64,000 bases of DNA from Acidimicrobiales bacterium (GTDB lineage: Bacteria > Actinomycetota > Acidimicrobiia > Acidimicrobiales > SHLQ01), in NCBI GenBank assembly GCA_020628865.1, contig JAHDEJ010000005.1, positions 1 to 64,000 on the forward strand, given 5' to 3'. Below the pieces are notes generated by a model. That model was not told the DNA's origin. It ran no database searches and worked only from the letters and a program-made list of their open reading frames with translations. Below, one piece after another: positions 1 through 64,000 of this stretch. The number at the start of each line of letters is the position of its first letter. The first letter of the stretch is position 1. The position numbers and the translations under genes were made by a program.

Positions 1-210
1 GCGGGCGGCCTTCTTCCGGGCTTTGCGGGCGACGGAGCGTTCCCACTTTCGTTGGCGGCTCCGGCAGGCCTTGCGACAGAACTGGTGGTTCGACGTCTTC
101 GCCTCAAACAGGCCCTCACACCGCCAATAGCCACACACCTGCAACCGTTCCGGATCGAACTCCTCATCGAAGTCGTCCGGCATGTCGCCGGGCAACGGCT
201 CCAGGCTCAT
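1..210 (-). CDS. Small Cys-containing (putative zinc-finger) protein, 3' end outside window
   Basis: This is a partial minus-strand gene that runs off the left edge; 70 residues are visible. Its ATG (208-210) overlaps the TGA of the upstream helicase fragment in an ATGA arrangement, which suggests translational coupling. The visible part has an acidic N-terminus, then a CGYWRC pair about residues 34-39, then an FCRKACR pair about residues 53-59, then a strongly basic Arg/Lys tail. The four cysteines arranged as C-x4-C and C-x3-C suggest a small zinc-binding module, possibly nucleic-acid binding because of the basic tail. No family is recognised with confidence. It is probably co-expressed with the two helicase pieces. 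Confidence 0.6.
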   Translation of the reverse strand, partial: MSLEPLPGDMPDDFDEEFDPERLQVCGYWRCEGLFEAKTSNHQFCRKACRSRQRKWERSVARKARKKAAR

Positions 211-1010
211 GCGGGTCCAGTCAGAACGTCCGGCAACGCACCCGTGTGTGCAACGAGTAGGTGATCGGTTGTGCGGGTCAACGCCACGTACAGCAGGCTC
301 AGCCCGTTCTCCTCCTCGAGGATCCGGCCCGGTTCGATCACGATCACCGAATCGAACTCCATGCCCTTCGCCGCCCGTGCGGACAACCACGACACACGGG
401 CGTCCGTCTCCTCGGGAGCCAACGCCCCGATCGTGGCGTCGGGTCCCACAACGGCCACGCGACCCTCATCCAACCGGTCGAGCGCCGCATCGACCAGCCC
501 ATGCACCTCGGAAAGCTTCGAGATGGCCAAAAACTCCACCGGATGTCCCGAGGACCGAATCGCGTTCGGTGCCTCGAGGTCCGGCGCCAACTGCGCAAGC
601 ACACGCGCCGCAACCTCGCCGACCTCCTCCGGACTCCGGTAGTTGGTCGACAGATCGAACCGTGGCACCTCACCCAGCTCCGGCGGCAGAATGTCCGACC
701 AGGCGCCCGGCTCGCCGGTCGAACGCTGCGCCAGGTCGCCGACGATGGTCATCGAATGGCCGCGAGCACGACGCGTCACCATCCGCCATTGCATCGGCGT
801 GAGGTCCTGCGCCTCGTCCACGATCACGTGACCGAACCGCCATGCCCGTTCCCCCGCGGCCCGTTCCTCGAGCGACACCGAGTTGGTGAGCTCCAGATAG
901 TCCTGGGCTTCGAGCTCAGCGATGGGGAAGCCGTCGGGGTCCGACACGACCTCACCCGTCACCTCGTCCTGCACCGGCCACGTGGCGGGTGTGGCATCGA
1001 AATCGCTCAT
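207..1010 (-). CDS. C-terminal half of a split UvrD/HelR-like helicase (Walker B, motifs V-VI)
   Basis: The 267-residue product carries the second half of a superfamily 1 helicase of the HelR/UvrD type. DEAQD (Walker B) is at about residues 65-69, followed by the MTIVGDLAQR motif III region. AKGMEFDSVIV and LYVALTRTT near the C-terminus are the late helicase motifs. No Walker A is present; that motif lies in the adjacent upstream gene. I chose ATG at 1008-1010 because it overlaps the upstream stop as ATGA and has a GAGGG Shine-Dalgarno sequence 9 nt before it. An alternative ATG at 1043 gives an Arg-rich leader that looks non-coding. Known relatives are single proteins of roughly 700-770 residues (family knowledge), so this is a split gene, either genuine or through a frameshift. 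Confidence 0.8.
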   Translation of the reverse strand: MSDFDATPATWPVQDEVTGEVVSDPDGFPIAELEAQDYLELTNSVSLEERAAGERAWRFGHVIVDEAQDLTPMQWRMVTRRARGHSMTIVGDLAQRSTGEPGAWSDILPPELGEVPRFDLSTNYRSPEEVGEVAARVLAQLAPDLEAPNAIRSSGHPVEFLAISKLSEVHGLVDAALDRLDEGRVAVVGPDATIGALAPEETDARVSWLSARAAKGMEFDSVIVIEPGRILEEENGLSLLYVALTRTTDHLLVAHTGALPDVLTGPA

Positions 1011-2713
1011 CGCCAACCGCCCTCTTCGTCGCCTTCTCGCCATGCGTCGAACGACTCCACATCGTCCATCGCCAACTCGGACTCCTCGTCGGAATCCTCG
1101 TCGTCGTCCTCTTCGTCACCCGCCGCCTCCGCGAGCGTGAACACATCGTCCTCGTCCGCCACGATGTGTTCCATCTCTGCCTCGACGTCGAGCGCTTCGG
1201 ACTCGTCGCCCAACAGCCACAGCAGCTCATCGAGCAGCGGGATGTCTGCGTACTCCCACTTTCGTCGCCACAACTCCGCCTCGTCTGTCCGGTCCGTCGC
1301 CAGCAGTTCGAGCTCGGCATCCGACAGCTCGGCCACCCGACCCGCAGCAGACAGCAACGCCGACGACCCGAGCAGGTCGTTCAGTGCCTGCTCCGGAGAG
1401 AGCACCGGCCAGTGACGTTCCATGAACAAACGAATCTCCCGAGAGTTCGCCAGCTCGCCGACGATGTCGCCCCGGTCCTCGAACCCGGGTGCGTAGAGCT
1501 CAGCGGTCAACACTTCGAGGATGCGGCGACGGAACAACCCCGCCCCCGCGTTGTGCGTGGTTCGACGCTGCGCCTCTTCGTAGAAGCGACGGAGATCCTC
1601 CACGTCGACCCGCAGTCGACGGCTGCCGTACCAGGCATCGAGCGCCTTCTTCGGCCGGCGCTGCCGCAGCGCCACCGACTCGGCCAACAGCGCCGCCATG
1701 CGAATGCCGCCCTTGAGCGCGGCGACCGCTTCCGACGTGTCCGGCTGCTTGGACACGCCCGGATGCAGCTGGTCGGCCGTCACCGAAATGACCCCGCTCT
1801 CACCGAGCGACGGCAGCACGTTGGAGATGTAGGTGAGGAACTCGGGGCTCGGACCGACGATGAGCACACCGGTTTCGGCCAGTGCAGCACGATCTGCGTA
1901 GAGCAGATAGGCGGCTCGGTGCAGGGCCACGACCGTCTTGCCGGTACCGGGCCCTCCCTGCACCAGCAGCGGACCCTTGGCCGATGCCCGAATGATGGCG
2001 TCCTGTTCGGCCTGAATCGTCGCCACCACGGAACGCATGCGACCGTCCGACCGCTCGGCAAGCGCGGTCAACAAGGCCGCTTCACCTCGCAGCTGCAAAC
2101 CCTCCGCCACCACGTCCGGGTCGAAGACCTCGTCGCTGTAGTCGGTCAACTCGCCATCGGTGTAGTGGAGGTGCCGGCGATGTCGAACGTCGAGCGGATC
2201 CAACGGGGTCGCCCGGTAGAAGGGAGCAGCCGCCGCGGCGCGCCAGTCGATCATCAGCACGTCGTCGTCTTCGATGACGCTCATGCGACCGATGTAGTTC
2301 GTCTCCTCGGAGTCGGTGATCCGACCGAACGCCAGCGCTTCACCCGCCCGTTCGAGCTCGCGAACGCGCTTGAAGGCGAGCACCGCGCGCGCCGACGCCG
2401 CCCGAGCCGACGCCGCCTCGGCCGCGGCCTCGCCATCTTCATCGCCGGCCTCGGCCTCGGTTTCACGCGGGCCTTCTTCCGACAGGAAGACGGCCTCATC
2501 GGCCAGACCGGTGGCGTAGCGGCGGGAAGCATCGACGTGCGCCATGTGCGAAGCAGAGATCCGGCGCACGGCGGCACGTTCGACCTCGAGCTCACTGATG
2601 ATGTCGCCGTCGACGGCCTCGTCCTGCACCACTCCAGCCAACCACGTGTTGCACTGAAACCGGTGCCAACAGCGCGGGTCTCGCACAGATCGTCGCGTCT
2701 CGACGCTGAGCAT
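1007..2713 (-). CDS. N-terminal half of a split UvrD/HelR-like helicase (Walker A)
   Basis: The product (568 aa from ATG 2713) contains the first half of a HelR/UvrD-like ATPase. YIGRMSV-type and IDWRAAAAAPFYRA blocks precede GGPGTGKT (Walker A) at about residues 253-260, and a GPSPEFLTYISNVLPSLGE block follows. These blocks match HelR, the actinobacterial RNA polymerase-recycling helicase linked to rifamycin tolerance (established for the family). The protein stops after a very acidic linker (EEDDDEDSDEES) just before where DEAQD should come; that motif is in the next gene, overlapping by ATGA. The start is uncertain: ATG 2713 has an AGGAAAG sequence 9 nt upstream, while GTG 2632 would remove about 27 residues that look atypical. 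Confidence 0.8.
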   Translation of the reverse strand: MLSVETRRSVRDPRCWHRFQCNTWLAGVVQDEAVDGDIISELEVERAAVRRISASHMAHVDASRRYATGLADEAVFLSEEGPRETEAEAGDEDGEAAAEAASARAASARAVLAFKRVRELERAGEALAFGRITDSEETNYIGRMSVIEDDDVLMIDWRAAAAAPFYRATPLDPLDVRHRRHLHYTDGELTDYSDEVFDPDVVAEGLQLRGEAALLTALAERSDGRMRSVVATIQAEQDAIIRASAKGPLLVQGGPGTGKTVVALHRAAYLLYADRAALAETGVLIVGPSPEFLTYISNVLPSLGESGVISVTADQLHPGVSKQPDTSEAVAALKGGIRMAALLAESVALRQRRPKKALDAWYGSRRLRVDVEDLRRFYEEAQRRTTHNAGAGLFRRRILEVLTAELYAPGFEDRGDIVGELANSREIRLFMERHWPVLSPEQALNDLLGSSALLSAAGRVAELSDAELELLATDRTDEAELWRRKWEYADIPLLDELLWLLGDESEALDVEAEMEHIVADEDDVFTLAEAAGDEEDDDEDSDEESELAMDDVESFDAWREGDEEGGWR

Positions 2714-2838
2714 GATTCGTTGCTTTCCTGCGGTGACATGCCATGCTGCACGAATCGCCGGAGCACGTCGCGCCGATCGATACGGACGCGGCAACGACGC
2801 CGCATCCACAGACTCTCAGAGAAGAAGGACCCACCCTC

Positions 2839-3798
2839 ATGAAGATCGGTTTCATCGGCCTCGGCAACGTCGGCGGAAAGCTCTCCGGTTCACTCGTGCG
2901 CAATGGCCTCGATGTCGTCGTGCGCGACCTCGACATGGCTGCCGCCCAACCGTTGCTCGACGCCGGCGCCACGTTCGGTGAATCGCCCAAGGCGATGGCC
3001 GAGGAATGCGACGCCGTCATCACGTGTCTCCCGTCCCCGGCCGCTTCCGCTGCGGTGCTCGAAGCCGAGGACGGCCTCCTCGCCGGCTTCGGACCGGGCA
3101 AGGTGTGGATGGAGATGTCCACCACGGACGAAGCCGAAGTGAAGCGCCTCGGTGCGCTCGTGAAGGCCACGGGCGCAGAGCCCGTCGACTGCCCGGTATC
3201 GGGCGGGTGCCACCGCGCCGCCACCGGCAACATCGCCATCTTCGCCGGTTGCGAGCGCGCCACCTTCGAACAGATCCTCCCCGTGCTCACCACCATGGGG
3301 CGGCGCATCCTCCACACGGGCGAGCTCGGCTCCGCCTCGATGCTGAAGGTGATGACCAACTACCTGGCGACGGCAAACCTCCTGACCGTGTGCGAGGCGC
3401 TCGTCACGTCGGCCGCCGCCGGCATGGACCTGAACACGACCTACGAGGCGATCGCCATCAGCAGCGGCAACTCGTTCGTTCACGAGACCGAGGGCCAGGT
3501 CATCCTCAACGGCAGCCGCGACATCAACTTCACGATGGATCTGGTCAAGAAGGACATCGGCCTCTTCCAGGAGATCGCCAACCGCCACGACGTGCCGCTC
3601 GAGATCAGCCCCGTGCTCATCGACATCTTCGACGACGGCATCGCCCGCTTCGGTGAACGCGAGTGGTCGCCGAACATCATCAAACGCCTCGAGGAGGCGA
3701 CCGGCCTCAGCATCCTCGCCCCCGGCTTCCCGCCGGAGATGACCGACGACGAACCCGAAGAAGCCGGCTACGAAGTCATCCCGAAGGGTCGTTCCTGA
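2839..3798 (+). CDS. NAD(P)-dependent beta-hydroxyacid dehydrogenase (3-hydroxyisobutyrate dehydrogenase family)
   Basis: The 319-residue protein has an N-terminal Rossmann motif (GFIGLGNVGGKL, residues 4-15). The substrate-binding signature DCPVSGGCHRAATG lies around residue 118, and MLKVMTNYL around 170 holds the conserved catalytic Lys and Asn. This pattern defines the 6-phosphogluconate/3-hydroxyisobutyrate dehydrogenase superfamily, which oxidises beta-hydroxyacids or reduces the semialdehydes. The exact substrate cannot be read from sequence. ATG 2839 is preceded by GAAGAAGGA. It lies one base upstream of a class V aminotransferase gene, so the pair probably forms an operon; a shared route through a semialdehyde or 2-oxo intermediate is inferred. 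It is divergent from the helicase. Confidence 0.88.
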   Translation: MKIGFIGLGNVGGKLSGSLVRNGLDVVVRDLDMAAAQPLLDAGATFGESPKAMAEECDAVITCLPSPAASAAVLEAEDGLLAGFGPGKVWMEMSTTDEAEVKRLGALVKATGAEPVDCPVSGGCHRAATGNIAIFAGCERATFEQILPVLTTMGRRILHTGELGSASMLKVMTNYLATANLLTVCEALVTSAAAGMDLNTTYEAIAISSGNSFVHETEGQVILNGSRDINFTMDLVKKDIGLFQEIANRHDVPLEISPVLIDIFDDGIARFGEREWSPNIIKRLEEATGLSILAPGFPPEMTDDEPEEAGYEVIPKGRS

Positions 3799-3799
3799 C

Positions 3800-4990
3800 A
3801 TGACCACGCCGCTGTCCACCGAAGAGGTCGCCACACTTCGGACCCAGACCCCGGGTGCCGAGCTCGTCACCCACTTCAACCACGCCGGATCATCGCTGCC
3901 ACCCCAGCAGGTGCTCGACGCGCAGATCGGACACCTCGAACGCGAGGCCCGCACCGGCGGCTACGAGGCAGCCGCGGACATGGCCGAAGAGGAAACTGCG
4001 GTCTACGACTCGATCGCCCGCCTCATCGGTGGACGGCCGCACGAGATCGCCCGGGTTGAACATGCGACGACCGGGTGGAACGCCGGCTTCTGGTCCCTCC
4101 CCATGGAGGCCGGTCAACGCATCGTCACCGCCGAGGCCGCCTACGGCGCGAACGCCATGGGCTATCTGCGCGCGGTACAGCGCAAGGGCGTGTCGATCGA
4201 CGTGGTTCCGAGCGACGCGTCCGGCCAGGTCGATGTGGCCGAGATGGAACGACGGATGGGTGATGACGTCGCGCTGGTGGCGATCACGCACGTGCCGACC
4301 AACGGTGGACTCGTGAACCCGGCGGCCGAGGTCGGCGCGGTCGCCAAGGCCGCGGGCGTGCCCTACCTGCTCGACGCCTGCCAGTCGGTCGGTCAACTCC
4401 ACATCGACGTGCACGAGATCGGCTGCGACCTCCTGTCCACGACCGGCCGCAAGTACCTGCGCGGCCCGCGCGGCACCGGCTTCCTGTGGGCGAGCGAGAA
4501 CATCATCGACCGGCTCGAGCCCGATCATCCCGACCACTACAGCGCCCACTGGGATCGCCCAGACGGCTACACCGTGGCACCCAACGCCCAACGGTTCGAG
4601 CTCTGGGAGTACAGCCACGCCGGTTGGTTGGGTCTTGGCGCCGCGGCGGATGTTGCGCTCGACATCGGCACCGAACGCATCGAAGCCACCGTCCGCCAAC
4701 AGGCCGACCGGTTCCGGGCCGCGCTGGCGGCCGCGGGCGGCATCACGATGTACGACCTCGGCGAGCGCCCATGCGGCCTGGTCACGCTGAACGTCGACGG
4801 CGTCGACGCCACCGCCGTGAAGACGGCCCTGCGAGCACAGAACATCAACGTGTCGGTGTCAGAACCGCACTCGACGTTGTGGGATGCAACCCGTCGAAGT
4901 CTTCCCGAAACGGTGCGCGCCTCCGTGCACTACCTCACGACCGACGACGAGATCGATCGTGTGGTCGCTGCGTTGGTCGCGCTTCGCTGA
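3800..4990 (+). CDS. Class V aminotransferase (PLP-dependent, cysteine desulfurase/epimerase-like)
   Basis: The 396-residue protein has a fold-type I PLP enzyme layout. LLDACQSVGQ around residues 190-200 holds the Asp and Gln that contact the cofactor pyridine, and STTGRKYLRGPRGTGF around 213-228 holds the Schiff-base Lys. The N-terminal FNHAGSSLPP block matches the class V group that includes cysteine desulfurases, isopenicillin N epimerase-like enzymes and EgtE-like C-S lyases. No catalytic Cys loop of a true desulfurase is evident, so a transaminase, lyase or epimerase role is more likely. ATG 3800 is one base after the upstream dehydrogenase stop, which indicates an operon. The specific substrate is unknown. 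Confidence 0.88.
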   Translation: MTTPLSTEEVATLRTQTPGAELVTHFNHAGSSLPPQQVLDAQIGHLEREARTGGYEAAADMAEEETAVYDSIARLIGGRPHEIARVEHATTGWNAGFWSLPMEAGQRIVTAEAAYGANAMGYLRAVQRKGVSIDVVPSDASGQVDVAEMERRMGDDVALVAITHVPTNGGLVNPAAEVGAVAKAAGVPYLLDACQSVGQLHIDVHEIGCDLLSTTGRKYLRGPRGTGFLWASENIIDRLEPDHPDHYSAHWDRPDGYTVAPNAQRFELWEYSHAGWLGLGAAADVALDIGTERIEATVRQQADRFRAALAAAGGITMYDLGERPCGLVTLNVDGVDATAVKTALRAQNINVSVSEPHSTLWDATRRSLPETVRASVHYLTTDDEIDRVVAALVALR

Positions 4991-5015
4991 GGTCCGGCCT
5001 GATCGGCCAGCGACG

Positions 5016-5411
5016 TCAGTCGCCGCCGTCGGCCTCGTCACCCGGGTCGCCATCGTCGACGACCTCGGCATCGACCACCACATCCTGCGGACCATCCGAA
5101 CCCGACGTTGCCGTCGCGGCACGATCGCGAACTTCCGTACCCACGGTGCTCAGCGTGCCCATCAACGCGTCCTTGAAAAGACGACCCATCTCCTTGACGT
5201 CTTCGTGCACGGCGGGGTCCTTCGCGGCGTTGCCGACCGACTCGAAGGCGTCCTGCACCTTTCGTCCCAGGTCATCGACCATGGCCTTGGTGTCGCCGGG
5301 CTCGGGGGCGGCGCCGTCTTCCTGCTCCTGTTCCAGGTGCAGCTTGAGCTTGAGGCCCAGGGCTTCCGCCTTGCTTGCCACGTCTTTCCAGGATTCACCG
5401 ATCTCGGCCAT
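5016..5411 (-). CDS. Conserved-looking hypothetical protein, helical, acidic C-terminus
   Basis: The 131-residue protein is of unknown function. It is highly charged and predicted by eye to be mostly helical. An N-terminal segment rich in Lys, Leu and Glu (MAEIGESWKDVASKAEALGL) is followed by a Gly/Pro break, an amphipathic middle (KEMGRLFKDALMGTL) and an acidic, disordered tail (VVVDAEVVDDGDPGDEADGG). It has no signal peptide and no membrane segment. The form resembles small actinobacterial stress-associated or cell-envelope-associated proteins, but I cannot assign it. It is convergent with the aminotransferase and is followed on the same strand by the Pth2-like gene upstream, with an 84-base gap. 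Confidence 0.7.
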   Translation of the reverse strand: MAEIGESWKDVASKAEALGLKLKLHLEQEQEDGAAPEPGDTKAMVDDLGRKVQDAFESVGNAAKDPAVHEDVKEMGRLFKDALMGTLSTVGTEVRDRAATATSGSDGPQDVVVDAEVVDDGDPGDEADGGD

Positions 5412-5495
5412 GTCATCTCCTCGTCCGCCGGTTGCGTTGTTGGGTACAGCGCCCCGGGACGAGATCGTATTCCACCGCGCCGCGCGGCTCCCCGA

Positions 5496-6170
5496 TCAAC
5501 CCGGTCGGGCCAGCATCCCGGCAGCCGTGAGTGTGCCGGGCGCGATCTCTGTGAAACCGCCGTCGCGAATGGTGGCGATCGCCTGCGGGAGGAGGGACTC
5601 CCACACGTCCTCGGTCGGCTGCACCACCTGCACCAGCCGGCCCGCCGCATTCCAATCCAGCCGTTGGGTTCGATCGAACCGCTCCCACGCTCGCTGCGCC
5701 GCGTGACCCACCTGGGCACCCCGCTTTCCCCAGCTCATGTCGACGGCCGGGTTGAGCGCGACCACAAGCGTGGGCGCCTTCACGGCGACCGGCCGATCCA
5801 ACCGTTCGGGTTCCGGTAGTGGCGTCGACTGGATCTGGAGTTTCGAGAGTTCCGGCGGAGCGTCCACCAAACGACTCGGAACGAAGACGCGTACTTCGGC
5901 CGTGCCTCGAACGACCGTGAGACCCGGAACAGTGTGCGCCCGTTCCCAGGCCGACGCCCGAGCTCGGCGCATGATCTTGCGAATTCGGGCACCGTTCCAC
6001 GTGGCGACCGCATCGTGCCACTCCCCTCCGGGCAGCGAGCGGTGATCGTCGAGCAGCGCAACCACCGAAAGCGCCGCGGCCGCGAACACGTCCGCAAGGT
6101 CGGGCGGGTTCGTCTTCTCCACCCGGGCCGCCATCTGGAGCGCCCAGGGCGACTCGTCTTCGATCACCAT
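5496..6170 (-). CDS. Peptidyl-tRNA hydrolase Pth2-domain protein (actinobacterial form)
   Basis: The 224-residue protein has a C-terminal domain with Pth2-like signatures. PTLVVALNPAVDMSWGKRGAQVGHAAQ (about residues 130-156) corresponds to the K-G-K-x-A-A-Q-x-x-H-A segment of archaeal and eukaryotic Pth2. RDGGFTEIAPGTLTAAG near the end corresponds to the D-A-G-x-T-x-x-x-x-G-T motif. The N-terminal 115 residues (ESPWALQMAARVEK onward) are an extension seen in actinobacterial members. Pth2 cleaves peptidyl-tRNA stalled from ribosomes (family knowledge); activity here is inferred. The expected Lys of the GKG motif is present as WGKRG. ATG 6170 overlaps the upstream methyltransferase stop by one base (TGATG). 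Confidence 0.82.
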   Translation of the reverse strand: MVIEDESPWALQMAARVEKTNPPDLADVFAAAALSVVALLDDHRSLPGGEWHDAVATWNGARIRKIMRRARASAWERAHTVPGLTVVRGTAEVRVFVPSRLVDAPPELSKLQIQSTPLPEPERLDRPVAVKAPTLVVALNPAVDMSWGKRGAQVGHAAQRAWERFDRTQRLDWNAAGRLVQVVQPTEDVWESLLPQAIATIRDGGFTEIAPGTLTAAGMLARPG

Positions 6171-6835
6171 CAACGAACCTGGAAGATCGCCACGTTGCTG
6201 CGATCCCCGGCGTGCTCCCCTTCCATCGCCTCGTAGATCGAGACGTTGACGACCTCCGGGCTGGTGATGACCCCACCGCGACTGCGATCGGCGAACCACC
6301 GGTCGAACGACATCTCGGTCCAGTGCTCCGCGTTGATTCCGATCGCGCAGACCGCACTCGGCGCGGCGACCCGAACGAGCTCGTCGAGCGCCTCGGGCCC
6401 GAGGTGCCCATGGGTGAAGGTGCCGGTGCTGATGATCCCGTTGTAGGTGTCGTCGCCCACGGGAATCTGATCGGTGAGATCGGCCTCGATCAGGTTGCGG
6501 TATGCGGGCGTGTCGTAGACAGTGGTCTTCGTTCGAGCCTGCTCGAGCATCTCAGGCGAGATGTCGACCCCGTCGACAACGGTCTCACCCATGTCGCCGA
6601 GTGCGACCCCGACAATGCCGGTGCCGCACCCCACGTCGAGGACCGCCCCACCTGCGCTTCCTCCCGCACCGAGAAAGATCGCCACGACGTTCTCGTGGTA
6701 CACGTAGCCGTTCGCCTCGATGAAGTCGCTGTCGTAGCTGGCCGCCCACTTTGCATAGAGCCGGCGATTGTCGTCCGGCGTCTCGAGGGAGTAGGCCGCA
6801 TCGAGCCCAAGGCCGTCGTCATCGTGATCGTGCAT
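6170..6835 (-). CDS. Class I SAM-dependent methyltransferase
   Basis: The 221-residue protein has the Rossmann-type motif I VLDVGCGTGIVGVAL at about residues 65-79. The acidic motif II (VDGVDISPEMLEQA) follows, and the post-motif segment IISTGTFTHGHL is where small-molecule methyltransferases of the UbiE/Tam type carry substrate contacts. The N-terminus (YSLETPDDNRRLYAKWAASYD) is typical of the Methyltransf_11/25 group. The substrate is not determinable. The start was chosen at ATG 6835 after excluding a longer same-frame open stretch to 8830, which is the antisense of the DUF1996/RTX gene. It overlaps the Pth2 gene by one base, so the two are probably co-transcribed. Confidence 0.85.
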   Translation of the reverse strand: MHDHDDDGLGLDAAYSLETPDDNRRLYAKWAASYDSDFIEANGYVYHENVVAIFLGAGGSAGGAVLDVGCGTGIVGVALGDMGETVVDGVDISPEMLEQARTKTTVYDTPAYRNLIEADLTDQIPVGDDTYNGIISTGTFTHGHLGPEALDELVRVAAPSAVCAIGINAEHWTEMSFDRWFADRSRGGVITSPEVVNVSIYEAMEGEHAGDRSNVAIFQVR

Positions 6836-7081
6836 GCCCGAGTCTCGCGCAACGCCGGTGCACCGGGCGAGGCCGTGAGCCGGCCAAGCACCCCCGGTGC
6901 CGACCGTGGCGCCGAACCGCCACCACGACCACGAAAAGCGGCGCAACGGAAGTGTCAGATGTTGTTTGTGTGGTTCGATGTTGCACAATTTCACATTTCC
7001 GTCACGAATATGTAATGTCACTGCCGGTCCATGCCACACCACGTGACGGGCGGATGGTTTGGGACCAAGGAGATCGAAGAC

Positions 7082-8647
7082 ATGACCCTCAAACGGCAGT
7101 TCATCGCACTGGCGGCGATGCTCACCGCAGCGGCAGCCCTGCTGCTGTTCACCCGAACCGCAGAAGCGGACACCATCCCCGCGCCCGTTCCGGCCACGCT
7201 GGCCGACCGAGGCAACTTCCGCATGCGATGCGAGTTCTCGCACCTGGCCGCCGACGATCCGCTGGTCTTCCCCAACCAGGCGGGGGCCAGCCACCTCCAC
7301 ATGTTCTTCGGCAACACCGCGACCACGGCGTTCTCCACGCCCAATGCCATCCGCACCGGCGGCGGCACCACCTGCCAGGGCGGCACCTCGGCCAACCGCT
7401 CCGCCTACTGGATCCCGACCGTGCACGATGCCAACGGCGGCGTGCGCGTCCCCGACTACGCGCTCTTCTATTACAAGACCGCCGGCCTCGAGCCCAGCTC
7501 GATCCAGATGATCCCGGAGAACCTTCGAATCATCGCCGGCAGCTCCTCCGGCGGGAACTCCACCAACGAGGCCTACTGGTCCTGCGCCGACGGCAACTTC
7601 CGTCGCTCGACCACCATCCCGAACTGCCCCGCGAACCAGACGCTGTTCCTCACCATCCACTTCCCCAGTTGTTGGGACGGAAGCAACCTCGATTCCCGCA
7701 ACCATCAGGACCACATGGCGTACGCCCGCTGGAACGGCAACGGCCGCAGCTGCCCCAGCAGCCATCCGGTACCCCTCCCCGAGATCAGCTTCTCCTTCCA
7801 GTACACCCATCCCGAAGGTTCGACCAACGGCTGGTACCTGAGCTCCGACAACGGGGCCGCGGGCGGCTCGACCCTGCACGGAGACTGGATCAACGGCTGG
7901 AACCGAGACGTGATGCAGACCTTCATCACCAACTGCCTCCACGCCCAACGTGACTGCACCGGCGGCCAACTCGGCAACGGAACCAAGTTGTCCATGACCT
8001 CGAGCAACGGTCGCGGCAGCGCAGCGATCATCGACGTCGGCGACGCCCGGACCACGCCCACACCGCAACCGGAACCCGAACCGGAAACCACCACGGTTCC
8101 CCCGGCGGCGGCCGCGCCGACCACGCCCACCACGGCAGCTCCAGCGACCACGGTTGCGCCGACCACCGTCGCTCCCACCGAGGCATCCCCTGACGAAGCC
8201 CCTACCGCCGAGGATGCTCCCCAGACTGCGGTTGCCGTCGCTCCCGCCATCATCCGCGACGCCGCGAGCCCCATCCCGAACGGGCCGACCTGCGCCGGCA
8301 TCCCGGCCACCATCGTCGGCACCGACGGCAACGACGTGCTCACGGGTACGCCCGGCCGAGACGTCATCCACGCCGGTGACGGACACGACATCATCCGCGG
8401 GCTCGGTGGCAACGACATCCTCTGCGGAGGACCGGGCCGAGATCGCATCATGGGTGGCAAGGGCACGGACATCGTGAGCGGCGGCTCCGGACGTGACCGC
8501 ATTCGGGGTGGCGCCGGTGGCGACACACTCTCCGGTGACCGGGGATCCGACCGCATCAGCGGTGGCCGCGGCGACGACATCCTCCGAGGTGGCGCCGGCG
8601 ACGACCGGCTCCGAGGTTCGGCCGGCATCGACCTGCTCTTCGAATAG
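7082..8647 (+). CDS. Secreted DUF1996-domain protein with C-terminal RTX-type repeats
   Basis: The 521-residue protein starts with a Sec signal peptide (MTLKRQFIALAAMLTAAAAL, cleavage near AEA). A DUF1996 domain (about residues 30-310) follows with the SHLHMFFGN and FPSCWDGSNL blocks typical of that family, which is found in fungi and actinobacteria and has no proven function. A Thr/Pro/Ala linker (about 325-395) leads to some ten nonapeptide GGxGxDxxx repeats (about 410-515), the Ca-binding beta-roll of RTX proteins. It is likely exported and Ca-stabilised. ATG 7082 follows an AAGGAG-type site. A second protein with the same repeat tail but an unrelated N-terminal domain lies at 23041-25065. 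The 246-base region upstream is an AT-richer divergent promoter region. Confidence 0.85.
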   Translation: MTLKRQFIALAAMLTAAAALLLFTRTAEADTIPAPVPATLADRGNFRMRCEFSHLAADDPLVFPNQAGASHLHMFFGNTATTAFSTPNAIRTGGGTTCQGGTSANRSAYWIPTVHDANGGVRVPDYALFYYKTAGLEPSSIQMIPENLRIIAGSSSGGNSTNEAYWSCADGNFRRSTTIPNCPANQTLFLTIHFPSCWDGSNLDSRNHQDHMAYARWNGNGRSCPSSHPVPLPEISFSFQYTHPEGSTNGWYLSSDNGAAGGSTLHGDWINGWNRDVMQTFITNCLHAQRDCTGGQLGNGTKLSMTSSNGRGSAAIIDVGDARTTPTPQPEPEPETTTVPPAAAAPTTPTTAAPATTVAPTTVAPTEASPDEAPTAEDAPQTAVAVAPAIIRDAASPIPNGPTCAGIPATIVGTDGNDVLTGTPGRDVIHAGDGHDIIRGLGGNDILCGGPGRDRIMGGKGTDIVSGGSGRDRIRGGAGGDTLSGDRGSDRISGGRGDDILRGGAGDDRLRGSAGIDLLFE

Positions 8648-8703
8648 TCGACCGCCAACACTGCGGCCGACCCGAGCAGGCGACGGACGGTTACCGTGGG
8701 CGA

Positions 8704-9708
8704 ATGCCCGCGATTCATCAGGTCTTCCCGCTCGGACCCCAGTGGCCGACCATCGATCCGTTTCTCTTCTGCGCTCACCACGACGATGCCTACCCGCCCG
8801 GTGACGGCTCGCTGGCTCCGACGGCGTCACTCGAAGGCCGAGCCATCGGCCAGGACTTCAGCGGCAAGGACGGCTGGAGCATGTACCACGGCGCAACCGT
8901 GCCCGGGTTCCCCCAACACCCCCACCGCGGCTTCGAAACCATCACCTTCTGTCGGAAGGGACACATCGACCACAGCGACTCGCTCGGCGCCACTGCTCGC
9001 TTCGGCCGCGGTGACGTCCAGTGGATGACCGCAGGCAGCGGAGTCGTTCACGCCGAGATGTTCCCGCTCCTCCACACCGACGAAGGGAACCACACCGAAC
9101 TCTTCCAGGTGTGGCTCAACCTTCCAGCCGCCGACAAGATGGTCGACCCCTACTTCACGATGTTCTGGGCGGAGGACATTCCGCAGGTCGATCTCGGAAA
9201 CGGCGGCCGCATGACCGTGATCGCCGGCGAGTTCGACGGCCACATGCCACCGACCCCGCCACCCAACAGCTGGGCGTCACGGCCCGAAGCGGGTCTCGCG
9301 TTCTGGCACATCGTGCTCCCGGCCGGTGCCTCGTGGACCCTGCCGGCCACCGACCCCGACCGTGGCCGCATTCTCTACCTTTTCGAGGGCGACGAGCTCA
9401 CCGTCGACGGAGACACGGTCGAGGGAAGCAATGGGATGGTCCTCCAGCCGGACATGGACATCCCGCTCGTCGCCGGCGCAACCGACATCGAATGCCTCCT
9501 CCTGCAAGGACGCCCGATCGGTGAACCGGTGGCCCAGTACGGCCCCTTCGTCATGAACACGCGGGCCGAAATCCAGCAGGCCTTCGACGACTACCAGCGA
9601 ACGCAGTTCGGTGGCTGGCCCTGGCCGAACGACGACCCGACCCACACGCCGGACCAGGCCCGGTTCGCCATCCACGCCGACGGTCGAACCGAGTCACCTG
9701 CGAACTGA
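8704..9708 (+). CDS. Pirin family protein (bicupin)
   Basis: The 334-residue protein is a pirin-like bicupin. The N-terminal cupin has the metal-binding set in FPQHPHRGFETITFC (two His), SGVVHAE (His and Glu) around residues 62-117. The second cupin spans about 190-290 with RILYLFEGDELTV. Pirins are iron-binding proteins that in some bacteria act as quercetinases or as regulators of metabolic enzymes (family knowledge). Neighbours give no substrate clue: a secreted DUF1996 protein lies upstream and a DUF3179 lipoprotein convergent downstream. The length is a little above the usual 230-300 because of the extended C-terminal tail (WPWPNDDPTHTPDQARF). Confidence 0.88.
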   Translation: MPAIHQVFPLGPQWPTIDPFLFCAHHDDAYPPGDGSLAPTASLEGRAIGQDFSGKDGWSMYHGATVPGFPQHPHRGFETITFCRKGHIDHSDSLGATARFGRGDVQWMTAGSGVVHAEMFPLLHTDEGNHTELFQVWLNLPAADKMVDPYFTMFWAEDIPQVDLGNGGRMTVIAGEFDGHMPPTPPPNSWASRPEAGLAFWHIVLPAGASWTLPATDPDRGRILYLFEGDELTVDGDTVEGSNGMVLQPDMDIPLVAGATDIECLLLQGRPIGEPVAQYGPFVMNTRAEIQQAFDDYQRTQFGGWPWPNDDPTHTPDQARFAIHADGRTESPAN

Positions 9709-9727
9709 CATCGGCGCCTCGGCCGGA

Positions 9728-11209
9728 TCAGCTGGGCCAGAGCTCGGTGTCTGGTTGGAACTGCGACCACGCAAACCAGAACGCCTGATGTCCGCCCAGG
9801 TCGTTGCCGTCCGCATCGACTGCCCGGACGCCGCCGCCATCGAGCACCACGTGCACGTTCTCGAAGACGATGGACTCGCCGGCACGAAGGGCTTCGATCG
9901 CTGAGGCCACATGGAAGGCGACCGGTGTGCCGGATTCCGTGACGATCCCGAGCACGTCCTCCTGGACGGGCAGTCGTGGATCGACGTCGCCGATCGGGAA
10001 GATCGGGCCGTTGGCGTCGCGGTTGTTGCGGAAGTCGAAGTCCCGGCCGAGCGCCAGGTCCTCGACGAGCACGGTCGTATCGGGATGTGTGGCCTTCCAA
10101 TCGCCCCAGGTGGCGGTGACCACACCGGCTTGCGGCAGAACCAAACCGATCTCGGCCAGCGGGCCAGTCACCGCAGTGCCGAGGAACGTGTCGAAGACGG
10201 AGAACGTCTCCACGTCGTACATCACCTTGTTCGAACGGATGAGCAACCCGCTCGTCCGGAGGATGGGACGGTCGACGCCATCGGGAAGTTCGTCCGTGAA
10301 GTAGGCCTGAGCCGAGCCGCACAGCGTGCAGTACGGGATGCCGAGGTCCCGTCCGCCGAGGGTGTCGTTCACCATCTCGCGGACCTCCATGATCTGGCGC
10401 GGGTACGCCCGGGCCTCGCCGTTGACCTCGACGCCGAAGACGACGTCGTCGTCGTCCAGCCAGTCGGCCCCGGCCACATCGGTAACCTCGGGGTTGTCTG
10501 CGGCCGGGATGCAGTTGCACGGATCGTCCGTCGTGTCGTACGCACGGTCGTCGATGCGCACACCGCCCCAGGACACGTGGCGCCAATCGATGTCTCCTTC
10601 GACGAAGATCGCCTCCCACTCGGGAACGATCAGCGTGTAGATGCTGCGCTTGGCTTCCACGTAGTCCGGCGGCGCCGGGATGTCCCAGGCGATGAGGTGA
10701 TCCGTCACGTCGCCCCACGGATTGGCCAGCGAGATTTCGGTGCCGAGGAGGTCGCCGGCGCTGCGACCGAGTGACCCGGACAGATCCGGATCCTGCACGA
10801 TGCGAAGGAGATCGCTGATGAGCCAGGCGATCCGAACATCTCCGGAATCGACGATGGTCGACATCGCCTCGATCTGCTCGGTGAGCCACAGGCCGGTCAC
10901 CAGGTTCGGACCGAACACCGTGTCCACAGCTGCCTCCAGTTCGGCGCTGTACGGGCCGACCGGCGCCACGGGCGCCGGGCCAAAGTCGATCAGCTCACCC
11001 ACCGGCAACGAGGCCGGGTCGATCGATGCCGGCGGACCGGCTCCGGGTTCCGTCGAACGAATGACCCCGTCATCCACCGCTTCCACCGAATCGTCGGGCA
11101 CGGAGGTGGTCGTGTCGGACGCGGTCGAATCGGCAGCGCTGGAGCAGGCCGCGGCCAAGAGGGAAAGCGTCACGACGAGAGCGACGGAACGGGCAGGAGT
11201 GAAACGCAT
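9728..11209 (-). CDS. DUF3179 domain-containing lipoprotein
   Basis: The 493-residue protein begins with a lipoprotein signal (LSLLAAACSS, lipid-modified Cys at about residue 22) and a Ser/Thr-rich linker. The body carries the DUF3179 signature: ARAYPRQIMEVREMVND, then IPYCTLCGSAQAYF with the conserved CxxC-G around residue 295. The family is widespread in Actinobacteria and marine bacteria and has no proven function. Its CxxCG motif suggests metal or redox chemistry (inference). It has an extra N-terminal region of about 200 residues beyond the DUF3179 core. It is convergent with pirin and divergent from the DUF2231 membrane gene. The upstream region (11210-11303) is short. Confidence 0.85.
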   Translation of the reverse strand: MRFTPARSVALVVTLSLLAAACSSAADSTASDTTTSVPDDSVEAVDDGVIRSTEPGAGPPASIDPASLPVGELIDFGPAPVAPVGPYSAELEAAVDTVFGPNLVTGLWLTEQIEAMSTIVDSGDVRIAWLISDLLRIVQDPDLSGSLGRSAGDLLGTEISLANPWGDVTDHLIAWDIPAPPDYVEAKRSIYTLIVPEWEAIFVEGDIDWRHVSWGGVRIDDRAYDTTDDPCNCIPAADNPEVTDVAGADWLDDDDVVFGVEVNGEARAYPRQIMEVREMVNDTLGGRDLGIPYCTLCGSAQAYFTDELPDGVDRPILRTSGLLIRSNKVMYDVETFSVFDTFLGTAVTGPLAEIGLVLPQAGVVTATWGDWKATHPDTTVLVEDLALGRDFDFRNNRDANGPIFPIGDVDPRLPVQEDVLGIVTESGTPVAFHVASAIEALRAGESIVFENVHVVLDGGGVRAVDADGNDLGGHQAFWFAWSQFQPDTELWPS

Positions 11210-11303
11210 GCGTCCAGTGAAACCGACGCAGGACGACCATGCCGGCCGATGGCAGGTTCGTTAAGGAAAAGATCACACCGGTCGGCGGTGCTACGTTGCC
11301 CGC

Positions 11304-11801
11304 ATGGAACGCATCCTCGATCTCCCGGCTCACCCCCTGATGATCCACTTCCCCGCGGTGGCCATTCCGCTCCTCGGGCTCATGGCGCTCGCGCTCGTCG
11401 CCGTTCCACGGCTCCGGTCCCAATGGCGGCTGGTCATCATCGCCCTGTCGATCGCCGTCGTGGTCACCACGTTCCTCGCAGCGAGCAGCGGCCAGGCGCT
11501 GGCCGACGCGATCTCGTTCGGGCCGGAATACCTCGAACGGATCGACAACCACAAGACGCTCGGCGAGACCCTCCGGTTCTTCGTACTCGGATTGGGGATC
11601 ACCACGATCCTGCTCGCGACCGTCGGCTCGCCCGACCGGGACACGCCCATCAGTGGCCCGCCCGCCATGGTGCTCAACGTGTTGGTCGTCGCCTTCGCGA
11701 TCCTGTCTGTCGTGTGGGCGTTCCGGACCGGTCACGAGGGCGCGAGGATTCACTGGGAGGGAATTCTCCCCGAGGACGCATCCGCCCAAGTCATCAACTG
11801 A
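11304..11801 (+). CDS. DUF2231-like membrane protein
   Basis: The 165-residue protein has about four transmembrane segments: residues 14-35 (IHFPAVAIPLLGLMALALV), 42-60, about 92-110 and 120-142. The first contains the HPLMIHFP motif typical of DUF2231 membrane proteins, where the histidines are conserved and have been suggested to bind heme or metal (inference). It lies immediately upstream of a cytochrome c lipoprotein gene in the same direction (56-base gap), which supports an electron-transfer context. Confidence 0.8.
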   Translation: MERILDLPAHPLMIHFPAVAIPLLGLMALALVAVPRLRSQWRLVIIALSIAVVVTTFLAASSGQALADAISFGPEYLERIDNHKTLGETLRFFVLGLGITTILLATVGSPDRDTPISGPPAMVLNVLVVAFAILSVVWAFRTGHEGARIHWEGILPEDASAQVIN

Positions 11802-11856
11802 CGCGACCGACGGGTCGATGATGACTAGGGTTTTCACATCGCATCCGGAGGGACCC

Positions 11857-12279
11857 ATGCACACGTCAAACCGCATTCGAAGCTTCATCGCCGCCATCGT
11901 GATCGCCGTGGTGGCCACCGCCTGCGGGGGTGACAGCAGCGAAACCACAACCGAGTCCACGGCTGCAGAGACCACGGCAGCACCCGAGACCACCGCCGCC
12001 CCCGACACGACGGCAGCACCGGAAACCACCGCCGCCGGCCCCGCTGACGGCATGGCCGTCTACGAAGCGAACTGCGCCCGGTGCCATGGCAGCGACGGAT
12101 CCGGAGGCCGTGGTCCGAGCCTGCAGGGCATCGCCGATGAGCAGCCCGACCCCGCCGATGCCATCGCCCAGACGACAAACGGCGGACGGGGCATGCCGTC
12201 GTTCGGCGACAAGCTCACCGAAGAAGAGATCGTCGCGGCGGTCGATTACCTCCGCGAAGCCTTCCCCGCCGCCAGCTGA
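11857..12279 (+). CDS. Cytochrome c family lipoprotein (monoheme)
   Basis: The 140-residue protein has a lipoprotein signal (IAVVATACGG, Cys about residue 23) and a low-complexity Thr/Ala/Pro/Glu spacer made of repeated TTAAPE units (about 30-60). A cytochrome c domain follows with heme motif CARCH at about residues 71-75 and a likely axial Met in GRGMPSFGDK. It resembles class I cytochrome c (COG2010/cytochrome c6-like) anchored outside the membrane. ATG 11857 is preceded by GGAGG 5 nt upstream, so earlier in-frame starts overlapping the membrane gene were rejected. Its partner reductase or oxidase is not in the window. Confidence 0.88.
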   Translation: MHTSNRIRSFIAAIVIAVVATACGGDSSETTTESTAAETTAAPETTAAPDTTAAPETTAAGPADGMAVYEANCARCHGSDGSGGRGPSLQGIADEQPDPADAIAQTTNGGRGMPSFGDKLTEEEIVAAVDYLREAFPAAS

Positions 12280-12317
12280 CGCAGGTCGCCCACCTCCGGT
12301 CCCGTACGATCGGCGAG

Positions 12318-13790
12318 GTGAACGGCAACCTTTTCGAACTCCTCCGATCCCGGTGGGCCAGCGCGCCCGACCAGGCGTTTCTTCGGGCGCCATCCGGCCC
12401 GACGATGAGCTACGGCGACATCGACGACCGCTCGGCACGCATGGCAACGGTGCTCCTCTCCATGGGCGTCAATCCCGGCGATCGGGTCATGGTGCAGGCT
12501 CCGAAGTCGGTCGACGGTGTTGCCCTCTATCTGGCGTCGCTGCGAATCGGCGCGGTGTACGTGCCGCTCAACACGGCATACGTCGACGGTGAAGTCTCGT
12601 TCTTCGTCACCGACGCAGAACCGGCCGTCTTCATCTGCGAACGGACGCCGGGCTTCGAGATGCCCGAGGGCACCAGCGTCCTCTCGCCCGAAGATCTCGG
12701 ACAGCGAGCCGACCAGGCGACGCCGACCACCGCCGTCGTCACGCGTCTCGCCGACGACCTCGCCGCGATGCTGTACACCTCCGGCACCACCGGCCGGTCG
12801 AAGGGGGCGATGCTCAGCCACGCCAACCTGACCTCCAACGCCATCACCCTGCACCAGATCTGGCGATTCGAACCGGGCGACGTCCTCCTCCACACGCTGC
12901 CGATCTTCCACGTGCACGGTCTCTTCGTTGCCCTGCACACCGCCATCCTCAACCGAAGCGAAGTCATCTTTCTCGATCGCTATTCGGTCGACGCGGTCCT
13001 CTCCCACCTCTCCGAGAGCACCGTCATGATGGGCGTGCCGACCCACTACATCCGTCTGCTCGACGATCCCCGATTCACGGCGGACCACTGCGCCACGATG
13101 CGGCTGTTCACCTCCGGGTCTGCACCGATGACCGAACCCGTGCATGAAGCCTTCACCGAACGAACGGGCCACCACATCCTCGAGCGCTACGGGATGACCG
13201 AAGGCGGCATGATGATCTCCAACCCGTACGAAGGTGCACGCGTGCCCGGAACGGTCGGATTCCCGCTCCCCGGCGTGCACGTGCGAATCCGCAACGAAGC
13301 CGGCGAACTCTGCGGACCCGGCGAGACCGGCGTGTTGGAGGTCGCCGGGCCGAACATGTTCGCCGGCTACTGGCGACTCCCGGAACGCACCGAAGCCGAG
13401 CACCGAGACGACGGCTTCTTCATCACCGGCGACGTCGGGTTCGCCGATGCCGAGGGTCGAGTCACCCTCGAAGGCCGGTCGAGCGACATGATCATCACGG
13501 GTGGCCTCAACGTGTACCCCCGGGAACTCGAGCTCGTCATCGATGCCGTTGTCGGGGTGAAGGAGTCCGCCGTGGTCGGGCTGCCACATCCGGACTTCGG
13601 TGAAACGCCGGTCGCCGTGATCGTCGCCGAAGGCTCAGCGATCGACCTCGAGAACGTGCACGCGGCCCTCGACGCGGCGGTCGCCCGATTCAAACATCCC
13701 CATCGCTTCGAGATCGTCGACGAACTCCCCCGCAACGCCATGGGCAAGGTGCAAAAGAGCGTGTTGCGAGAGCGCCTGGCCGCAACCTGA
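12318..13790 (+). CDS. matB: Malonyl-CoA synthetase-like acyl-CoA ligase (MatB type)
   Basis: The 490-residue protein is an ANL-superfamily adenylate-forming enzyme. Motifs in order are LYTSGTTGRSKGAMLSH (P-loop A3, about residue 155), LPIFHVHGLFVALHTA, RYGMTEGG (A5, about 290), GDVGFADAEG, GRSSDMIITGGLNVYPRELE (A8, about 385-404) and NAMGKVQK with the catalytic Lys near the C-terminus. The FHVHGLFVALHTA, MGVPTHYIRLL and PGTVGFPLPGV blocks match malonyl-CoA synthetases, which activate malonate (or methylmalonate) with ATP and CoA. The start is GTG 12318, with GGCGAGG just before it. No malonate transporter or decarboxylase is adjacent, so the substrate is inferred from similarity only. Confidence 0.85.
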   Translation: MNGNLFELLRSRWASAPDQAFLRAPSGPTMSYGDIDDRSARMATVLLSMGVNPGDRVMVQAPKSVDGVALYLASLRIGAVYVPLNTAYVDGEVSFFVTDAEPAVFICERTPGFEMPEGTSVLSPEDLGQRADQATPTTAVVTRLADDLAAMLYTSGTTGRSKGAMLSHANLTSNAITLHQIWRFEPGDVLLHTLPIFHVHGLFVALHTAILNRSEVIFLDRYSVDAVLSHLSESTVMMGVPTHYIRLLDDPRFTADHCATMRLFTSGSAPMTEPVHEAFTERTGHHILERYGMTEGGMMISNPYEGARVPGTVGFPLPGVHVRIRNEAGELCGPGETGVLEVAGPNMFAGYWRLPERTEAEHRDDGFFITGDVGFADAEGRVTLEGRSSDMIITGGLNVYPRELELVIDAVVGVKESAVVGLPHPDFGETPVAVIVAEGSAIDLENVHAALDAAVARFKHPHRFEIVDELPRNAMGKVQKSVLRERLAAT

Positions 13791-13844
13791 CCGATCTGTG
13801 CCCCGATCCCTCAACTCCGGTGGACCCAGGCCGATCAGCACGGT

Positions 13845-14219
13845 GTGGAACGTCGCATCGCCCGTCGGTTCAGCACCGACTCCATCCTGGAAATCTGGGT
13901 CCCGAAGAAGGGCATCCTCGGGCGCTCCAAAACGGCCGAACTTCCTGCGCGAGACCTGTCGGTCTTCGGTGCGTCGATCTACGTGTCGAAGTCCGACGGC
14001 ATCCGCAAAGGTCAGGTCGTCCAGGTGACGATCGACGGCGCATCGACCAGCGCCATCGTCCGAAACGAGCACACCGAAGCCAACAACCGGATGCGGTGCG
14101 GCATCGAGTTCATACAGCCGTCGGATGCCTTCCTGGCCATCACCGGTCGGATCATCAACGAAGTTCGAAGCTCGGGGGGAGAACGCGTCTCCGAAGAGCT
14201 CTGGCTTCGAAGCGCCTGA
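13845..14219 (+). CDS. PilZ-like domain protein, copy 1
   Basis: The 124-residue soluble protein begins at GTG 13845 with an RRxxRR-type stretch (MERRIARRFS). Further on it has RDLSVFGASIYV (like the D-x-S-x-x-G PilZ core) and a CGIEFIQP strand. The pattern of an Arg-rich N-terminal turn plus D-L-S-x-x-G-A is the c-di-GMP binding layout of PilZ domains. The assignment is tentative because I rely on the motif only. The next gene encodes a diverged paralogue. A c-di-GMP turnover enzyme is present elsewhere in the window (33941-35956). Confidence 0.55.
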   Translation: MERRIARRFSTDSILEIWVPKKGILGRSKTAELPARDLSVFGASIYVSKSDGIRKGQVVQVTIDGASTSAIVRNEHTEANNRMRCGIEFIQPSDAFLAITGRIINEVRSSGGERVSEELWLRSA

Positions 14220-14292
14220 TCTGGGTCAACACGCCCAGCCCCGAGCACGATTTCCCATCAAGAATTCGTTCGGGAGCGTCGTTCATTCTCAT

Positions 14293-14712
14293 GTGAATGC
14301 CCTGAGAACCTTCGACTACCTCGACCGGCCCACCATTTCGGTCTGGTTGCCGTCCCCCCAGATTCGCCGCCGCGCCGTTCGGTTGACCACACCGATGACC
14401 GAGCTGAGCCGCACCACCGCAGCGCTCAATCTCGACTCCACCCACGAGCTGCGGCTCCACCAGATGGTCCGGGTACAGATCGGCGCCGCCAGCACGGCCG
14501 CATCCGTCGTGAACATCGAATCCAGCCGCATGACCGATGAGACCCGCTACGAGATCCGGTTCGAGAACACGACACCGTCCTTCGCCCGCGCCGTGGCCGA
14601 AGCACTCGGTGAAGCCACGATGACCTCGCTCACCGGGCGAACGAACGCCACGACTATGCGGGACCAGCCGGTCGAAGACGACGTGGTCGTGCACGAAGTC
14701 AACGCCGCCTGA
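14293..14712 (+). CDS. PilZ-like domain protein, copy 2 (diverged paralogue)
   Basis: The 139-residue protein resembles its upstream neighbour in layout: a beta-rich core with TELSRTTAALNL aligned to the RDLSVFGASIYV block, and YEIRFENTTPSFARAVAEALGE aligned to CGIEFIQPSDAFLAITGRI. The N-terminal RRxxRR c-di-GMP turn is not clearly kept (LDRPTISVWLPSPQIRRRAVRL), so ligand binding may be lost. The start is uncertain; GTG 14293 removes a stretch that overlaps the upstream gene. The tandem arrangement indicates a duplication. Function is inferred only from the weak PilZ resemblance. Confidence 0.5.
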   Translation: MNALRTFDYLDRPTISVWLPSPQIRRRAVRLTTPMTELSRTTAALNLDSTHELRLHQMVRVQIGAASTAASVVNIESSRMTDETRYEIRFENTTPSFARAVAEALGEATMTSLTGRTNATTMRDQPVEDDVVVHEVNAA

Positions 14713-14766
14713 TCGACCCAGCCGCGACCAGCTGAAGCGGTTCCCGGAGCGATACCGTCGGAGCCC

Positions 14767-15579
14767 ATGTGGTTGCCGTGGGAGTACGCACTCGTACTCG
14801 TCGTCGTCTTCGCGGTGTTCTCCCGGCAGATCCGGGCCACTCGGCCGCGCCTTGGCGCCGTCGCCGGTGAGGCGGCAATCGTCTCGGTGCTCTACAGCCT
14901 CTGGCAACTCGCCGGGCAACTCTCCCTGCTCGGCATCGAGCGGGCCCTCGAGCGGGGCGCATGGCTGTGGGACCTGGAACGCACGCTCCGGCTCCCCAAC
15001 GAACAGGTCTGGCAGGCGGCGATGATTCCCCACTCCCTGTGGACGCAGGCCGCCAACCTCTATTACGCCATCGCCCATGTTCCGGCGATGGGCCTCTTCC
15101 TCGTCTGGTCGTTCCTGCGGCACGGCGCGTCCTATCGCACCTGGCGCAACACGCTGGCGCTCGTCACCGGAATGTGTCTGCTCATCCAACTCATCCCGGT
15201 GGCACCACCACGCCTCACCGACAAGACCGGCATGATCGACACCGGGCTTGCCTACGGTCAATCCGTCTACGGCACCCTCGGGCGAGGCATCGCCGGACAA
15301 CTCCAGGCGATGCCGTCCATCCACGTTGCCTGGGCAGCCCTCATCGGCTGGGCGGCATGGGAAATCTCCGACAGCCGCTGGCGCTGGCTGGGGCCCATGC
15401 ACTTCGCCCTCACCTTTCTCGTGGTCGCACTGACCGGCAACCACTACTGGCTCGACGGCATCGTGGCCATGGTCCTGCTCGTTCCGGCCCGCTACCTCGG
15501 CGCGGCAATCGTTCGATGGACCGACGACCTTCGCAGGCCCGCCCCCGTCGCCGCGGAACCCGAACCCGTTCACACATGA
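14767..15579 (+). CDS. PAP2-superfamily membrane phosphatase (PAP2_3 type)
   Basis: The 270-residue integral membrane protein has about six hydrophobic segments, beginning at residues 5-20. The phosphatase signatures are LQAMPSIHVAWAAL (about 180-194, motif C2 with catalytic His) and LTGNHYWLDGIVAM (about 220-234, motif C3 with His and Asp). This form (PAP2_3, inositolphosphotransferase Aur1/Ipt1-like) is common in actinobacteria and acts on lipid phosphates at the membrane. Its stop overlaps the start of the NamZ gene by ATGA, so the two are translationally coupled. A shared cell-envelope role is inferred. Confidence 0.87.
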   Translation: MWLPWEYALVLVVVFAVFSRQIRATRPRLGAVAGEAAIVSVLYSLWQLAGQLSLLGIERALERGAWLWDLERTLRLPNEQVWQAAMIPHSLWTQAANLYYAIAHVPAMGLFLVWSFLRHGASYRTWRNTLALVTGMCLLIQLIPVAPPRLTDKTGMIDTGLAYGQSVYGTLGRGIAGQLQAMPSIHVAWAALIGWAAWEISDSRWRWLGPMHFALTFLVVALTGNHYWLDGIVAMVLLVPARYLGAAIVRWTDDLRRPAPVAAEPEPVHT

Positions 15580-16895
15580 CCACGGGTCTGCTCGCCGGCA
15601 TCACGGCGGCGTTGCTCCTGACCGCCTGCGCCAGCAGCCCTGAACCCACGGCGACGATCGAAGCACCCATCACGCCGGTCACGACCACGACCGTGCCCCA
15701 GCGATCGATCGGCGAAGTCGCAACCACGACGAGCTCGACGGCTGCGCCATCAGCGCTTCAGACCGGTGCCGAGCGCATGGCGGCCGACGACTTTGCTGCA
15801 TGGGATGGGCTACGGGTCGGGTTGATCGTCCACACGAACTCGACCGTGGACGGTCGCCACCTCGCCGACCTCGTCGCCGAGAGCGAGAACGTGGAGCTCG
15901 GTGCCCTGTTCGGTCCCGAACATGGGGTTCGTGGAAACGCCGGCGCAGGCGAAGCGGTCGCGGACGACGTCGACAGCACCGGCGTTCCGATCCACAGTCT
16001 GTACGGGGACACCAGGAGCCCCACTCCCGAAATGCTCGACCAACTGGATCTGCTCGTCTACGACCTCCAGGACGTCGGAGTCCGTTGGTTCACCTACATC
16101 TCCACCCTCGGCCTTGCGATGCAGGCGGCCGCAGCAAACGATGTGCCGTTCGTGGTGCTCGAGCGACCGAACCCCCTCGGCCGTACCGCCACCGCCGGCG
16201 CCGTACGGGATCCCGATGTCGAGTCGTTCATCGCCCCGTATCCGATCGCCGACGTGTACGGCCTCACGTCGGCAGAACTGGCGCAGGCGATCGTCGGTGA
16301 AGGCTGGATCGATGGCGTGGCAGAGCTCGATCTTCGGATCGTGACCATGGAAGGTTGGGAACCGACCGCTCGTTGGCCCGACCTGAATCGCGACTGGGTC
16401 GCTCCGAGCCCCTCGCTGACAACGGTGGACTCCGCCCTGCTCTATCCGGCCACGGTGCTCTTCGAAGCAACCACGGTCTCCCTCGGCCGCGGCACCGACA
16501 ACGCCTTCACCCGCTTCGGATCACCCAACATGGATGCCGCCGCAATCGCCGACGAGCTCTCGGCGCGAAACCTTCCGGGTGTCGCTTTTCGGGCAATCGA
16601 GTTCACGGCACCGGTCGACCCTCATGCCGGCCAGACGGTCCAGGCGGTCCAGATCGACGTCGTCGACCACCGAACCCTCGACCCGGCACCACTCGGAATC
16701 CATCTTCTCGACGCTGTGCTGCGGATCGAGGGAGCGGACGTCCTCGACCGACCGGACTTTCTTGATCTCCTTGCGGGAGGACCCGGTCTACGAACCGCAC
16801 TCCTCGACCAAATCGACGCAACGACGATCATCGCCGAGCGAGCGATCGAAGGCCGCGAGTTTGCGACGGCGATGGCTCCGTACCTTCTGCACTGA
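15576..16895 (+). CDS. namZ: NamZ-like exo-beta-N-acetylmuramidase lipoprotein (DUF1343)
   Basis: The 439-residue protein starts with a lipoprotein signal (AALLLTACASS, lipid Cys about residue 18) and a Thr-rich linker. The DUF1343 domain follows with LFGPEHGVRG (about 110), LVYDLQDVGVRWFTYIS (about 155) and VVLERPNPLG (about 190). DUF1343 members such as B. subtilis NamZ release terminal MurNAc from peptidoglycan during recycling (family knowledge). Lipid anchoring suggests action outside the membrane. ATG 15576 overlaps the PAP2 gene stop (ATGA). In the reading track the frame is open much further upstream, but that part is antisense or out of frame with PAP2. Confidence 0.87.
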   Translation: MTTGLLAGITAALLLTACASSPEPTATIEAPITPVTTTTVPQRSIGEVATTTSSTAAPSALQTGAERMAADDFAAWDGLRVGLIVHTNSTVDGRHLADLVAESENVELGALFGPEHGVRGNAGAGEAVADDVDSTGVPIHSLYGDTRSPTPEMLDQLDLLVYDLQDVGVRWFTYISTLGLAMQAAAANDVPFVVLERPNPLGRTATAGAVRDPDVESFIAPYPIADVYGLTSAELAQAIVGEGWIDGVAELDLRIVTMEGWEPTARWPDLNRDWVAPSPSLTTVDSALLYPATVLFEATTVSLGRGTDNAFTRFGSPNMDAAAIADELSARNLPGVAFRAIEFTAPVDPHAGQTVQAVQIDVVDHRTLDPAPLGIHLLDAVLRIEGADVLDRPDFLDLLAGGPGLRTALLDQIDATTIIAERAIEGREFATAMAPYLLH

Positions 16896-16900
16896 CGCCG

Positions 16901-18364
16901 TCAGCGGACGAAGCGAACCGGGGCCACCTCGAAATCGAAGACATTGTCGAGCTGGACGACCACGGACTCGAATTCGTCGAGGGGGACCGTCCAACACGTG
17001 GCCCCGCGGAACGTCGTCTCCGCGGCCAATTCGACTGGACCGTCCACCGAATGGGCGGCAGCCAGGGCGGCCTGATCGAGCGTGCATGGCGATGAGAGGA
17101 AGTCGTAGGCGCCGCTCCCGAGGCCGACGGCAACGAAGGGATCCGCCGCACCCGGCTCAGACCCCAGATACGTGCCCTCCCAGATCACAACCGCAAAGGT
17201 GCTGCCCTCTGGTGGCGAGCCACCGAAGTCGCTCACGAGACCCTCAGCGACACCGTCGTGCAATGACACCACCGTTCCTGTGAAGTCCTCACCAAACGGG
17301 ACGACCTCACCGAAGGCTGTCGCGCCCGCCGCAGGATCGACCTCTGGCAGCGAGATGGCCGGAAGGGGCTCGGCATCGGCACCATCGACGCTGTAGTGAA
17401 CCTCTCGGTCGGCGATGGCGAACGCATTCTCCAACACGATCTGCATCGAGGAGATCTCGTCCGACGGCACGGAGACACACGATGCTGCCACCAGGGTCTG
17501 ACCAGGCATTGCCGACGTGATCACGACGATGCCCTGCGCCGCCAACGCCTCAGGATCCAAGGCGCAACCATTCCCGAAACTCTCGTAGTCGGCCGAGCCT
17601 GTGGCCCGAACGAGAAACGGATCGGGCTCGGCGAACTCGGTCCCCAGGTACTGCATCTCGGTCACGATCATCAGGAAGGTCTCGCCCTCGGGCGGCGCCT
17701 CGGAGAAGTCTGCGAGGAACGGTCCCGCATCCTCGACGTCCAACACACCTGCTCGCCAACCTTCGAACTCGAACATCCCGCCAAGGGCCACCGGTTGGTC
17801 CGGGCTTCCGAGCCCCTGCCCTTCCTCGGCAGCGACCGGCGTACCTGCGCCGAGCACCTCATCACAGTCGGTCCGCCGCCACGTGCCGTCCTCGACGATC
17901 CAATCACCGGTGTCGTCTTCCTCCACGTCTTCGAAACCCGGGAACGTCAGAAAGGAAACGACCTCTGCGGATTCGCCCACGACCAGCTCGTTCACCTGCA
18001 CCTTCACCGTGGTGCCGGTGGGGTCGATGCCTCCACTCTCGAGCGCCTCGACCCCGAGGCCCAGCGTTGCATCGAAATCCGCAGGAGTGAGATCGTCCCG
18101 GCAGGGAACGGCATAGACATCGATCAACGAATCCCAGTCACGCGCCCAGATCGCCGACCAGGCATCCGCCACCACGGCCTGCAACTGCGCCTCGGCCGGA
18201 GGGGCGATTGTCGTGGTCGTCGTCGTGATCAGTGTCGTGGTCGTCGCCCCCGCATCGTCGACTCCTTCACCACCGGCGTCACCGTCGCCCGAACACCCCA
18301 ACAGGAGCAGACCAGCGAGGGCTCCCCCTGCCGTCCACTGCAGCACTCGACGGTTTCGACTCAT
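16901..18364 (-). CDS. Large lipoprotein with two tandem homologous domains, function unknown
   Basis: The 487-residue protein has a lipoprotein signal (LLLLGCSGD, Cys about residue 23) followed by an Asp/Gly and Thr-rich linker. A first domain (about 50-170) has SAIWARDWDSLIDVY. Two internally similar domains of about 150 residues follow. Each starts with a GGMFEFEGWRAGVLDV or GEVVPFGEDFTGTVV block, continues with PPEGxTF and YLGxE, and ends with a Cys-containing C-x-LD segment. This suggests a duplicated DUF4352-like ligand-binding fold (uncertain). The start at ATG 18364 is supported by the signal. It is convergent with the NamZ gene, 5 bases apart. Confidence 0.7.
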   Translation of the reverse strand: MSRNRRVLQWTAGGALAGLLLLGCSGDGDAGGEGVDDAGATTTTLITTTTTTIAPPAEAQLQAVVADAWSAIWARDWDSLIDVYAVPCRDDLTPADFDATLGLGVEALESGGIDPTGTTVKVQVNELVVGESAEVVSFLTFPGFEDVEEDDTGDWIVEDGTWRRTDCDEVLGAGTPVAAEEGQGLGSPDQPVALGGMFEFEGWRAGVLDVEDAGPFLADFSEAPPEGETFLMIVTEMQYLGTEFAEPDPFLVRATGSADYESFGNGCALDPEALAAQGIVVITSAMPGQTLVAASCVSVPSDEISSMQIVLENAFAIADREVHYSVDGADAEPLPAISLPEVDPAAGATAFGEVVPFGEDFTGTVVSLHDGVAEGLVSDFGGSPPEGSTFAVVIWEGTYLGSEPGAADPFVAVGLGSGAYDFLSSPCTLDQAALAAAHSVDGPVELAAETTFRGATCWTVPLDEFESVVVQLDNVFDFEVAPVRFVR

Positions 18365-18617
18365 GACCCATTCTCCCGCATCGACGTGTCCGCCGGCCGA
18401 ATCTGCGCCGCCCACATCCGCTCGATGAGCGAACGTCGCAGATTGGCCGCCAGTACTGCGGTGCCCACCGGAGGTCCGCCCACCACGGAGTCCCCCCACC
18501 GCGACGCTCGGGAGCGAGTACTGACAAGGGCCACTGTACGAACGTCCATCGGTGCGGTCTGACGCCTGGTGGTCAAACCGCACGCAACACGCGTCACATC
18601 CGCATAATCTCGTCCGG

Positions 18618-19442
18618 ATGGACGAACCAAACCTCGTGCTCGACGAGCTCGAAGAACGATTCTCGGCGTTCCAGCTGGTCCGCAAGACCGATGATGCCGC
18701 CACGGCCGCTGCGCTCGAGGACCTCGGCGCCTCGGACGATGTCGACGCCGACATCGTGCTCGAGCTGTCGTCTCAATGGCCGCTCGGCCATCCCGATCGG
18801 TTCGAGGAAGCCCACCGACTCGTCGTGCGTTCGCTCGAGGTCCTCGATCGAAACGGCGCCCGCGGCGTCCGGACCCGTGCCCCGATCGGACCGCTGAACC
18901 ACGTCGCCGGATTTCTCGTACAGCTCGTCACCCGATTCATCGTGCGCCAGCACCTGAAACGTCAGGTGCAACACCTCCATTGGCTGTACGTGCGCCGCGA
19001 AGCGAACACCGCGCTCGACAATCCGTTCCGAAGCGAACTGCGCCGAGCACGGTGCGAGGCCGAACGGTTGGTGCCCACGTTCAACACCAACCCACTCGGC
19101 GTACCGACGTTCATCTTCGGTGGCGCCGTGCTGTCCTGGCTGTTCGGCTCGCTCCAGGTGCTGATCGCAGGACTGAACACCTGGTGGCTGCAGCTGCTGG
19201 CGGCACTCATCGTGTCGCTCTTCACCGCAGCGGCGTCGTGGATCGTCGTCCGCGGCGCGGCCACCGCGAAACGACGGATCCAACTGACCACCGACACACC
19301 GATTCGAGCGCTCTACGAAACCGTTGGCCGATGCGGCAACCCTCCTCGAGACGACTCGATCGTCTTCATCGTGGTTGCGCTCATCCTCGGCGTGGTTGCC
19401 GCGCTGGCCCTGCCGATCGGGCTGGCCATCGCCAGCCTCTGA
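18618..19442 (+). CDS. Membrane protein of unknown function
   Basis: The 274-residue protein has a soluble N-terminal half (about 1-90) rich in Leu and Asp, ending at a basic helix around 100-125 (RQHLKRQVQHLHWLYVRR). Three hydrophobic segments then follow, at about 160-190 (IFGGAVLSWLFGSLQVLIAGL), 192-212 (WWLQLLAALIVSLFTAAASWIV) and a last pair at 250-272. No family is recognised. ATG 18618 has a weak ribosome binding site. It is divergent from the preceding lipoprotein, with 253 bases of intergenic sequence in which I see no defined element. Confidence 0.7.
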   Translation: MDEPNLVLDELEERFSAFQLVRKTDDAATAAALEDLGASDDVDADIVLELSSQWPLGHPDRFEEAHRLVVRSLEVLDRNGARGVRTRAPIGPLNHVAGFLVQLVTRFIVRQHLKRQVQHLHWLYVRREANTALDNPFRSELRRARCEAERLVPTFNTNPLGVPTFIFGGAVLSWLFGSLQVLIAGLNTWWLQLLAALIVSLFTAAASWIVVRGAATAKRRIQLTTDTPIRALYETVGRCGNPPRDDSIVFIVVALILGVVAALALPIGLAIASL

Positions 19443-19448
19443 CGCAGG

Positions 19449-19916
19449 TCAACCGCAGGACGGAACCTCGGACCCGACCGAGAGCAGGCGAAGAATGACC
19501 TGACCCTCCAACGCAACGGTCGTCCGCGCTCGCAGTCGATCAGGGTCGTCGCCTCGATCCTTCACTCGACCCCGTTGCCGGAGCTCCACCGGCCCCGCCT
19601 CGGCCACCGCCAGGTAGCGGGTCGCTCGCTCACCGTCCTTTGCTCGAAAGGTCCCGGGAACCGGAGACTCCGGATCCGGAAAGGCCGGATCCACGAACGC
19701 ACCGTCCTCGGTGAAGGTGTAGCAGTTCTGGAATGTCGTTCCTGCCGGCAGATTCGGATCGGCCGACGTTCGAACGGTGACGTTCACCAGAAAGCTCCGT
19801 CCGTCGAGCGACTCCGAGCTCCGAGACATTGCCCCCGCCGCGTCGGCCACCCCAACGCAAACAAGCAGCATCATTGCCGCCCACCACCGCGTCCATCGAA
19901 CTGTTCGAACTCCCAT
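19449..19916 (-). CDS. Secreted protein of unknown function
   Basis: The 155-residue product starts at ATG 19916, chosen because AAAGGTGGAG lies just upstream. An N-terminal signal peptide (RWWAAMMLLVCVGVADAAGA) precedes a beta-rich domain with two conserved-looking Cys (FQNCYTFTEDG and VPSCG, possibly a disulfide). Arg/Glu-rich loops follow. No family is recognised. It is convergent with the preceding membrane gene, 6 bases apart. Confidence 0.65.
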   Translation of the reverse strand: MGVRTVRWTRWWAAMMLLVCVGVADAAGAMSRSSESLDGRSFLVNVTVRTSADPNLPAGTTFQNCYTFTEDGAFVDPAFPDPESPVPGTFRAKDGERATRYLAVAEAGPVELRQRGRVKDRGDDPDRLRARTTVALEGQVILRLLSVGSEVPSCG

Positions 19917-20054
19917 GTCTCCACCTTTGCTCATGCCCGCCGAACCGTCAGCGGTGCGCTCACTTGTCATCAGGAAGTGCGCGCAAGGGCACGTTCATAC
20001 GACAGTGGCCGCAAAAAGTTTCGAGGTGACGGGTTGGCGCTCGGGCCGCCGGCG

Positions 20055-21680
20055 TCAGGCCAGCTGGGGAGCTCCAGTGTCGAGGTACGCCGCGAGCTTC
20101 GCGTCGGCATCATCGCCGAAGAGGATCTCCGCCACCTCACGCAGCCCATCGCTCTCGCGCACTTTGTCCGTACGCACCACGAGATCGATCTTCGACCGGC
20201 GGAGCATGAAATCTTCGAGCTTCGTGATCATCTCGCTGCGAGCTGCGTGGTGCAGCTCCACCCGGAGGTAATCGGCCGAGTGCATGATGTCCTCGCCCAT
20301 CGTCGGGTCCTCGCGGATCTCGTCGAGCATCGCGAATGCACGCCGTCCGTAACGGCGCCACAGCCGCTCGCTCAACGGCTCGACACCCTTCTTGTGCCGA
20401 AGGTCGTCGAGCTTCATGCGCTTCGCCTGTCGCATGAAGTCCACGCGCACTTCGTCGGACGGCTCACCGAACCAGTCCTCGTTGTCGGGCTGAAGCACGA
20501 AACCGAGCTGCTCCATCGCCTCGGCAACTTCCTCGCCGACGTTCAGGCAGTCCGTGATCTTCCCGCCGAACACCGTGACGGTGCGCTGGGTGTGGTCGGT
20601 CTCGATCTCATGCTTGCGCGACAGGGTTGTCCAGTCGATGTCCTTGCGGTCATCGCCATCGTTCTTCACCACCAGCGGACGGACACCACAGCGCTCGGCG
20701 ATGATGTCGTCGGTGGTCAGCGGCGCATCCAAATCGAGTCGTGAATTGATCTGGTCGAGGAGGAACGTGCGGTCCTCGTCGGTGACCTCGGTGAACGGCG
20801 TGTCGACCCGAGTATCGGTCGTTCCAATGACCGAACGGCGGCCCATCGGAATCACGTAGAAGAGCCGCTGCGTGTCGTCGAAGAACGCCAGCACGCGCTC
20901 ATTCTTCGTGAGCTGGGGAACGACGAGATGAATGCCCTTCGAATAGACGATCCGGTGTTCCGTGTCGGTGTCGAGGTTCTCGTTGAGCGCGTCCGCGAAC
21001 GGGCCACCGCAGTTCACGATCGCCTTCGCATCGAGCTGCAGCTCCCGATCGTGTTCGAGATCGCGCAGTGTGACCTCCCAACCCGAACCCGAGCGGGTCG
21101 TCGACGTCACCTCCACGTAGTTGGCGGCCACCGCACCTGCCTCGAGCGCGGACCGAACGAAATTGAAGACGAACCGACTGTCGTTGTCACGCAGGTAGGC
21201 GTCGTAGTACTCGATCCCGCCACGCACGTTCTCGATGTCGATGACGGGCTCCTCGGACTTGATCTCCTCCGGGCCGAGAATCTGCGGGCGATGGGTCTGG
21301 AAGTTGCCGATGGCCCAGTAGGCCGAACTTCCGAGGGCGGCAAGCCACGGTGGGAACGGCGAGCTGTGGTCGAGCGCGGCCAGGAAGCCGAGCTGCGTGA
21401 TGTTCGACGGATAGGCCCGAAGGAGCCGGTTCCGGGACATCGAGAGCTTGCGGACGAGGTTGAGCTCGTAGTTCTCGAGGTACTTGAAGCCGCCCCAGGC
21501 GAGGTTGGATGACGCTGAGCTGGTGAAGCCGGCCCAGTCGCCACGGTCGACGATGGCGACGTTGAGTCCGCGTCCAGCGAGAACGGCCGCGGAGACGGCG
21601 CCGTTGATGCCGCCGCCGACGATCAGCGCGTCGAAGGATCCGCCGGCGAGACGCTCGATGTTGTTGGATCGAAGTTCCAT
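20055..21680 (-). CDS. glpD: FAD-dependent glycerol-3-phosphate dehydrogenase
   Basis: The 541-residue enzyme oxidises sn-glycerol 3-phosphate to dihydroxyacetone phosphate and passes electrons to quinone at the membrane. FAD-binding DALIVGGGINGAVSAAVLAGRGL is at about residues 17-39, and the GlpD signatures GDWAGFTSSASSNLAWGGFKYLE and SRKHEIET appear further on. The C-terminal region has the EEDLRHL-type helices of the family cap domain. The start is ATG 21680. No glycerol kinase or uptake gene is adjacent. The size is normal for the family (about 500-580). Confidence 0.95.
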   Translation of the reverse strand: MELRSNNIERLAGGSFDALIVGGGINGAVSAAVLAGRGLNVAIVDRGDWAGFTSSASSNLAWGGFKYLENYELNLVRKLSMSRNRLLRAYPSNITQLGFLAALDHSSPFPPWLAALGSSAYWAIGNFQTHRPQILGPEEIKSEEPVIDIENVRGGIEYYDAYLRDNDSRFVFNFVRSALEAGAVAANYVEVTSTTRSGSGWEVTLRDLEHDRELQLDAKAIVNCGGPFADALNENLDTDTEHRIVYSKGIHLVVPQLTKNERVLAFFDDTQRLFYVIPMGRRSVIGTTDTRVDTPFTEVTDEDRTFLLDQINSRLDLDAPLTTDDIIAERCGVRPLVVKNDGDDRKDIDWTTLSRKHEIETDHTQRTVTVFGGKITDCLNVGEEVAEAMEQLGFVLQPDNEDWFGEPSDEVRVDFMRQAKRMKLDDLRHKKGVEPLSERLWRRYGRRAFAMLDEIREDPTMGEDIMHSADYLRVELHHAARSEMITKLEDFMLRRSKIDLVVRTDKVRESDGLREVAEILFGDDADAKLAAYLDTGAPQLA

Positions 21681-21748
21681 ACGGTCAAGGGTAGCTGCGG
21701 CACGCTTTTCAGGAACGGCCTGTGCCGGTGGCGCTCGGCACGGCGTGA

Positions 21749-22576
21749 TCAGCCCTCATCGGTGGCAACGGGACGTGCGTCGCCTCGAGACCACTCCGAC
21801 CACGAACCGGTGTAGAGGCGGCCACCCCCGTGGCCGGCCAGCCGGGCGGCGAGCAGCGTGTGACATCCAGTCACTCCGGAGCCACAACTGGCGACGAGAT
21901 CCGGGTGGGACGACGGTCCGAGCTCGGCTGCGAGGTCATCTGCCAGCCGGAACCGGCCATCCTCATCGAGATTGTCCTGCCACGGCCGAGAGAACGACCC
22001 GGGGATGTGACCGGGTCGGGAGTCTATTGGGTTCTCCTCACCCGCAAAGCGCTCGGCCGATCGAGCATCGAGGTGGGTCGCACCCGATGCGATCGCGTCC
22101 AGCACATCGTCGACGCCAACGAACCGATCCGGCGGCCACGGGACGGCTTCGACCTCGACGGGAGTCGGTACGACCGCGCCGGTTTCGAGCGATCCCTGCC
22201 AGGCGGCCAAGCCGCCGTCGAGTACGGCTGCTTCCACACCGATGCTGTCGAGCATCCACCACAAACGCGCGGCGATTGCGCCGCTGGCAGCGTCGTAGGC
22301 GACGATCGGTCGACCGTCGAGCCCCAGACTGCCCCGGGCATCCGCAAACGCCGTCGGCGTCGGTAGTGGATGACGTCCACCGTCTCCCGGCGGCCCGGAG
22401 AGATCGGCATCGAGATCGACGAACACGGCCCCGGGGATGTGACCATCCGCGTGTTCGGCTGGTTGGGGGCCCACCGCAATGTTCCATCGGACGTCAGCCA
22501 GTATCACCTGGTCGAGATGGGCGGCGAGCCAATCGGCCGAGACGAGCGGTCCGGGAAGTTGGGTCATGTTCGCCAC
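21749..22576 (-). CDS. Thiosulfate/3-mercaptopyruvate sulfurtransferase (two rhodanese domains)
   Basis: The 275-residue protein has two rhodanese modules. In the N-terminal one (about 10-130) the active-site position carries DAASGAIAARL, so the usual Cys is replaced by Asp and it is inactive, as is normal for the family. The C-terminal module (about 155-270) has ASCGSGVTGC with the catalytic Cys at about residue 236 and the downstream LYTGSWSEWS block typical of SseA/CysA-like transferases. The CGSGVT loop fits both thiosulfate and mercaptopyruvate enzymes, and the donor is not resolved. It is divergent from a truncated hemoglobin gene, 35 bases apart. Confidence 0.92.
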   Translation of the reverse strand: MANMTQLPGPLVSADWLAAHLDQVILADVRWNIAVGPQPAEHADGHIPGAVFVDLDADLSGPPGDGGRHPLPTPTAFADARGSLGLDGRPIVAYDAASGAIAARLWWMLDSIGVEAAVLDGGLAAWQGSLETGAVVPTPVEVEAVPWPPDRFVGVDDVLDAIASGATHLDARSAERFAGEENPIDSRPGHIPGSFSRPWQDNLDEDGRFRLADDLAAELGPSSHPDLVASCGSGVTGCHTLLAARLAGHGGGRLYTGSWSEWSRGDARPVATDEG

Positions 22577-22611
22577 AGTATCGGGCGGCTCCAGCCTCTA
22601 GCGTTGTCACC

Positions 22612-22986
22612 ATGAGCGAGCAGACGGTCTACGAAGCAGTGGGTGGCACACCGTGGTTCGTCGGCCTGATCGACCGGTTCTACGATGCGGTCGCCGTGGA
22701 CGTGCTCCTTCGCCCCATGTACCCCGACGACCTGACCGAGTCGAGGGAGCACATGGTCAAGTTCCTCGTGCAGTACTGGGGAGGGCCGACCACCTACTCC
22801 GAAGAGCGGGGGCACCCGCGCCTGCGAATGCGGCACGCACCGTTCGTGATCACCGACGCCGAACGCAACGCCTGGTTCGATCACATGGCCGATGCCGTTC
22901 GTGCCGGCGACCTTCCCCCGGAACTCGAACAGCAAATGATCGACTACTTCGCGATGGCCGCCACCCACATGATCAACACGCAGTAA
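22612..22986 (+). CDS. Group II (GlbO-type) truncated hemoglobin
   Basis: The 124-residue heme protein has the group II truncated hemoglobin pattern. YEAVGGTPWFVGLIDRFYDAVA contains the B10 Tyr, and the proximal region is RLRMRHAPFVIT with the F8 His. WFDHMADAV precedes the C-terminal helix. Group II proteins such as M. tuberculosis GlbO bind O2 and react with reactive oxygen and nitrogen species (family knowledge). The coding region starts 35 bases from the divergent rhodanese gene, so the two promoters overlap. ATG 22612 has no strong purine-rich site. Confidence 0.93.
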   Translation: MSEQTVYEAVGGTPWFVGLIDRFYDAVAVDVLLRPMYPDDLTESREHMVKFLVQYWGGPTTYSEERGHPRLRMRHAPFVITDAERNAWFDHMADAVRAGDLPPELEQQMIDYFAMAATHMINTQ

Positions 22987-23040
22987 TTCGCGGCTGCCAG
23001 CAGCCGACCCCGGACGTCGACCGGAAGCGTCGACCGGAAC

Positions 23041-25065
23041 TCAGCGTTCGCAGCGCTTGACGATGCCGGCGCCGGCGTCCGCGCACGTGTCCGTGCCGGA
23101 ACCGCCGTTGAGATCGTTGTTGCCGTCACCACCGAGCAGCGTGTCCGATCCGCCGCCTCCGAAGATGACGTCGTTACCAGGACCGCCGTCGAGACGATCC
23201 CGTCCAGAAACCCCCTCGATGAAGTCGTCGCCGAGGTTGCCCGTGATGCGGTCGTTGGCCTGTCCGCCGGTGATGAAGTCCACGCCCGGACCACCGACGA
23301 TGCGGTCACGGCCGTCGCCGCCGTCGATGGTGTCGTTGTCCCGATCGCCCCAGATGAGGTCCCGATCGTCGTTTCCTTCGATGATGTCGGCGCCGTCGCC
23401 ACCTCGTATGCGATCGACACCCGGGCCGCCGCAAAGAATGTCGTTGCCGCCAAGACCACTGATGGAGTCATTTCCACCGAGGCCGGCGATCACATCGTTG
23501 CCGTCAGTACCCATGATGAGGTCGTCGCCGTTCGTGCCAACGATCGTGGCGCGCTCACCGAAACAGAACACCGGGCCATCTGGCTCGGGTTCTGGCTCGG
23601 GTTCTGGCTCTGGCTCCGGTTCTGGTTCAGGCTCAGGCTCAGGCGGTGCATCCGTTGTCGGGAAGAACGTGAAGCTCCCCGTCAGCACGTCGTTGACTCG
23701 GTCACCATCGAAACCGGTGTAGAGGCCGTGTCCGGTCACCAACAACAACTGGGAACCGCGGAAGGCATTCGTTCCGGGGTCCCAGTCCAGTGGTGTTCCG
23801 TCGACTGGGCTCAGCGCCGCCAACTGCCAACGCCACGCACCGTCGGCGTAGGTGTTCGTGTTGGACCCCGTGCACAGCTTGTCGGTCCGTCCATCCGTCG
23901 GACCGACACCCGGGCCGGCGTCGATGCGGCAGAAGTGGCCGCCGGCGTAGATCGCCGCGTCGGACACGGCGACCGAGAAGACCGAATCGCGCATCTGATG
24001 CGCAAAGATTGCCGGAGCATCGTCACCGCCGCCGATGGGAAACGCGATGACGGCGTCATGACACTCGGGAAGATCGAAGGCGATCGTGCCCATCACCAGG
24101 TACGACCCATCGGGAGACACCGCACCAGACGTCGGAAGCGCGCCGCCCGGGCAGTTGGGCCACGTGAAGAAGCTGTTGCTGTTGTCCGGCGTCAGCGTCG
24201 GGTTCGCCGGATCCGCGACGTCGAAAATCGCATAGCCGGATCGCACCTGGCCATCGATCTCGTGTGCCCGATGGATCACCACGAGCTCGTCCCCCTCAGG
24301 CGTTGCCTCGATGTGTTTCACCTCACCCGAACTGAACTTGGTGAATGTGCCACGTGCATCGACCCCCGTGAACGCGAAGTCGAACGCGGTGTTCACCGCT
24401 CCAGTCGCCGGGTTGAGCTCAGCGACATCGGCAACGACCGTTCCGTTGATGCCCTCGAACGGACCACCAACGAACAATCGACCCTCCGTTGAAACGTCGA
24501 TCGTGTTGACGGCGGCCGTCGCGTTCGCGACGAAGGCGGTGTCGACATCGCCGGTGAGCGCGTTGATTCGGAAGAGCTTGTTGCGGTTGACGCCATCAAT
24601 CTGGTCGAAGCGGCCGCCCACGAACACGTGCGTGCCGTCCGAGTCGGCGTGGATGGCCAGTACCTCACCGTCGAGCACCGGGTTGAACCCGGGAACGAGC
24701 GCACCGGTCGTACGGTCGAACGCCAACAGGTACTTCCGGGCGATCGTCGTACCGTCCGTCAGCTGGATCTCATGGAAGTTGCCACCGACCACAAGCACAT
24801 TGCCGACCTCAGCCGCAGCGACAGCCTCGCGAGACAGTGGATCGACGCCGTTGAACGCATCGTCCGGATCCTCGAAGTAGGTGGGGGTGCCGAGAATTCG
24901 CGGCCAACCGGTCGTCGGGCTCTCGGACACGACGAAGTCATGGTCGACGGCAACGCCGGCATTGGCGCTCGCATCGTCAGCGTCGGTCGAATACGCCACC
25001 ATCAGAACCGCACCCACGGCCAGTACGAGCGCTCCGAGCGCAACACGGAATCGAGTGATCATCAC
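23041..25065 (-). CDS. Secreted propeller-like protein with PE linker and C-terminal RTX repeats
   Basis: The 674-residue protein has a signal peptide (ALGALVLAVGAVLMVAYSTDA). A large region (about 35-500) of repeated LYxGGxF-type strands (FVGGRF, FVGGPF, YAGGHF) looks like a beta-propeller. A (Pro-Glu)n linker (about 495-513) connects this to about twelve GGxGxDxxx nonapeptides (about 525-650) and a Cys-containing terminal loop. The RTX tail is Ca-binding and is often associated with export (family knowledge). The first domain resembles delta-60 or hypothetical propellers but is not assigned. The paralogous RTX tail of 7082-8647 is close, with unrelated N-terminal domains. Confidence 0.82.
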   Translation of the reverse strand: MMITRFRVALGALVLAVGAVLMVAYSTDADDASANAGVAVDHDFVVSESPTTGWPRILGTPTYFEDPDDAFNGVDPLSREAVAAAEVGNVLVVGGNFHEIQLTDGTTIARKYLLAFDRTTGALVPGFNPVLDGEVLAIHADSDGTHVFVGGRFDQIDGVNRNKLFRINALTGDVDTAFVANATAAVNTIDVSTEGRLFVGGPFEGINGTVVADVAELNPATGAVNTAFDFAFTGVDARGTFTKFSSGEVKHIEATPEGDELVVIHRAHEIDGQVRSGYAIFDVADPANPTLTPDNSNSFFTWPNCPGGALPTSGAVSPDGSYLVMGTIAFDLPECHDAVIAFPIGGGDDAPAIFAHQMRDSVFSVAVSDAAIYAGGHFCRIDAGPGVGPTDGRTDKLCTGSNTNTYADGAWRWQLAALSPVDGTPLDWDPGTNAFRGSQLLLVTGHGLYTGFDGDRVNDVLTGSFTFFPTTDAPPEPEPEPEPEPEPEPEPEPEPDGPVFCFGERATIVGTNGDDLIMGTDGNDVIAGLGGNDSISGLGGNDILCGGPGVDRIRGGDGADIIEGNDDRDLIWGDRDNDTIDGGDGRDRIVGGPGVDFITGGQANDRITGNLGDDFIEGVSGRDRLDGGPGNDVIFGGGGSDTLLGGDGNNDLNGGSGTDTCADAGAGIVKRCER
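23581..23643. repeat. Microsatellite-like repeat encoding (Pro-Glu)n linker
   Basis: A stretch of short imperfect direct repeats built on ggctcgggttct (12 bp) encodes the Pro-Glu linker between the propeller domain and the RTX repeats of the 23041-25065 gene. Such repeats can change copy number by slipped-strand events (general knowledge); variation here is not visible from one sequence. Confidence 0.8.
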
Positions 25066-25136
25066 CCAAATACTACGGTTCGATGACGGTCCGACCTGAT
25101 GGGTCGTTTGCCAAAGGCCGAAGGGACCGCCAACCC

Positions 25137-25171
25137 AAAAGCACGACAGACCAGCTCGAGGCTGGTCTGTC
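25137..25171 (-). terminator. Putative Rho-independent terminator after tRNA-Phe
   Basis: On the minus strand an 11-bp perfect stem, GACAGACCAGC paired with GCTGGTCTGTC (loop CTCGA), spans 25145-25171. It is followed by GTGCTTTTGG. The hairpin starts 9 bases downstream of the tRNA-Phe CCA. The U-tract is short (four), so efficiency is uncertain, but the position fits the end of the Asp-Phe tRNA transcript. Confidence 0.7.
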
Positions 25172-25179
25172 CGTGAGAG

Positions 25180-25255
25180 TGGTGGTCGGGCCCGGCGTCG
25201 ATCCGGGGACCTACCGCTTTTCAGGCGGTCGCTCTGCCAACTGAGCTACCCGACC
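25180..25255 (-). tRNA. tRNA-Phe (GAA)
   Basis: The 76-nt gene folds as a cloverleaf. The acceptor stem is GGTCGGG paired with CCCGACC, the D stem is GCTC/GAGC, the anticodon stem is ACCGC/GCGGT with loop CTGAAAA (anticodon GAA), and the T stem is CCCGG/CCGGG. Discriminator A and the CCA end are encoded (25180-25182). It follows tRNA-Asp on the same strand with a 6-base gap, so both are probably cut from one transcript ending at the hairpin at 25137-25171. Confidence 0.95.
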
Positions 25256-25261
25256 AGGTAG

Positions 25262-25336
25262 CGGTCCCGACGAGATTTGAACTCGCGACCTCCGCCTTGA
25301 CAGGGCGGCGTGAACTCCTGACTTCACCACGGGACC
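25262..25336 (-). tRNA. tRNA-Asp (GTC)
   Basis: The 75-nt gene has acceptor stem GGTCCCG/CGGGACC, anticodon stem CCGCC/GGCGG with loop CTGTCAA (anticodon GTC) and T arm CGAG-TTCAAAT-CTCG. The discriminator is G, as expected for tRNA-Asp. CCA is not encoded (the 3' flank reads CTACC), unlike the neighbouring tRNA-Phe. It is upstream of tRNA-Phe in the same transcript. Confidence 0.93.
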
Positions 25337-25506
25337 TTGCGCATCACGGTTGCCCGTGCTGTGCTGCTGCGCCCCATACGGAGCACAGCGAGAATACGTT
25401 ACCGGACGCGAGTCCGCATTCCACGCGCCAAAGAGCCAAACGACCCCTCGAAATCTGCGCCGCCGGTCCGATTGAGCACGACACCGCCAATCAAGGACCC
25501 GCCACC

Positions 25507-26478
25507 GTGATTGATCAACCGCCATTTCCCGCCACTGCGGCCGGCCTTTTGCTGGCACTCGGCTGCGCCATCGCCGCTGCTGTGGTCTTCCAACGCGTCA
25601 TCGGACGGGCTTCCCTCCAGCGACGCATTCTGATCACCGGCGCCGTTGCCGGGCTGACCTTTCAGGTCGTCCACGTGCTCGAGCACGTGCTGCAACTGGG
25701 CTTCTGGTTCGCCCGCCCCGACGAAAAGCCGTGGCTTTCGGCGTGGGCATCCGGGTCCGCGGACGGTCTGCTGTGGTTCTGTTCGCTCCTCCCGGCAACC
25801 GCGGAACCAAGCATGGGCGTCGAAGCCCTCCACCTGACCGGAAATGTCATCTTTCTCGGCGCACTCGCCGCCTGGCAGATGGCGCTGCGGCCAGAAGACA
25901 CGCCGCGCTCCCTGCGGATCTCCGAACGAATCCAGGTTGCTCATGTGGCCGAGCATGTCCTGCTCGTCACCACCCTCGTCCTCACGGGACGAGCAAACGG
26001 ACTCTCCACGCTGTTCGGCCTCGTCGATGGATCATCACTCGTCGCGCTGCGGGTCTGGTTTCACTTCAGCATCAATGCCGCGGCCACGCTCACGGCGTTG
26101 CATGCCGCCGCCGCATGCCAACCGTTGCTCAGGGCAGCACCACGTCAGCGGCGGTCACACCCCAACCAGCTGCACCTGTCCCGTGCCGTCCACGATCTCG
26201 CCGATCCGGATCGCCGCATGGTCGTGCTCCGCGAGCGCAGCGATCGCCCCATCCGCGTCGGCATCCGGTACCACCAGCACCATGCCGACACCCATGTTGA
26301 ATACACGGAACATCTCGCCGGAATCGACACTCCCGAGACGCGCCAGCTCGCCGAAGATCTCTGGTGGCTGCCAGGCGCCGGTATCGACGCGGGCATCCGC
26401 TCCCGCCGGCAGCACCCGATTGAGGTTGCCCGGCAAGCCGCCGCCCGTGATGTGCGCAACCGCTCGTACGTCAGCTGA
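25507..26478 (+). CDS. Polytopic membrane protein with HxxEH motifs; 3' end overlaps purM antisense
   Basis: This is a putative 323-residue product from GTG 25507, preceded by AAGGACC. About five membrane segments occupy residues 9-210. Two helices carry His/Glu patterns (VHVLEHVLQLGFW and AHVAEHVLLVTTL), and a later one has HFSINAAATLTALHAA. These could ligate metal or heme (inference). After about residue 215 the frame continues for some 105 residues that are hydrophilic and entirely antisense to the end of purM (26155-26478). That tail looks like non-coding shadow, so the true end may have been lost by a missing stop or frameshift. The membrane part is supported; the tail is doubtful. Confidence 0.55.
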   Translation: MIDQPPFPATAAGLLLALGCAIAAAVVFQRVIGRASLQRRILITGAVAGLTFQVVHVLEHVLQLGFWFARPDEKPWLSAWASGSADGLLWFCSLLPATAEPSMGVEALHLTGNVIFLGALAAWQMALRPEDTPRSLRISERIQVAHVAEHVLLVTTLVLTGRANGLSTLFGLVDGSSLVALRVWFHFSINAAATLTALHAAAACQPLLRAAPRQRRSHPNQLHLSRAVHDLADPDRRMVVLRERSDRPIRVGIRYHQHHADTHVEYTEHLAGIDTPETRQLAEDLWWLPGAGIDAGIRSRRQHPIEVARQAAARDVRNRSYVS

Positions 26479-27195
26479 GGCGGCGGTCGCGAGTACTGCC
26501 GGCGCATAGATCACCGACGGATCGAGCAGCGCGTCGGCCACGCTGACCGTTGCGCCCTCCCACGCCGGATCGTCGAGATCTCGGCCGGCGATTTCGAACA
26601 TGATCCGACGGGCGAGTGAGAATCCGTTCGACCGAAGATTCGGTGATGGAATCCCGATGAGCACGTCGCCGACCTCAACCCGTTCGCCGGTGATCACCGC
26701 ATTGCGTTCGACGGCGCCCACCGAAAAACCGACGAGCTCGAATTCTCCCGCTTCCATCACGCCGGGATGCTCGGCCATCTCGCCACCGATGAGAGCGCAA
26801 CCGGCCTGAACGCAGCCCTCGGCCACGCCGCCAACCAGCGACTCGATCTGTTCCGGGTCGAGGGCACCCACCGACACGTAGTCCAAAAAGAAGAGCGGCT
26901 CGGCGCCCTGGCAGACCAGATCGTCCACGCACATGGCCACGAGATCGATCCCGATCGTGTCGAACCGACCGGCGGCCGTCGCCACGAGCGCTTTTGTCCC
27001 GACCCCATCGGTCGAAGACACGAGCAGCGGGTTCTCGAAGCCGGCTGCTCGCACATCGAACAGGCCGCCGAATCCCCCGATGCCGCCGAGCACACCGGAA
27101 CGTTCCGTCCGCGACACGAGCGGCTTGATCCGGTCGACCGCAGCCTCACCGGCGTCGATGTCCACACCGGAATCCCGATAGGTCGCACCACTCAT
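26155..27195 (-). CDS. purM: Phosphoribosylformylglycinamidine cyclo-ligase (AIR synthetase)
   Basis: The 346-residue enzyme closes FGAM to AIR with ATP, step 5 of purine synthesis. Sequence evidence: YRDSGVDIDAGEAAVDRIKP at the start, the FENPLLVSSTDGVGTKA block (about 56-72), CVDDLVCQGAEPLFFLDYV (about 89-107) and CALIGGEMAEHPGVM. These are the hallmark PurM motifs. It overlaps purF by four bases (ATGA), and purF is upstream on the same strand, which shows translational coupling. The gene is on the minus strand of the purine cluster. Confidence 0.97.
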   Translation of the reverse strand: MSGATYRDSGVDIDAGEAAVDRIKPLVSRTERSGVLGGIGGFGGLFDVRAAGFENPLLVSSTDGVGTKALVATAAGRFDTIGIDLVAMCVDDLVCQGAEPLFFLDYVSVGALDPEQIESLVGGVAEGCVQAGCALIGGEMAEHPGVMEAGEFELVGFSVGAVERNAVITGERVEVGDVLIGIPSPNLRSNGFSLARRIMFEIAGRDLDDPAWEGATVSVADALLDPSVIYAPAVLATAASADVRAVAHITGGGLPGNLNRVLPAGADARVDTGAWQPPEIFGELARLGSVDSGEMFRVFNMGVGMVLVVPDADADGAIAALAEHDHAAIRIGEIVDGTGQVQLVGV

Positions 27196-28685
27196 GATTC
27201 ACTCCGGACGTCGTGGGTCGGAAGCGCCACATCGGACGCATCCAGCAAGGTCGCCGCCATGTCGGAGCCGGCCGGCCCGCGATCGACCCCGTCCTCGAGC
27301 ACGTGCTTGTCGAGGTTCACCGGAATGTCGACCGGATAGTTGCCGGTCAGACAGGCATCACAGAAGCCAGCGTTCACCGCACCGGTGGCCTCGAGAAGTC
27401 GATCGAGATGGAGGTACGACAGCGTGTCGACCCCCGTGTACTCACGAATCTCGTCGACCTCGAGATTGGCCGCAAGCAACTCACCGCGCGAACCGGTGTC
27501 CATCCCGTAGAAGCACGGCCAGCGATAGGGCGGAGAGGAGATTCTCATGTGCACCTCGGCGGCACCCGCCTCGCGCAGCATGGCGACCATGGCCTTCGTC
27601 GTGGTGCCGCGGACGATCGAATCGTCGACGACCACCAGCCGTTTGCCGGCGATGTTCTCCCGCAGCGGGTTAAGTTTCATCCGCACGCCCAGCGCGCGCA
27701 GCGCCTGATTGGGGGCGATGAAGGTTCGACCGATGTACCGATTCTTCACCAGGCCGTAGCCGAACGGAATGCCGCTCGCCCGGGCGTAGCCCTCGGCTGC
27801 CGGGATGCCGGACTCGGGCACACCCATGACCAGATCGGCGTCCACCGGAGCCTGCTCGGCCAGGAACTCACCCATCCGTACCCGGGCCTGATGCACGTTG
27901 TGGCCGTACAGCTTCGTGTCCGGTCGAGCGAAGTACACGAACTCGAAGAGGCACAGCTTCGGGTCGATGGTGCTCGGTTCGAAGGGCCGCAACGAGGTCA
28001 CGCCGGACTCGTCGATCACGACCATCTCGCCGGGATCGAGCTCACGAACGAAGGTCGCACCGACGACGTCGAAGGCCGGACTCTCGGATGCCAACACCCA
28101 GCCACCGTCATCGAGTCGACCGAGCGAGAGTGGACGGAAGCCGTGGGGGTCTCGAACGCCGATGATCTGGTCTCGATCCATGACCGAAAGGCAGAACGCG
28201 CCCTCGAGACGCGGAACCACCGCCGTCAACGCCGTCAACAACGGATTCTCGGTCTTCACCGCACCGGACAGCAGCGCGGCGGCGACGAGTTCACCGATCA
28301 GATCGGAGTCGCTTGCCACGGTTCCCGGGAGCATCCCGGCGGCCTCGGCCAACGCCGCCGTGTTGACGAGATTGCCGTTGTGGCCGAGCGCGAATTCGAG
28401 ATCGCCGACGCCTCGGTAGATCGGCTGGGCATTGCGCCACTGCGACGAACCGGTCGTTGAATAGCGGGTCTGCCCGATACCGAGGTCTCCCGGCAATGAG
28501 CTCAGCGCCCGATCATCGAAGACGTTGGAGACGAGCCCCATCTCCTTGACGATGGTGAGCACTTCGCGATCGCTGACCGCCATGCCGGCGCTCTCCTGAC
28601 CACGATGCTGCAGCGAGTACAGCCCCAGATAGGTGAGGTGGGCAATCGAACGGCCCGGTGCATAGACACCGAAGATTCCGCACAT
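27192..28685 (-). CDS. purF: Amidophosphoribosyltransferase
   Basis: The 497-residue enzyme converts PRPP and glutamine to phosphoribosylamine, the first step of purine synthesis. The N-terminal Met-Cys (MCGIFGVYAPG) provides the Ntn nucleophile directly, with no propeptide. The PRPP loop is RLVVVDDSIVRGTTTK (about 355-370). Cys residues in PCFYGMD and in FCDACLTGNYP match the [4Fe-4S] cluster ligands of the B. subtilis type enzyme, so an iron-sulfur form is likely. It precedes purM (ATGA overlap) and follows purL by 37 bases. Confidence 0.97.
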   Translation of the reverse strand: MCGIFGVYAPGRSIAHLTYLGLYSLQHRGQESAGMAVSDREVLTIVKEMGLVSNVFDDRALSSLPGDLGIGQTRYSTTGSSQWRNAQPIYRGVGDLEFALGHNGNLVNTAALAEAAGMLPGTVASDSDLIGELVAAALLSGAVKTENPLLTALTAVVPRLEGAFCLSVMDRDQIIGVRDPHGFRPLSLGRLDDGGWVLASESPAFDVVGATFVRELDPGEMVVIDESGVTSLRPFEPSTIDPKLCLFEFVYFARPDTKLYGHNVHQARVRMGEFLAEQAPVDADLVMGVPESGIPAAEGYARASGIPFGYGLVKNRYIGRTFIAPNQALRALGVRMKLNPLRENIAGKRLVVVDDSIVRGTTTKAMVAMLREAGAAEVHMRISSPPYRWPCFYGMDTGSRGELLAANLEVDEIREYTGVDTLSYLHLDRLLEATGAVNAGFCDACLTGNYPVDIPVNLDKHVLEDGVDRGPAGSDMAATLLDASDVALPTHDVRSES

Positions 28686-28722
28686 CAGGCATCACTCCGT
28701 TCGCAGGACCACCCGTCCACGA

Positions 28723-30918
28723 TCACTGATGGGTGGCCTGCATTGCGTCGGGGATTCGGCTGCGGGCGATGTCGGTGGCGTCGGACAACGAACCCTCGAC
28801 CAAACCCTTGAACGAAATCGTGTCGCCGGTCGCAAGACCCAACCGGGTGATCGGAACCTCGAGCGACGCCGCCATGTTCTCCACGACATTCATGTTGTCG
28901 GGAGCAACGGCGACGACCACACGGCTCGGCGCTTCACTGAAGAGCGCATCATGATCGGCGACCCGAGCGGCGATCACACCGACGCCGCCGGCGATGGCCA
29001 TCTCGGCAAGCGCCACACCGAGGCCACCAGCCGCCACGTCGTGGACGGCCGAAACGACGCCGCCCGAAACGAGCGAACGCGTGAGCTCCGCCACCTTGAG
29101 ATGCATCGTGTAATCGAGCTCGGGAAGGTCACCGCCGAGGGCTCCCTTGCCGCGAGCCCACATCGAGCCACCGAGTCCGGAACCATCGGGACCGAGAACG
29201 ATCACTCGGTGCCCCTCGGTCAGGCCCATGCCGGGAGGAGCGTGCGTGATCTGTTCGGTCATACCCAACATGCCGACCACCGGTGTGGGGTCGATGTTGC
29301 GACCGTTCGCCTCGTTGTAGAGGCTCACGTTGCCGCCGACGACCGGAACGTTCGTTTCCGTGCAGGCTTCGGCCATTCCGTCGATCGCCTGGCTGAGTTG
29401 CCACATCGTGACCGGATGTTCCGGGTTGCCGAAGTTCAGGTTGTTGACGAGCGCCAGCGGCTTCGCACCGACGCACGCGAGGTTGAGGATGGACTCGGCC
29501 ACCGTCATCGCTGCACCCCGGTACGGGTTCACGATGCACCAGTGATGGTTTCCATCGGTCGTCATGCCGATGCCCCGGCCGGTGTCGACATTCGTCGTTG
29601 GGTGCTTCAACCGCAGCAACGAAGCGTCGTCGCCCGGACCGATCACGGTGTTGAGGAAGAGCTGGGAGTCGTACTGCGAGTGGACCCAGGTCGTGTCCAT
29701 CAGCATGGAGGTGAGATCGGCCCAGACATCGTTCGGAGCGTCGAGCGACGCCGGGTCCGTTTCGCCCGAACGGTCCGGTTCTTCCATCGGCCGGTCATAC
29801 AAGGGAGCGGCGTCGTGCAGCGACGAGGCCGGGATGTTGGCGAGCTCCTCGCCGTCCCAGCCGTCGAGAATTCGGAGGTCGCCGCCTTCGACGACCTTGC
29901 CGACCACCGACGCCTGCACTTCCCACTTTGCGCAGAGCTCGAGCACCCGATCGACACCATCCGGTTCGACGATGGCGAGCATGCGCTCCTGGCTCTCGCT
30001 CGTCATCACCTCGAACGGCTCCATGCCTTCCTGACGGCGATGCACGGCCGTCACGTCGACATCCATACCCATGCCGCCACGCGAAGCGGTCTCCGACGTG
30101 GCGCACACGAACCCGGCGCCGCCAAGATCCTGGATGCCCACGACGAGGCCCTCGTTCAGCAACTCGAGACACGCCTCGATCAGACGCTTCTCCTCGTACG
30201 GGTCGCCCACCTGCACGCTCGGTCGCTTCGCACTGTCGTCTTCGTTCTCGTCGAAGCCGGCGGACGCCAGCACCGACACGCCGCCGATGCCATCGCGGCC
30301 GGTCGCCGAACCGAAGAGGATCGCCACGTTGCCGAGCCCGGTGGCCTCACCGAGCACCAGCCGTTCGGTCGGCATCGTGCCGAGACAGAAGACGTTGACG
30401 AGCGGGTTGTCCTGATAGGTGGCGTCGAAGATCGTCTCGCCGCCAACGGTCGGCACGCCGACCGAGTTGCCGTAGCCGGAGATGCCGTTCACGACGCCCT
30501 CCGCGATCCAGCGACTCCGTGCGTCGTCGAGCGGCCCGAACCGCAGCGGATCCATCAGCGCGATCGGGCGGGCACCCATCGTGAAGATGTCCCGAAGGAT
30601 GCCACCGGCACCCGTGGCCGCACCCTGATACGGCTCGATGGCCGACGGATGATTGTGGCTCTCGATACGGAACGCGCCGGCGATTCCATCGCCGAGATCG
30701 ACGACTCCAGCGTTCTCTCCCGGACCGACCAGCACCCACGGCGCTTCCGTCGGGAGTCGCTTCAGGTGGATACGCGACGATTTGTACGAGCAGTGCTCGG
30801 ACCACATCACCGAGTACATCGACAGTTCGAGCGGATTGGCATCCCGCCCGAGGATGGAGTTGATCTCCTCCGCCTCGTCGTCCGTCAGTCCCAGGGCTCG
30901 ATGCAGTGGCTCAGACAT
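28723..30918 (-). CDS. purL: FGAM synthase large subunit PurL (small-subunit-dependent type)
   Basis: The 731-residue protein is the synthetase component of the split phosphoribosylformylglycinamidine synthase that works with PurQ and PurS. Motifs visible: [16 protein letters not shown] (about 36-51), [25 protein letters not shown] (about 68-92), [18 protein letters not shown] near 625. No glutaminase domain is present, as expected for the split form. Its partners purQ and purS lie about 1.1 kb upstream on the same strand beyond an unrelated pentapeptide-repeat gene. The length is normal (about 710-760). Confidence 0.97.
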
Positions 30919-31031
30919 ACCCTTGCAAGCTAACCGCCGACGACGGCCATTGGTCAGGTTTGCGGCCAGTCTGTGACCAATTCCCCCTCAGCCGGCAGGA
31001 TTCGGGGAAAACGGCTTCACCGAGCGGCGGA

Positions 31032-31958
31032 TCAGACGTCGCTCGAGGCGATTTCCGCAGCGTCAGTGACGTCGGTGACCGGGACCTCTGGCTCGAGGTC
31101 GAGCCGGATCATTCCACGGGCCCGATCATCAGGACGGGGATAGTCGGCGGCGACGTCGGCAAGCGAACGAAGCCGTCCCGCCAGGCCGTCGCCCATCATC
31201 ACGCAACCCTCAGGAAGCTCATCGTTCGGGAACCGTGTGGTCGACGAATACCAGGCGCCCCGGAAGTCGGTCGACGTGACGATCGCTCCGCTCAAGTCCG
31301 CTCCACGAAGATCGGATTCGCGCAGATCTGCACCAGTGAGATCTGCGCCCTTCAGGTTGGCCCGACAGAGACTGGCCTGGACGGCGATCACTCGCTTCAA
31401 GGACGCACCGTTCAACCGAGCGGCGTAGCAACCGGCTCGGGTCAGATCGGCACCATCGAACATGGCCCGGCTGAAGATGCCCTTCGTGAGCCGCGCATCA
31501 CGCAACGACGTTCCCGAGAAGTCCACTTCCTGTGCCGTGCAATTCGACATGCGAACACCCTCGAAGTTGCGTTCCCGCAAGTAGGCACCCGAAAGATCGA
31601 TGTTGGTGAGATCGGCGTACCGCAACTCTCCGGCGAGCGCCGCGTGCTGGCGGATCGCCTTCCGGCTCTGCTCGGCCGAGTGGATGCCGGTCACCCAGGC
31701 AACCGCGCCGCTGACGACGGCGCCGATCAACAACACTCCAGCGACATCGGCGTTGCCGAGACGTTGGGTCACAGCGGCGAGCCCGAGGAAGACCACCACG
31801 GGAATGACCACCGGCTGGCTCAACGCCAGCAGGATCACCGATCGGATCTCCGACACCTTCTTGTCCCAGATGACGCCAGACGGCTCATCATCCGGTGCGT
31901 TGCTCGCCAGCCGACTCCGAGAGCCGGTCCCGCTGCTGATGAACTTTCGCTGTTCCAT
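31032..31958 (-). CDS. Membrane-anchored pentapeptide-repeat protein
   Basis: The 308-residue protein has two hydrophobic helices near residues 43-65 and 73-92 (VVIPVVVFLGLAA, VAGVLLIGAVVSGAVAW). About 20 pentapeptide repeats of type A(D/N)LxG follow between about 130 and 240 (for example LTGADLRES, LRGADLSGA, LKGADLTGA), forming a right-handed quadrilateral beta-helix (known fold). The tail is acidic (DVTDAAEIASSDV). Its function is unknown. It sits between purL and purQ on the same strand, interrupting the FGAM synthase genes. Confidence 0.85.
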   Translation of the reverse strand: MEQRKFISSGTGSRSRLASNAPDDEPSGVIWDKKVSEIRSVILLALSQPVVIPVVVFLGLAAVTQRLGNADVAGVLLIGAVVSGAVAWVTGIHSAEQSRKAIRQHAALAGELRYADLTNIDLSGAYLRERNFEGVRMSNCTAQEVDFSGTSLRDARLTKGIFSRAMFDGADLTRAGCYAARLNGASLKRVIAVQASLCRANLKGADLTGADLRESDLRGADLSGAIVTSTDFRGAWYSSTTRFPNDELPEGCVMMGDGLAGRLRSLADVAADYPRPDDRARGMIRLDLEPEVPVTDVTDAAEIASSDV

Positions 31959-32067
31959 ACGGACCTTTCGGCCCGTCGATGTCGCGTATGAGTCTTTTGG
32001 CCTACTTTTTTGTCAGACCGTCACGAGGCTGACGTTCACGCTCAATGCGATGTCGCCCCGCACCACC

Positions 32068-32739
32068 TCAGACGTTGGCGCCAACCGACTGCAGAAGGCT
32101 CTGCAACATCACGTTGCCGTCTTCCGAACCGAGCAGCGCATGACTCGCCCGTTCGGGGTGCGGCATGAGCCCCACCACGTTCCGGCCGACGTTGCAGACG
32201 CCGGCGATGTCCGCAACGGAACCGTTGGGGTTGCCGACATAGGTGACGACGATCTGGTCGTTGGCCTGCAGCTCGGCGAGCGTTTCCGGCGAGCACGTGT
32301 AGTTGCCTTCGAAGTGGTTGATCGGAATGGACAACTCCTGCCCGACCTCGGCCGCCGACGTGAACACACTGTTGGTGGACTCCACCCGCAGCGTCTGAAA
32401 GGCGTTGATGAACTTCAGACCGGCGTTCTTCTGCAGCGCGCCGGGAAGCAGTCCGGCTTCGGTGAGCACCTGAAAGCCATTGCAGATCCCGACGATCGGC
32501 ATGCCGTCGGCTGCGGCATCCACCACGGCACCCATGATCGGCGAGAACCGTGCGATGGCGCCCGGGCGCAGGTAATCGCCGTGGGCGAACCCGCCGGGAA
32601 CCACGACCGCGTCCACGTTCCCGAGGCTCGAATCGCCATGCCAGAGGATCTCGGCGCCGCCCCCGAGCGCACGGATCGCCTCGACCGTATCGAACTCGCA
32701 GTTCGTGCCGGGGAATCGAATGACGCCGACCGTCGCCAT
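32068..32739 (-). CDS. purQ: FGAM synthase glutaminase subunit
   Basis: The 223-residue class I glutamine amidotransferase feeds ammonia to PurL. RFPGTNCEFDT is at the start, and PIVGICNGFQVLTE (about 82-95) holds the nucleophilic Cys. The His and Glu of the triad are in GLMPHPERA near residue 195. ATG 32739 overlaps the stop of purS by one base, so translation is coupled. An alternative start at 32805 lies inside purS and is rejected. It belongs to the purine gene cluster. Confidence 0.97.
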   Translation of the reverse strand: MATVGVIRFPGTNCEFDTVEAIRALGGGAEILWHGDSSLGNVDAVVVPGGFAHGDYLRPGAIARFSPIMGAVVDAAADGMPIVGICNGFQVLTEAGLLPGALQKNAGLKFINAFQTLRVESTNSVFTSAAEVGQELSIPINHFEGNYTCSPETLAELQANDQIVVTYVGNPNGSVADIAGVCNVGRNVVGLMPHPERASHALLGSEDGNVMLQSLLQSVGANV

Positions 32740-32993
32740 CAGGAAGCCTCGACGAGCGTGATCTCTGCACCCTCGATGACCGGGTTCGTCAGGAACTTCT
32801 CGCACACTTCCTGCAGCTGGGCCTCTGCGGCAGCTGCATCCGCGGCTTCAATGTCGAGGTGCACGCTCTTGCCGGAGCGAACGTTGGACATGCCATCGAA
32901 TCCGAGTGTGGGCAACGCCCGCTCGATCGTCGATCCCTGCGGATCGGCGATCCCGGGGTGCAGCTGAATGTCAACAACGGCATGAAATTTCAT
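32739..32993 (-). CDS. purS: FGAM synthase accessory subunit PurS
   Basis: This 84-residue protein bridges PurL and PurQ. The N-terminus MKFHAVVDIQLHPGIADPQGS and the later VRSGKSVHLDIEAAD pattern are typical of PurS. The gene lies 9 bases downstream of purC, and its stop overlaps the purQ start. The length matches the family (about 80-90). Confidence 0.95.
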   Translation of the reverse strand: MKFHAVVDIQLHPGIADPQGSTIERALPTLGFDGMSNVRSGKSVHLDIEAADAAAAEAQLQEVCEKFLTNPVIEGAEITLVEAS

Positions 32994-33002
32994 GGGGTCA
33001 CC

Positions 33003-33914
33003 CTACTTCCAGTTGGCGAATGATTTGCCGGTGAGGCGTTCGTATCCCTCGACGTAGCGAGCTCGGGCCGCATCGATCACGTCGGTGGGCAGCGCGGGAG
33101 GAGGAGGCGTCTTGTCCCAGTCCAGGCCGTCGAGAAAATCACGGACCGGCTGCTTGTCGAACGACGGCGGCGTGGTTCCGGGCTTCCACGCATCTGCGGG
33201 CCAGAATCGGGAGCTGTCTGGCGTGAGCATCTCGTCCGCCACCACAAGCTCGCCATCCACCAGACCGAGTTCGAACTTCGTGTCCGCCACGATGATGCCG
33301 CGCTCCGCCGCATGCGCTGCGCCGGCCGAATAGAGCTCCAACGACATCGCCCGTGCCTGTTCCGCGATGTCACTACCCACCATCTCGACCGCCCGGTCGA
33401 AGTCGATGTTCTCGTCGTGCAGCCCATCCGCAGCCTTCGTGGATGGCGTGAAGACCGGCTCCGGCAGACGGTCGCTCTCCAGAAGACCGGTTGGCATCGG
33501 TGCTCCGTGCATCGTGCCCGACCGCTGGTACTCCTTCCAAGCAGAACCCGTGATGTGCCCCCGCACAATGCACTCGATGGGCAACATCTCGGCGCGCCGG
33601 ACATACATCGAGCGGCCGGCAATCTCGTCGACTTGTGCGCCCGAAGGAAAATCGCCGATGTCCGTGGAGATCAGATGGTTCGGCGCGATGGAGGACAGAT
33701 GCTCGAACCAGAACGCCGAGATGGCCGTCAGCACACGGCCCTTGTCCTGAACCGGTTCGGCCATCACCACGTCGAAGGCCGAGAGTCGGTCGCTGGCCAC
33801 GATCACCAACGCATCCGGACCGGCGTCGTAGATGTCTCGCACCTTGCCGCGGTAGAGATGAGGAAGTTCGACGCCCACGCCGTTGAACCTATTCGGCGGG
33901 ATCGGGCGATGCAC
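33003..33914 (-). CDS. purC: SAICAR synthetase
   Basis: The 303-residue ligase joins aspartate to CAIR. Motifs: LYRGKVRDIYDAG (about 20-32, ATP-binding), DRLSAFDVVMAE (about 42-53), RAEMLPIECIVRGHITGSAWKEY (about 107-129) and IIVADTKFELGLVDGELVVADE. The start may be ATG 33914 or GTG about 12 codons later (VGVELPHLYRG). It heads the purC-purS-purQ unit on the minus strand. Confidence 0.96.
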   Translation of the reverse strand: MHRPIPPNRFNGVGVELPHLYRGKVRDIYDAGPDALVIVASDRLSAFDVVMAEPVQDKGRVLTAISAFWFEHLSSIAPNHLISTDIGDFPSGAQVDEIAGRSMYVRRAEMLPIECIVRGHITGSAWKEYQRSGTMHGAPMPTGLLESDRLPEPVFTPSTKAADGLHDENIDFDRAVEMVGSDIAEQARAMSLELYSAGAAHAAERGIIVADTKFELGLVDGELVVADEMLTPDSSRFWPADAWKPGTTPPSFDKQPVRDFLDGLDWDKTPPPPALPTDVIDAARARYVEGYERLTGKSFANWK

Positions 33915-33940
33915 CGGCGGGCGGTGTGATCTCCGTCAGA

Positions 33941-35956
33941 TCACGACACGAGCCGAAGCTCACGACCTCCGTTGAGGCACTCTTCCAACGCCGGATCGTC
34001 GGCGAACATCGGCCGAGCGAACAGATAGCCCTGCAATAAGTCGCATTCGAACGTCCGGAGCATCTGCTCCTGCATCGACGTCTCGACACCTTCCGCGATC
34101 GGCGTCAGGTCGAACAGGCGGGCCAGACCGACGATGGCCTCGGTGAGACGATTCTCGCCGCCGTCGCCCGATGCATTGAGGCGGTGCACGAAGCTCTTGT
34201 CGATCTTCAGGTAGTCCACGTCGAGGCGGGCCAGATACGACAGGGCCGAGTATCCGGTGCCGAAGTCGTCGATGGCCACGCGAACCCCGAGCTTGCGGAG
34301 TCGATCCAGCACCGCAACCGCCCGATCGAAGTCGTCCAAGAGCGCCTGCTCGGTCAGCTCCAGGATGAGTCGAGACCCGGGAACATCGTGTGCGGCGAGC
34401 GTGTGGGCAACGAGATCCACGAACCCCTGGTCGGCGAGCTGTGCATACGTGATGTTCACCGACATCGACAGCTCATCGCTGGCGATGCCGGCCCGGCGCC
34501 ACTCCCCCAACTGGGCGCACGCCATGTCGAGAATCTGGCGACCGAGCTCACGCGACAACCCGATGTGCTCTGCCGCCTCGATGAACTCGATTGGGCTGAC
34601 CACGCCGAGCGCCGGCGACGTCCATCGAGCCAGCGCCTCGACAACCACGGAACGGTGGCTGATCGCGTCCACGATCGGCTGATACGCCAACGTGACCTCG
34701 CGGGTCGCGACAGCCGTGTGCAGCTCGCGCTCGAGAGAGAATCGACGGGTGACTTCATCACGGAAACTCTGATCGAAGACACGATGGTGCTCACTGCTCG
34801 CCTTCGCCCGATACATCGCAGTATCGGCATCACGCAGCAGCTCCTGTGGGTCCGCGTCACCACTGGTGCCGAGGGCGATCCCGACCGATGCGCCCGTGTG
34901 CACGACCTGACGCTCGACCACGAAGGGCTGGTGCAGGCACTCGGCGAGAGAACGGGCGAACTCGCGAGCCGCAGCTTCGTCCCGAACAACTCGTGCGCAG
35001 GCAAATTCATCGCCGCCGAGGCGGGACACGATGTCGTCCGGGCCCATCTGGGCCTGCAGGACCTCGGCCACCTCGATCAGCAGTTGGTCCCCGGCGGCAT
35101 GGCCGAACGAGTCGTTGATGAGTTTGAAGCGATCCATGTCGATCAAGGCCACGGCGATCGCTTCATCAGGTGCCAACGCCTCGCAATGCGAGCGGACCCG
35201 CTCGGTGAAAGAGAGTCGGTTGAACAACCCGGTCAGCGGGTCGGTCGTGGCCAGGCGCTCGAGTGTCGCTTCGTTGCGCTTGCGTTCGCTGATGTCCTCG
35301 ACGTTGGCGATCCATCCGCCACTGCCGCCTCCATGCGACACCTCGGCCACCGTCGTCGACGCCCAGATGCGGGAACCATCGGCCCGCAACAGTTCGTGTT
35401 CGATCACCCAGGTGGAGCCGGTGCTTCGATCGAGCAGTTTGGCGAATTCCGCGTGCTGCTCCCGGGGGACGACGTTCAACCATCCGAAACCCAGCAACTC
35501 TTCCGGTTCGACATGAAAGAGATCTGCCGTTCGCTGATTGGCGTAGACGGCCCGCCCGTCCTTGTCCGTGTAGACGATGGCGAGCGGCGCATTGCTCGCA
35601 AGCGTTTCGAACATCTGCTGGGTACGAGTCTGTGACGCCATCGCCGAACGAAGCTGTTCGTTTCGTTCCGACAGCTCCTGGTTCAGCTTCTCGATCTCCT
35701 CGCTGCGAAGCAGCGACTCGAGGGCCTCGTTCAGCTCGACGTTCTTTCGGGAGAGTCGCCCGTTCAGCTCGGCCATCTCGGCGGAAGCGACCGCAAAGGC
35801 ATGGTCGTTCAGCCGTCGGCGATCGTCGGCCTCGTCGTAGGTCGCGAGGACCATCTCGACAAACCTTGCCAAGGGTGACGATTCAGCAACCTGCAACCCC
35901 GCCTTGCGGAGTTGTCGGTCGACGTGTCGCTGGGAACGATTCTCCGGTGAGGTCAT
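33941..35956 (-). CDS. PAS-GGDEF-EAL cyclic di-GMP signalling protein
   Basis: The 671-residue cytoplasmic protein has an N-terminal coiled-coil region (about 60-115) with repeated LNxxL and NEQL heptads. A PAS domain follows (about 118-225, with APLAIVYTDKDGRAVYAN and a SRIWASTTVAEVS PAC end), then GGDEF (about 235-395) with an intact RLGGDEFACARV active site. An EAL domain (about 405-660) has VVEALARW and the conserved AIDDFGTGYSALSYL loop. Both catalytic motifs are intact, so it may both make and degrade c-di-GMP. ATG 35956 overlaps the FIST gene stop (ATGA). No transmembrane segment is seen. Confidence 0.92.
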   Translation of the reverse strand: MTSPENRSQRHVDRQLRKAGLQVAESSPLARFVEMVLATYDEADDRRRLNDHAFAVASAEMAELNGRLSRKNVELNEALESLLRSEEIEKLNQELSERNEQLRSAMASQTRTQQMFETLASNAPLAIVYTDKDGRAVYANQRTADLFHVEPEELLGFGWLNVVPREQHAEFAKLLDRSTGSTWVIEHELLRADGSRIWASTTVAEVSHGGGSGGWIANVEDISERKRNEATLERLATTDPLTGLFNRLSFTERVRSHCEALAPDEAIAVALIDMDRFKLINDSFGHAAGDQLLIEVAEVLQAQMGPDDIVSRLGGDEFACARVVRDEAAAREFARSLAECLHQPFVVERQVVHTGASVGIALGTSGDADPQELLRDADTAMYRAKASSEHHRVFDQSFRDEVTRRFSLERELHTAVATREVTLAYQPIVDAISHRSVVVEALARWTSPALGVVSPIEFIEAAEHIGLSRELGRQILDMACAQLGEWRRAGIASDELSMSVNITYAQLADQGFVDLVAHTLAAHDVPGSRLILELTEQALLDDFDRAVAVLDRLRKLGVRVAIDDFGTGYSALSYLARLDVDYLKIDKSFVHRLNASGDGGENRLTEAIVGLARLFDLTPIAEGVETSMQEQMLRTFECDLLQGYLFARPMFADDPALEECLNGGRELRLVS

Positions 35957-37089
35957 CGCTCCGTGATCAACGTGACCGTCATCGTCTGGTTGTGGAGCTC
36001 GCACTCGCCGGACTGGCCGATGCCGAGTTCCCCGTACGAATAGAAGCCGGTGAAGACCGAATCAGCCGGGAGCGTGTCGATGACGGCATCGAGCTCCTCG
36101 TCCGTGCGTTGGCCAAGGACAAGCCGACGACCCACACACGAGACACCGACACAGAGGCCGGGGCCGTCCACCGCCCCACCGTCGAGGGAGAGGCCGGCGT
36201 CTTCGGCCCCATCGATGAGCGCATCGAAGCTTGCTCGCATCAGCTGGGCCTTCCAACCGATCGGAACGTTGCCGGCGAAGGTCATGGAAGACGTTTCCTG
36301 GTCGACGCCAAGAATCGTGCGCACAACGGCACGCGAAGCATCCACGCCGGGTGCTCGAACCGCAAGCGGGAACAGCAGTGCCGATCCCGGAAGTTCGGCC
36401 GCACGATCACCGAGATAGCGACTGTAGAGATCGAGGGCAGGTTCGTCGTCGAGCCGATGCAACACGGTGCCTTCCGACGCCGTGATCGTACGCTCGGGTC
36501 CGAACTGCTCCCATCCGCCCTGCGATCCCGTACGAATGGAGAGGGCATCACCGTAGAAACCGACGGCGGCAACCACGCCGGGACCAATGAGCCCGCCGCT
36601 CAAGACCACGGTCTCGCCGAAGTCCGCACCATCTGCAGCAAGCCCACCAAAGATCGTCACTCCAGGATCGAGCTCCTGACTGAGCCCCTCCACAAGTGCC
36701 GAACCATTGCAGGCCGTGCCATCCGACAAGACGAGTACCGCTCGAAGATCTGACGATCGCAGCGTCGCACCAATCTTGCGACCGACCTCGTCCGAGTGGT
36801 GTGCCGACGCCATCCGGCGAGCGGTCATCGACACTCGCGAGCGATCGAAGCCGATTGCCGTGAGCGCCACGCCCTCGTCTGTGAGATCTGCACCGATGAA
36901 CTGACCTGCAGTCGAGCAACCGCAGATCACCGACTGGGGATACGCCGACTGCAGTCGATCCGCAAGGCCGCGGGAACACAGCTGCTCACGCGTTCCGAAC
37001 GCAAGCACGAGATCGGCCGATGCGTCACCCACCATCGGGTTCGCTTCGAGATCGTTCCAGATTCCAGTGTTGATTCGCACAATGCCCAC
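35953..37089 (-). CDS. FIST-domain sensory protein
   Basis: The 378-residue protein has a FIST_N domain (about 25-220; SVICGCSTAGQFIG, LVLSDGTACNGSAL, IFGGLAADGADFGETVV) and a FIST_C domain (about 225-370; GLCVGVSCVGRRLVLGQRTDEEL, FTGFYSYGELG). The GCSTAGQ and FGGLAADG motifs are diagnostic. FIST domains are thought to bind small ligands such as amino acids and pass signals to partner proteins (family knowledge). The next gene, coupled by ATGA, encodes a PAS-GGDEF-EAL protein, which is probably its signalling output. The upstream 88 bases to purB hold nothing recognised. Confidence 0.9.
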   Translation of the reverse strand: MGIVRINTGIWNDLEANPMVGDASADLVLAFGTREQLCSRGLADRLQSAYPQSVICGCSTAGQFIGADLTDEGVALTAIGFDRSRVSMTARRMASAHHSDEVGRKIGATLRSSDLRAVLVLSDGTACNGSALVEGLSQELDPGVTIFGGLAADGADFGETVVLSGGLIGPGVVAAVGFYGDALSIRTGSQGGWEQFGPERTITASEGTVLHRLDDEPALDLYSRYLGDRAAELPGSALLFPLAVRAPGVDASRAVVRTILGVDQETSSMTFAGNVPIGWKAQLMRASFDALIDGAEDAGLSLDGGAVDGPGLCVGVSCVGRRLVLGQRTDEELDAVIDTLPADSVFTGFYSYGELGIGQSGECELHNQTMTVTLITER

Positions 37090-37177
37090 CTTCCGACGTC
37101 CGCGTCGTCATACAACCGATCGTCCAATCGGTGCGGCGGTGGTGGATGTGAGGCTTTACGAATTCAGCCGCAGAAGA

Positions 37178-38602
37178 TCAGAGAATGTCGCCGGGCCGGT
37201 AGCCGGCTGCATCGGGATCCGCCGACACCAGATCGCCCACACGCTGGGCAACCGCCGCAACCTGCTCACGGGCGAGTCCGGAGAGCCCGATGGGATCGGC
37301 AACGGCGGCACGCATCTCGTCCGCATCGACGTCGAAGCGCTCGTCGGCCATGAGACGGTCGAGCAGGTCGTTGTCGGTCCGACCCTGCTGACGCATGTCG
37401 AGTGCGACGGCAACCGCATGTTCCTTGATCGCCTCATGCGCCGCCTCGCGGCCACGGCCGGACTTCACTGCGGCCATGAGCAGCTTCGTCGTCGACAGGA
37501 ACGGAAGGTAGCGCTCCAGCTCGCGGTCGATGACGGCGGGGAACGCCCCGAACTCGTCGAGCACGGTGAGAAACGTCTCGAAGAGACCGTCGATCGCAAG
37601 GAAAGCGTCAGGAAGCGCAACCCGGCGCACCACCGAGCAGCTGACGTCACCCTCGTTCCACTGGTCGCCGGCGAGCGAACCGACCATCGTGACATGGCCG
37701 CGCAGGATCGCCTGGAAGCCGACGATTCGTTCCGACGAGCGTGCGTTCATCTTGTGAGGCATCGCCGACGATCCGACCTGCCCCTCCTTGAAGCCCTCCG
37801 TCACGAGCTCGGCACCGGCCATCAGCCGAATCGTGTTCGCGAAACTCGCCGGTCCGGACGCCACCTGCAACAACGCGGAGACGACATCAAAATCCAAGGA
37901 CCGTGGATAGACCTGGCCGACACTGTCCAGCGTCTCGTCGAACCCCAGATGGCCGGCAATGCGGTTTTCCAAATCCGCTACGGTGGCGCCGTCGGCGAGC
38001 AGGTCGAGGAGATCCTGCTGCGTACCCATGGGACCCTTGAGGCCGCGCAACGGGTACCGGCGGAGAAGATCATCGACCCGGCCGTGCGCCTGCAGCAACT
38101 CTTCTGCCGCTGACGCGAACCGCTTGCCCAGCGTCGTGACCTGCGCAGCGACGTTGTGGCTACGACCGGCCATGGCGAGGTCCGAGTACTCCACCGCCCG
38201 CTCGGTGAGCCGCGCTAGCACGGTGACGATGCGGGAACGAACAAGCTCGAGGCTGCGACGAATCTGCAGCTGCTCGACGTTCTCGGTCAGGTCGCGCGAC
38301 GTCATCCCCTTGTGGATGTGCTCGTGCCCGGCCAACGCACTGAATTCCTCGATGCGCGCCTTCACGTCATGGCGCGTGATCTGTTCGCGGGCCGCGATCG
38401 ACGCAAGATCGACGTCGTCCCGAACAGACTCGTAGGCCTCGATCACCCCGTCCGGAACCTCGATACCGAGTTCGCGCTGGGCCCGGAGAACGGCAATCCA
38501 GAGCTCGCGTTCCAACACGATCTTCGCTTCCGGCGACCAGATGTCGACCATCTGCGTACTCGCGTATCGCCCAGCGAGCACGTTTGGCATGGTGTCGCTC
38601 AT
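37178..38602 (-). CDS. purB: Adenylosuccinate lyase
   Basis: The 474-residue enzyme cleaves SAICAR and adenylosuccinate. The fumarase-superfamily signature is in GSSAMPHKMNARSSERI (about 288-304), and GMTSRDLTENVEQLQIRRSLELV (about 102-125) contains the substrate loop. DLAMAGRSHNVAAQVTTLGKR is the second conserved segment. ATG 38602 overlaps the purD stop (ATGA), so the gene is coupled to purD. The unusually long upstream open frame is antisense to purD and was rejected. Confidence 0.96.
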   Translation of the reverse strand: MSDTMPNVLAGRYASTQMVDIWSPEAKIVLERELWIAVLRAQRELGIEVPDGVIEAYESVRDDVDLASIAAREQITRHDVKARIEEFSALAGHEHIHKGMTSRDLTENVEQLQIRRSLELVRSRIVTVLARLTERAVEYSDLAMAGRSHNVAAQVTTLGKRFASAAEELLQAHGRVDDLLRRYPLRGLKGPMGTQQDLLDLLADGATVADLENRIAGHLGFDETLDSVGQVYPRSLDFDVVSALLQVASGPASFANTIRLMAGAELVTEGFKEGQVGSSAMPHKMNARSSERIVGFQAILRGHVTMVGSLAGDQWNEGDVSCSVVRRVALPDAFLAIDGLFETFLTVLDEFGAFPAVIDRELERYLPFLSTTKLLMAAVKSGRGREAAHEAIKEHAVAVALDMRQQGRTDNDLLDRLMADERFDVDADEMRAAVADPIGLSGLAREQVAAVAQRVGDLVSADPDAAGYRPGDIL

Positions 38603-39828
38603 CGGGCCCTCGCCTGCTTCGCGATGTCGTTCCGGTGGTGCATTCCCGGCCAGGAGAGCTTCTCCACGGCCGCATAGGCGGCAGCAACAGCGTCGTCCAC
38701 GGTCGCGCCGCGGCCGATCACGTTGACGGCCCGACCGCCGGCCGTCCGCAGAGCGCCATCCTCGTTGCGATCGACGCCGGCGAAGTAGATCGATGCCCCC
38801 TCGACCGCTTGCGCTTCGGTGAGTCCATCGATGACATCGCCCGTCCGGGTCGACGTCGGGTAGCCCTCGCTCGCGCACACGACGATCACCAGCGCATCGT
38901 CCGAGAACGTCGGAGTCGACACGATGTTGCCAGATGCTGCCTCCATGAGGAGTTGCACCAGGTCCGACTCGATCCGGGGGAGCACCACCTGCGTCTCCGG
39001 GTCACCGAATCGCACGTTGTACTCGAGCATCTTCGGACCGTTTGGCGTGAGCATCAACCCGGCGTACAGAACGCCGCGATAGTCGATGCCGCGGCGGGAC
39101 AACTCGGCGAGTGTCGGTTCGATCGCCTGCTCCATGACCATCTCGAGCAAGCCGGGATCCGCCCAGGGCAACGGTGTGTAGGCACCCATGCCACCGGTGT
39201 TCGGACCCGCATCGCCGTCGAACGCCCGCTTGTGATCCTGAGCCGGCGCAAGCAAGACCGCCTTCGTCCCGTCGCACACCGCAAAGACGGACACTTCCGG
39301 ACCCGTCAGGCCCTCCTCGATCACGACCGTCGAACCAGCTGCACCAAATGCGCTTCCCGAGAGGTATTCGCGAACGGCCAGTTCCGCCTCGCTGCGATCA
39401 TCGGTGACCAACACGCCCTTGCCTGCAGCAAGACCGTCGGTCTTGATGACGAACGGCGCCGTCATCGTGGAGAGAAACGCAAGCGCCGGATCGACCTCGG
39501 TGAACGAACCGTGCTCCGCCGTCGGCACACCGGCCGCAACGAAGAGGTCCTTCATCCAGGCCTTGCTGCCTTCGAGCTGGGCGCCGTCGGCACCGGGCCC
39601 GAAGACGAGCTTTCCCTGCGCCCGCAGGCGATCCGCAAGACCGTCCACCAGAGGAACTTCCGGACCGATGACGAACAGGTCGGCATCGAGCTCCGTCGCC
39701 GGAGTGTCCGTCGAGTTGGGAATCCCAGGATTTCCCGGCGTGACGATCACCTCGTCGGCGGTTCGGCCGAGGACGTCGGCGAGCGCATGCTCACGCCCGC
39801 CCGATCCGACAACAACGACTCTGGTCAT
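38599..39828 (-). CDS. purD: Phosphoribosylamine-glycine ligase
   Basis: The 409-residue ATP-grasp enzyme makes GAR in step 2 of the pathway. VVVVGSGGREHALADVL begins the protein; APFVIKTDGLAAGKGVLV (about 118-135) is the ATP-binding loop. GPEVSVFAVCDG and LEYNVRFGDPETQVVLPRI (about 275-293) are conserved PurD motifs. ATG 39828 was selected because the earlier in-frame start leads into Arg/Ser-rich sequence. It is followed by purB with a four-base overlap and preceded by purA (16-base gap). Confidence 0.96.
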   Translation of the reverse strand: MTRVVVVGSGGREHALADVLGRTADEVIVTPGNPGIPNSTDTPATELDADLFVIGPEVPLVDGLADRLRAQGKLVFGPGADGAQLEGSKAWMKDLFVAAGVPTAEHGSFTEVDPALAFLSTMTAPFVIKTDGLAAGKGVLVTDDRSEAELAVREYLSGSAFGAAGSTVVIEEGLTGPEVSVFAVCDGTKAVLLAPAQDHKRAFDGDAGPNTGGMGAYTPLPWADPGLLEMVMEQAIEPTLAELSRRGIDYRGVLYAGLMLTPNGPKMLEYNVRFGDPETQVVLPRIESDLVQLLMEAASGNIVSTPTFSDDALVIVVCASEGYPTSTRTGDVIDGLTEAQAVEGASIYFAGVDRNEDGALRTAGGRAVNVIGRGATVDDAVAAAYAAVEKLSWPGMHHRNDIAKQARAR

Positions 39829-39844
39829 CGATCCTCCGTCACCG

Positions 39845-41125
39845 TCAGGCGGCGAAGTCCAGGACCTGCTTGCGGCCCGGACCGACGCCAACGAGCCGAA
39901 CCGGCACGCCGCACTGTTCTTCGACGAACGAGAGATAGTCGGCAGCCGCCATCGGCAACTCGGACCGATCGGTCACGCCGGTCAGATCCGTCTTCCAACC
40001 GGGAAGCTCCTCGTACACGGGCGTCACGTTGTGCAGCACCGACTGGTGGTACGGGAAGTCGGTGATGCGCTTCCCATCGTGTTCGTAGGCGACACACACC
40101 TTGATGGTGTCGAGGTCGTCCAACACGTCGAGCTTCGTGATCGCCAGCTCGGTCATCGAGTTCACCCGCCGGGCGTACCGCATCATGACGCAGTCGAACC
40201 AACCCGGACGGCGACGACGACCGGTGTTCGTACCGTACTCATGACCGACGTCGACGATGTGATCGCCGACGTCGTCGAACAGTTCCGTCGGGAACGGCCC
40301 GGCACCCACACGAGTGATGTAGGCCTTGGCCACGCCGACGACCCGGTCGATGTACATCGGGCCGACTCCGGAACCAACGCATGCGCCGCCGGCGGTCGGG
40401 TTCGATGAGGTCACGTACGGGTAGGTGCCATGATCGAGGTCCAGGAACGTTGCCTGCGCGCCCTCCAGCAGAATCTCGTGGCCGGCCTCGAGCTCCTCGT
40501 GCACGAGCGAAATCGTGTCGGTGACCATCGGCTCGATCTTCGGCCGGTACTCGTTCATGAACGTCTCGGTGATCTCCTCGAGATCGAATCCGAGCTTGTT
40601 GTACACGCGGGCCATGACCGGGTTGAGCTGATGGAGGACAACCTCCAGCTTCTGCCGGAAGATCTTCTCGTCGAGCAGGTCCTGGATCCGGAGACCGGTG
40701 CGCATCGACTTGTCGGCATAGCTCGGACCGATGCCGCGCTTGGTGGTGCCGAGCTTGTTTTTGCCGAGATGCCGTTCCTGCAGGGCGTCGAGGCTCTGGT
40801 GGTACGGGAAGATCATGTGGGCGTTGCCGCTCACACGAAGCTTCGACGTGTCGACGCCCTTCGACTCGAGCATGGCGGTCTCGCGCAGCAACACGCCGGG
40901 ATCCACCACGACACCGTTGCCGATGACCGGCGTGATGTGTGGATAGAGCACGCCGGACGGAACGAGCTGGAGCGCGAACGATTCGCCTTCCACCACGATC
41001 GTGTGGCCGGCGTTGTGGCCACCCTGAAAGCGCACCACCGCAGTCATGTCACGGGCGAGAAGATCGGTGAACTTCCCCTTGCCCTCGTCTCCCCATTGGG
41101 TACCGACGATGACGGTTGCACCCAT
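39845..41125 (-). CDS. purA: Adenylosuccinate synthetase
   Basis: The 426-residue GTP-dependent enzyme makes adenylosuccinate from [20 protein letters not shown] (about 8-24) is the P-loop, GHNAGHTI (about 37-44) carries the catalytic His, and [16 protein letters not shown] plus [23 protein letters not shown] follow. All catalytic motifs are intact. It heads the purA-purD-purB group on the minus strand. The length is normal (about 425-430). Confidence 0.97.
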
Positions 41126-41188
41126 GGCTCACCATCCCTTCGAGTCGAACGCGGACCGATCGACTCTAGCGGCTGGGGCCCGCTCGCC

Positions 41189-42223
41189 CTACCCGGTGAA
41201 GGCGGGGTTTGCCTGCTGTGGTGTTGCCGTGGCCGACTCGACCTCAGGCACGATGGCGGCAACCGTGGTGGTCGGCGACACCGGCGCGGCCGTGCTGGTT
41301 GGTGTGGCGGGTGCGACCGTGGTGGTCGTCGTTGCCGCTGGCTGACCCGGATCCACCGGGGTGACCCGACAGATGATGTTGACCTGAATGTCGACTCCAC
41401 CGGCAGCCGGGATGCTCACGACCAGCTGGTCACGAATCTGGGCCACACCGATGCCGTCCGGCGAGGACGTGATGTCGCACACCCGCTCAGCCGGATAGTC
41501 GATGGCACAACTCGAACCGCCGGGAAGATCGGCGAGGCGCAGCTGAACGAGACGGCCGGTTGCGGACTCCGATGAGCCACCGCAGTCCAGAGAAATCGTG
41601 CTGGCGTCAGGACCCTCATCCTGGAAGGTGACGGTCACCGACGACGGCGGAATCTCGGGCGTGACCGGCGGCGGAACGATCTCCGTTGCCGCCACACACA
41701 CCGGCTCAACCGAGTTGGCACTCGTCGCACCGATCGCAGCGTGCGTGATGCGGATCTGCGTCGCCGTGTCGGCGATTGTCACCGTTCCGAGCGCTCCGGC
41801 CCAGGTGTCCTCGACCACGTTGTCGGCAATGTCGGCAGTCGTTCCGGATGTGGCCAGGACTGCTCCGTCCGCAGAGAGCAGCTCTGCGAACCACTGCTCC
41901 TGCGGCTGGGCGTTCACCGTATCGCGCCCGGGATAGCCGTCATACGACACCGCAGCCAATGCATATTCACCCGCCGTCAGAGGTGCCGCAAGATCGAAGA
42001 CTCGAGTGGTTGGGCCGGTCGAAAACACCGCAACTTCATCGCGTCCCGGTCCGAATCCGAAGAACTCGGTGCCGAACTCGGTGACCACGTCGCCGGAGCA
42101 ACTCGACGACGGCCCGGTCTGTGCGCTGACGGCGGTGAACAGGCCGATGCTCGCGACGAGCAGGACCGTGACCACGCCGCCGACGATTTTGTTGGTTCGC
42201 TTGCGCCCGTTGTTGGGTTCCAT
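41189..42223 (-). CDS. Secreted or membrane-anchored protein of unknown function
   Basis: The 344-residue protein begins at ATG 42223, with GAGGAGATGTG immediately before it. The N-terminal helix IVGGVVTVLLVASIGLFTAVSA is a signal or anchor. A beta-sandwich-like domain (about 30-160) with Cys pairs is followed by a second domain ending at about residue 290. A Thr/Pro/Ala-rich tail (about 290-344, TTTTTVAPATP) closes the protein. No family is recognised. It is located between purA and clpB on the minus strand, with short gaps on both sides. Confidence 0.7.
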   Translation of the reverse strand: MEPNNGRKRTNKIVGGVVTVLLVASIGLFTAVSAQTGPSSSCSGDVVTEFGTEFFGFGPGRDEVAVFSTGPTTRVFDLAAPLTAGEYALAAVSYDGYPGRDTVNAQPQEQWFAELLSADGAVLATSGTTADIADNVVEDTWAGALGTVTIADTATQIRITHAAIGATSANSVEPVCVAATEIVPPPVTPEIPPSSVTVTFQDEGPDASTISLDCGGSSESATGRLVQLRLADLPGGSSCAIDYPAERVCDITSSPDGIGVAQIRDQLVVSIPAAGGVDIQVNIICRVTPVDPGQPAATTTTTVAPATPTSTAAPVSPTTTVAAIVPEVESATATPQQANPAFTG

Positions 42224-42328
42224 CACATCTCCTCGACCCTTGCGCCAAAAAAGGCCCCTACCGCCTGTCGCGCGAGAGTAGAGCCCTCTCCGGCAATGAA
42301 CAAGTACAGAGCATGGGCATTTGCCACA

Positions 42329-42356
42329 CCTCCGGGCCACGTCAGCGACCCGGAGA
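42329..42356 (-). terminator. Possible hairpin downstream of clpB
   Basis: Between clpB and the downstream gene a 7-bp inverted repeat (ctccggg at 42330-42336 and cccggag at 42349-42355) flanks a 12-base loop. No U-tract follows on the minus strand. It could be an actinobacterial-style terminator lacking a U-tract, but evidence is weak. Confidence 0.3.
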
Positions 42357-42364
42357 TGGGGAAG

Positions 42365-44851
<2,487 letters not shown>

Positions 44852-44892
44852 GCAAACCTCCTCGCACGAGCCCGTCGAGCGGTCTCGCAGAT

Positions 44893-44913
44893 CTTGAGTA
44901 CTCCCCACTCAAC
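44893..44913. promoter_or_regulatory. HAIR-like HspR operator upstream of clpB
   Basis: CTTGAGT-N7-ACTCAAC (44893-44899, spacer ACTCCCC, 44907-44913) matches the HAIR consensus CTTGAGT-N7-ACTCAAG except for the last base. It lies 42 bases upstream of the clpB ATG in the 107-base divergent gap shared with the selenoprotein gene at 44959. HspR is encoded at 45793-46182. Binding and repression are inferred from the consensus. Confidence 0.8.
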
Positions 44914-44958
44914 TTCTGAGTGCTTGCCCCTATTCCCCCCGGCGAGCAGAATCAGCGC

Positions 44959-45801
44959 ATGTCACGCACCCATCGATCCACCATCAGTTACATCGATCGG
45001 TCTCGGGACTACTACGCCGCCCAAGGGTACTCGCAGCCGTACAAGTGGGCAGCCAACACGGACGCGCCGTTCACCCCACTCCCCCGCCCGTTGAACGAGT
45101 GTCGAGTCGGTGTCGTCACCACCACCAAGCGACATGCCGACGATCCGCTGCAGCCGTTTGCGGCCGCGTCGAGTCCGCAGCCGACGGAGATGGCCACAGA
45201 TCACCTCCACTGGCATCAGGAAGCCACGCACACCAACGACGTCGGATCGTTCCTTCCACTCGATCACCTGCAGACCCTGGTTGATGAAGGACGGATCGGA
45301 TCCGTCAGCCCCCGCTACTACAGCGTCTCCACCATCTACAGCCAGCGGCGAACCATCACCTGGGCTGAACAGGTCCGCGAATGGGCCGTCGAGGACGGTG
45401 TCGACGCCATGCTGCTCGTGCCGCTTTGACCGGTCTGCCATCAGACGGTCGGTCTGACCGCACGCCACCTCGAAGCTGCAGGAATTCCCACCCTGATCAT
45501 CGGATCCGCACGCGACATCATCGAGGAGAACGCGGTCCCGCGATTCGTGTTCACCAACCTGCCACTCGGCAACCCCATCGGCCCCGCCGACGACGGCGAT
45601 CAGCAGCTCGACGTACTCCGTCTCGCCTGCGACGTCTTTGCGTCGGCCACACTCCCGCAGACCACGGTGCAGGCACCGGTCGTCTGGTCCGGCCGCCCGG
45701 ACTGGCGAGACAGCTTCATGCCGATCGATGACGCCGATGCACTCCGTCGGGCCGGCGAGGAACGCCGGGCCGAGCAGGCTGCAGCGAAACGGTCAGGATG
45801 A
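44959..45801 (+). CDS. GrdB/PrdB-like selenoprotein (glycine/sarcosine/betaine reductase B family); in-frame TGA read as Sec
   Basis: This is a single 280-residue protein if TGA 45427-45429 (codon 157) is read as selenocysteine. Two adjacent in-frame ORFs (44959-45429 and 45430-45801) give a continuous product. The sequence before TGA is DAMLLVPL, then U-PVCHQTVGLTARHLEAAGI, a U-x-x-C-H motif. The family (selenoprotein B of glycine/sarcosine/betaine or proline reductase type) carries Sec or Cys there. Downstream FTNLPLGNPIG is a family-type block. A SECIS-like stem-loop follows at 45446-45460. It overlaps the last 9 bases of hspR convergently. It shares a 107-base divergent gap with clpB, which includes the HAIR element. 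Substrate is unknown; the redox role is inferred. Confidence 0.9.
45427..45460 (+). promoter_or_regulatory. Putative bacterial SECIS element for Sec insertion
   Basis: After the UGA (45427-45429), 21 nt lead to a GGUCU pentaloop (45451-45455) held by a perfect 5-bp stem CGGUC/GACCG (45446-45450, 45456-45460). The E. coli fdhF SECIS has a similar GGUCU apical loop about 19-20 nt after UGA (from memory of that element). The position and loop sequence together support SelB-dependent decoding. Confidence 0.8.
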
Positions 45802-46182
45802 CTCTCGCTTGTAGAGCGTGACGGTCTGGCGGAGTGGAACCAGGTCTCGGCGGTAGCGCTGTTGTGTTTCGCGAATCGCGTCGCTGACTTCCCCGTCGTG
45901 TGAGGACTGCACGGCATGGAGCTCGGCCTCGAGCTGCGCCACGCGCCGCTCCAGTTCAAGAATGCGTTTGACACCGACGAGATTCATCCCTTCGGAGGTG
46001 AGTTCGGCGATGCGGCGCAACAGCTGCACGTCCTCATCGCTGTAGCGACGGTTGCCGCCTCCGGTCCGAGCCGGTGACACCAGGCCCTTGCGCTCGTAGA
46101 TGCGCAGGGTCTGGGGATGCATGCCGCTCAGTTCTGCGGCCACCGAGATGACGTAGACCGCCTTCTTGGATCCCGCAGCCAT
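45793..46182 (-). CDS. hspR: Heat-shock repressor HspR (MerR family)
   Basis: The 129-residue protein has an N-terminal MerR-type winged helix (YVISVAAELSGMHPQTLRIYERKGLVSP, about 9-36; GGGNRRYSDEDVQLLRRIAELT, about 41-63) and a coiled-coil tail (ILELERRVAQLEAELHAVQSS). HspR represses dnaK, clpB and its own operon by binding HAIR sites, with DnaK as co-repressor in actinobacteria (established). HAIR-like sites are present at 44893-44913 and 49637-49657. It is the last gene of the dnaK-grpE-dnaJ-hspR operon, overlapping the selenoprotein stop by 9 bases on the opposite strand. Confidence 0.96.
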   Translation of the reverse strand: MAAGSKKAVYVISVAAELSGMHPQTLRIYERKGLVSPARTGGGNRRYSDEDVQLLRRIAELTSEGMNLVGVKRILELERRVAQLEAELHAVQSSHDGEVSDAIRETQQRYRRDLVPLRQTVTLYKRESS

Positions 46183-46183
46183 C

Positions 46184-47107
46184 TCAGACCCCGAGTTCCG
46201 AACGCGGCGCCGGCTCGCTCACATCGGCGAGTTTCTCGATCAACGATCGTTCTTCCGCAGAGACCTCGGACGGGACGTGCACGTTGACCGTGACCAGGAG
46301 ATCACCGGTCTGGCTTCCGCTCATCACGCCGCGGCCGCGGATTCGCAGGACCTTGCCGGAGGGTGTCCCGGGTGGGATCCGAACCGTGACGGTGGTACCG
46401 GCCAATGTGGGCACCTTGATGTCCGCTCCCAGCGCAGCTTCGGCGAACGTCACCGGAACGGTGACCAGGAGATTGGCGCCGTCGCGCTCGAAGATGGCGT
46501 GGGCGGTGATCGTGATGGTGACGAGCAGGTCCCCGGCGTCGCCGCCGTCGGATGACGGGGCACCCTTGCCCGGAACACGAATTCGTTGCCCGTTGCTCAC
46601 GCCAGCCGGAATTCGCACGTTGACTTCCATCGGTTGACGCAGCACTTCCGATGTCAGCCGCACGGTCTTGGTCACGCCTTGCACGGCCTCTTCGAACGAG
46701 AGGGTCAACCGCGCTTGCAGATCCATGCCGGGCATCGGGCCGAAACCGCCGAAACCACGGCCACCGCGAGCGGCGCCGCCGCCGAACAGGCCACCGAGGA
46801 GATCGGAAAGGTCACCCAGGTCTCCCGGGCCATCGGCACCACGCGGGTTGTAGCCACCGAATCCGCCGCCACCGAGGCGACGGAACTCGTCGTAGCGCTT
46901 CCGGATCTTCTCGTCCCCGATGACGTCATTGGCCGCGGAGATCTCCTTGAACCGCTCCTCGGCTTTCGCGTCACCCTGGTTCGTGTCCGGGTGATACTTG
47001 CGAGCGAGGGTGCGATACGCCTTCGAGATCTCCTTGGCGGAGGCCTTCGAATCCACACCGAGCACGGCGTAGTAGTCCTTCTCCAGCCATTCACGTTGTG
47101 TGTCCAT
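46184..47107 (-). CDS. dnaJ: J-domain co-chaperone without zinc fingers (CbpA/type II DnaJ)
   Basis: The 307-residue DnaK co-chaperone has a J domain (about 9-77) with ARKYHPDTN carrying the HPD motif, a Gly/Phe-rich region (about 80-130) and C-terminal substrate-binding domains (about 130-295; DLQARLTLSFEEAVQG, IPPGTPSGKVLRIRGRG). The four CxxCxGxG zinc repeats of classical DnaJ are absent, so it is type II, like CbpA or DnaJ2. The start is ATG 47107, with GGAGG 6 nt upstream, rather than the GTG one codon earlier. It lies 41 bases after grpE and just before hspR. Confidence 0.94.
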   Translation of the reverse strand: MDTQREWLEKDYYAVLGVDSKASAKEISKAYRTLARKYHPDTNQGDAKAEERFKEISAANDVIGDEKIRKRYDEFRRLGGGGFGGYNPRGADGPGDLGDLSDLLGGLFGGGAARGGRGFGGFGPMPGMDLQARLTLSFEEAVQGVTKTVRLTSEVLRQPMEVNVRIPAGVSNGQRIRVPGKGAPSSDGGDAGDLLVTITITAHAIFERDGANLLVTVPVTFAEAALGADIKVPTLAGTTVTVRIPPGTPSGKVLRIRGRGVMSGSQTGDLLVTVNVHVPSEVSAEERSLIEKLADVSEPAPRSELGV

Positions 47108-47148
47108 CACTCACCTCCCCGGAACGACGTTCCACTGGTGGTTGGCAC

Positions 47149-47759
47149 TCAGCCAACCACCTTGACCATGGCGGGTCGAACGACCTTGCCCTTCCAGACG
47201 TATCCGGCTCGGAACACCTCGGCGATGTGGGGCCCGTCGGGGGCGTCGTCGTCCGCTGCCTCCGTGTCGTGCATGACCGCTTCATGTTGTTCCGGGTCGA
47301 AGGGTTCGCCGGCTTCGGGCGCCAACAGTTCGAGTCCGCTGCGCTCGAGCTCACCGATCAGTGCCGATCGGATGGGCAGCACCGCTGACTCCGGGTCCTG
47401 ACCGATCGCCGAATCACAGGCGTCGAGCACGGGCAGGAGGTTGCGGACGAGACCGGCCGACTGCGCGGCCGCCGCGTCTGCGACGCGCTTCTCCGACTGC
47501 TTGCGGTAGTTCGCGAAGTCCGCGGCGAGACGTTGGGAATCGGCGAGATAGCTGTCGCGTTCGGCCGTGATGGCCGAGAGCTCGGAGCCGTCGACCAGCT
47601 CCACGCCGTCTTCTGCTTCAGCCCGCTCTTCGATCACGCTGGCAAGATCCGCTGCCTGACGATTCGCGGCATCCCGCTCCTCGCTCACTTCATCGACCTC
47701 GTCGCGAAGGGCGGCGTTCTCCTCGATGATCGCGTCGACCGCTGAGGGTCGCTGATCGC

Positions 47760-47763
<4 letters not shown>
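47149..47763 (-). CDS. grpE: Nucleotide exchange factor GrpE
   Basis: The 204-residue protein releases ADP from DnaK. A long helical N-terminus (about 1-110) with [24 protein letters not shown] precedes the beta-wing domain. The conserved [17 protein letters not shown] (about 148-164) and [20 protein letters not shown] close the protein. Its ATG overlaps the dnaK stop by four bases (ATGA). It is the second gene of the HspR-regulated operon. Confidence 0.96.
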
Positions 47764-49607
<1,844 letters not shown>

Positions 49608-49636
49608 GTGGGTGTCTCCTGTTTTCACGTGCAGAA

Positions 49637-49657
49637 CTTGCGTGAGTTCGGCTCAAG
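49637..49657. promoter_or_regulatory. HAIR-like HspR operator upstream of dnaK
   Basis: CTTGCGT-N7-GCTCAAG (49637-49643, 49651-49657) matches the HAIR consensus CTTGAGT-N7-ACTCAAG with two changes. It lies 29 bases upstream of the dnaK ATG, at the expected position for HspR repression. It is weaker than the clpB site. Confidence 0.65.
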
Positions 49658-49865
49658 TGTAGAAGTGCAATATCCGTGACCGTCGGTTCCGACGGCGCCG
49701 AACTGAGCGCTCCCCCTCGAGCAGGGGGTTCTTCTTTAGTCGAATCCACTCAACTTCACGCCAGCGAGTTCTATTCCCCTTCTCGCTCGACACTTCCGGT
49801 CGAGAACCCACCCATGCACACCGCGCTGCCGGAACGACCGCCACTGGACACATCCCCCGGGCTCG

Positions 49866-49904
49866 GGTGCCTGGCACCTAAACCCCCGTTAGGTGCCAGG
49901 CACC
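49866..49904. repeat. REP-like palindromic repeat
   Basis: GGTGCCTGGCACCTAA (49866-49881) and TTAGGTGCCAGGCACC (49889-49904) are perfect inverted copies, separated by ACCCCCG. Each arm is itself a near-palindrome (GGTGCC-T-GGCACC). The two arms form a long hairpin in the 335-base gap between dnaK and gpmI (49608-49942), which otherwise holds only the HAIR site and no recognised gene. It resembles a repetitive extragenic palindrome (REP/BIME); it could also terminate gpmI transcription. Copy number elsewhere in the genome is unknown. Confidence 0.75.
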
Positions 49905-49942
49905 TACCGATCTTCGCGAGCTTGGCTCGGTCGGCGCTGGTG

Positions 49943-51562
49943 TCAGGTGAGGTCGAGGAGGGTTGGTTCGTAATCGGCGGGGGCCTTGAAGCCGAGGAGG
50001 TTGAGGAGCGTTGCCGCAACATTTGCGAGACCGGCGTCGGCGGGACCCGCCAGGGTGTACCCGGCGGAGCCGGCGTCGTGGATCGCGAAGGGCACCGGTG
50101 AGAGGGTGTGGCTCGTCAACGGCGTCTTCACGCCGTCCTTCTCGGTGTACATGATGTCGGCGTTGCCGTGATCGGCCGTGAACACCAACACGCCGCCCAG
50201 TTCGTCGATCACCTCGAGCAGTCGGCCCACGCACTCATCGAGCACGCGAATCGCTTCGATGGTCGCATTGAGGTCGCCGGTGTGACCGACCATGTCGGGG
50301 CTCGGAAAGTTCAGCCGACCCCAGTCATGGTCGCCGGACCGGAGAAGTTCGATCGTCTGATCCGTGATCTCGCGGACCTTCATGGCTGGGGTCTTGTTGA
50401 ACTCGACGTTGTCCGACGGGATCTCCACGTACGTCTCGAGCGTCGCGTCGAAATGACCACTTCGGTTGCCGTTCCAGAAGTAGGTCACGTGTCCGAACTT
50501 CTGGGTTTCGGAAATCGCGAAACTCCGCAAACCCTCGGTCACCAGATATTCGCTGACGGTTCGATCGATGGACGGAGGATCGACCAGGTAGCGCTGGGGA
50601 ATCTGCGCATCGCCGTCGTACTGGAGCATGCCCGCGTAGAAGACCTGGGGATTCGCGCCGCGGTCGAACGCGGTGAAGGTTTCGTCTTCGTATGCGCTGC
50701 TGATCTCCAGGGCACGGTCGCCACGGAAGTTGAAGAGGATGACTGCGTCGCCGTCGGCCATCGTTCCCACCGGACCGTCGTCGTCGACCACGACGAATTC
50801 GTCGAGGTACTGGTCGCCGCTGTCGGACTCGCCGTACATCGCTTCGACCGCGTCACGGGCAGACGTGAACGCTCGACCGATGCCGTGTGTGTGCGCGTTG
50901 TAGCCGCGCTCGACCATCGGCCAATCCGCCTCGTAGCGGTCCATGGTGATCGTCATCCGACCGCCGCCCGACGCGATCCGGTAATTGGCGCCGTCGACGG
51001 TGGCGTTGATGTCGGCAAGGACGGCCTCGGTTTGCTCGATGTACCCGAGGGCCGACCGCGCCGCCACGTCACGACCGTCGTGCATGATGTGCACCGCGCA
51101 GCTCGTCACACCTTCGGCAGACGCCTGGCGAAGCAATTGGTGCAGATGCTCGATGTGCGAGTGCACGTTGCCGTCCGAGTGCAGGCCGATCAGGTGCAGG
51201 GTGCCCGATCGGCCGTGCTCCACCGCATCCGCCCAGACTTGCGAATCGAAAATCGACGCATCTGCGAGGGCTTGGGCAACCAACTTTGCGCCTTGCGCAA
51301 AGATCCGTCCGGCGCCAAGCGCATTGTGACCGACCTCGCTGTTCCCCATGTCGCCATCGCTCGGGAGACCGACGGCCAGTCCGTGGGCGGCCAGCTCCCG
51401 CGACCGCTCCGACCGCAGGAGTGCATCGAGCTGAGGCGATTCCGCCATGGCGATGGCATTGCTGGCCACGTGGTCGGCACATCCGAAACCGTCGGCGATG
51501 ACCAGCAGCAGTGGGCCCGGTCGTTCCGGAGCGTTGGACAGGCGTTCGAGCGAGAGCGTCAT
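49943..51562 (-). CDS. gpmI: 2,3-Bisphosphoglycerate-independent phosphoglycerate mutase
   Basis: The 539-residue Mn-dependent enzyme interconverts 3- and 2-phosphoglycerate in glycolysis. LLVIADGFG (about 16-24) supplies the first metal site; DMGNSEVGHNALGAGRIF (about 66-83) contains the active-site Ser. VFTADHGNADIM (about 455-466) supplies the second metal site with Asp and His. The layout is normal for the family (510-550). ATG 51562 is used; a longer in-frame opening overlaps the divergent pterin dehydratase gene and is rejected. The 3' flank holds a REP-like hairpin. Confidence 0.96.
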   Translation of the reverse strand: MTLSLERLSNAPERPGPLLLVIADGFGCADHVASNAIAMAESPQLDALLRSERSRELAAHGLAVGLPSDGDMGNSEVGHNALGAGRIFAQGAKLVAQALADASIFDSQVWADAVEHGRSGTLHLIGLHSDGNVHSHIEHLHQLLRQASAEGVTSCAVHIMHDGRDVAARSALGYIEQTEAVLADINATVDGANYRIASGGGRMTITMDRYEADWPMVERGYNAHTHGIGRAFTSARDAVEAMYGESDSGDQYLDEFVVVDDDGPVGTMADGDAVILFNFRGDRALEISSAYEDETFTAFDRGANPQVFYAGMLQYDGDAQIPQRYLVDPPSIDRTVSEYLVTEGLRSFAISETQKFGHVTYFWNGNRSGHFDATLETYVEIPSDNVEFNKTPAMKVREITDQTIELLRSGDHDWGRLNFPSPDMVGHTGDLNATIEAIRVLDECVGRLLEVIDELGGVLVFTADHGNADIMYTEKDGVKTPLTSHTLSPVPFAIHDAGSAGYTLAGPADAGLANVAATLLNLLGFKAPADYEPTLLDLT

Positions 51563-51630
51563 GTTCCCGATCCTACCGCCGGTGCCAAAGCGGTCTCCGA
51601 ACGAACGACCAGAGCTGCAAAGCTGGTGGC

Positions 51631-51930
51631 ATGGCTGAACCCACACCCCTGTCGCCCGATGAACTCGTCGCCGTGCTCGCTGAGCTGGACGCGTGGGAAC
51701 ATGCCGAAGATCGCATCCGACGAACGTTTCGTTTCCCGTCGTTCGCGGCAGCCTTCGGCTGGATGAGCGAGATGGCGATTCATGCCGAACGGATGCATCA
51801 CCACCCGGAATGGTCGAATGTCTACAGCCGCGTCGACGTGGAACTCACGACACACGACGTTGGCGGGTTGTCGATGCTCGACGTGGAGCTTGCTCGGCGG
51901 ATGGACGCAGCCGCAGCGCTTCGATCCTGA
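51631..51930 (+). CDS. Pterin-4a-carbinolamine dehydratase-like protein
   Basis: The 99-residue protein has the family pattern RRTFRFPSFAAAFGWMSEMAIHAERMHHHPEWSNVYSRVDVELTTHDVGG (about 29-78), with the conserved HHHPEW His triplet and the TTHDVGG loop. These enzymes dehydrate 4a-hydroxytetrahydrobiopterin; in bacteria without phenylalanine hydroxylase the role is often unclear. It is divergent from gpmI and convergent with dnaN, 7 bases apart. The start is ATG 51631. Confidence 0.92.
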   Translation: MAEPTPLSPDELVAVLAELDAWEHAEDRIRRTFRFPSFAAAFGWMSEMAIHAERMHHHPEWSNVYSRVDVELTTHDVGGLSMLDVELARRMDAAAALRS

Positions 51931-51937
51931 CCCGGGG

Positions 51938-53029
51938 TCAGGACACGCGTACCGGCATCAGCAGGTAGAGGAAGTCCTCGGAGTCAGCGCCGCGCATGAC
52001 GGCGGGCTTGAGTGCGTCGACCGTCTGGAGGGTGATTTCCTCGCCTGCGGTGACTTCAATGCCGTCGATCAGGTACTCCGGGTTGAACGCCACAGTGAGA
52101 TCGTCGCCGTCGTAGTTCGCGTCGAGCACCTCCTGGGCCTGGCCGACGTCCTGGGTGACGGCGACGAGTTCGAGCCCGTCAGCACTCATGTTGAGGCGGA
52201 CCGGAGTGGCCTCCTGCGCCATCAGACGCACGCGTCGGACCGCATCGAGCAGTTCGCTGCGACCGACGGTGAGCTTGTTCGGGTAGGTGTCCGGGATGAG
52301 GCCGCGGTAGTTCGGGAATTCGCCTTCGATGAGCCGGGTCACCACCTGGGTGCCGCCGGCTTCGAAACTGGCATCGCGCTCGCCGAGCCGCAGAGCGACG
52401 CTTTCATGTTCGCCAAGAATTCGGGTGAGCTCAGCCAAGGCACGCGACGGTACGAGCACGGACTGATCCGACTCGAGCAACGAGGTGCCGGGAAGATCGC
52501 GAACGGCGAGACGGTAGGAGTCGGTCGACACCAGACGGAGGCCTTCGCCCTCGGGTGCGAGCAACACGCCCGTGAGAATCGGACGTGAATCGTCGCCGGA
52601 CGCTGCCTTGACGACCTGCTTGAGTGCTTCTGCGAGATCGCCCGAGCTGAGCGTGACCTCGTTCGCGGTGGGCGTACCGAGTCGGGGAAAGTCATCGGCG
52701 GGAATCGAGCGAATCGCGAATTCGGAACGACCGGCCGTGATCTGTACTTCCTCACCGTCGACCACCAGGTCGACGGCGCCCGGGCCGAGGGCGCGGACGA
52801 TGTCGGCGATCAGCTTCGACGGAATGACGACGACACCATCGGTGTCGCCACCAACGGTGAGTTCGCGGGAGATCGTGAGGTCGAGGTCTGAACCGGTGAT
52901 CCGCAGCTGATCACCGGTGAGCTGCAGATGCACACCGGAGAGTGCAACGTTGCCTGCTCGGCCACCAACCGCACGTCCTGCAGTGGTCAATGCTTCGAGG
53001 AGCACATCTCGTTCACATCGAAATTTCAT
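51938..53029 (-). CDS. dnaN: DNA polymerase III sliding clamp beta subunit
   Basis: The 363-residue clamp has three beta-clamp domains. Evidence: MKFRCERDVLLEALTTAGRAVG at the start, SEFAIRSIPADDFPRL (about 117-132), RLIEGEFPNYRGLIP (about 225-240) and the C-terminal YLLMPVRVS peptide. The length is close to the usual 365-375. It lies beyond the putative oriC from dnaA, in the order dnaA-oriC-dnaN on the same strand. Confidence 0.97.
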   Translation of the reverse strand: MKFRCERDVLLEALTTAGRAVGGRAGNVALSGVHLQLTGDQLRITGSDLDLTISRELTVGGDTDGVVVIPSKLIADIVRALGPGAVDLVVDGEEVQITAGRSEFAIRSIPADDFPRLGTPTANEVTLSSGDLAEALKQVVKAASGDDSRPILTGVLLAPEGEGLRLVSTDSYRLAVRDLPGTSLLESDQSVLVPSRALAELTRILGEHESVALRLGERDASFEAGGTQVVTRLIEGEFPNYRGLIPDTYPNKLTVGRSELLDAVRRVRLMAQEATPVRLNMSADGLELVAVTQDVGQAQEVLDANYDGDDLTVAFNPEYLIDGIEVTAGEEITLQTVDALKPAVMRGADSEDFLYLLMPVRVS

Positions 53030-53353
53030 GGTTCCACATCTCTTTGAGTGTTCAGATTCAGATTCGGTAATGGAGAAAGTAGGCGTGTGGATTGTGGATG
53101 AACGTTCTTTTCGCCTGATTTCTCAAGAAAGTGTCATTCACCCTTCATCCACTGTCGTCCACAGCATGTCGTGACGGAACGCTACGCCCCGTGGATGACA
53201 ATCTGTCCGTGCACAGAAGCGTGATGCAACTCCACAAGCGCGTCCGACAGGGTTTCCCCAGTTATCCACAAGTAATCCCCACCTGTGAACACTCGTCGCG
53301 CGAGGGCTCGCGCGGTTCGCGCGATCGATGGTGACCGATCGTGACCGGGCAGC
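53030..53353. other. Putative oriC region (dnaA-dnaN intergenic)
   Basis: The 324-base gap contains no ORF. It has a perfect DnaA box (TTATCCACA, 53262-53270) plus several near-boxes (for example TGTGGATGA at 53093-53101 and TCGTCCACA at 53155-53163). AT-richer stretches lie near 53041-53080 and 53105-53145. The position between dnaA and dnaN is the usual place of actinobacterial oriC (family knowledge). Strand bias of flanking genes and the nearby parS sites agree. The true unwinding site is not determined. Confidence 0.8.
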
Positions 53354-54757
53354 TCACCTGGAGGTGCTCTTGATCCGCGTGGTCAGCTCGGTGACCTGGT
53401 CGTAGATCTGGCGTCGCTCCGCCATGAGGTTGCCGATCTTGTCGACGGCGTGGATGACGGTGGTGTGGTCTCGACCACCGAATTCCCGGGCAATGGCGGG
53501 GTACGAGAGGTCGGTGACCTCACGGAATACGTACATGGCGACCTGTCGGGCGGTCACCAGCGGCCGGCGACGGCTGGCACCGATGATCTCCTCGATGCTG
53601 AACCCGAACATGTCGGACGTCTCGTCGAGAATCATCCGTGGAGTGATCTGCCGAGGCTGTTGCGTGGTCAACAGATCACCGAGCACCCGCTGGGTGAGGT
53701 CGATGGTGAGTGATTCACCGGTGAGGTTCGCGTAGGCGGTGACTCGGATGAGGGCACCTTCGAGCTCGCGAATGTTGTCCTTCACGCGTTCGGCGATGAA
53801 CAGCAGCACGTCCGGCGGCACGACCTGCCGCGAGTTCTCGGCCTTCTTCTGGAGAATGGCGAGTCGGGTCTCGATGTCGGGTGGCTGGATGTCGGTGATC
53901 AGCCCCATCTTGAATCGACTTCGCAGTCTGTCCTCGAGGGTCGGGATGCTGTCCGGCGGTCGATCCGACGTGAGCACGATTTGACGATTCGCCTGATGCA
54001 GCGTGTTGAACGTGTGGAAGAACTCCTCCTGGAGACCTTCCTTGCCTTCCACGAACTGGATGTCGTCGACCAGAAGCACGTCGATCTCGCGGTACCGGCG
54101 CTTGAACTGGATGGTCGTGTTCTGACGAATGGCGTCGACGAACTCGTTCAGGAACGTCTCGGTCGAGACGTAGCGAACCGAGAAGTGCGGGTAGTGCGTG
54201 TGTACGTAGTTCTCGATCGCACGGAGAAGGTGGGTCTTGCCCAGCCCGGCATCGCCATAGATGAAGAGCGGGTTGTAGGACTTCGCCGGCGTTTCGGCCA
54301 CCGACAGGGCCGCAGCATGGGCGAAACGGTTGCCGGTACCGGTCACGAAGTCGTCGAAGGTGTATCGGTCAGCCGGCTCGGTCATGCCTTCGCCCGGGTG
54401 CACGGCGGTCTCCGGCTCGGTGGGGAGCTCGGGCAGCGGCACTTCGAGCCTCGGTCCGTCGCCTGTGAGGTCGAGTACCGTGGCATCGAGGCCCAACAGC
54501 GTCGAGTCGTCCACCCGCACCTCGAGCTTCATCTCCAACGGCCGTTCGTTCGCCTCGGTCAAGGCATCACGGACGATGCCCAGGTACCGGGCTTCGATCC
54601 GGTCTTTGACCATGCGCGAGGGCACGGCGACGATGATCTCGTCGGTGGTGAGGTCGATGGCCTCGAGTTCGCGGAATGTGGTGTTCCACACCACATCGGA
54701 GACCTGCGCCCGGATGAGATCCGAACATGTGGTCCACAATTCGCCAGCTTCGTACAC
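53354..54757 (-). CDS. dnaA: Chromosomal replication initiator DnaA
   Basis: The 467-residue protein starts at GTG 54757 (GGGAG nine bases upstream), which fits the domain I block [23 protein letters not shown]. Domain III has [17 protein letters not shown] (Walker A, about 165-182) and [15 protein letters not shown] (Walker B, about 225-240). Domain IV includes [15 protein letters not shown] (about 430-444), the DNA-binding helix-turn-helix. A longer open frame to 55114 would start within DnaA-box-containing sequence and is rejected. The length is normal (450-520). Confidence 0.96.
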
Positions 54758-55161
54758 GATCGTTTGCTCCCAGCAGTTTCCACAGGCGATTCCACAGATG
54801 TGGACATCCACCGGTCCATCACCTTCGCGCGCGACTTGGAACCGATCCAATCGCGTTGTGGATAACCGCGATCCGACCTTTGATTTCATGGGAAATCGAC
54901 GCGTCGCGCCGAACGCGTGTGCGATTCGATAGGCGGAGACGACCGTGTCGAGGTTGTCCCCATGTGTGGTGCGGTGACCGCTCCGCGCGCTGTGGATCTC
55001 GGTGTTCGCGCCCGCGTGTGGTTGGAACGCGCCCCGCGATGGCCCTAACGTTGAAGGTTGTTCTTCCCGGGTACGGGTTGCGCGTGTGTCCCTTCTTCGA
55101 CACATCGGCCACATTTCGCCGGTTCTGCACCGCTCTCCTGCCCCCGATCCACGGAGCCATC
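54758..55161. promoter_or_regulatory. dnaA-rpmH divergent intergenic region with DnaA boxes
   Basis: This is a 404-base gap between divergent dnaA and rpmH. It includes a perfect DnaA box in reverse (TGTGGATAA, 54857-54865) and several TCCACA half-motifs around 54778-54805 and 54995. It is expected to carry the dnaA and rpmH promoters; boxes here suggest dnaA autoregulation or a second part of the origin. No ORF is supported. Confidence 0.7.
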
Positions 55162-55296
55162 ATGAAGCGCACCTACCAGCCCAACGTCCGCAAGCGGGCC
55201 AAGAAGCATGGGTTCCGCAGCCGCATGTCGACCCGCGCCGGCCGCGAAGTTCTCAAGAACCGCCGCCGCAAGGGCCGTCACAAGATCGCTGCTTGA
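55162..55296 (+). CDS. rpmH: 50S ribosomal protein L34
   Basis: The 44-residue ribosomal protein reads [20 protein letters not shown] and continues with the typical [18 protein letters not shown] tail. It starts at ATG 55162 and is the first gene of the rightward rpmH-rnpA-yidD-yidC-jag-rsmG block. The stop overlaps the TTG start of rnpA by four bases. Confidence 0.98.
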
Positions 55297-55664
55297 TTCG
55301 GGGCATCTCCGATCGGGCGACGTTTGCCCGTCTGCGTGCCCATGGCACCAGCGTGCGAACGTCGGATCTGCGGCTCCGACACCTCGACGAATCCACTGAC
55401 GATGCCACCCTCCGGGTGGCATACGCGATTCCGAGGAAAGTGGGCGGCGCAGTCGTCCGCAATCGGATCCGACGGCGCATCCGTGGTCTGCTCGACGAGC
55501 GTCGAGCCTCCGGTCTCCCGCTGCCCACCGGGGCGATGATGTTCATCGTCTTCCCGTCGGCCCGAGACCTGACCCATCAGGACCTTCGTGAACAGGTGAC
55601 AGACGTGTTGGACAAGCTACAAGCTTCCAAAACCTTGAAAAACCAAGGAATCGAGCCTCGATGA
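55293..55664 (+). CDS. rnpA: Ribonuclease P protein component
   Basis: The 123-residue protein binds the RNase P RNA. Evidence: [13 protein letters not shown]-like N-terminus, [25 protein letters not shown] (about 47-71, RNR signature) and [12 protein letters not shown]. The best start is TTG 55293, which overlaps the rpmH stop (TTGA), because no ATG or GTG exists before the first conserved residues. It overlaps yidD by four bases. Confidence 0.94.
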
Positions 55665-55894
55665 CCCGGCTCGCACGCGGCCTCATCTCGGTCTACCAGG
55701 CCTGGTCGTCCACGCGTCCCCCCCGGTGTCGTTACACCCCATCCTGTTCCCACTACACCGATGAAGCCATCGCCGAGCACGGATTCCTGAAGGGCTCCTG
55801 GCTCGGCGTTCGTCGTATCAGTCGCTGTCATCCCTGGGGCGGCCACGGCCACGACCCCGTTCCTGTTCGAAAGGCGAACGAATGTTCGATCTGA
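55661..55894 (+). CDS. yidD: Membrane protein insertion efficiency factor YidD
   Basis: The 77-residue protein shows the family core: ARGLISVYQAW, PRCRYTPSCSHYTDEAI (about 22-38) and GVRRISRCHPWGGHGHDPVP (about 49-68). YidD assists YidC-mediated insertion. ATG 55661 overlaps rnpA by four bases, and the stop overlaps the yidC start by 13 bases. Confidence 0.96.
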   Translation: MTRLARGLISVYQAWSSTRPPRCRYTPSCSHYTDEAIAEHGFLKGSWLGVRRISRCHPWGGHGHDPVPVRKANECSI

Positions 55895-56970
55895 TCGCAT
55901 CCGTCCTCTCCTGGCTCTACGACTTCACGGGTTCGTACGCCGGTGCCATTGCGCTGCTCACGCTCATCGTGTTGTTGGTGTCCACTCCCCTGACCCTGCA
56001 GGGCACTCGGTCGATGCTGAAGATGCAGGTGCTGCAGCCAGAGCTCAAGGCGATCCAGAACAAGTACTCGAAGGATCAGCGCGAAGAGATGAACGCCGAG
56101 CTCATGGCGTTCTACAAGGACAACAACATCAATCCGGTGGGCGGTTGTCTTCCGATGTTGTTCCAGATCCCCGTCTTCCTCGTGCTCTATCGAGTGATTC
56201 TGGGACTCACCCGCCGTGGCACCGAAATCGGCTCGCAGATCGGCCAGGTTGCGGGCGAGGTCGCCATTCCCACCGAGCCCAGCCAATTCGAGGCCGCCGA
56301 GGCGGCAAACTTCAACCCGGCGTACGTGGCCGAGGGCTCGCCGCTCTTCAACGATCTGTCCGCCACCAACGAGATGACGAGCTTCGGGTTCGACATTTCC
56401 CGGTCCGCGAGTGCAACGCTCGGTGACGGCCTGATCACGGCCTTCCCGTACCTGCTGCTGGTGCTGATCGTCGGTGTCACCGGCTGGTTCCAGCATCGGA
56501 TGATTCGGGCCCGCAACACCGGTGCTGCGGCCAATCCGACCCAGGAAATGATCATGAAGATCATGCCGTATTTCCTGCCGATCTTCTCGTTCACCCTTCC
56601 GGCGGCCATCGTCGTCTACTTCCTGGTGTCGAACCTCTACCGGATCGGTCAGCAGTGGTACATCACGCGGTCGATGTACCACGGCGAGGACTCGCTCGGC
56701 GCCCAGGTTCGCAAGAACCGTGAGGACGCGGCCAAGCAGGACAAGAAGGGTGGCAACAAGAGCGGCGGCGGGAACAAGAACAAGGGTGGAAACGCCAAGA
56801 ACAACGGATCGGGCGGATCCAACAAGAAGAAGACGCCTCCGAAGAAGACTTCGGGTGGTTCGAACGCAAGAAAGACGTCGGGGAATGCACCGGGCCGCAA
56901 TACCAGCGGCCGGCAGGGAAGCGCACGCTCCCAGGTGCAGCCCAAGGCGCGCAAGAAAAAGAAGAGGTAA
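55882..56970 (+). CDS. yidC: Membrane protein insertase YidC
   Basis: The 362-residue insertase folds and inserts membrane proteins. Membrane segments are at about residues 18-40, 92-110, 180-205 and 220-245. The conserved NNINPVGGCLPMLFQIPVFLVLYRVI block sits at about 75-100. It lacks the periplasmic domain of E. coli YidC, as in Gram-positives, and has a long basic, Asn/Lys/Gly-rich tail (about 275-362). The start overlaps yidD. Confidence 0.95.
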   Translation: MFDLIASVLSWLYDFTGSYAGAIALLTLIVLLVSTPLTLQGTRSMLKMQVLQPELKAIQNKYSKDQREEMNAELMAFYKDNNINPVGGCLPMLFQIPVFLVLYRVILGLTRRGTEIGSQIGQVAGEVAIPTEPSQFEAAEAANFNPAYVAEGSPLFNDLSATNEMTSFGFDISRSASATLGDGLITAFPYLLLVLIVGVTGWFQHRMIRARNTGAAANPTQEMIMKIMPYFLPIFSFTLPAAIVVYFLVSNLYRIGQQWYITRSMYHGEDSLGAQVRKNREDAAKQDKKGGNKSGGGNKNKGGNAKNNGSGGSNKKKTPPKKTSGGSNARKTSGNAPGRNTSGRQGSARSQVQPKARKKKKR

Positions 56971-56974
56971 TCAC

Positions 56975-57979
56975 ATGGACTGGATCACCACATCCGGCAG
57001 TTCGATCGACGAAGCCAAGAGCAATGCGCTCGACCAGCTCGGCATTGTCGCCGATGAGGCCGAATTCGATGTCGTCAACGACGTGCAGAAGGGTTTCCTC
57101 GGCCGAGTCAAGACGGAAGCCAAGATCCGTGCACGGGTGAAGCCCAAGCAGCCGGCGGCCAAGGAAGACCGCGGCGGTCGCCGTCGCAATGGCGGCGGGG
57201 GCAACGGCAAGGGCCGGGGCAACGGCAGTCGCAACCGTGGAGGCAACAAGGGTGGCGGCGGAAACAACCGCAACCAGTCCAACAACGGTGGAAACAAGAG
57301 CGGGAACAAGGGTGGCGGCGGAAACAACCGCAACCAGTCCAACAACGGTGGAAACAAGAGCGGCGCCGATTCGTCGAAGTCGCAGAACAACAGCAAGAAC
57401 CAGAGTCAGAAGAAAGATGCTCGCCCGGAGAAGTCGGGTGGCCAGGCGGCAGCAGCAGCGGCCACCGCAACCGAACAGAAGGAAAAGAAGGGCAACGTGG
57501 AACACGAATTCAGCCGAGAAGAGCAGGAAAAGGTCGCCATCGACTTCCTCGAGGGCGTCCTCGACGTGTTCGACATGGACGGTCAGGTGGCCGTTTCCGA
57601 CGAACTGGCCGACGACAACGCCATCGAAGTGGCTGTGACCGGCAAGGAACTGGGTCTGCTGGTTGGCCCCAAGGGCGCCACGTTGAACGCGCTGCAGGAA
57701 CTCACCCGCACGGTCGTGCAGCGTGAGGCCGACGGCGCCAAGACCGAACGCCTGCGTGTCGATGTTGCCGGCTACCGCGAGCGTCGCACCGCCGCGCTGC
57801 AGGACTTTGCTCGCAAGATCGCCGCCGACGTGGCCGAGTCCGGCAACGAGAAGGTCATGGAGCCCATGGGCCCCGCCGATCGCAAGATCGTGCACGACGC
57901 CCTGAACGACATGGATGGTGTCGAGACCGGGTCCGAGGGTGAAGAGCCTCGTCGTCGGGTGGTCATTCGCCCGGCATAA
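56975..57979 (+). CDS. jag: RNA-binding protein Jag/KhpB
   Basis: The 334-residue protein has an N-terminal Jag_N domain (MDWITTSGSSIDEAKSNALDQLGI, VQKGFLGRVKTEAKI), a long Gly/Asn/Lys-rich disordered region (about 57-165), a KH domain (about 185-255, GKELGLLVGPKGATLNALQEL) and an R3H domain (about 258-320, RERRTAALQDFARKIA, PMGPADRKIVHDAL). The linker contains a perfect 59-bp duplication (see repeat entry). It lies 4 bases after yidC, in one operon. Confidence 0.94.
   Translation: MDWITTSGSSIDEAKSNALDQLGIVADEAEFDVVNDVQKGFLGRVKTEAKIRARVKPKQPAAKEDRGGRRRNGGGGNGKGRGNGSRNRGGNKGGGGNNRNQSNNGGNKSGNKGGGGNNRNQSNNGGNKSGADSSKSQNNSKNQSQKKDARPEKSGGQAAAAAATATEQKEKKGNVEHEFSREEQEKVAIDFLEGVLDVFDMDGQVAVSDELADDNAIEVAVTGKELGLLVGPKGATLNALQELTRTVVQREADGAKTERLRVDVAGYRERRTAALQDFARKIAADVAESGNEKVMEPMGPADRKIVHDALNDMDGVETGSEGEEPRRRVVIRPA
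57245..57363 (+). repeat. Tandem 60-bp direct repeat in jag linker
   Basis: Two copies (57245-57303 and 57305-57363) are identical over 59 bases and have a period of 60 bp. They encode NKGGGGNNRNQSNNGGNKSG twice, keeping the frame. The duplication lies in the disordered linker between Jag_N and KH domains and looks recent because of the perfect identity. Confidence 0.9.
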
Positions 57980-57986
57980 TCAACAG

Positions 57987-58592
57987 ATGCGAGATCCCGA
58001 ACTGGTGCTTCAGGAAGGCCTGCGAGCCGGTCAGTTCGGGGACAAGGGCAAACCCCATGGCGATCACGCCATGGGGTTTGTTTGTTTTCCCGATGACACA
58101 GCCTTCACTGGCCACGTGGTGGACCTCGGCTCGGGTGCCGGGCTCCCGGGATTGATCCTGGCCGACGCCCATCCCGAGACGACCTGGTTGTTGGTCGAAC
58201 GTCGCACCAGTCGGGCCGATCTGCTCCGGCGAGCCATTCGTCGTCTCGAGCTCACCGATCGGGTGACGGTCTCGGGTGAGGACGCGAAGATCGTCGGTTG
58301 GTCGCCGGCACGGGGACAATCGGACTGGGTGACGGCCCGATCCTTCGGTCCACCGGGCCTGGTGGCAGAAATGGCGGCTCCCCTGCTGCGCTCTGGCGGG
58401 TTTCTGGTGGTGTCCGAACCCCATGACACCCAAATCGAGGTGCGGTGGCCCACAGAGCCACTCAGGGGCTGTGGGTTGATCCATCGAGATACGTGGACAA
58501 CGGATGCCGGCCGGTATGTCCGATTCGAACGCACAGACGAGGATCTGCCTCGTCTGCCCCGCAAGGGCGCCAACAAGCGACCACTCTTCTAA
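57987..58592 (+). CDS. rsmG: 16S rRNA (guanine527-N7)-methyltransferase
   Basis: The 201-residue enzyme has a SAM-binding motif VVDLGSGAGLPGLILA (about 44-59) and LVERRTSRADLLRRAIRRL (about 68-86). VTARSFGPPGLVAEMAAPLLRSGG (about 112-135) is the conserved substrate region. The length is slightly below average (about 210-230). It lies 8 bases downstream of jag and before the parS cluster. Confidence 0.93.
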   Translation: MRDPELVLQEGLRAGQFGDKGKPHGDHAMGFVCFPDDTAFTGHVVDLGSGAGLPGLILADAHPETTWLLVERRTSRADLLRRAIRRLELTDRVTVSGEDAKIVGWSPARGQSDWVTARSFGPPGLVAEMAAPLLRSGGFLVVSEPHDTQIEVRWPTEPLRGCGLIHRDTWTTDAGRYVRFERTDEDLPRLPRKGANKRPLF

Positions 58593-58609
58593 GCCATCGC
58601 TCGATGGTC

Positions 58610-58625
58610 TGTTTCACGTGAAACA
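58610..58625. other. parS site 1
   Basis: Perfect palindrome TGTTTCACGTGAAACA, the ParB-binding consensus, located between rsmG and parA. It is one of three copies. Confidence 0.97.
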
Positions 58626-58657
58626 GTCGCGTTCTCCGGCCCGTACCACTCCGTCGA

Positions 58658-58673
58658 TGTTTCACGTGAAACA
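58658..58673. other. parS site 2
   Basis: Perfect TGTTTCACGTGAAACA palindrome, starting 48 bases after site 1. Same consensus as site 1. Confidence 0.97.
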
Positions 58674-58717
58674 TCGAGGTGAATGGGACAAGTCACCCCG
58701 CATTGGTCGCGGACCCG

Positions 58718-58733
58718 TGTTTCACGTGAAACA
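58718..58733. other. parS site 3
   Basis: Perfect TGTTTCACGTGAAACA palindrome, starting 60 bases after site 2 and 82 bases upstream of the parA start. Confidence 0.97.
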
Positions 58734-58814
58734 CGCAGATGGATGACGACCGATCGAAGAATCCCCGTCGGGTTCACCTCGCGCGCCACTTCGGACAGGT
58801 AGTGTTGGCGACCT

Positions 58815-59747
58815 ATGACCGGTGAATCAGAGACACGAGTGATTGCTGTCGCCAACCAGAAGGGCGGTGTCGGCAAGACCACCACCACCGTCAATCTCGG
58901 GGCCGCCATCGCCGAGCACGGGAAGCGGGTGCTGCTGGTCGATCTCGATCCGCAGGCAAACGCCAGTACGGGGCTGGGCATCAACCCGCGCGCCATCGAA
59001 TACTCGATGTACGACGTGTTGTTGGGCGACACACCGTTGGAGGACACCATCGAGCCGGCCGCCGACGTGAAGGGCTTGTTCGTCGCCCCGTCGAGCCTGG
59101 ACCTGGCTGGTGCGGAGATCGAATTGGTCCCGGGCTTCAACCGGGAACGCCGGCTCATCGATGCGCTTGCTCCCATCAAGGATGATTACGACTACGTCTT
59201 CATCGACTGTCCCCCATCGCTCGGTCTCCTCACCATCAATGCGCTTGTCGCTGCTACTGAGGTTCTGGTGCCCATCCAATGCGAGTACTACGCACTTGAA
59301 GGTGTCGGTCAGCTGGTGGGCAATGTGGATCTCGTCCGCCGCAGTTTGAACCCCACACTCGAGGTGTCCACCATCGTTTTGGTGATGTACGACGCTCGCA
59401 CCAAGCTCGCCGGCCAGGTTGTGGATGAAGTGCGAGCGCACTTTGGCGAGAAGGTCTGCAAAATCGTGATCCCTCGGGTGGTCCGGCTTTCCGAAGCGCC
59501 TTCCTACGGCCAGCCAATCACCACCTTCGACCCTGAAAACCGTGGTGCCACGGCGTATCGAGACCTCGCTCGGGAGGTGCTTGGTCTCGATCTGGGGTTG
59601 GAGGACGACACGGCTCCCGCCCCACAGGCAACGGCTGTGGATGACACGGTTCCTTCTGTGGATGACGAGGTGGCGCCCGCCGACGCCGACGCCGCAACGG
59701 AGGAGTCAGTCGACGCAGCCGAGCCAAGCGAAGGAGATGCGTCATGA
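58815..59747 (+). CDS. parA: Chromosome partitioning ATPase ParA (Soj)
   Basis: The 310-residue Walker-type ATPase moves origins with ParB. VIAVANQKGGVGKTTTTVNLGAAIAEHGKRVLLVDLDPQANASTGLGI (about 9-56) is the deviant Walker A and A' block; FIDCPPSLGLLTINALVAAT (about 131-150) is Walker B. The C-terminal 50 residues are acidic and probably disordered. It overlaps parB by four bases (ATGA). Three parS sites precede it. Confidence 0.96.
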   Translation: MTGESETRVIAVANQKGGVGKTTTTVNLGAAIAEHGKRVLLVDLDPQANASTGLGINPRAIEYSMYDVLLGDTPLEDTIEPAADVKGLFVAPSSLDLAGAEIELVPGFNRERRLIDALAPIKDDYDYVFIDCPPSLGLLTINALVAATEVLVPIQCEYYALEGVGQLVGNVDLVRRSLNPTLEVSTIVLVMYDARTKLAGQVVDEVRAHFGEKVCKIVIPRVVRLSEAPSYGQPITTFDPENRGATAYRDLAREVLGLDLGLEDDTAPAPQATAVDDTVPSVDDEVAPADADAATEESVDAAEPSEGDAS

Positions 59748-60643
59748 GCCGCCCCGGAGGACTTGGCCGCGGCCTGGGATCGTTGATTCCGTCTGAGGTC
59801 TCGGACGACCGCGACGCCACGTTCCAGCAGGTGCTCGTGTCGGCCATCCACGCGAATCCGTACCAGCCACGCGAGTACTTCGATGAGGAGACGCTCGATT
59901 CGCTGACCAACTCGGTTCGTGAGCTCGGCGTCTTGCAGCCGCTGCTGGTGCGAAAGGACGGCGACGGGTACGAGTTGATCGCCGGCGAACGACGGTGGCG
60001 GGCGGCCAAGCGAGCCGGGTTGCAGAAGGTCCCGGTTGTTGTCCGCGATGCCGACGACATGTCCTCGCTCGAACAGGCGCTGGTGGAAAACCTGCACCGC
60101 CAGGATCTGAACGTCCTCGAGGAAGCCGCCGCCTACCAGCAGCTGGTGGACGAGTTCTCGATGACCCAGGAGCAAGTGGCCAAGCGAGTGGGGAAGTCCC
60201 GCTCCGCCGTTGCCAACACCCTGCGCCTGTTGGCTTTGCCCACGTCCATTCAGCGATTGGTGTCCGAGAATCGGTTGTCGGCCGGCCATGCCCGGGCGGT
60301 GTTGACGCTCGACGACGAATCGGCTCAGGTGGACGTTGCCGACCGAATCGTGGCGGAAGAGCTGACGGTTCGGCAGGCCGAGGAGCTCGTCAAGTCACTG
60401 ACATCGACTGATACGTCCGAGGACGACGAACCGGACGATGACGATGCATCCGACTCGACGCCCACGGCGTCGTCGATCGGCTCGACCCGGGATCCCGCTG
60501 TTCTGGAGCTCGAAGAACTGCTGTCGGAGCGGTTGTCGACGAAGGTGAACGTCTCACTCGGGGCCAAGCGCGGCAAGATCGTCATCGACTATGCCGATTT
60601 GGACGATCTCGAGCGGATTTACCACCTGATCAACGGCGAGTAG
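59744..60643 (+). CDS. parB: Chromosome partitioning protein ParB (Spo0J)
   Basis: The 299-residue DNA-binding protein has an N-terminal ParB/Srx-like CTPase domain with NPYQPREYFDEETLDSLTNSV (about 35-55) and IAGERRWRAAKRAGL (about 79-93). A helix-turn-helix (TQEQVAKRVGKSRSAVANTLRLL, about 141-163) and a C-terminal dimerisation segment (about 245-299, GKIVIDYADLDDLERIYHLING) follow. A 40-residue acidic linker lies between them. It binds the parS sites at 58610-58733. Confidence 0.96.
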   Translation: MSRPGGLGRGLGSLIPSEVSDDRDATFQQVLVSAIHANPYQPREYFDEETLDSLTNSVRELGVLQPLLVRKDGDGYELIAGERRWRAAKRAGLQKVPVVVRDADDMSSLEQALVENLHRQDLNVLEEAAAYQQLVDEFSMTQEQVAKRVGKSRSAVANTLRLLALPTSIQRLVSENRLSAGHARAVLTLDDESAQVDVADRIVAEELTVRQAEELVKSLTSTDTSEDDEPDDDDASDSTPTASSIGSTRDPAVLELEELLSERLSTKVNVSLGAKRGKIVIDYADLDDLERIYHLINGE

Positions 60644-60663
60644 CAACCACAACCAAGACTGAA

Positions 60664-60679
60664 TCGAACAAATGTTCGC
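60664..60679. promoter_or_regulatory. SOS-box-like palindrome
   Basis: TCGAACAAATGTTCGC matches the actinobacterial LexA-type motif TCGAAC-N4-GTTCGA except for the last base. It lies between the convergent parB and cwlM-like genes, not at an obvious promoter, so function is doubtful. Confidence 0.3.
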
Positions 60680-61677
60680 TACTCGGTGTCTTCGGGGCTC
60701 GGTTCTGCCACCCAGGTGTTCAGCGCGCGCAGCAATCCGTCGGTGAACCGATGCTGTTGTGAGCTGAGGCGTCCCGGTGGACCGATTCGGAACAGCACGG
60801 CGGGCATGCGAGTCTCGCGGAGCACAGCCGCTCGGCTGCCACCAACCGAACCCGGGACGCGAAGAGCGAGCGACAGGTTGTCCATGGCAAGTCCGGCCAG
60901 ATGACGGCCGCCGTAGGACGAGAAGGTGTCCGTCTCGTAGAACAGGGCCTGGCACGCATCGGAATCCGTGACTTCCACGCCGAGATACAGCTCTGCATCG
61001 AACTGGTTGGCTGCACGGGCATGGGTGGAGCCATTGGGGTGATGGAGCAGGAGCACACGGGCGCCCTCACGCCGCAGGGCGGCGCCTACGGCCCCGGCGG
61101 CGGTGGGGGAGACCCCCAGGTCGCCAACGACCACACGACGGCCCACGAGGCCGGGACGGCCGTTGCGAAGCAGGTCGCGTTCGCGTACGGCGGCAACCGG
61201 ACGGGCGGCATTGGCCGAGAGGCGAAGGCGTGTGAGCGTGGCACACGTGGTCGGGCCGGCCACGCCGTCGACGGGAAGCCCCGCATTGCGTTGGAAGTCG
61301 GCGACGGCGAGTTCGGTGTCGGCCCCGAAGATGCCGTCGATCCAGCCGGCATCAAATCCGAGGCTGCCCAACATGAATTGCAGCTCGGCGACATCGTCAC
61401 CGCGCATCATCGGGGTACGTCGGCACAGCAGGCGGGCACCGAAGTGGTGTCCGGCTTCGATGAGCGACTCCCAGGTCTCCTCATCGACGATGCCGGTGGG
61501 TTCCATGCCCCGTTGCCGTTGGAAGGCGATCACCGCATCGTGGGTCTGCTCCTCGAATCTGTCGAGGTGCACGGTTTCGACGAGGTACCCGGCGAGGGTG
61601 AGGGCGGCGTGCAGTTCGGCGACCGCGTCGCCGCTCGCACCCAACGCCAGTGGTACTCGTTCGAGCGTCTCATTCAC
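60679..61677 (-). CDS. CwlM-like protein: peptidoglycan-binding domains plus degenerate amidase_3 domain
   Basis: The 332-residue protein has two PG_binding_1 modules (about 10-80, GDAVAELHAALTLAGYL; about 90-160, DDVAELQFMLGSLGFDAGWIDGIFG) and a C-terminal amidase_3-like domain (about 180-315). In M. tuberculosis the orthologous position (trxC-cwlM-parB) holds CwlM, an essential regulator of MurA. Here the usual DPGHGG zinc-His motif is replaced by VVVGDLGVSPT, and the SIHxN His segment reads LYLGVEVTDSD, so zinc hydrolysis is unlikely. It lies between parB and trxA. Confidence 0.85.
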   Translation of the reverse strand: MNETLERVPLALGASGDAVAELHAALTLAGYLVETVHLDRFEEQTHDAVIAFQRQRGMEPTGIVDEETWESLIEAGHHFGARLLCRRTPMMRGDDVAELQFMLGSLGFDAGWIDGIFGADTELAVADFQRNAGLPVDGVAGPTTCATLTRLRLSANAARPVAAVRERDLLRNGRPGLVGRRVVVGDLGVSPTAAGAVGAALRREGARVLLLHHPNGSTHARAANQFDAELYLGVEVTDSDACQALFYETDTFSSYGGRHLAGLAMDNLSLALRVPGSVGGSRAAVLRETRMPAVLFRIGPPGRLSSQQHRFTDGLLRALNTWVAEPSPEDTE

Positions 61678-61742
61678 ATGGATGAGACTAGGAGGCCGAA
61701 CCGGACGGCGCTACGCGCCGGGGTCGTACCGTGTGCTGGGAT

Positions 61743-62072
61743 TCAGAGGTGCTCGGCGAGTTCGCCCATGAGGGCGTCCTTGGGCTTGGCACCGACGATC
61801 TTCTTGACGACTTCGCCGTCCTTGAAGAGCAGCATGGTCGGGATGCTCATGACCTCGTACTGACGAGCCGTGTTCGGGGCCTCGTCGACGTTGAGCTTGG
61901 CGATCTTCAGATTGCCGACCTGCTCGTCGGCGATTTCGTCGAGGATCGGAGCGATCATCTTGCACGGGCCACACCATTCGGCCCAGAAGTCGACCAGTAC
62001 GGGCTCGCCGTCAGCGCCGACGGTGTCGGCAAAGGTCTCGTCGGAGAGAATCGTGACGTTTTCAGAAGCCAT
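61743..62072 (-). CDS. trxA: Thioredoxin
   Basis: The 109-residue redox protein has [20 protein letters not shown] (about 24-43) with the WCGPCK active site and [14 protein letters not shown] (cis-Pro loop, about 77-90). It acts with the thioredoxin reductase encoded 76 bases upstream on the same strand. Confidence 0.98.
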
Positions 62073-62148
62073 TGCGGCCTACCTTTCGTTGTCCAGAGCT
62101 TGCAACACCTTCACGGGGTGAAGGCATTCCCATCGGCGTCTGCGGGTG

Positions 62149-63114
62149 TCAGTGCTCGTCGTTCTCTTCGAGCCAGCGTTCGGCTTCGAGGGCGGCTGCA
62201 CAGCCGGAACCGGCCGCGGTGATGGCCTGCCGATAGTAGTCGTCCTGCACGTCGCCTGACGCGAAGACGCCGGGGATGTTGGTGGCGGTGCGGCCGGGCT
62301 GGGTGAGCAGGTAGCCGTTTTCCTTCATGTCCAGCTGACCCTCGAAGAGTGAGGTGTTCGGCCGGTGGCCGATGGCGATGAACAGGCCGGTCACATCGAG
62401 CTGACCGGTGGAACCATCGGTAGTGCTGACGGTGGTGACGCCGGCGAGTTTGTCGTCGCCCAGGTACCCGGTGACTTCGGTGTTCCAGAGGAACTCGATC
62501 TTCGGGTTCGCGAAGGCCCGTTCCTGCATGATCTTCGAGGCGCGGAGTTCGTCACGGCGGTGGATGATCGTGACCTTGGAAGCGAAACGGCTGAGGAAGC
62601 TGGCCTCCTCGAGGGCGGAATCGCCGCCGCCGACCACGGCAATCTCGTGATCACGGAAGAAGAAGCCGTCGCAGGTGGCGCAGGTGGAGAGCCCGTGCCC
62701 GATCAGCTCGTTCTCACGCGGCAGTTCGAGCATGATCGACTGCGCGCCGGTGGACACGATGACCGTCTTTGCGAGGTGGGTTGGCTCGGCGGCGTCCGGG
62801 TCGCCGACCCAGATCTTGAAGGGACGCTCGCTGAGGTCCACTTTCGAGGCCTTCACGGTTTGGACCTCGGCGCCGAACCGCTGCGCCTGCGCCTTGAAGT
62901 TCATCATTAGCTCGGGGCCCATGATGCCGTCGGGAAAACCCGGGAAGTTCTCCACATCGGTGGTCAGCATCAGCTGGCCGCCGGGCTGATCACTTGTCGA
63001 TGATGGTTCGCCTTCGAGCACGAGGGGATCGAGGGTGGCTCGGGAGGTGTAGATCGCGGCGGTGAGGCCGGCGGGACCGGAACCGATGATCACCACATTG
63101 CGGGCGTCAGACAT
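62149..63114 (-). CDS. trxB: Thioredoxin reductase
   Basis: The 321-residue flavoprotein uses NADPH to reduce thioredoxin. VVIIGSGPAGLTAAIYTSRATL (about 8-29) binds FAD; CATCDGFFFRDHEIAVVGGGDSALEEASFLSRF (about 142-174) contains the CxxC disulfide and the NADPH site. PGVFASGDVQD (about 280-290) is the second FAD contact. It precedes trxA (trxB-trxA order). ATG 63114. Confidence 0.98.
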   Translation of the reverse strand: MSDARNVVIIGSGPAGLTAAIYTSRATLDPLVLEGEPSSTSDQPGGQLMLTTDVENFPGFPDGIMGPELMMNFKAQAQRFGAEVQTVKASKVDLSERPFKIWVGDPDAAEPTHLAKTVIVSTGAQSIMLELPRENELIGHGLSTCATCDGFFFRDHEIAVVGGGDSALEEASFLSRFASKVTIIHRRDELRASKIMQERAFANPKIEFLWNTEVTGYLGDDKLAGVTTVSTTDGSTGQLDVTGLFIAIGHRPNTSLFEGQLDMKENGYLLTQPGRTATNIPGVFASGDVQDDYYRQAITAAGSGCAAALEAERWLEENDEH

Positions 63115-63138
63115 GGTTTCTCTCTTTTGATGATTGGA

Positions 63139-63435
63139 TCAGGCGGTGCGCTTGCGCCACAGGACCATTCCGGCGAGCGTGAAGATGCTGCCGAGAATGG
63201 CGTACACAATCCACACGTCGTTCGGAATGGCCTGATCGAGGAAGTGCACCAGACCGACCAGGAACATGATCACTGCGGGAACACCCAGAGCAAGGATCAC
63301 AATTCCATAGACCAGACCCCGTGTGGCCATGGTGGCCGGCCGGGTGGTCTTGTACTTGACGTTGTCGACCAGGCCGACGATCGTGCTCGTGGCCTGCGCC
63401 GGCCAGTCGGGTGTGTCGTCGGAAGGCGTGGACAT
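63139..63435 (-). CDS. Small membrane protein, unknown function
   Basis: The 98-residue protein has two membrane helices (about 44-68 and 72-92, GLVYGIVILALGVPAVIMFLVG, IVYAILGSIFTLAGMVLW) and a basic end (RKRTA). It is located between trxB and an acidic protein gene on the same strand. No family is recognised. ATG 63435. Confidence 0.75.
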   Translation of the reverse strand: MSTPSDDTPDWPAQATSTIVGLVDNVKYKTTRPATMATRGLVYGIVILALGVPAVIMFLVGLVHFLDQAIPNDVWIVYAILGSIFTLAGMVLWRKRTA

Positions 63436-63445
63436 GCGTCCAATC

Positions 63446-64000
63446 CTAGCCAACCGGCGTGCAGTCCTCCGCGTCGAAGATGAGGATCACCTGCGACGGG
63501 TCGAATGGGTCGAACTGGACGACCACGAGTTGCGGTGGGGGAGCGAACTCGCCCAATTCCGCGAAGGCGAACTGGTCGATGTCGGGGGGCAGTTCGGGAT
63601 TCAGACACTCGGGGTTGACCACACTGAGGAGCTCGGGATCGGTTGGTCGGAGCACGGGGACGACGACGCCCAGATCGATGGCTTCTTCGAGGAGTAGGAG
63701 GTTGTTGGTGGCAAAGGGCTCCGCCGACAACCGCTGTGTGGTTGTGGTGGTGGCGGCGGTTTCGCGATCGGAGTCTTCGGTTTCCATGGCGTCTTCTTCC
63801 ATCGCCTCCTCTTCCATGGCGTCGCCCTCCATGGCCTCCTCATCGTCCATGGCCTCTTCCATGGCTTCATCGGCGGTCGCGGACTCTGCCATGGTTGCGC
63901 TGTCGGCGCTGAGCGACTCTTCTGCGGCCTCGGCGACTTCCTCGACTGCGTCCGCCGCGTCGTCGGATGCATCGGCGGCGGTGTCAACGACGTCGGCGGA
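63446..64000 (-). CDS. Low-complexity acidic protein, 5' end outside window
   Basis: This partial product (185 residues visible, no stop up to the edge) begins inside an acidic Ala/Asp/Glu-rich region. A run of five-residue xExAM units (DEEAM-EGDAM-EEEAM-EEDAM) follows, and then a more ordered C-terminal part with FATNNLLLLEEAIDLGVVVP and a Cys near the end (DAEDCTPVG). The repeated region looks disordered. It could be the C-terminal part of a lipoprotein or surface protein (inference). A right-edge ATG at 63890-63892 is inside the open frame and may not be the start. Confidence 0.6.
   Translation of the reverse strand, partial: SADVVDTAADASDDAADAVEEVAEAAEESLSADSATMAESATADEAMEEAMDDEEAMEGDAMEEEAMEEDAMETEDSDRETAATTTTTQRLSAEPFATNNLLLLEEAIDLGVVVPVLRPTDPELLSVVNPECLNPELPPDIDQFAFAELGEFAPPPQLVVVQFDPFDPSQVILIFDAEDCTPVG
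63783..63870. repeat. 15-bp imperfect tandem repeat (xExAM units)
   Basis: About five imperfect copies of a 15-bp unit (tccatggcctcttcc type, with one copy altered) encode the repeated EEDAM-type pentapeptides of the minus-strand protein at 63446-64000. Such repeats are prone to expansion (general knowledge). Confidence 0.75.

Follow-up and report, generated by a model that had tools for sequence, protein, structure and literature searches.

HelD of M. smegmatis, a class II protein (PDB 6yxu, 6yys, 6z11, 8q3i and 8qn8), carries its clamp-opening domain at residues 261-447 and its PCh-loop at residues 448-503, as described by Kouba and colleagues (PMC7749160). The tip of this loop, 482-DDED-485, lies at the active-site Mg of RNA polymerase (RNAP; PMC7749160), and acidic tips are described as displacing nucleic acid sterically and electrostatically in both HelD classes (PMC7749167). 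For M. smegmatis it has further been proposed that the PCh-loop may be drawn from the channel when NTP drives a movement of domain 1A (PMC11464796). HelD of B. subtilis, which belongs to class I, is also a helicase-like recycler and has domain 1A divided by an insertion, but it has no PCh-loop (PMC7749160) and matches the gene pair described below only weakly. The HelD literature that we covered deals with single-chain proteins, and the models for actinobacterial HelR (NF041254 and NF041258) are single-chain as well. A term search of a HelD class survey that covers Acidimicrobiia (PMC8655204) returned no split HelD gene, and the literature that we searched, which included few subscription journals, held no precedent for a helicase with Walker A and Walker B on two chains.

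In the 64,000 nucleotides of DNA analysed here (the window), two minus-strand ORFs (2632/2713-1007 and 1010-207) encode a protein of the class II HelD/HelR type. It has the same collinear domain order as M. smegmatis HelD and shares with it Walker A, DEAQ, motifs III-VI, the clamp-opening domain and an acidic PCh-loop at the same place; however, M. smegmatis HelD is one chain with an uncut loop, whereas here there are two chains and the loop is cut. We consider it roughly 85% probable that the locus specifies a naturally two-subunit RNA-polymerase recycling protein of this type, a motor that would remove stalled RNAP from DNA, its coding sequence being divided within the PCh-loop segment and its two genes being adjacent and, across the relatives, mostly overlapping or abutting.

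The N-terminal subunit, ORF1 (1007..2632, minus strand), comprises the N-terminal coiled coil, 1A-1 with the Walker A sequence GGPGTGKT (1934..1957, minus), the clamp-opening domain and the first half of the PCh-loop region, which forms a free acidic C-terminal tail (1010..1204, minus; 65 aa with 31 D/E and 2 K/R, by domain borders taken from PMC7749160). The C-terminal subunit, ORF2 (207..1010, minus; 267 aa), supplies the second half of the loop, 1A-2 with the Walker B sequence GHVIVDEAQD (804..833, minus), and 2A with the later helicase motifs, including motif VI, LYVALTRTTD (264..293, minus); it also carries GDLAQR, NYRSPEEV and KGMEFD. Close to its N-terminus stands DPDGFPIAELE (909..941, minus), akin to the xDGxPIxELEvD found near the ORF2 N-terminus in many split relatives. 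The SF1 ATPase motifs Walker A, DEAQ, III, IV, V and VI are thus all present but spread across two chains, with no DEAQ in ORF1 of the window and no Walker A in its ORF2. The stop of ORF1 (1009-1007) and the ATG of ORF2 share the tetranucleotide ATGA (1007..1010, minus), and a GAGGG site lies ~9 nt 5' of that ATG. In all these respects the pair is as the first-pass annotation had described it, coupled ORFs with Walker A in the first only and DEAQD plus the later motifs in the second. The start assigned there to the first ORF, ATG 2713, would add 27 unconserved residues; ORF1 probably starts at GTG 2632 or 2629, since in two relatives (L004 and L005) the open frame opens just upstream of the equivalent position. 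An in-frame ATG at 1043 would be an alternative start for ORF2, for which the relatives give no support. Across the genus, the motif WF(P)xxGV is found at the likely ORF1 start or immediately before it (window ~2632-2650, minus; L004-L010). In L005 every possible start codon lies downstream of the motif, which is perhaps a conserved DNA element.

Both halves find their best matches in the HelD/HelR superfamily, whose models are matched significantly over nearly their full length. On NF041254, ORF1 covers positions 53-481 and ORF2 positions 492-704, collinearly and without overlap, and on M. smegmatis HelD in the PDB the two align with residues 47-506 and 500-721, respectively; the former alignment places the clamp-opening insertion between Walker A and Walker B. 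Of the NCBIfam models, those for HelR (NF041254 and NF041258) rank among the best matches for each half and come first when the sequence is joined. For joined scoring we used a relative with a single in-frame stop (L109), translated through that stop, and it scores below the curated cut-offs (NF041254, 420 vs 750 bits; NF041258, 438 vs 1100; NF041465, 391 vs 1051); a naturally fused relative likewise falls short of the curated HelR and HelD cut-offs. The clade is thus a divergent branch, and its orthology with HelR is putative, so that the HelR-like assignment made earlier holds at the superfamily level, by profile and PDB matches, but not at the level of the HelR cut-offs. An AlphaFold model of the read-through L109 sequence, built from an alignment of 8 sequences, is of poor confidence (pLDDT 53, pTM 0.36), with the clamp-opening region as its best-modelled part; Foldseek ranked HelD first for this model, at low TM-scores, and these confidence values ruled the model out as evidence on the chain interface.

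A rifamycin-associated element lies upstream of HelR. Searching the window with one consensus pattern for this element gave no match at up to 3 mismatches. The genome of the window also encodes two HelD paralogues of the same superfamily (L002 and L003; ~38-42% identity), which unlike the present pair are single-chain and lack a PCh-loop, having 26-34 aa between LLDEA and DEAQD. In L115 (G032), also a HelD paralogue, the stretch from LLDEA to DEAQD that corresponds to the PCh-loop contains a zinc-ribbon-like motif, CPRCGSQLSVVRGSDASRLRCEYATCGREW.

That the break falls inside the PCh-loop follows from the HMMER alignment, in which residues 491-503 of the ORF1 product (P0001) align with M. smegmatis residues 436-448 and residue 37 of the ORF2 product (P0002) with residue 500, when these are set against the loop limits of 448-503. 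The "strongly acidic linker" noticed at the break in the first reading can therefore be named more precisely: it is the class II feature itself, the acidic PCh-loop between the clamp-opening domain and DEAQ, about twice as long as usual and interrupted by the gene break. The loop region averages 128 aa with a net charge of ~-33 in the split clade and 124 aa with -32 in its fused members, as against 63-68 aa and -8 to -14 in three actinomycete HelDs (~63 aa and ~-14 in L118, a close homologue of the M. smegmatis protein). The larger part of the loop usually lies in ORF1, and the acidity peak falls in the ORF1 part in 29 of the 31 split loci. Within the genus the ORF1 tail is conserved up to its stop (ExESYDxWREGDEE..W), with low pN in close pairs. 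A candidate equivalent of the DDED tip, picked out by eye, is LLDxDG near the ORF2 N-terminus, whereas sequence alignment puts the tip in the ORF1 part.

The first-pass annotation had suggested looking for the same split in close relatives, and it is there. Among 49 classified loci, 31 are split, 16 are fused (15 distinct, L112 and L089 being identical) and 2 are ended by contig edges. The adjacent ORF1/ORF2 pair occurs in these 31 loci from ~30 species and four families of one order, Acidimicrobiales, a name that we take from the named records of some of the contigs (four records). ORF2 is present wherever the contig continues, both loci without it (L009 and L086) ending at contig edges, and the two genes are never found apart in untruncated loci. 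DEAQ lies in ORF2 of all 31 split loci, and a pattern search found GGxGTGKT in ORF1 of 29 of them, with variants in L042 and L080. When the genus was searched, 10 of 11 genomes, the window's included, contained an orthologue (at least 64% identity, apart from the window itself); none of the 10 had an intact one, and in nine ORF2 was a separate frame. Wider searches placed orthologues in families f1, f17, f18 and f42 of the order, while a search with ORF2 at a strict cut-off in a sample of the class yielded them in f1 and f18 only, and a search in a sample of the phylum returned, besides the window, only intact HelDs in frames of 739-835 aa. A pattern scan of contigs gave at least four relatives among the matches listed.

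It had also been stated at the outset that relatives with an intact single ORF would speak against a natural split. Such relatives do exist, the 15 distinct fused loci all belonging to one family and retaining both the motifs and the long acidic loop, but on the tree they are interspersed with split ones, and the conservation of the split elsewhere stands.

The junction itself varies from species to species. ORF2 is in frame 0, 1 or 2 relative to ORF1 in 5, 10 and 16 split loci, respectively, and ORF1 ends with TGA, TAG or TAA in 22, 6 and 3. Apart from one locus, L084 (G271), the assigned ORF2 start lies between -13 and +19 nt of the last base of the stop, most commonly 3 nt before it (ATGA/GTGA, 13 loci) or 7 nt before it (6 loci), and an SD-like site precedes ORF2 in 17 of 30 loci. 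In L084, an insertion of ~120 nt comes after the ORF1 stop and the old start (TAATGGCGCAAGATCG), and beyond it ATGGCGCAAGATCG appears again and serves as the ORF2 start; the insertion is flanked by the repeated ORF2 start region, ATGGCGCAAGATCGTAT, and separates the genes. Counted simply after Nei and Gojobori in up to nine pairs per ORF, dN/dS is 0.04-0.25 in both ORFs, values to be read with the fact that dS exceeds 1 in all but one pair and is mostly saturated. Both halves are, by this measure, under purifying selection in the pairs tested.

These data bear on two explanations that would make the split only apparent. The first is that the break stems from an error in sequencing or assembly, or from the decay of a pseudogene. 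In its favor, the window's genome is an assembly of 113 contigs with the locus at a contig end, but the split recurs in 31 loci of four families and both halves are selectively maintained in the tested pairs, such that we give this explanation practically no credence. The second is that programmed ribosomal frameshifting or stop read-through yields a single full-length protein. The window has ORF2 in the -1 frame, with an overlap of ~100 nt between both frames upstream of the ORF1 stop, and the five loci with ORF2 in frame 0 stand behind a single stop; both arrangements are consistent with recoding. However, the event required would differ by species (-1, +1, or read-through of TAG or TAA), there is no slippery heptamer in the ORF1/ORF2 overlap of the window, the L084 insertion with its stops could not be bypassed in this way, and start codons are similarly placed near the ORF1 stop. 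We therefore regard recoding as very unlikely. Because frame relation, stop codon and spacing vary over ~30 species, and L084 adds its insertion, neither a sequencing indel nor one programmed frameshift explains the pattern. For the same reason, of the two options left by the first reading, a natural two-subunit helicase or a fixed frameshift, the former is strongly supported and the latter, as a single event, fails.

How the split and fused states are related was examined on a tree from which the loop was left out and whose root was set on intact HelDs, the outgroups including actinomycete proteins with a PCh-loop; it replaced a first tree that had included the loop region and loopless outgroups. 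Here, no fewer than 3 changes between split and fused are required (3-5 over bootstraps), the fused locus L081 is nested in an otherwise split group with support of 97/96, and a tree forced to keep the split rows in one group is worse by 42 log-likelihood units (AU p=0.013). This rejects a history with one split that was never reversed, meaning that the states have switched more than once; this may reflect either one split with later re-fusions or several splits, the backbone of the tree being weak. Such interconversion suggests that the cut is well tolerated, and since the loop is flexible besides, cutting it probably has little selective effect.

The two-subunit explanation nevertheless also allows a version that assigns a function to the cut: the freed loop halves could provide a hyperacidic tail that mimics nucleic acid and can enter the RNAP channel with no closed loop to be threaded, or loop withdrawal could be uncoupled from the ATPase. 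The maintenance of the ORF1 tail up to its stop within the genus and the location of the acidity peak in ORF1 would agree with this. The latter is, however, weak evidence given that ORF1 usually holds most of the loop, and the fused relatives, whose loops are equal in length and charge and whose state interconverts with the split one, indicate that the cut is unnecessary for the loop properties. We thus treat an adaptive split as a tentative idea that is somewhat unlikely to be correct.

In the two-subunit protein that we favor, both chains would be made from one mRNA, via coupled or independent initiation, and would associate through the divided 1A domain; that they form one complex is inferred. 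Of domain 1A, chain 1 would supply the Walker A half, along with the coiled coil and the clamp-opening domain, and chain 2 the Walker B half, along with domain 2A, such that one ATP site would be composed of Walker A from chain 1 and of Walker B and the later motifs from chain 2. In RNAP, the coiled coil of chain 1 would then occupy the secondary channel, and the clamp-opening domain of this chain the primary channel. The two hyperacidic halves of the loop would have become free tails and would clear nucleic acid from around the active site, displacing it both sterically and electrostatically in the manner of the intact class II loop of M. smegmatis. It could alternatively be argued that the chains have separate functions, with chain 1 alone blocking RNAP by means of its tail, its N-terminal domain and its clamp-opening domain while chain 2 regulates it. 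Chain 1 does have all the RNAP-channel elements save half of the loop, and the N-terminal domain of B. subtilis HelD is reported to protect RNAP from rifampicin (PMC12802891). Yet with the 1A Rossmann domain divided, neither chain should fold fully alone, and the chains never occur apart in untruncated loci, which makes a separation of functions improbable.

Since nature has made this cut in the loop that reaches the RNAP active site, at a point separating Walker A from Walker B, the question of loop withdrawal becomes testable. With the loop cut, the covalent link from 1A to the loop is lost on one side; this link is broken in the split species and intact in close relatives, which allows a direct comparison between them. 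The ATP site would be split over separately translated chains, and two free hyperacidic tails might clear the polymerase with no covalent link to an ATPase half; that the cut is functional in this sense is, in our estimation, rather doubtful. At a practical level, annotation pipelines may label both halves as partial helicases.

As for the surroundings of the pair, a third ORF (~1-213, minus), whose ATG overlaps the ORF2 stop, encodes a small basic Cys-rich product (CGYWRCEG...CRKACRSR) and runs off the contig end, base 1 of the window being base 1 of the contig. The earlier suggestion that it belongs with the pair was rejected, since its Cys motif is absent downstream of every other locus with available downstream sequence. 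Compact HelD-like frames of ~545-600 aa (L024 in G002, G122:C146, G153:C457, G267:C93 and G268:C18) occur in several genomes and match P0001 only up to about residue 318; they are probably HelDs whose clamp-opening region is reduced. On the other side of the pair, a divergent NAD-binding dehydrogenase-like gene (MKIGFIGLGNVGGKLSGSLVRNG), which is not a neighbour in L111, adjoins ORF1 both in the window (2839-3798, plus strand) and in L110 (3915-4874, minus strand).

Follow-up and report, generated by a model that had tools for sequence, protein, structure and literature searches.

A gene in the genome of an Acidimicrobiales bacterium contains a mid-gene UGA that is almost certainly read as selenocysteine (Sec), and by sequence comparison its product is a genuine UxxC selenoprotein of the PrdB/GrdB superfamily. 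We favor, with a probability of roughly 0.55, a translated stand-alone selenoprotein that would use PrdB/GrdB-like chemistry without a pyruvoyl subunit. At somewhat less than even odds, we also propose that the SECIS hairpin behind the UGA occurs in two overlapping registers that were repeatedly switched, with bistable copies as intermediates, in what would be a widespread stand-alone PrdB-like enzyme with an uncharacterised reductive reaction. The UGA is assigned to Sec because the TGA is conserved, Cys replaces it in some homologues, the host has the Sec machinery, and the hairpin is selected beyond the protein sequence. The features are compiled in Table 1; the window is the whole stretch of 64,000 nucleotides that was analysed.

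Table 1. Features around the selenoprotein gene (positions in the window)
Feature	Position	Strand	Remarks
clpB	42365..44852	-	83-87% identity to relatives; upstream of the selenoprotein gene
HAIR-type HspR operator, CTTGAGT-N7-ACTCAAC	44893..44913	.	in the divergent gap between clpB and the selenoprotein gene; 1 mismatch to CTTGAGT-N7-ACTCAAG
Candidate stand-alone PrdB/GrdB-like selenoprotein gene	44959..45801	+	280 aa, Sec157
In-frame UGA, almost certainly Sec157	45427..45429	+	TGA in all Sec-type homologues compared; Sec machinery in the genome
Cys160, second residue of the UxxC redox motif	45436..45438	+	invariant in subfamily A; aligned with the Cys of PrdB UGTCHR
SECIS register H1, UCAGAC-[GGUCG]-GUCUGA	45441..45457	+	family-wide register, minimum-free-energy fold
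Alternative SECIS register H2, CGGUC-[GGUCU]-GACCG	45446..45460	+	hairpin of the sequence-only reading
hspR (MerR-type repressor)	45793..46182	-	9-bp overlap with the selenoprotein gene at the 3' ends

Conservation of the UGA codon and the selenocysteine machinery

The sole interruption of the 280-codon frame is the TGA at codon 157, and TGA is also the terminal codon. The sequence-only reading had described two same-frame open reading frames parted only by this TGA, which was confirmed in the translation, where codon 157 lies in the context DAMLLVPL-U-PVCHQTVGLTARH with the expected U-x-x-C-H motif. The start at the ATG at 44959 matches the N-termini of the orthologues (MTKAHRTFVSYIDKSREYYAAQGY). 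Standard gene callers take codon 157 as the end of the protein, and the active site is thereby lost.

The same TGA was found in 130 homologues, comprising 50 Acidimicrobiia sequences and the best 80 of 278 GTDB loci, with a few genomes in both sets. The 50 sequences stem from this genome (G000) and its Acidimicrobiia relatives and represent three subfamilies. The GTDB loci were taken by score, so that rarer Cys forms are perhaps under-sampled; 80 of these best 80 have the TGA, and they belong to Actinomycetota, Myxococcota, Thermodesulfobacteriota, Chloroflexota, Pseudomonadota (among them Burkholderiales), SAR324, Acidobacteriota, and others. These homologues were recovered from the GTDB contigs with the alignment as query, unlike in a peptide-pattern scan with the single protein as query, which gave no match. 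Both halves around the TGA are conserved, with invariant residues on either side.

Among the sequences compared, TGC (Cys) occupies the Sec codon only in one Acidimicrobiia copy (L025, motif PHCPVCHQ) and in two Alphaproteobacteria plasmid copies (L164 and L165; NCPVCHQ in Roseomonas and NCPICHQ in Haematobacter), and besides Sec, Cys is the sole residue seen at this position. The sequence-only reading had proposed that the gene encodes Sec and belongs to the GrdB/PrdB superfamily, with Sec or Cys at this site, and had named an alignment of Cys and Sec homologues as a check. With TGA in 130 homologues, TGC in three, and Sec or Cys at codon 157 throughout the alignment, this proposal holds. A reading of the TGA as Trp was discarded, as no TGG occurs at the site and Cys is found there instead. 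The L025 copy is nested among Sec copies, and Sec was therefore probably lost there; its genome (G057) has a subfamily A gene of each type, this Cys form and the Sec form L062. The Roseomonas (WP_207415257) and Haematobacter (WP_035710215) proteins, assigned to the selenoprotein B family at NCBI with Cys (TGC) in place of Sec, show 37-42% identity; together with L062, a relative with Sec, they form a clade beside subfamily A.

The host genome is a 5.36 Mb draft of 113 contigs with 95.9% completeness. It had been predicted to encode SelA, SelB, SelC, and SelD, and all were detected: a tRNA-Sec with a TCA anticodon, which at 65 bits passes the Rfam cut-off; selA (380 bits) with selB (281 bits) immediately after it; and selD (359 bits). 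The SelD protein (L042, G000:C106:117069) is itself a selenoprotein, with an in-frame TGA in GAGUGCK. Among the relatives, tRNA-Sec is present in 28/31 genomes with a homologue, compared to 16/28 without one (Fisher p 0.006).

Two registers of the SECIS hairpin

A 5-bp stem with a GGUCU loop 21 nt after the UGA had been put forward as the SECIS. This hairpin (H2) does exist, with pairing of +17..+21 with +27..+31, its stem 16 nt and its loop 21 nt downstream of the UGA, but it is not the family-wide SECIS. It is H1 that covaries instead, which lies 4 nt upstream of H2. Its 5-bp core, CAGAC-GGUCG-GUCUG at 45442-45456, is formed by +13..+17 and +23..+27, counted from the UGA (45442-45446 with 45452-45456). 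The window copy is able to form both. Folding with RNAfold, which had been suggested beforehand, agreed with a hairpin downstream of the UGA, but preferred H1 (45441-45457) over the GGUCU hairpin as the minimum-free-energy fold. An Rfam scan of 44000-47000 returned only chance matches well under the gathering scores.

In the 48 distinct sequences, H1 pairing held in 95.8% of cells, and 28 changes were two-sided, a result that 0/500 shuffles equalled, and H2 pairing across all 48 was no better than in shuffles. Copies with a broken H1 mostly retain an intact H2, and the 101 distinct 33-mers divide into 73 with H1 only, 13 with H2 only, 11 with both, and 4 with neither. H2-only copies are found in close relatives of the window gene (L010, L011, L015, and L016), in subfamily B, and also in Dehalococcoidia and a groundwater deltaproteobacterium, where the stem is a different one (CCGUG/CACGG). 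A full stem in either register was present in 48/48 distinct Acidimicrobiia sequences, compared to 8.4 expected from synonymous codons at genome usage, taken from eleven stretches in the window. On the tree, which for this purpose was a quick tree with some long branches, accounting for the H2-only state takes 9 changes, and a comparison of independent pairs favored the expected direction by 6.2 to 0.1 (median p 0.03, range 0.008-0.22). By these comparisons, the GGUCU hairpin represents another register that has taken the place of H1 in several lineages. None of the Cys copies has a full H1; H2 pairing persists in the Haematobacter copy, either by chance or through descent.

The GGUCU apical loop of H2 is that of the E. 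coli fdhF SECIS, and its spacing from the UGA is similar. The family-wide H1 differs from this fdhF element in its loops (e.g., CGUGA, GGUCG, or AGUUG), which lie 4 nt nearer to the UGA than the loop of H2. If repeated switching is true, SelB would tolerate a sliding distance between UGA and loop, and a SECIS inside a strongly conserved coding sequence could be replaced while the protein changes little or not at all. The register switch would then be a natural experiment on hairpin recognition by SelB. It is the newest element of this work, and no description of it was found in the accessible portions of the literature on such selenoproteins.

Family, distribution, and predicted structure

The window protein matches the PrdB profile TIGR04483 with an E value of 1e-19, but with 70.9 bits against a curated cut-off of 300. 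An hhalign comparison with a profile of three annotated PrdB proteins gave 99.9% (E 4e-32), with UPVCHQ aligned on UGTCHR. It shares with PrdB of Clostridia, Enterococcus, and Ligilactobacillus a homology of ~210 residues, the Sec/Cys in U/C-x-x-C-H, and a size of 26-31 kDa. It differs in having UPVCHQ and not UGTCHR, in lacking the MGGGG stretch, and in its extra N- and C-terminal extensions; its gene is without prdA, prdC, and CBO2463 neighbors, belongs to a clade of its own, and occurs beyond Stickland fermenters. With GrdB/GrdF/GrdH (PF07355), homology covers the C-terminal half (TIGR01918 29 bits, PF07355 21 bits) and the UxxC is shared, but these proteins have about 430 residues compared to about 280, the scores are below the curated cut-offs (29.3 vs 65.45 bits and 21.4 vs 22 bits, respectively), and no GrdA, GrdE, or GrdC-type operon was found.

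In the tree, subfamily A (102 rows), to which the window protein belongs, stands apart from subfamilies B and C and from PrdB, with long branches that leave its exact join with PrdB unsure. Subfamily A is found in only 11/295 sampled members of the class Acidimicrobiia and is patchy across phyla outside the class, which suggests that loss and transfer shaped its distribution.

The AlphaFold model has a pLDDT of 91, and its helix 158-173 starts right after Sec157. A sequence search of the PDB found no relative of the window protein and none of PrdB, and Foldseek against the PDB gave nothing at E <= 0.001. With VIA-align, LacI/periplasmic-binding and SDR folds reached Z values as high as 9; as this is a common arrangement, we do not claim a fold family.

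A possible working mode and its redox alternative

From the comparative evidence, SelB and tRNA-Sec would decode the UGA as Sec, directed by a hairpin that starts 12-17 nt downstream. The product would be a soluble alpha/beta protein acting on its own, in which Sec157 sits at the N-terminal end of a helix and is followed three residues later by Cys160. Attack by a selenolate is established for PrdB/GrdB enzymes. The selenolate of the window protein might likewise attack an electrophilic small substrate, as GrdB/PrdB do at a C-N bond, and a Se-bound intermediate or a selenenic form could be resolved by Cys160 as a selenylsulfide, which thioredoxin or a low-molecular-weight thiol would then re-reduce. 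Working without a pyruvoyl subunit, the protein would use substrates without a need of Schiff-base activation. Since the fold search gave no clear solved relative, catalysis was deduced from the motif and homology alone, and a PrdB/GrdB-like working mode is what the protein may have. A useful precedent by analogy is the FarB/FarE pair proposed for fluoroacetate reduction, in which, according to the part of the report available to us, a GrdB-like selenoprotein has a partner without the pyruvoyl-forming cysteines (PMC10838667).

It is rather unlikely, though the best of the alternatives, that the translated selenoprotein is instead a thiol-dependent peroxide, disulfide, or selenylsulfide reductase in oxidative or electrophile stress, with a substrate unrelated to that of PrdB. 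The UxxC at the start of a modeled helix is typical of redox motifs, the gene is found in lineages outside the Stickland-fermenting clostridia, and the Roseomonas Cys form adjoins a SelO gene, but fold searches recognised no thioredoxin-type fold, and no oxidative-stress neighbor recurs in the loci examined. The Roseomonas locus lies on a plasmid of Roseomonas haemaphysalidis (L164:5965-8350), where the neighbor is annotated as protein adenylyltransferase SelO.

The location next to clpB and hspR

The placement between clpB and hspR with a HAIR-containing divergent gap is present in the window as had been described, and downstream of the selenoprotein gene hspR, dnaJ, grpE, and dnaK all lie on the minus strand. 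The suggested link to heat-shock control fared less well. That the gene encodes a heat-shock-linked redox protein under HspR control via the shared HAIR, which would be compatible with either enzymatic reading, is improbable. The operator has a single mismatch, and in seven relatives of the genus the gene has stayed close to clpB, hspR, or both, with variable orientation and, in some, additional intervening genes; however, the divergent gap with HAIR is shared only by the window, L050, and L051. In L045, L047, and L048, other genes put ~3 kb between the selenoprotein gene and HAIR, and in L049, HAIR faces the 3' end of the gene. Neither clpB nor hspR was found near the gene in G001 or, among the loci examined, outside the genus. 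An HspR regulon as a conserved property was therefore rejected, as the upstream HAIR is not conserved in the orthologues; HspR regulation is a local possibility, and the HAIR box, which remains with clpB in the relatives, probably belongs to that gene.

Partner genes and the amino-acid reductases

Still less probable is a genuine amino-acid reductase subunit, PrdB or GrdB, acting in a D-proline or glycine/sarcosine/betaine reductase whose pyruvoyl partner is encoded elsewhere. Homology extends over the length of PrdB, the UxxCH motif is kept, and relatives are annotated at NCBI as "glycine/sarcosine/betaine reductase selenoprotein B family protein". However, the PF09338 profile (PrdA/GrdE) had no match in G000, whereas it readily matched the prd plasmid of Enterococcus gilvus used as a positive control. 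PF04723 (GrdA) had no match in G000 and none in any control genome either, and the absence of PrdA and GrdA, judged from a 113-contig draft, is not fully proven. The true PrdB genes of Enterococcus and Ligilactobacillus adjoin prdA, whereas in the loci examined prdA is never adjacent to a window-type gene and no partner gene is conserved in the neighborhoods. Recurring neighbors (an alpha/beta hydrolase, acyl-CoA enzymes, a GGDEF-EAL protein, and a succinyl-CoA-ligase-like protein) are each limited to 1-2 lineages. With no PrdA/GrdE- or GrdA-type gene found, no conserved partner, and a clade separate from PrdB, albeit with long branches and an unsure join, an identity as D-proline reductase was rejected, and one as glycine reductase is improbable.

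A pseudogene, a sequencing error, or two proteins ended and restarted at the TGA, which is formally a stop between two open halves, can be dismissed on the comparative data, namely the same TGA in 130 relatives of several phyla, the conserved halves, the conserved SECIS, and the full Sec machinery.

Relation to marine "PrdB" and further observations

PrdB-like selenoproteins are already known and have been reported as abundant in ocean metagenomes. In the parts of the reports accessible to us, UxxC selenoproteins of the PrdB type ranked among the most common in the Sargasso Sea in 2005, with 42 genes (PMC1088965), and in the Global Ocean Sampling of 2008, with 235 "PrdB" sequences (PMC2398784); D-proline reductase TIGR04483 also appears as UxxC in a review of 2026 (PMC13188914). 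In the passages available, the surface-ocean "PrdB", which has UxxC like the window protein, is treated as proline reductase in the first two (PMC1088965, PMC2398784). It is very likely of the same kind as subfamily A, the likeness being drawn from description and not from sequence. Among the papers searched, none contained both selenoproteins and Acidimicrobi-. This widespread "PrdB" is classed as proline reductase even though no partner subunit was found here, and a correct description makes testable the question of what PrdB does without PrdA.

G000 also contains two UGA paralogues ~6 kb apart on contig C44 (about 145.7-152.9 kb), one of subfamily B with PVUPVCHQ (L044:6666-7592, minus strand) and one of subfamily C with PIUPACTR and about 377 aa (L044:12744-13874, plus strand). 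A DMSP-lyase/cupin-like gene (L044:9734-10285, minus strand) lies in the gene run upstream of the subfamily B paralogue. The proteins of L142, titled Desulfurellaceae, and L147, titled Candidatus Binatia, are nearly identical, and one of the two organism titles is probably wrong. In L065 (G042:C15:26300-27043), a member of subfamily B, the motif reads UPLDHQ, in which Sec is kept and the second residue of the UxxC, Cys, is changed to Asp.
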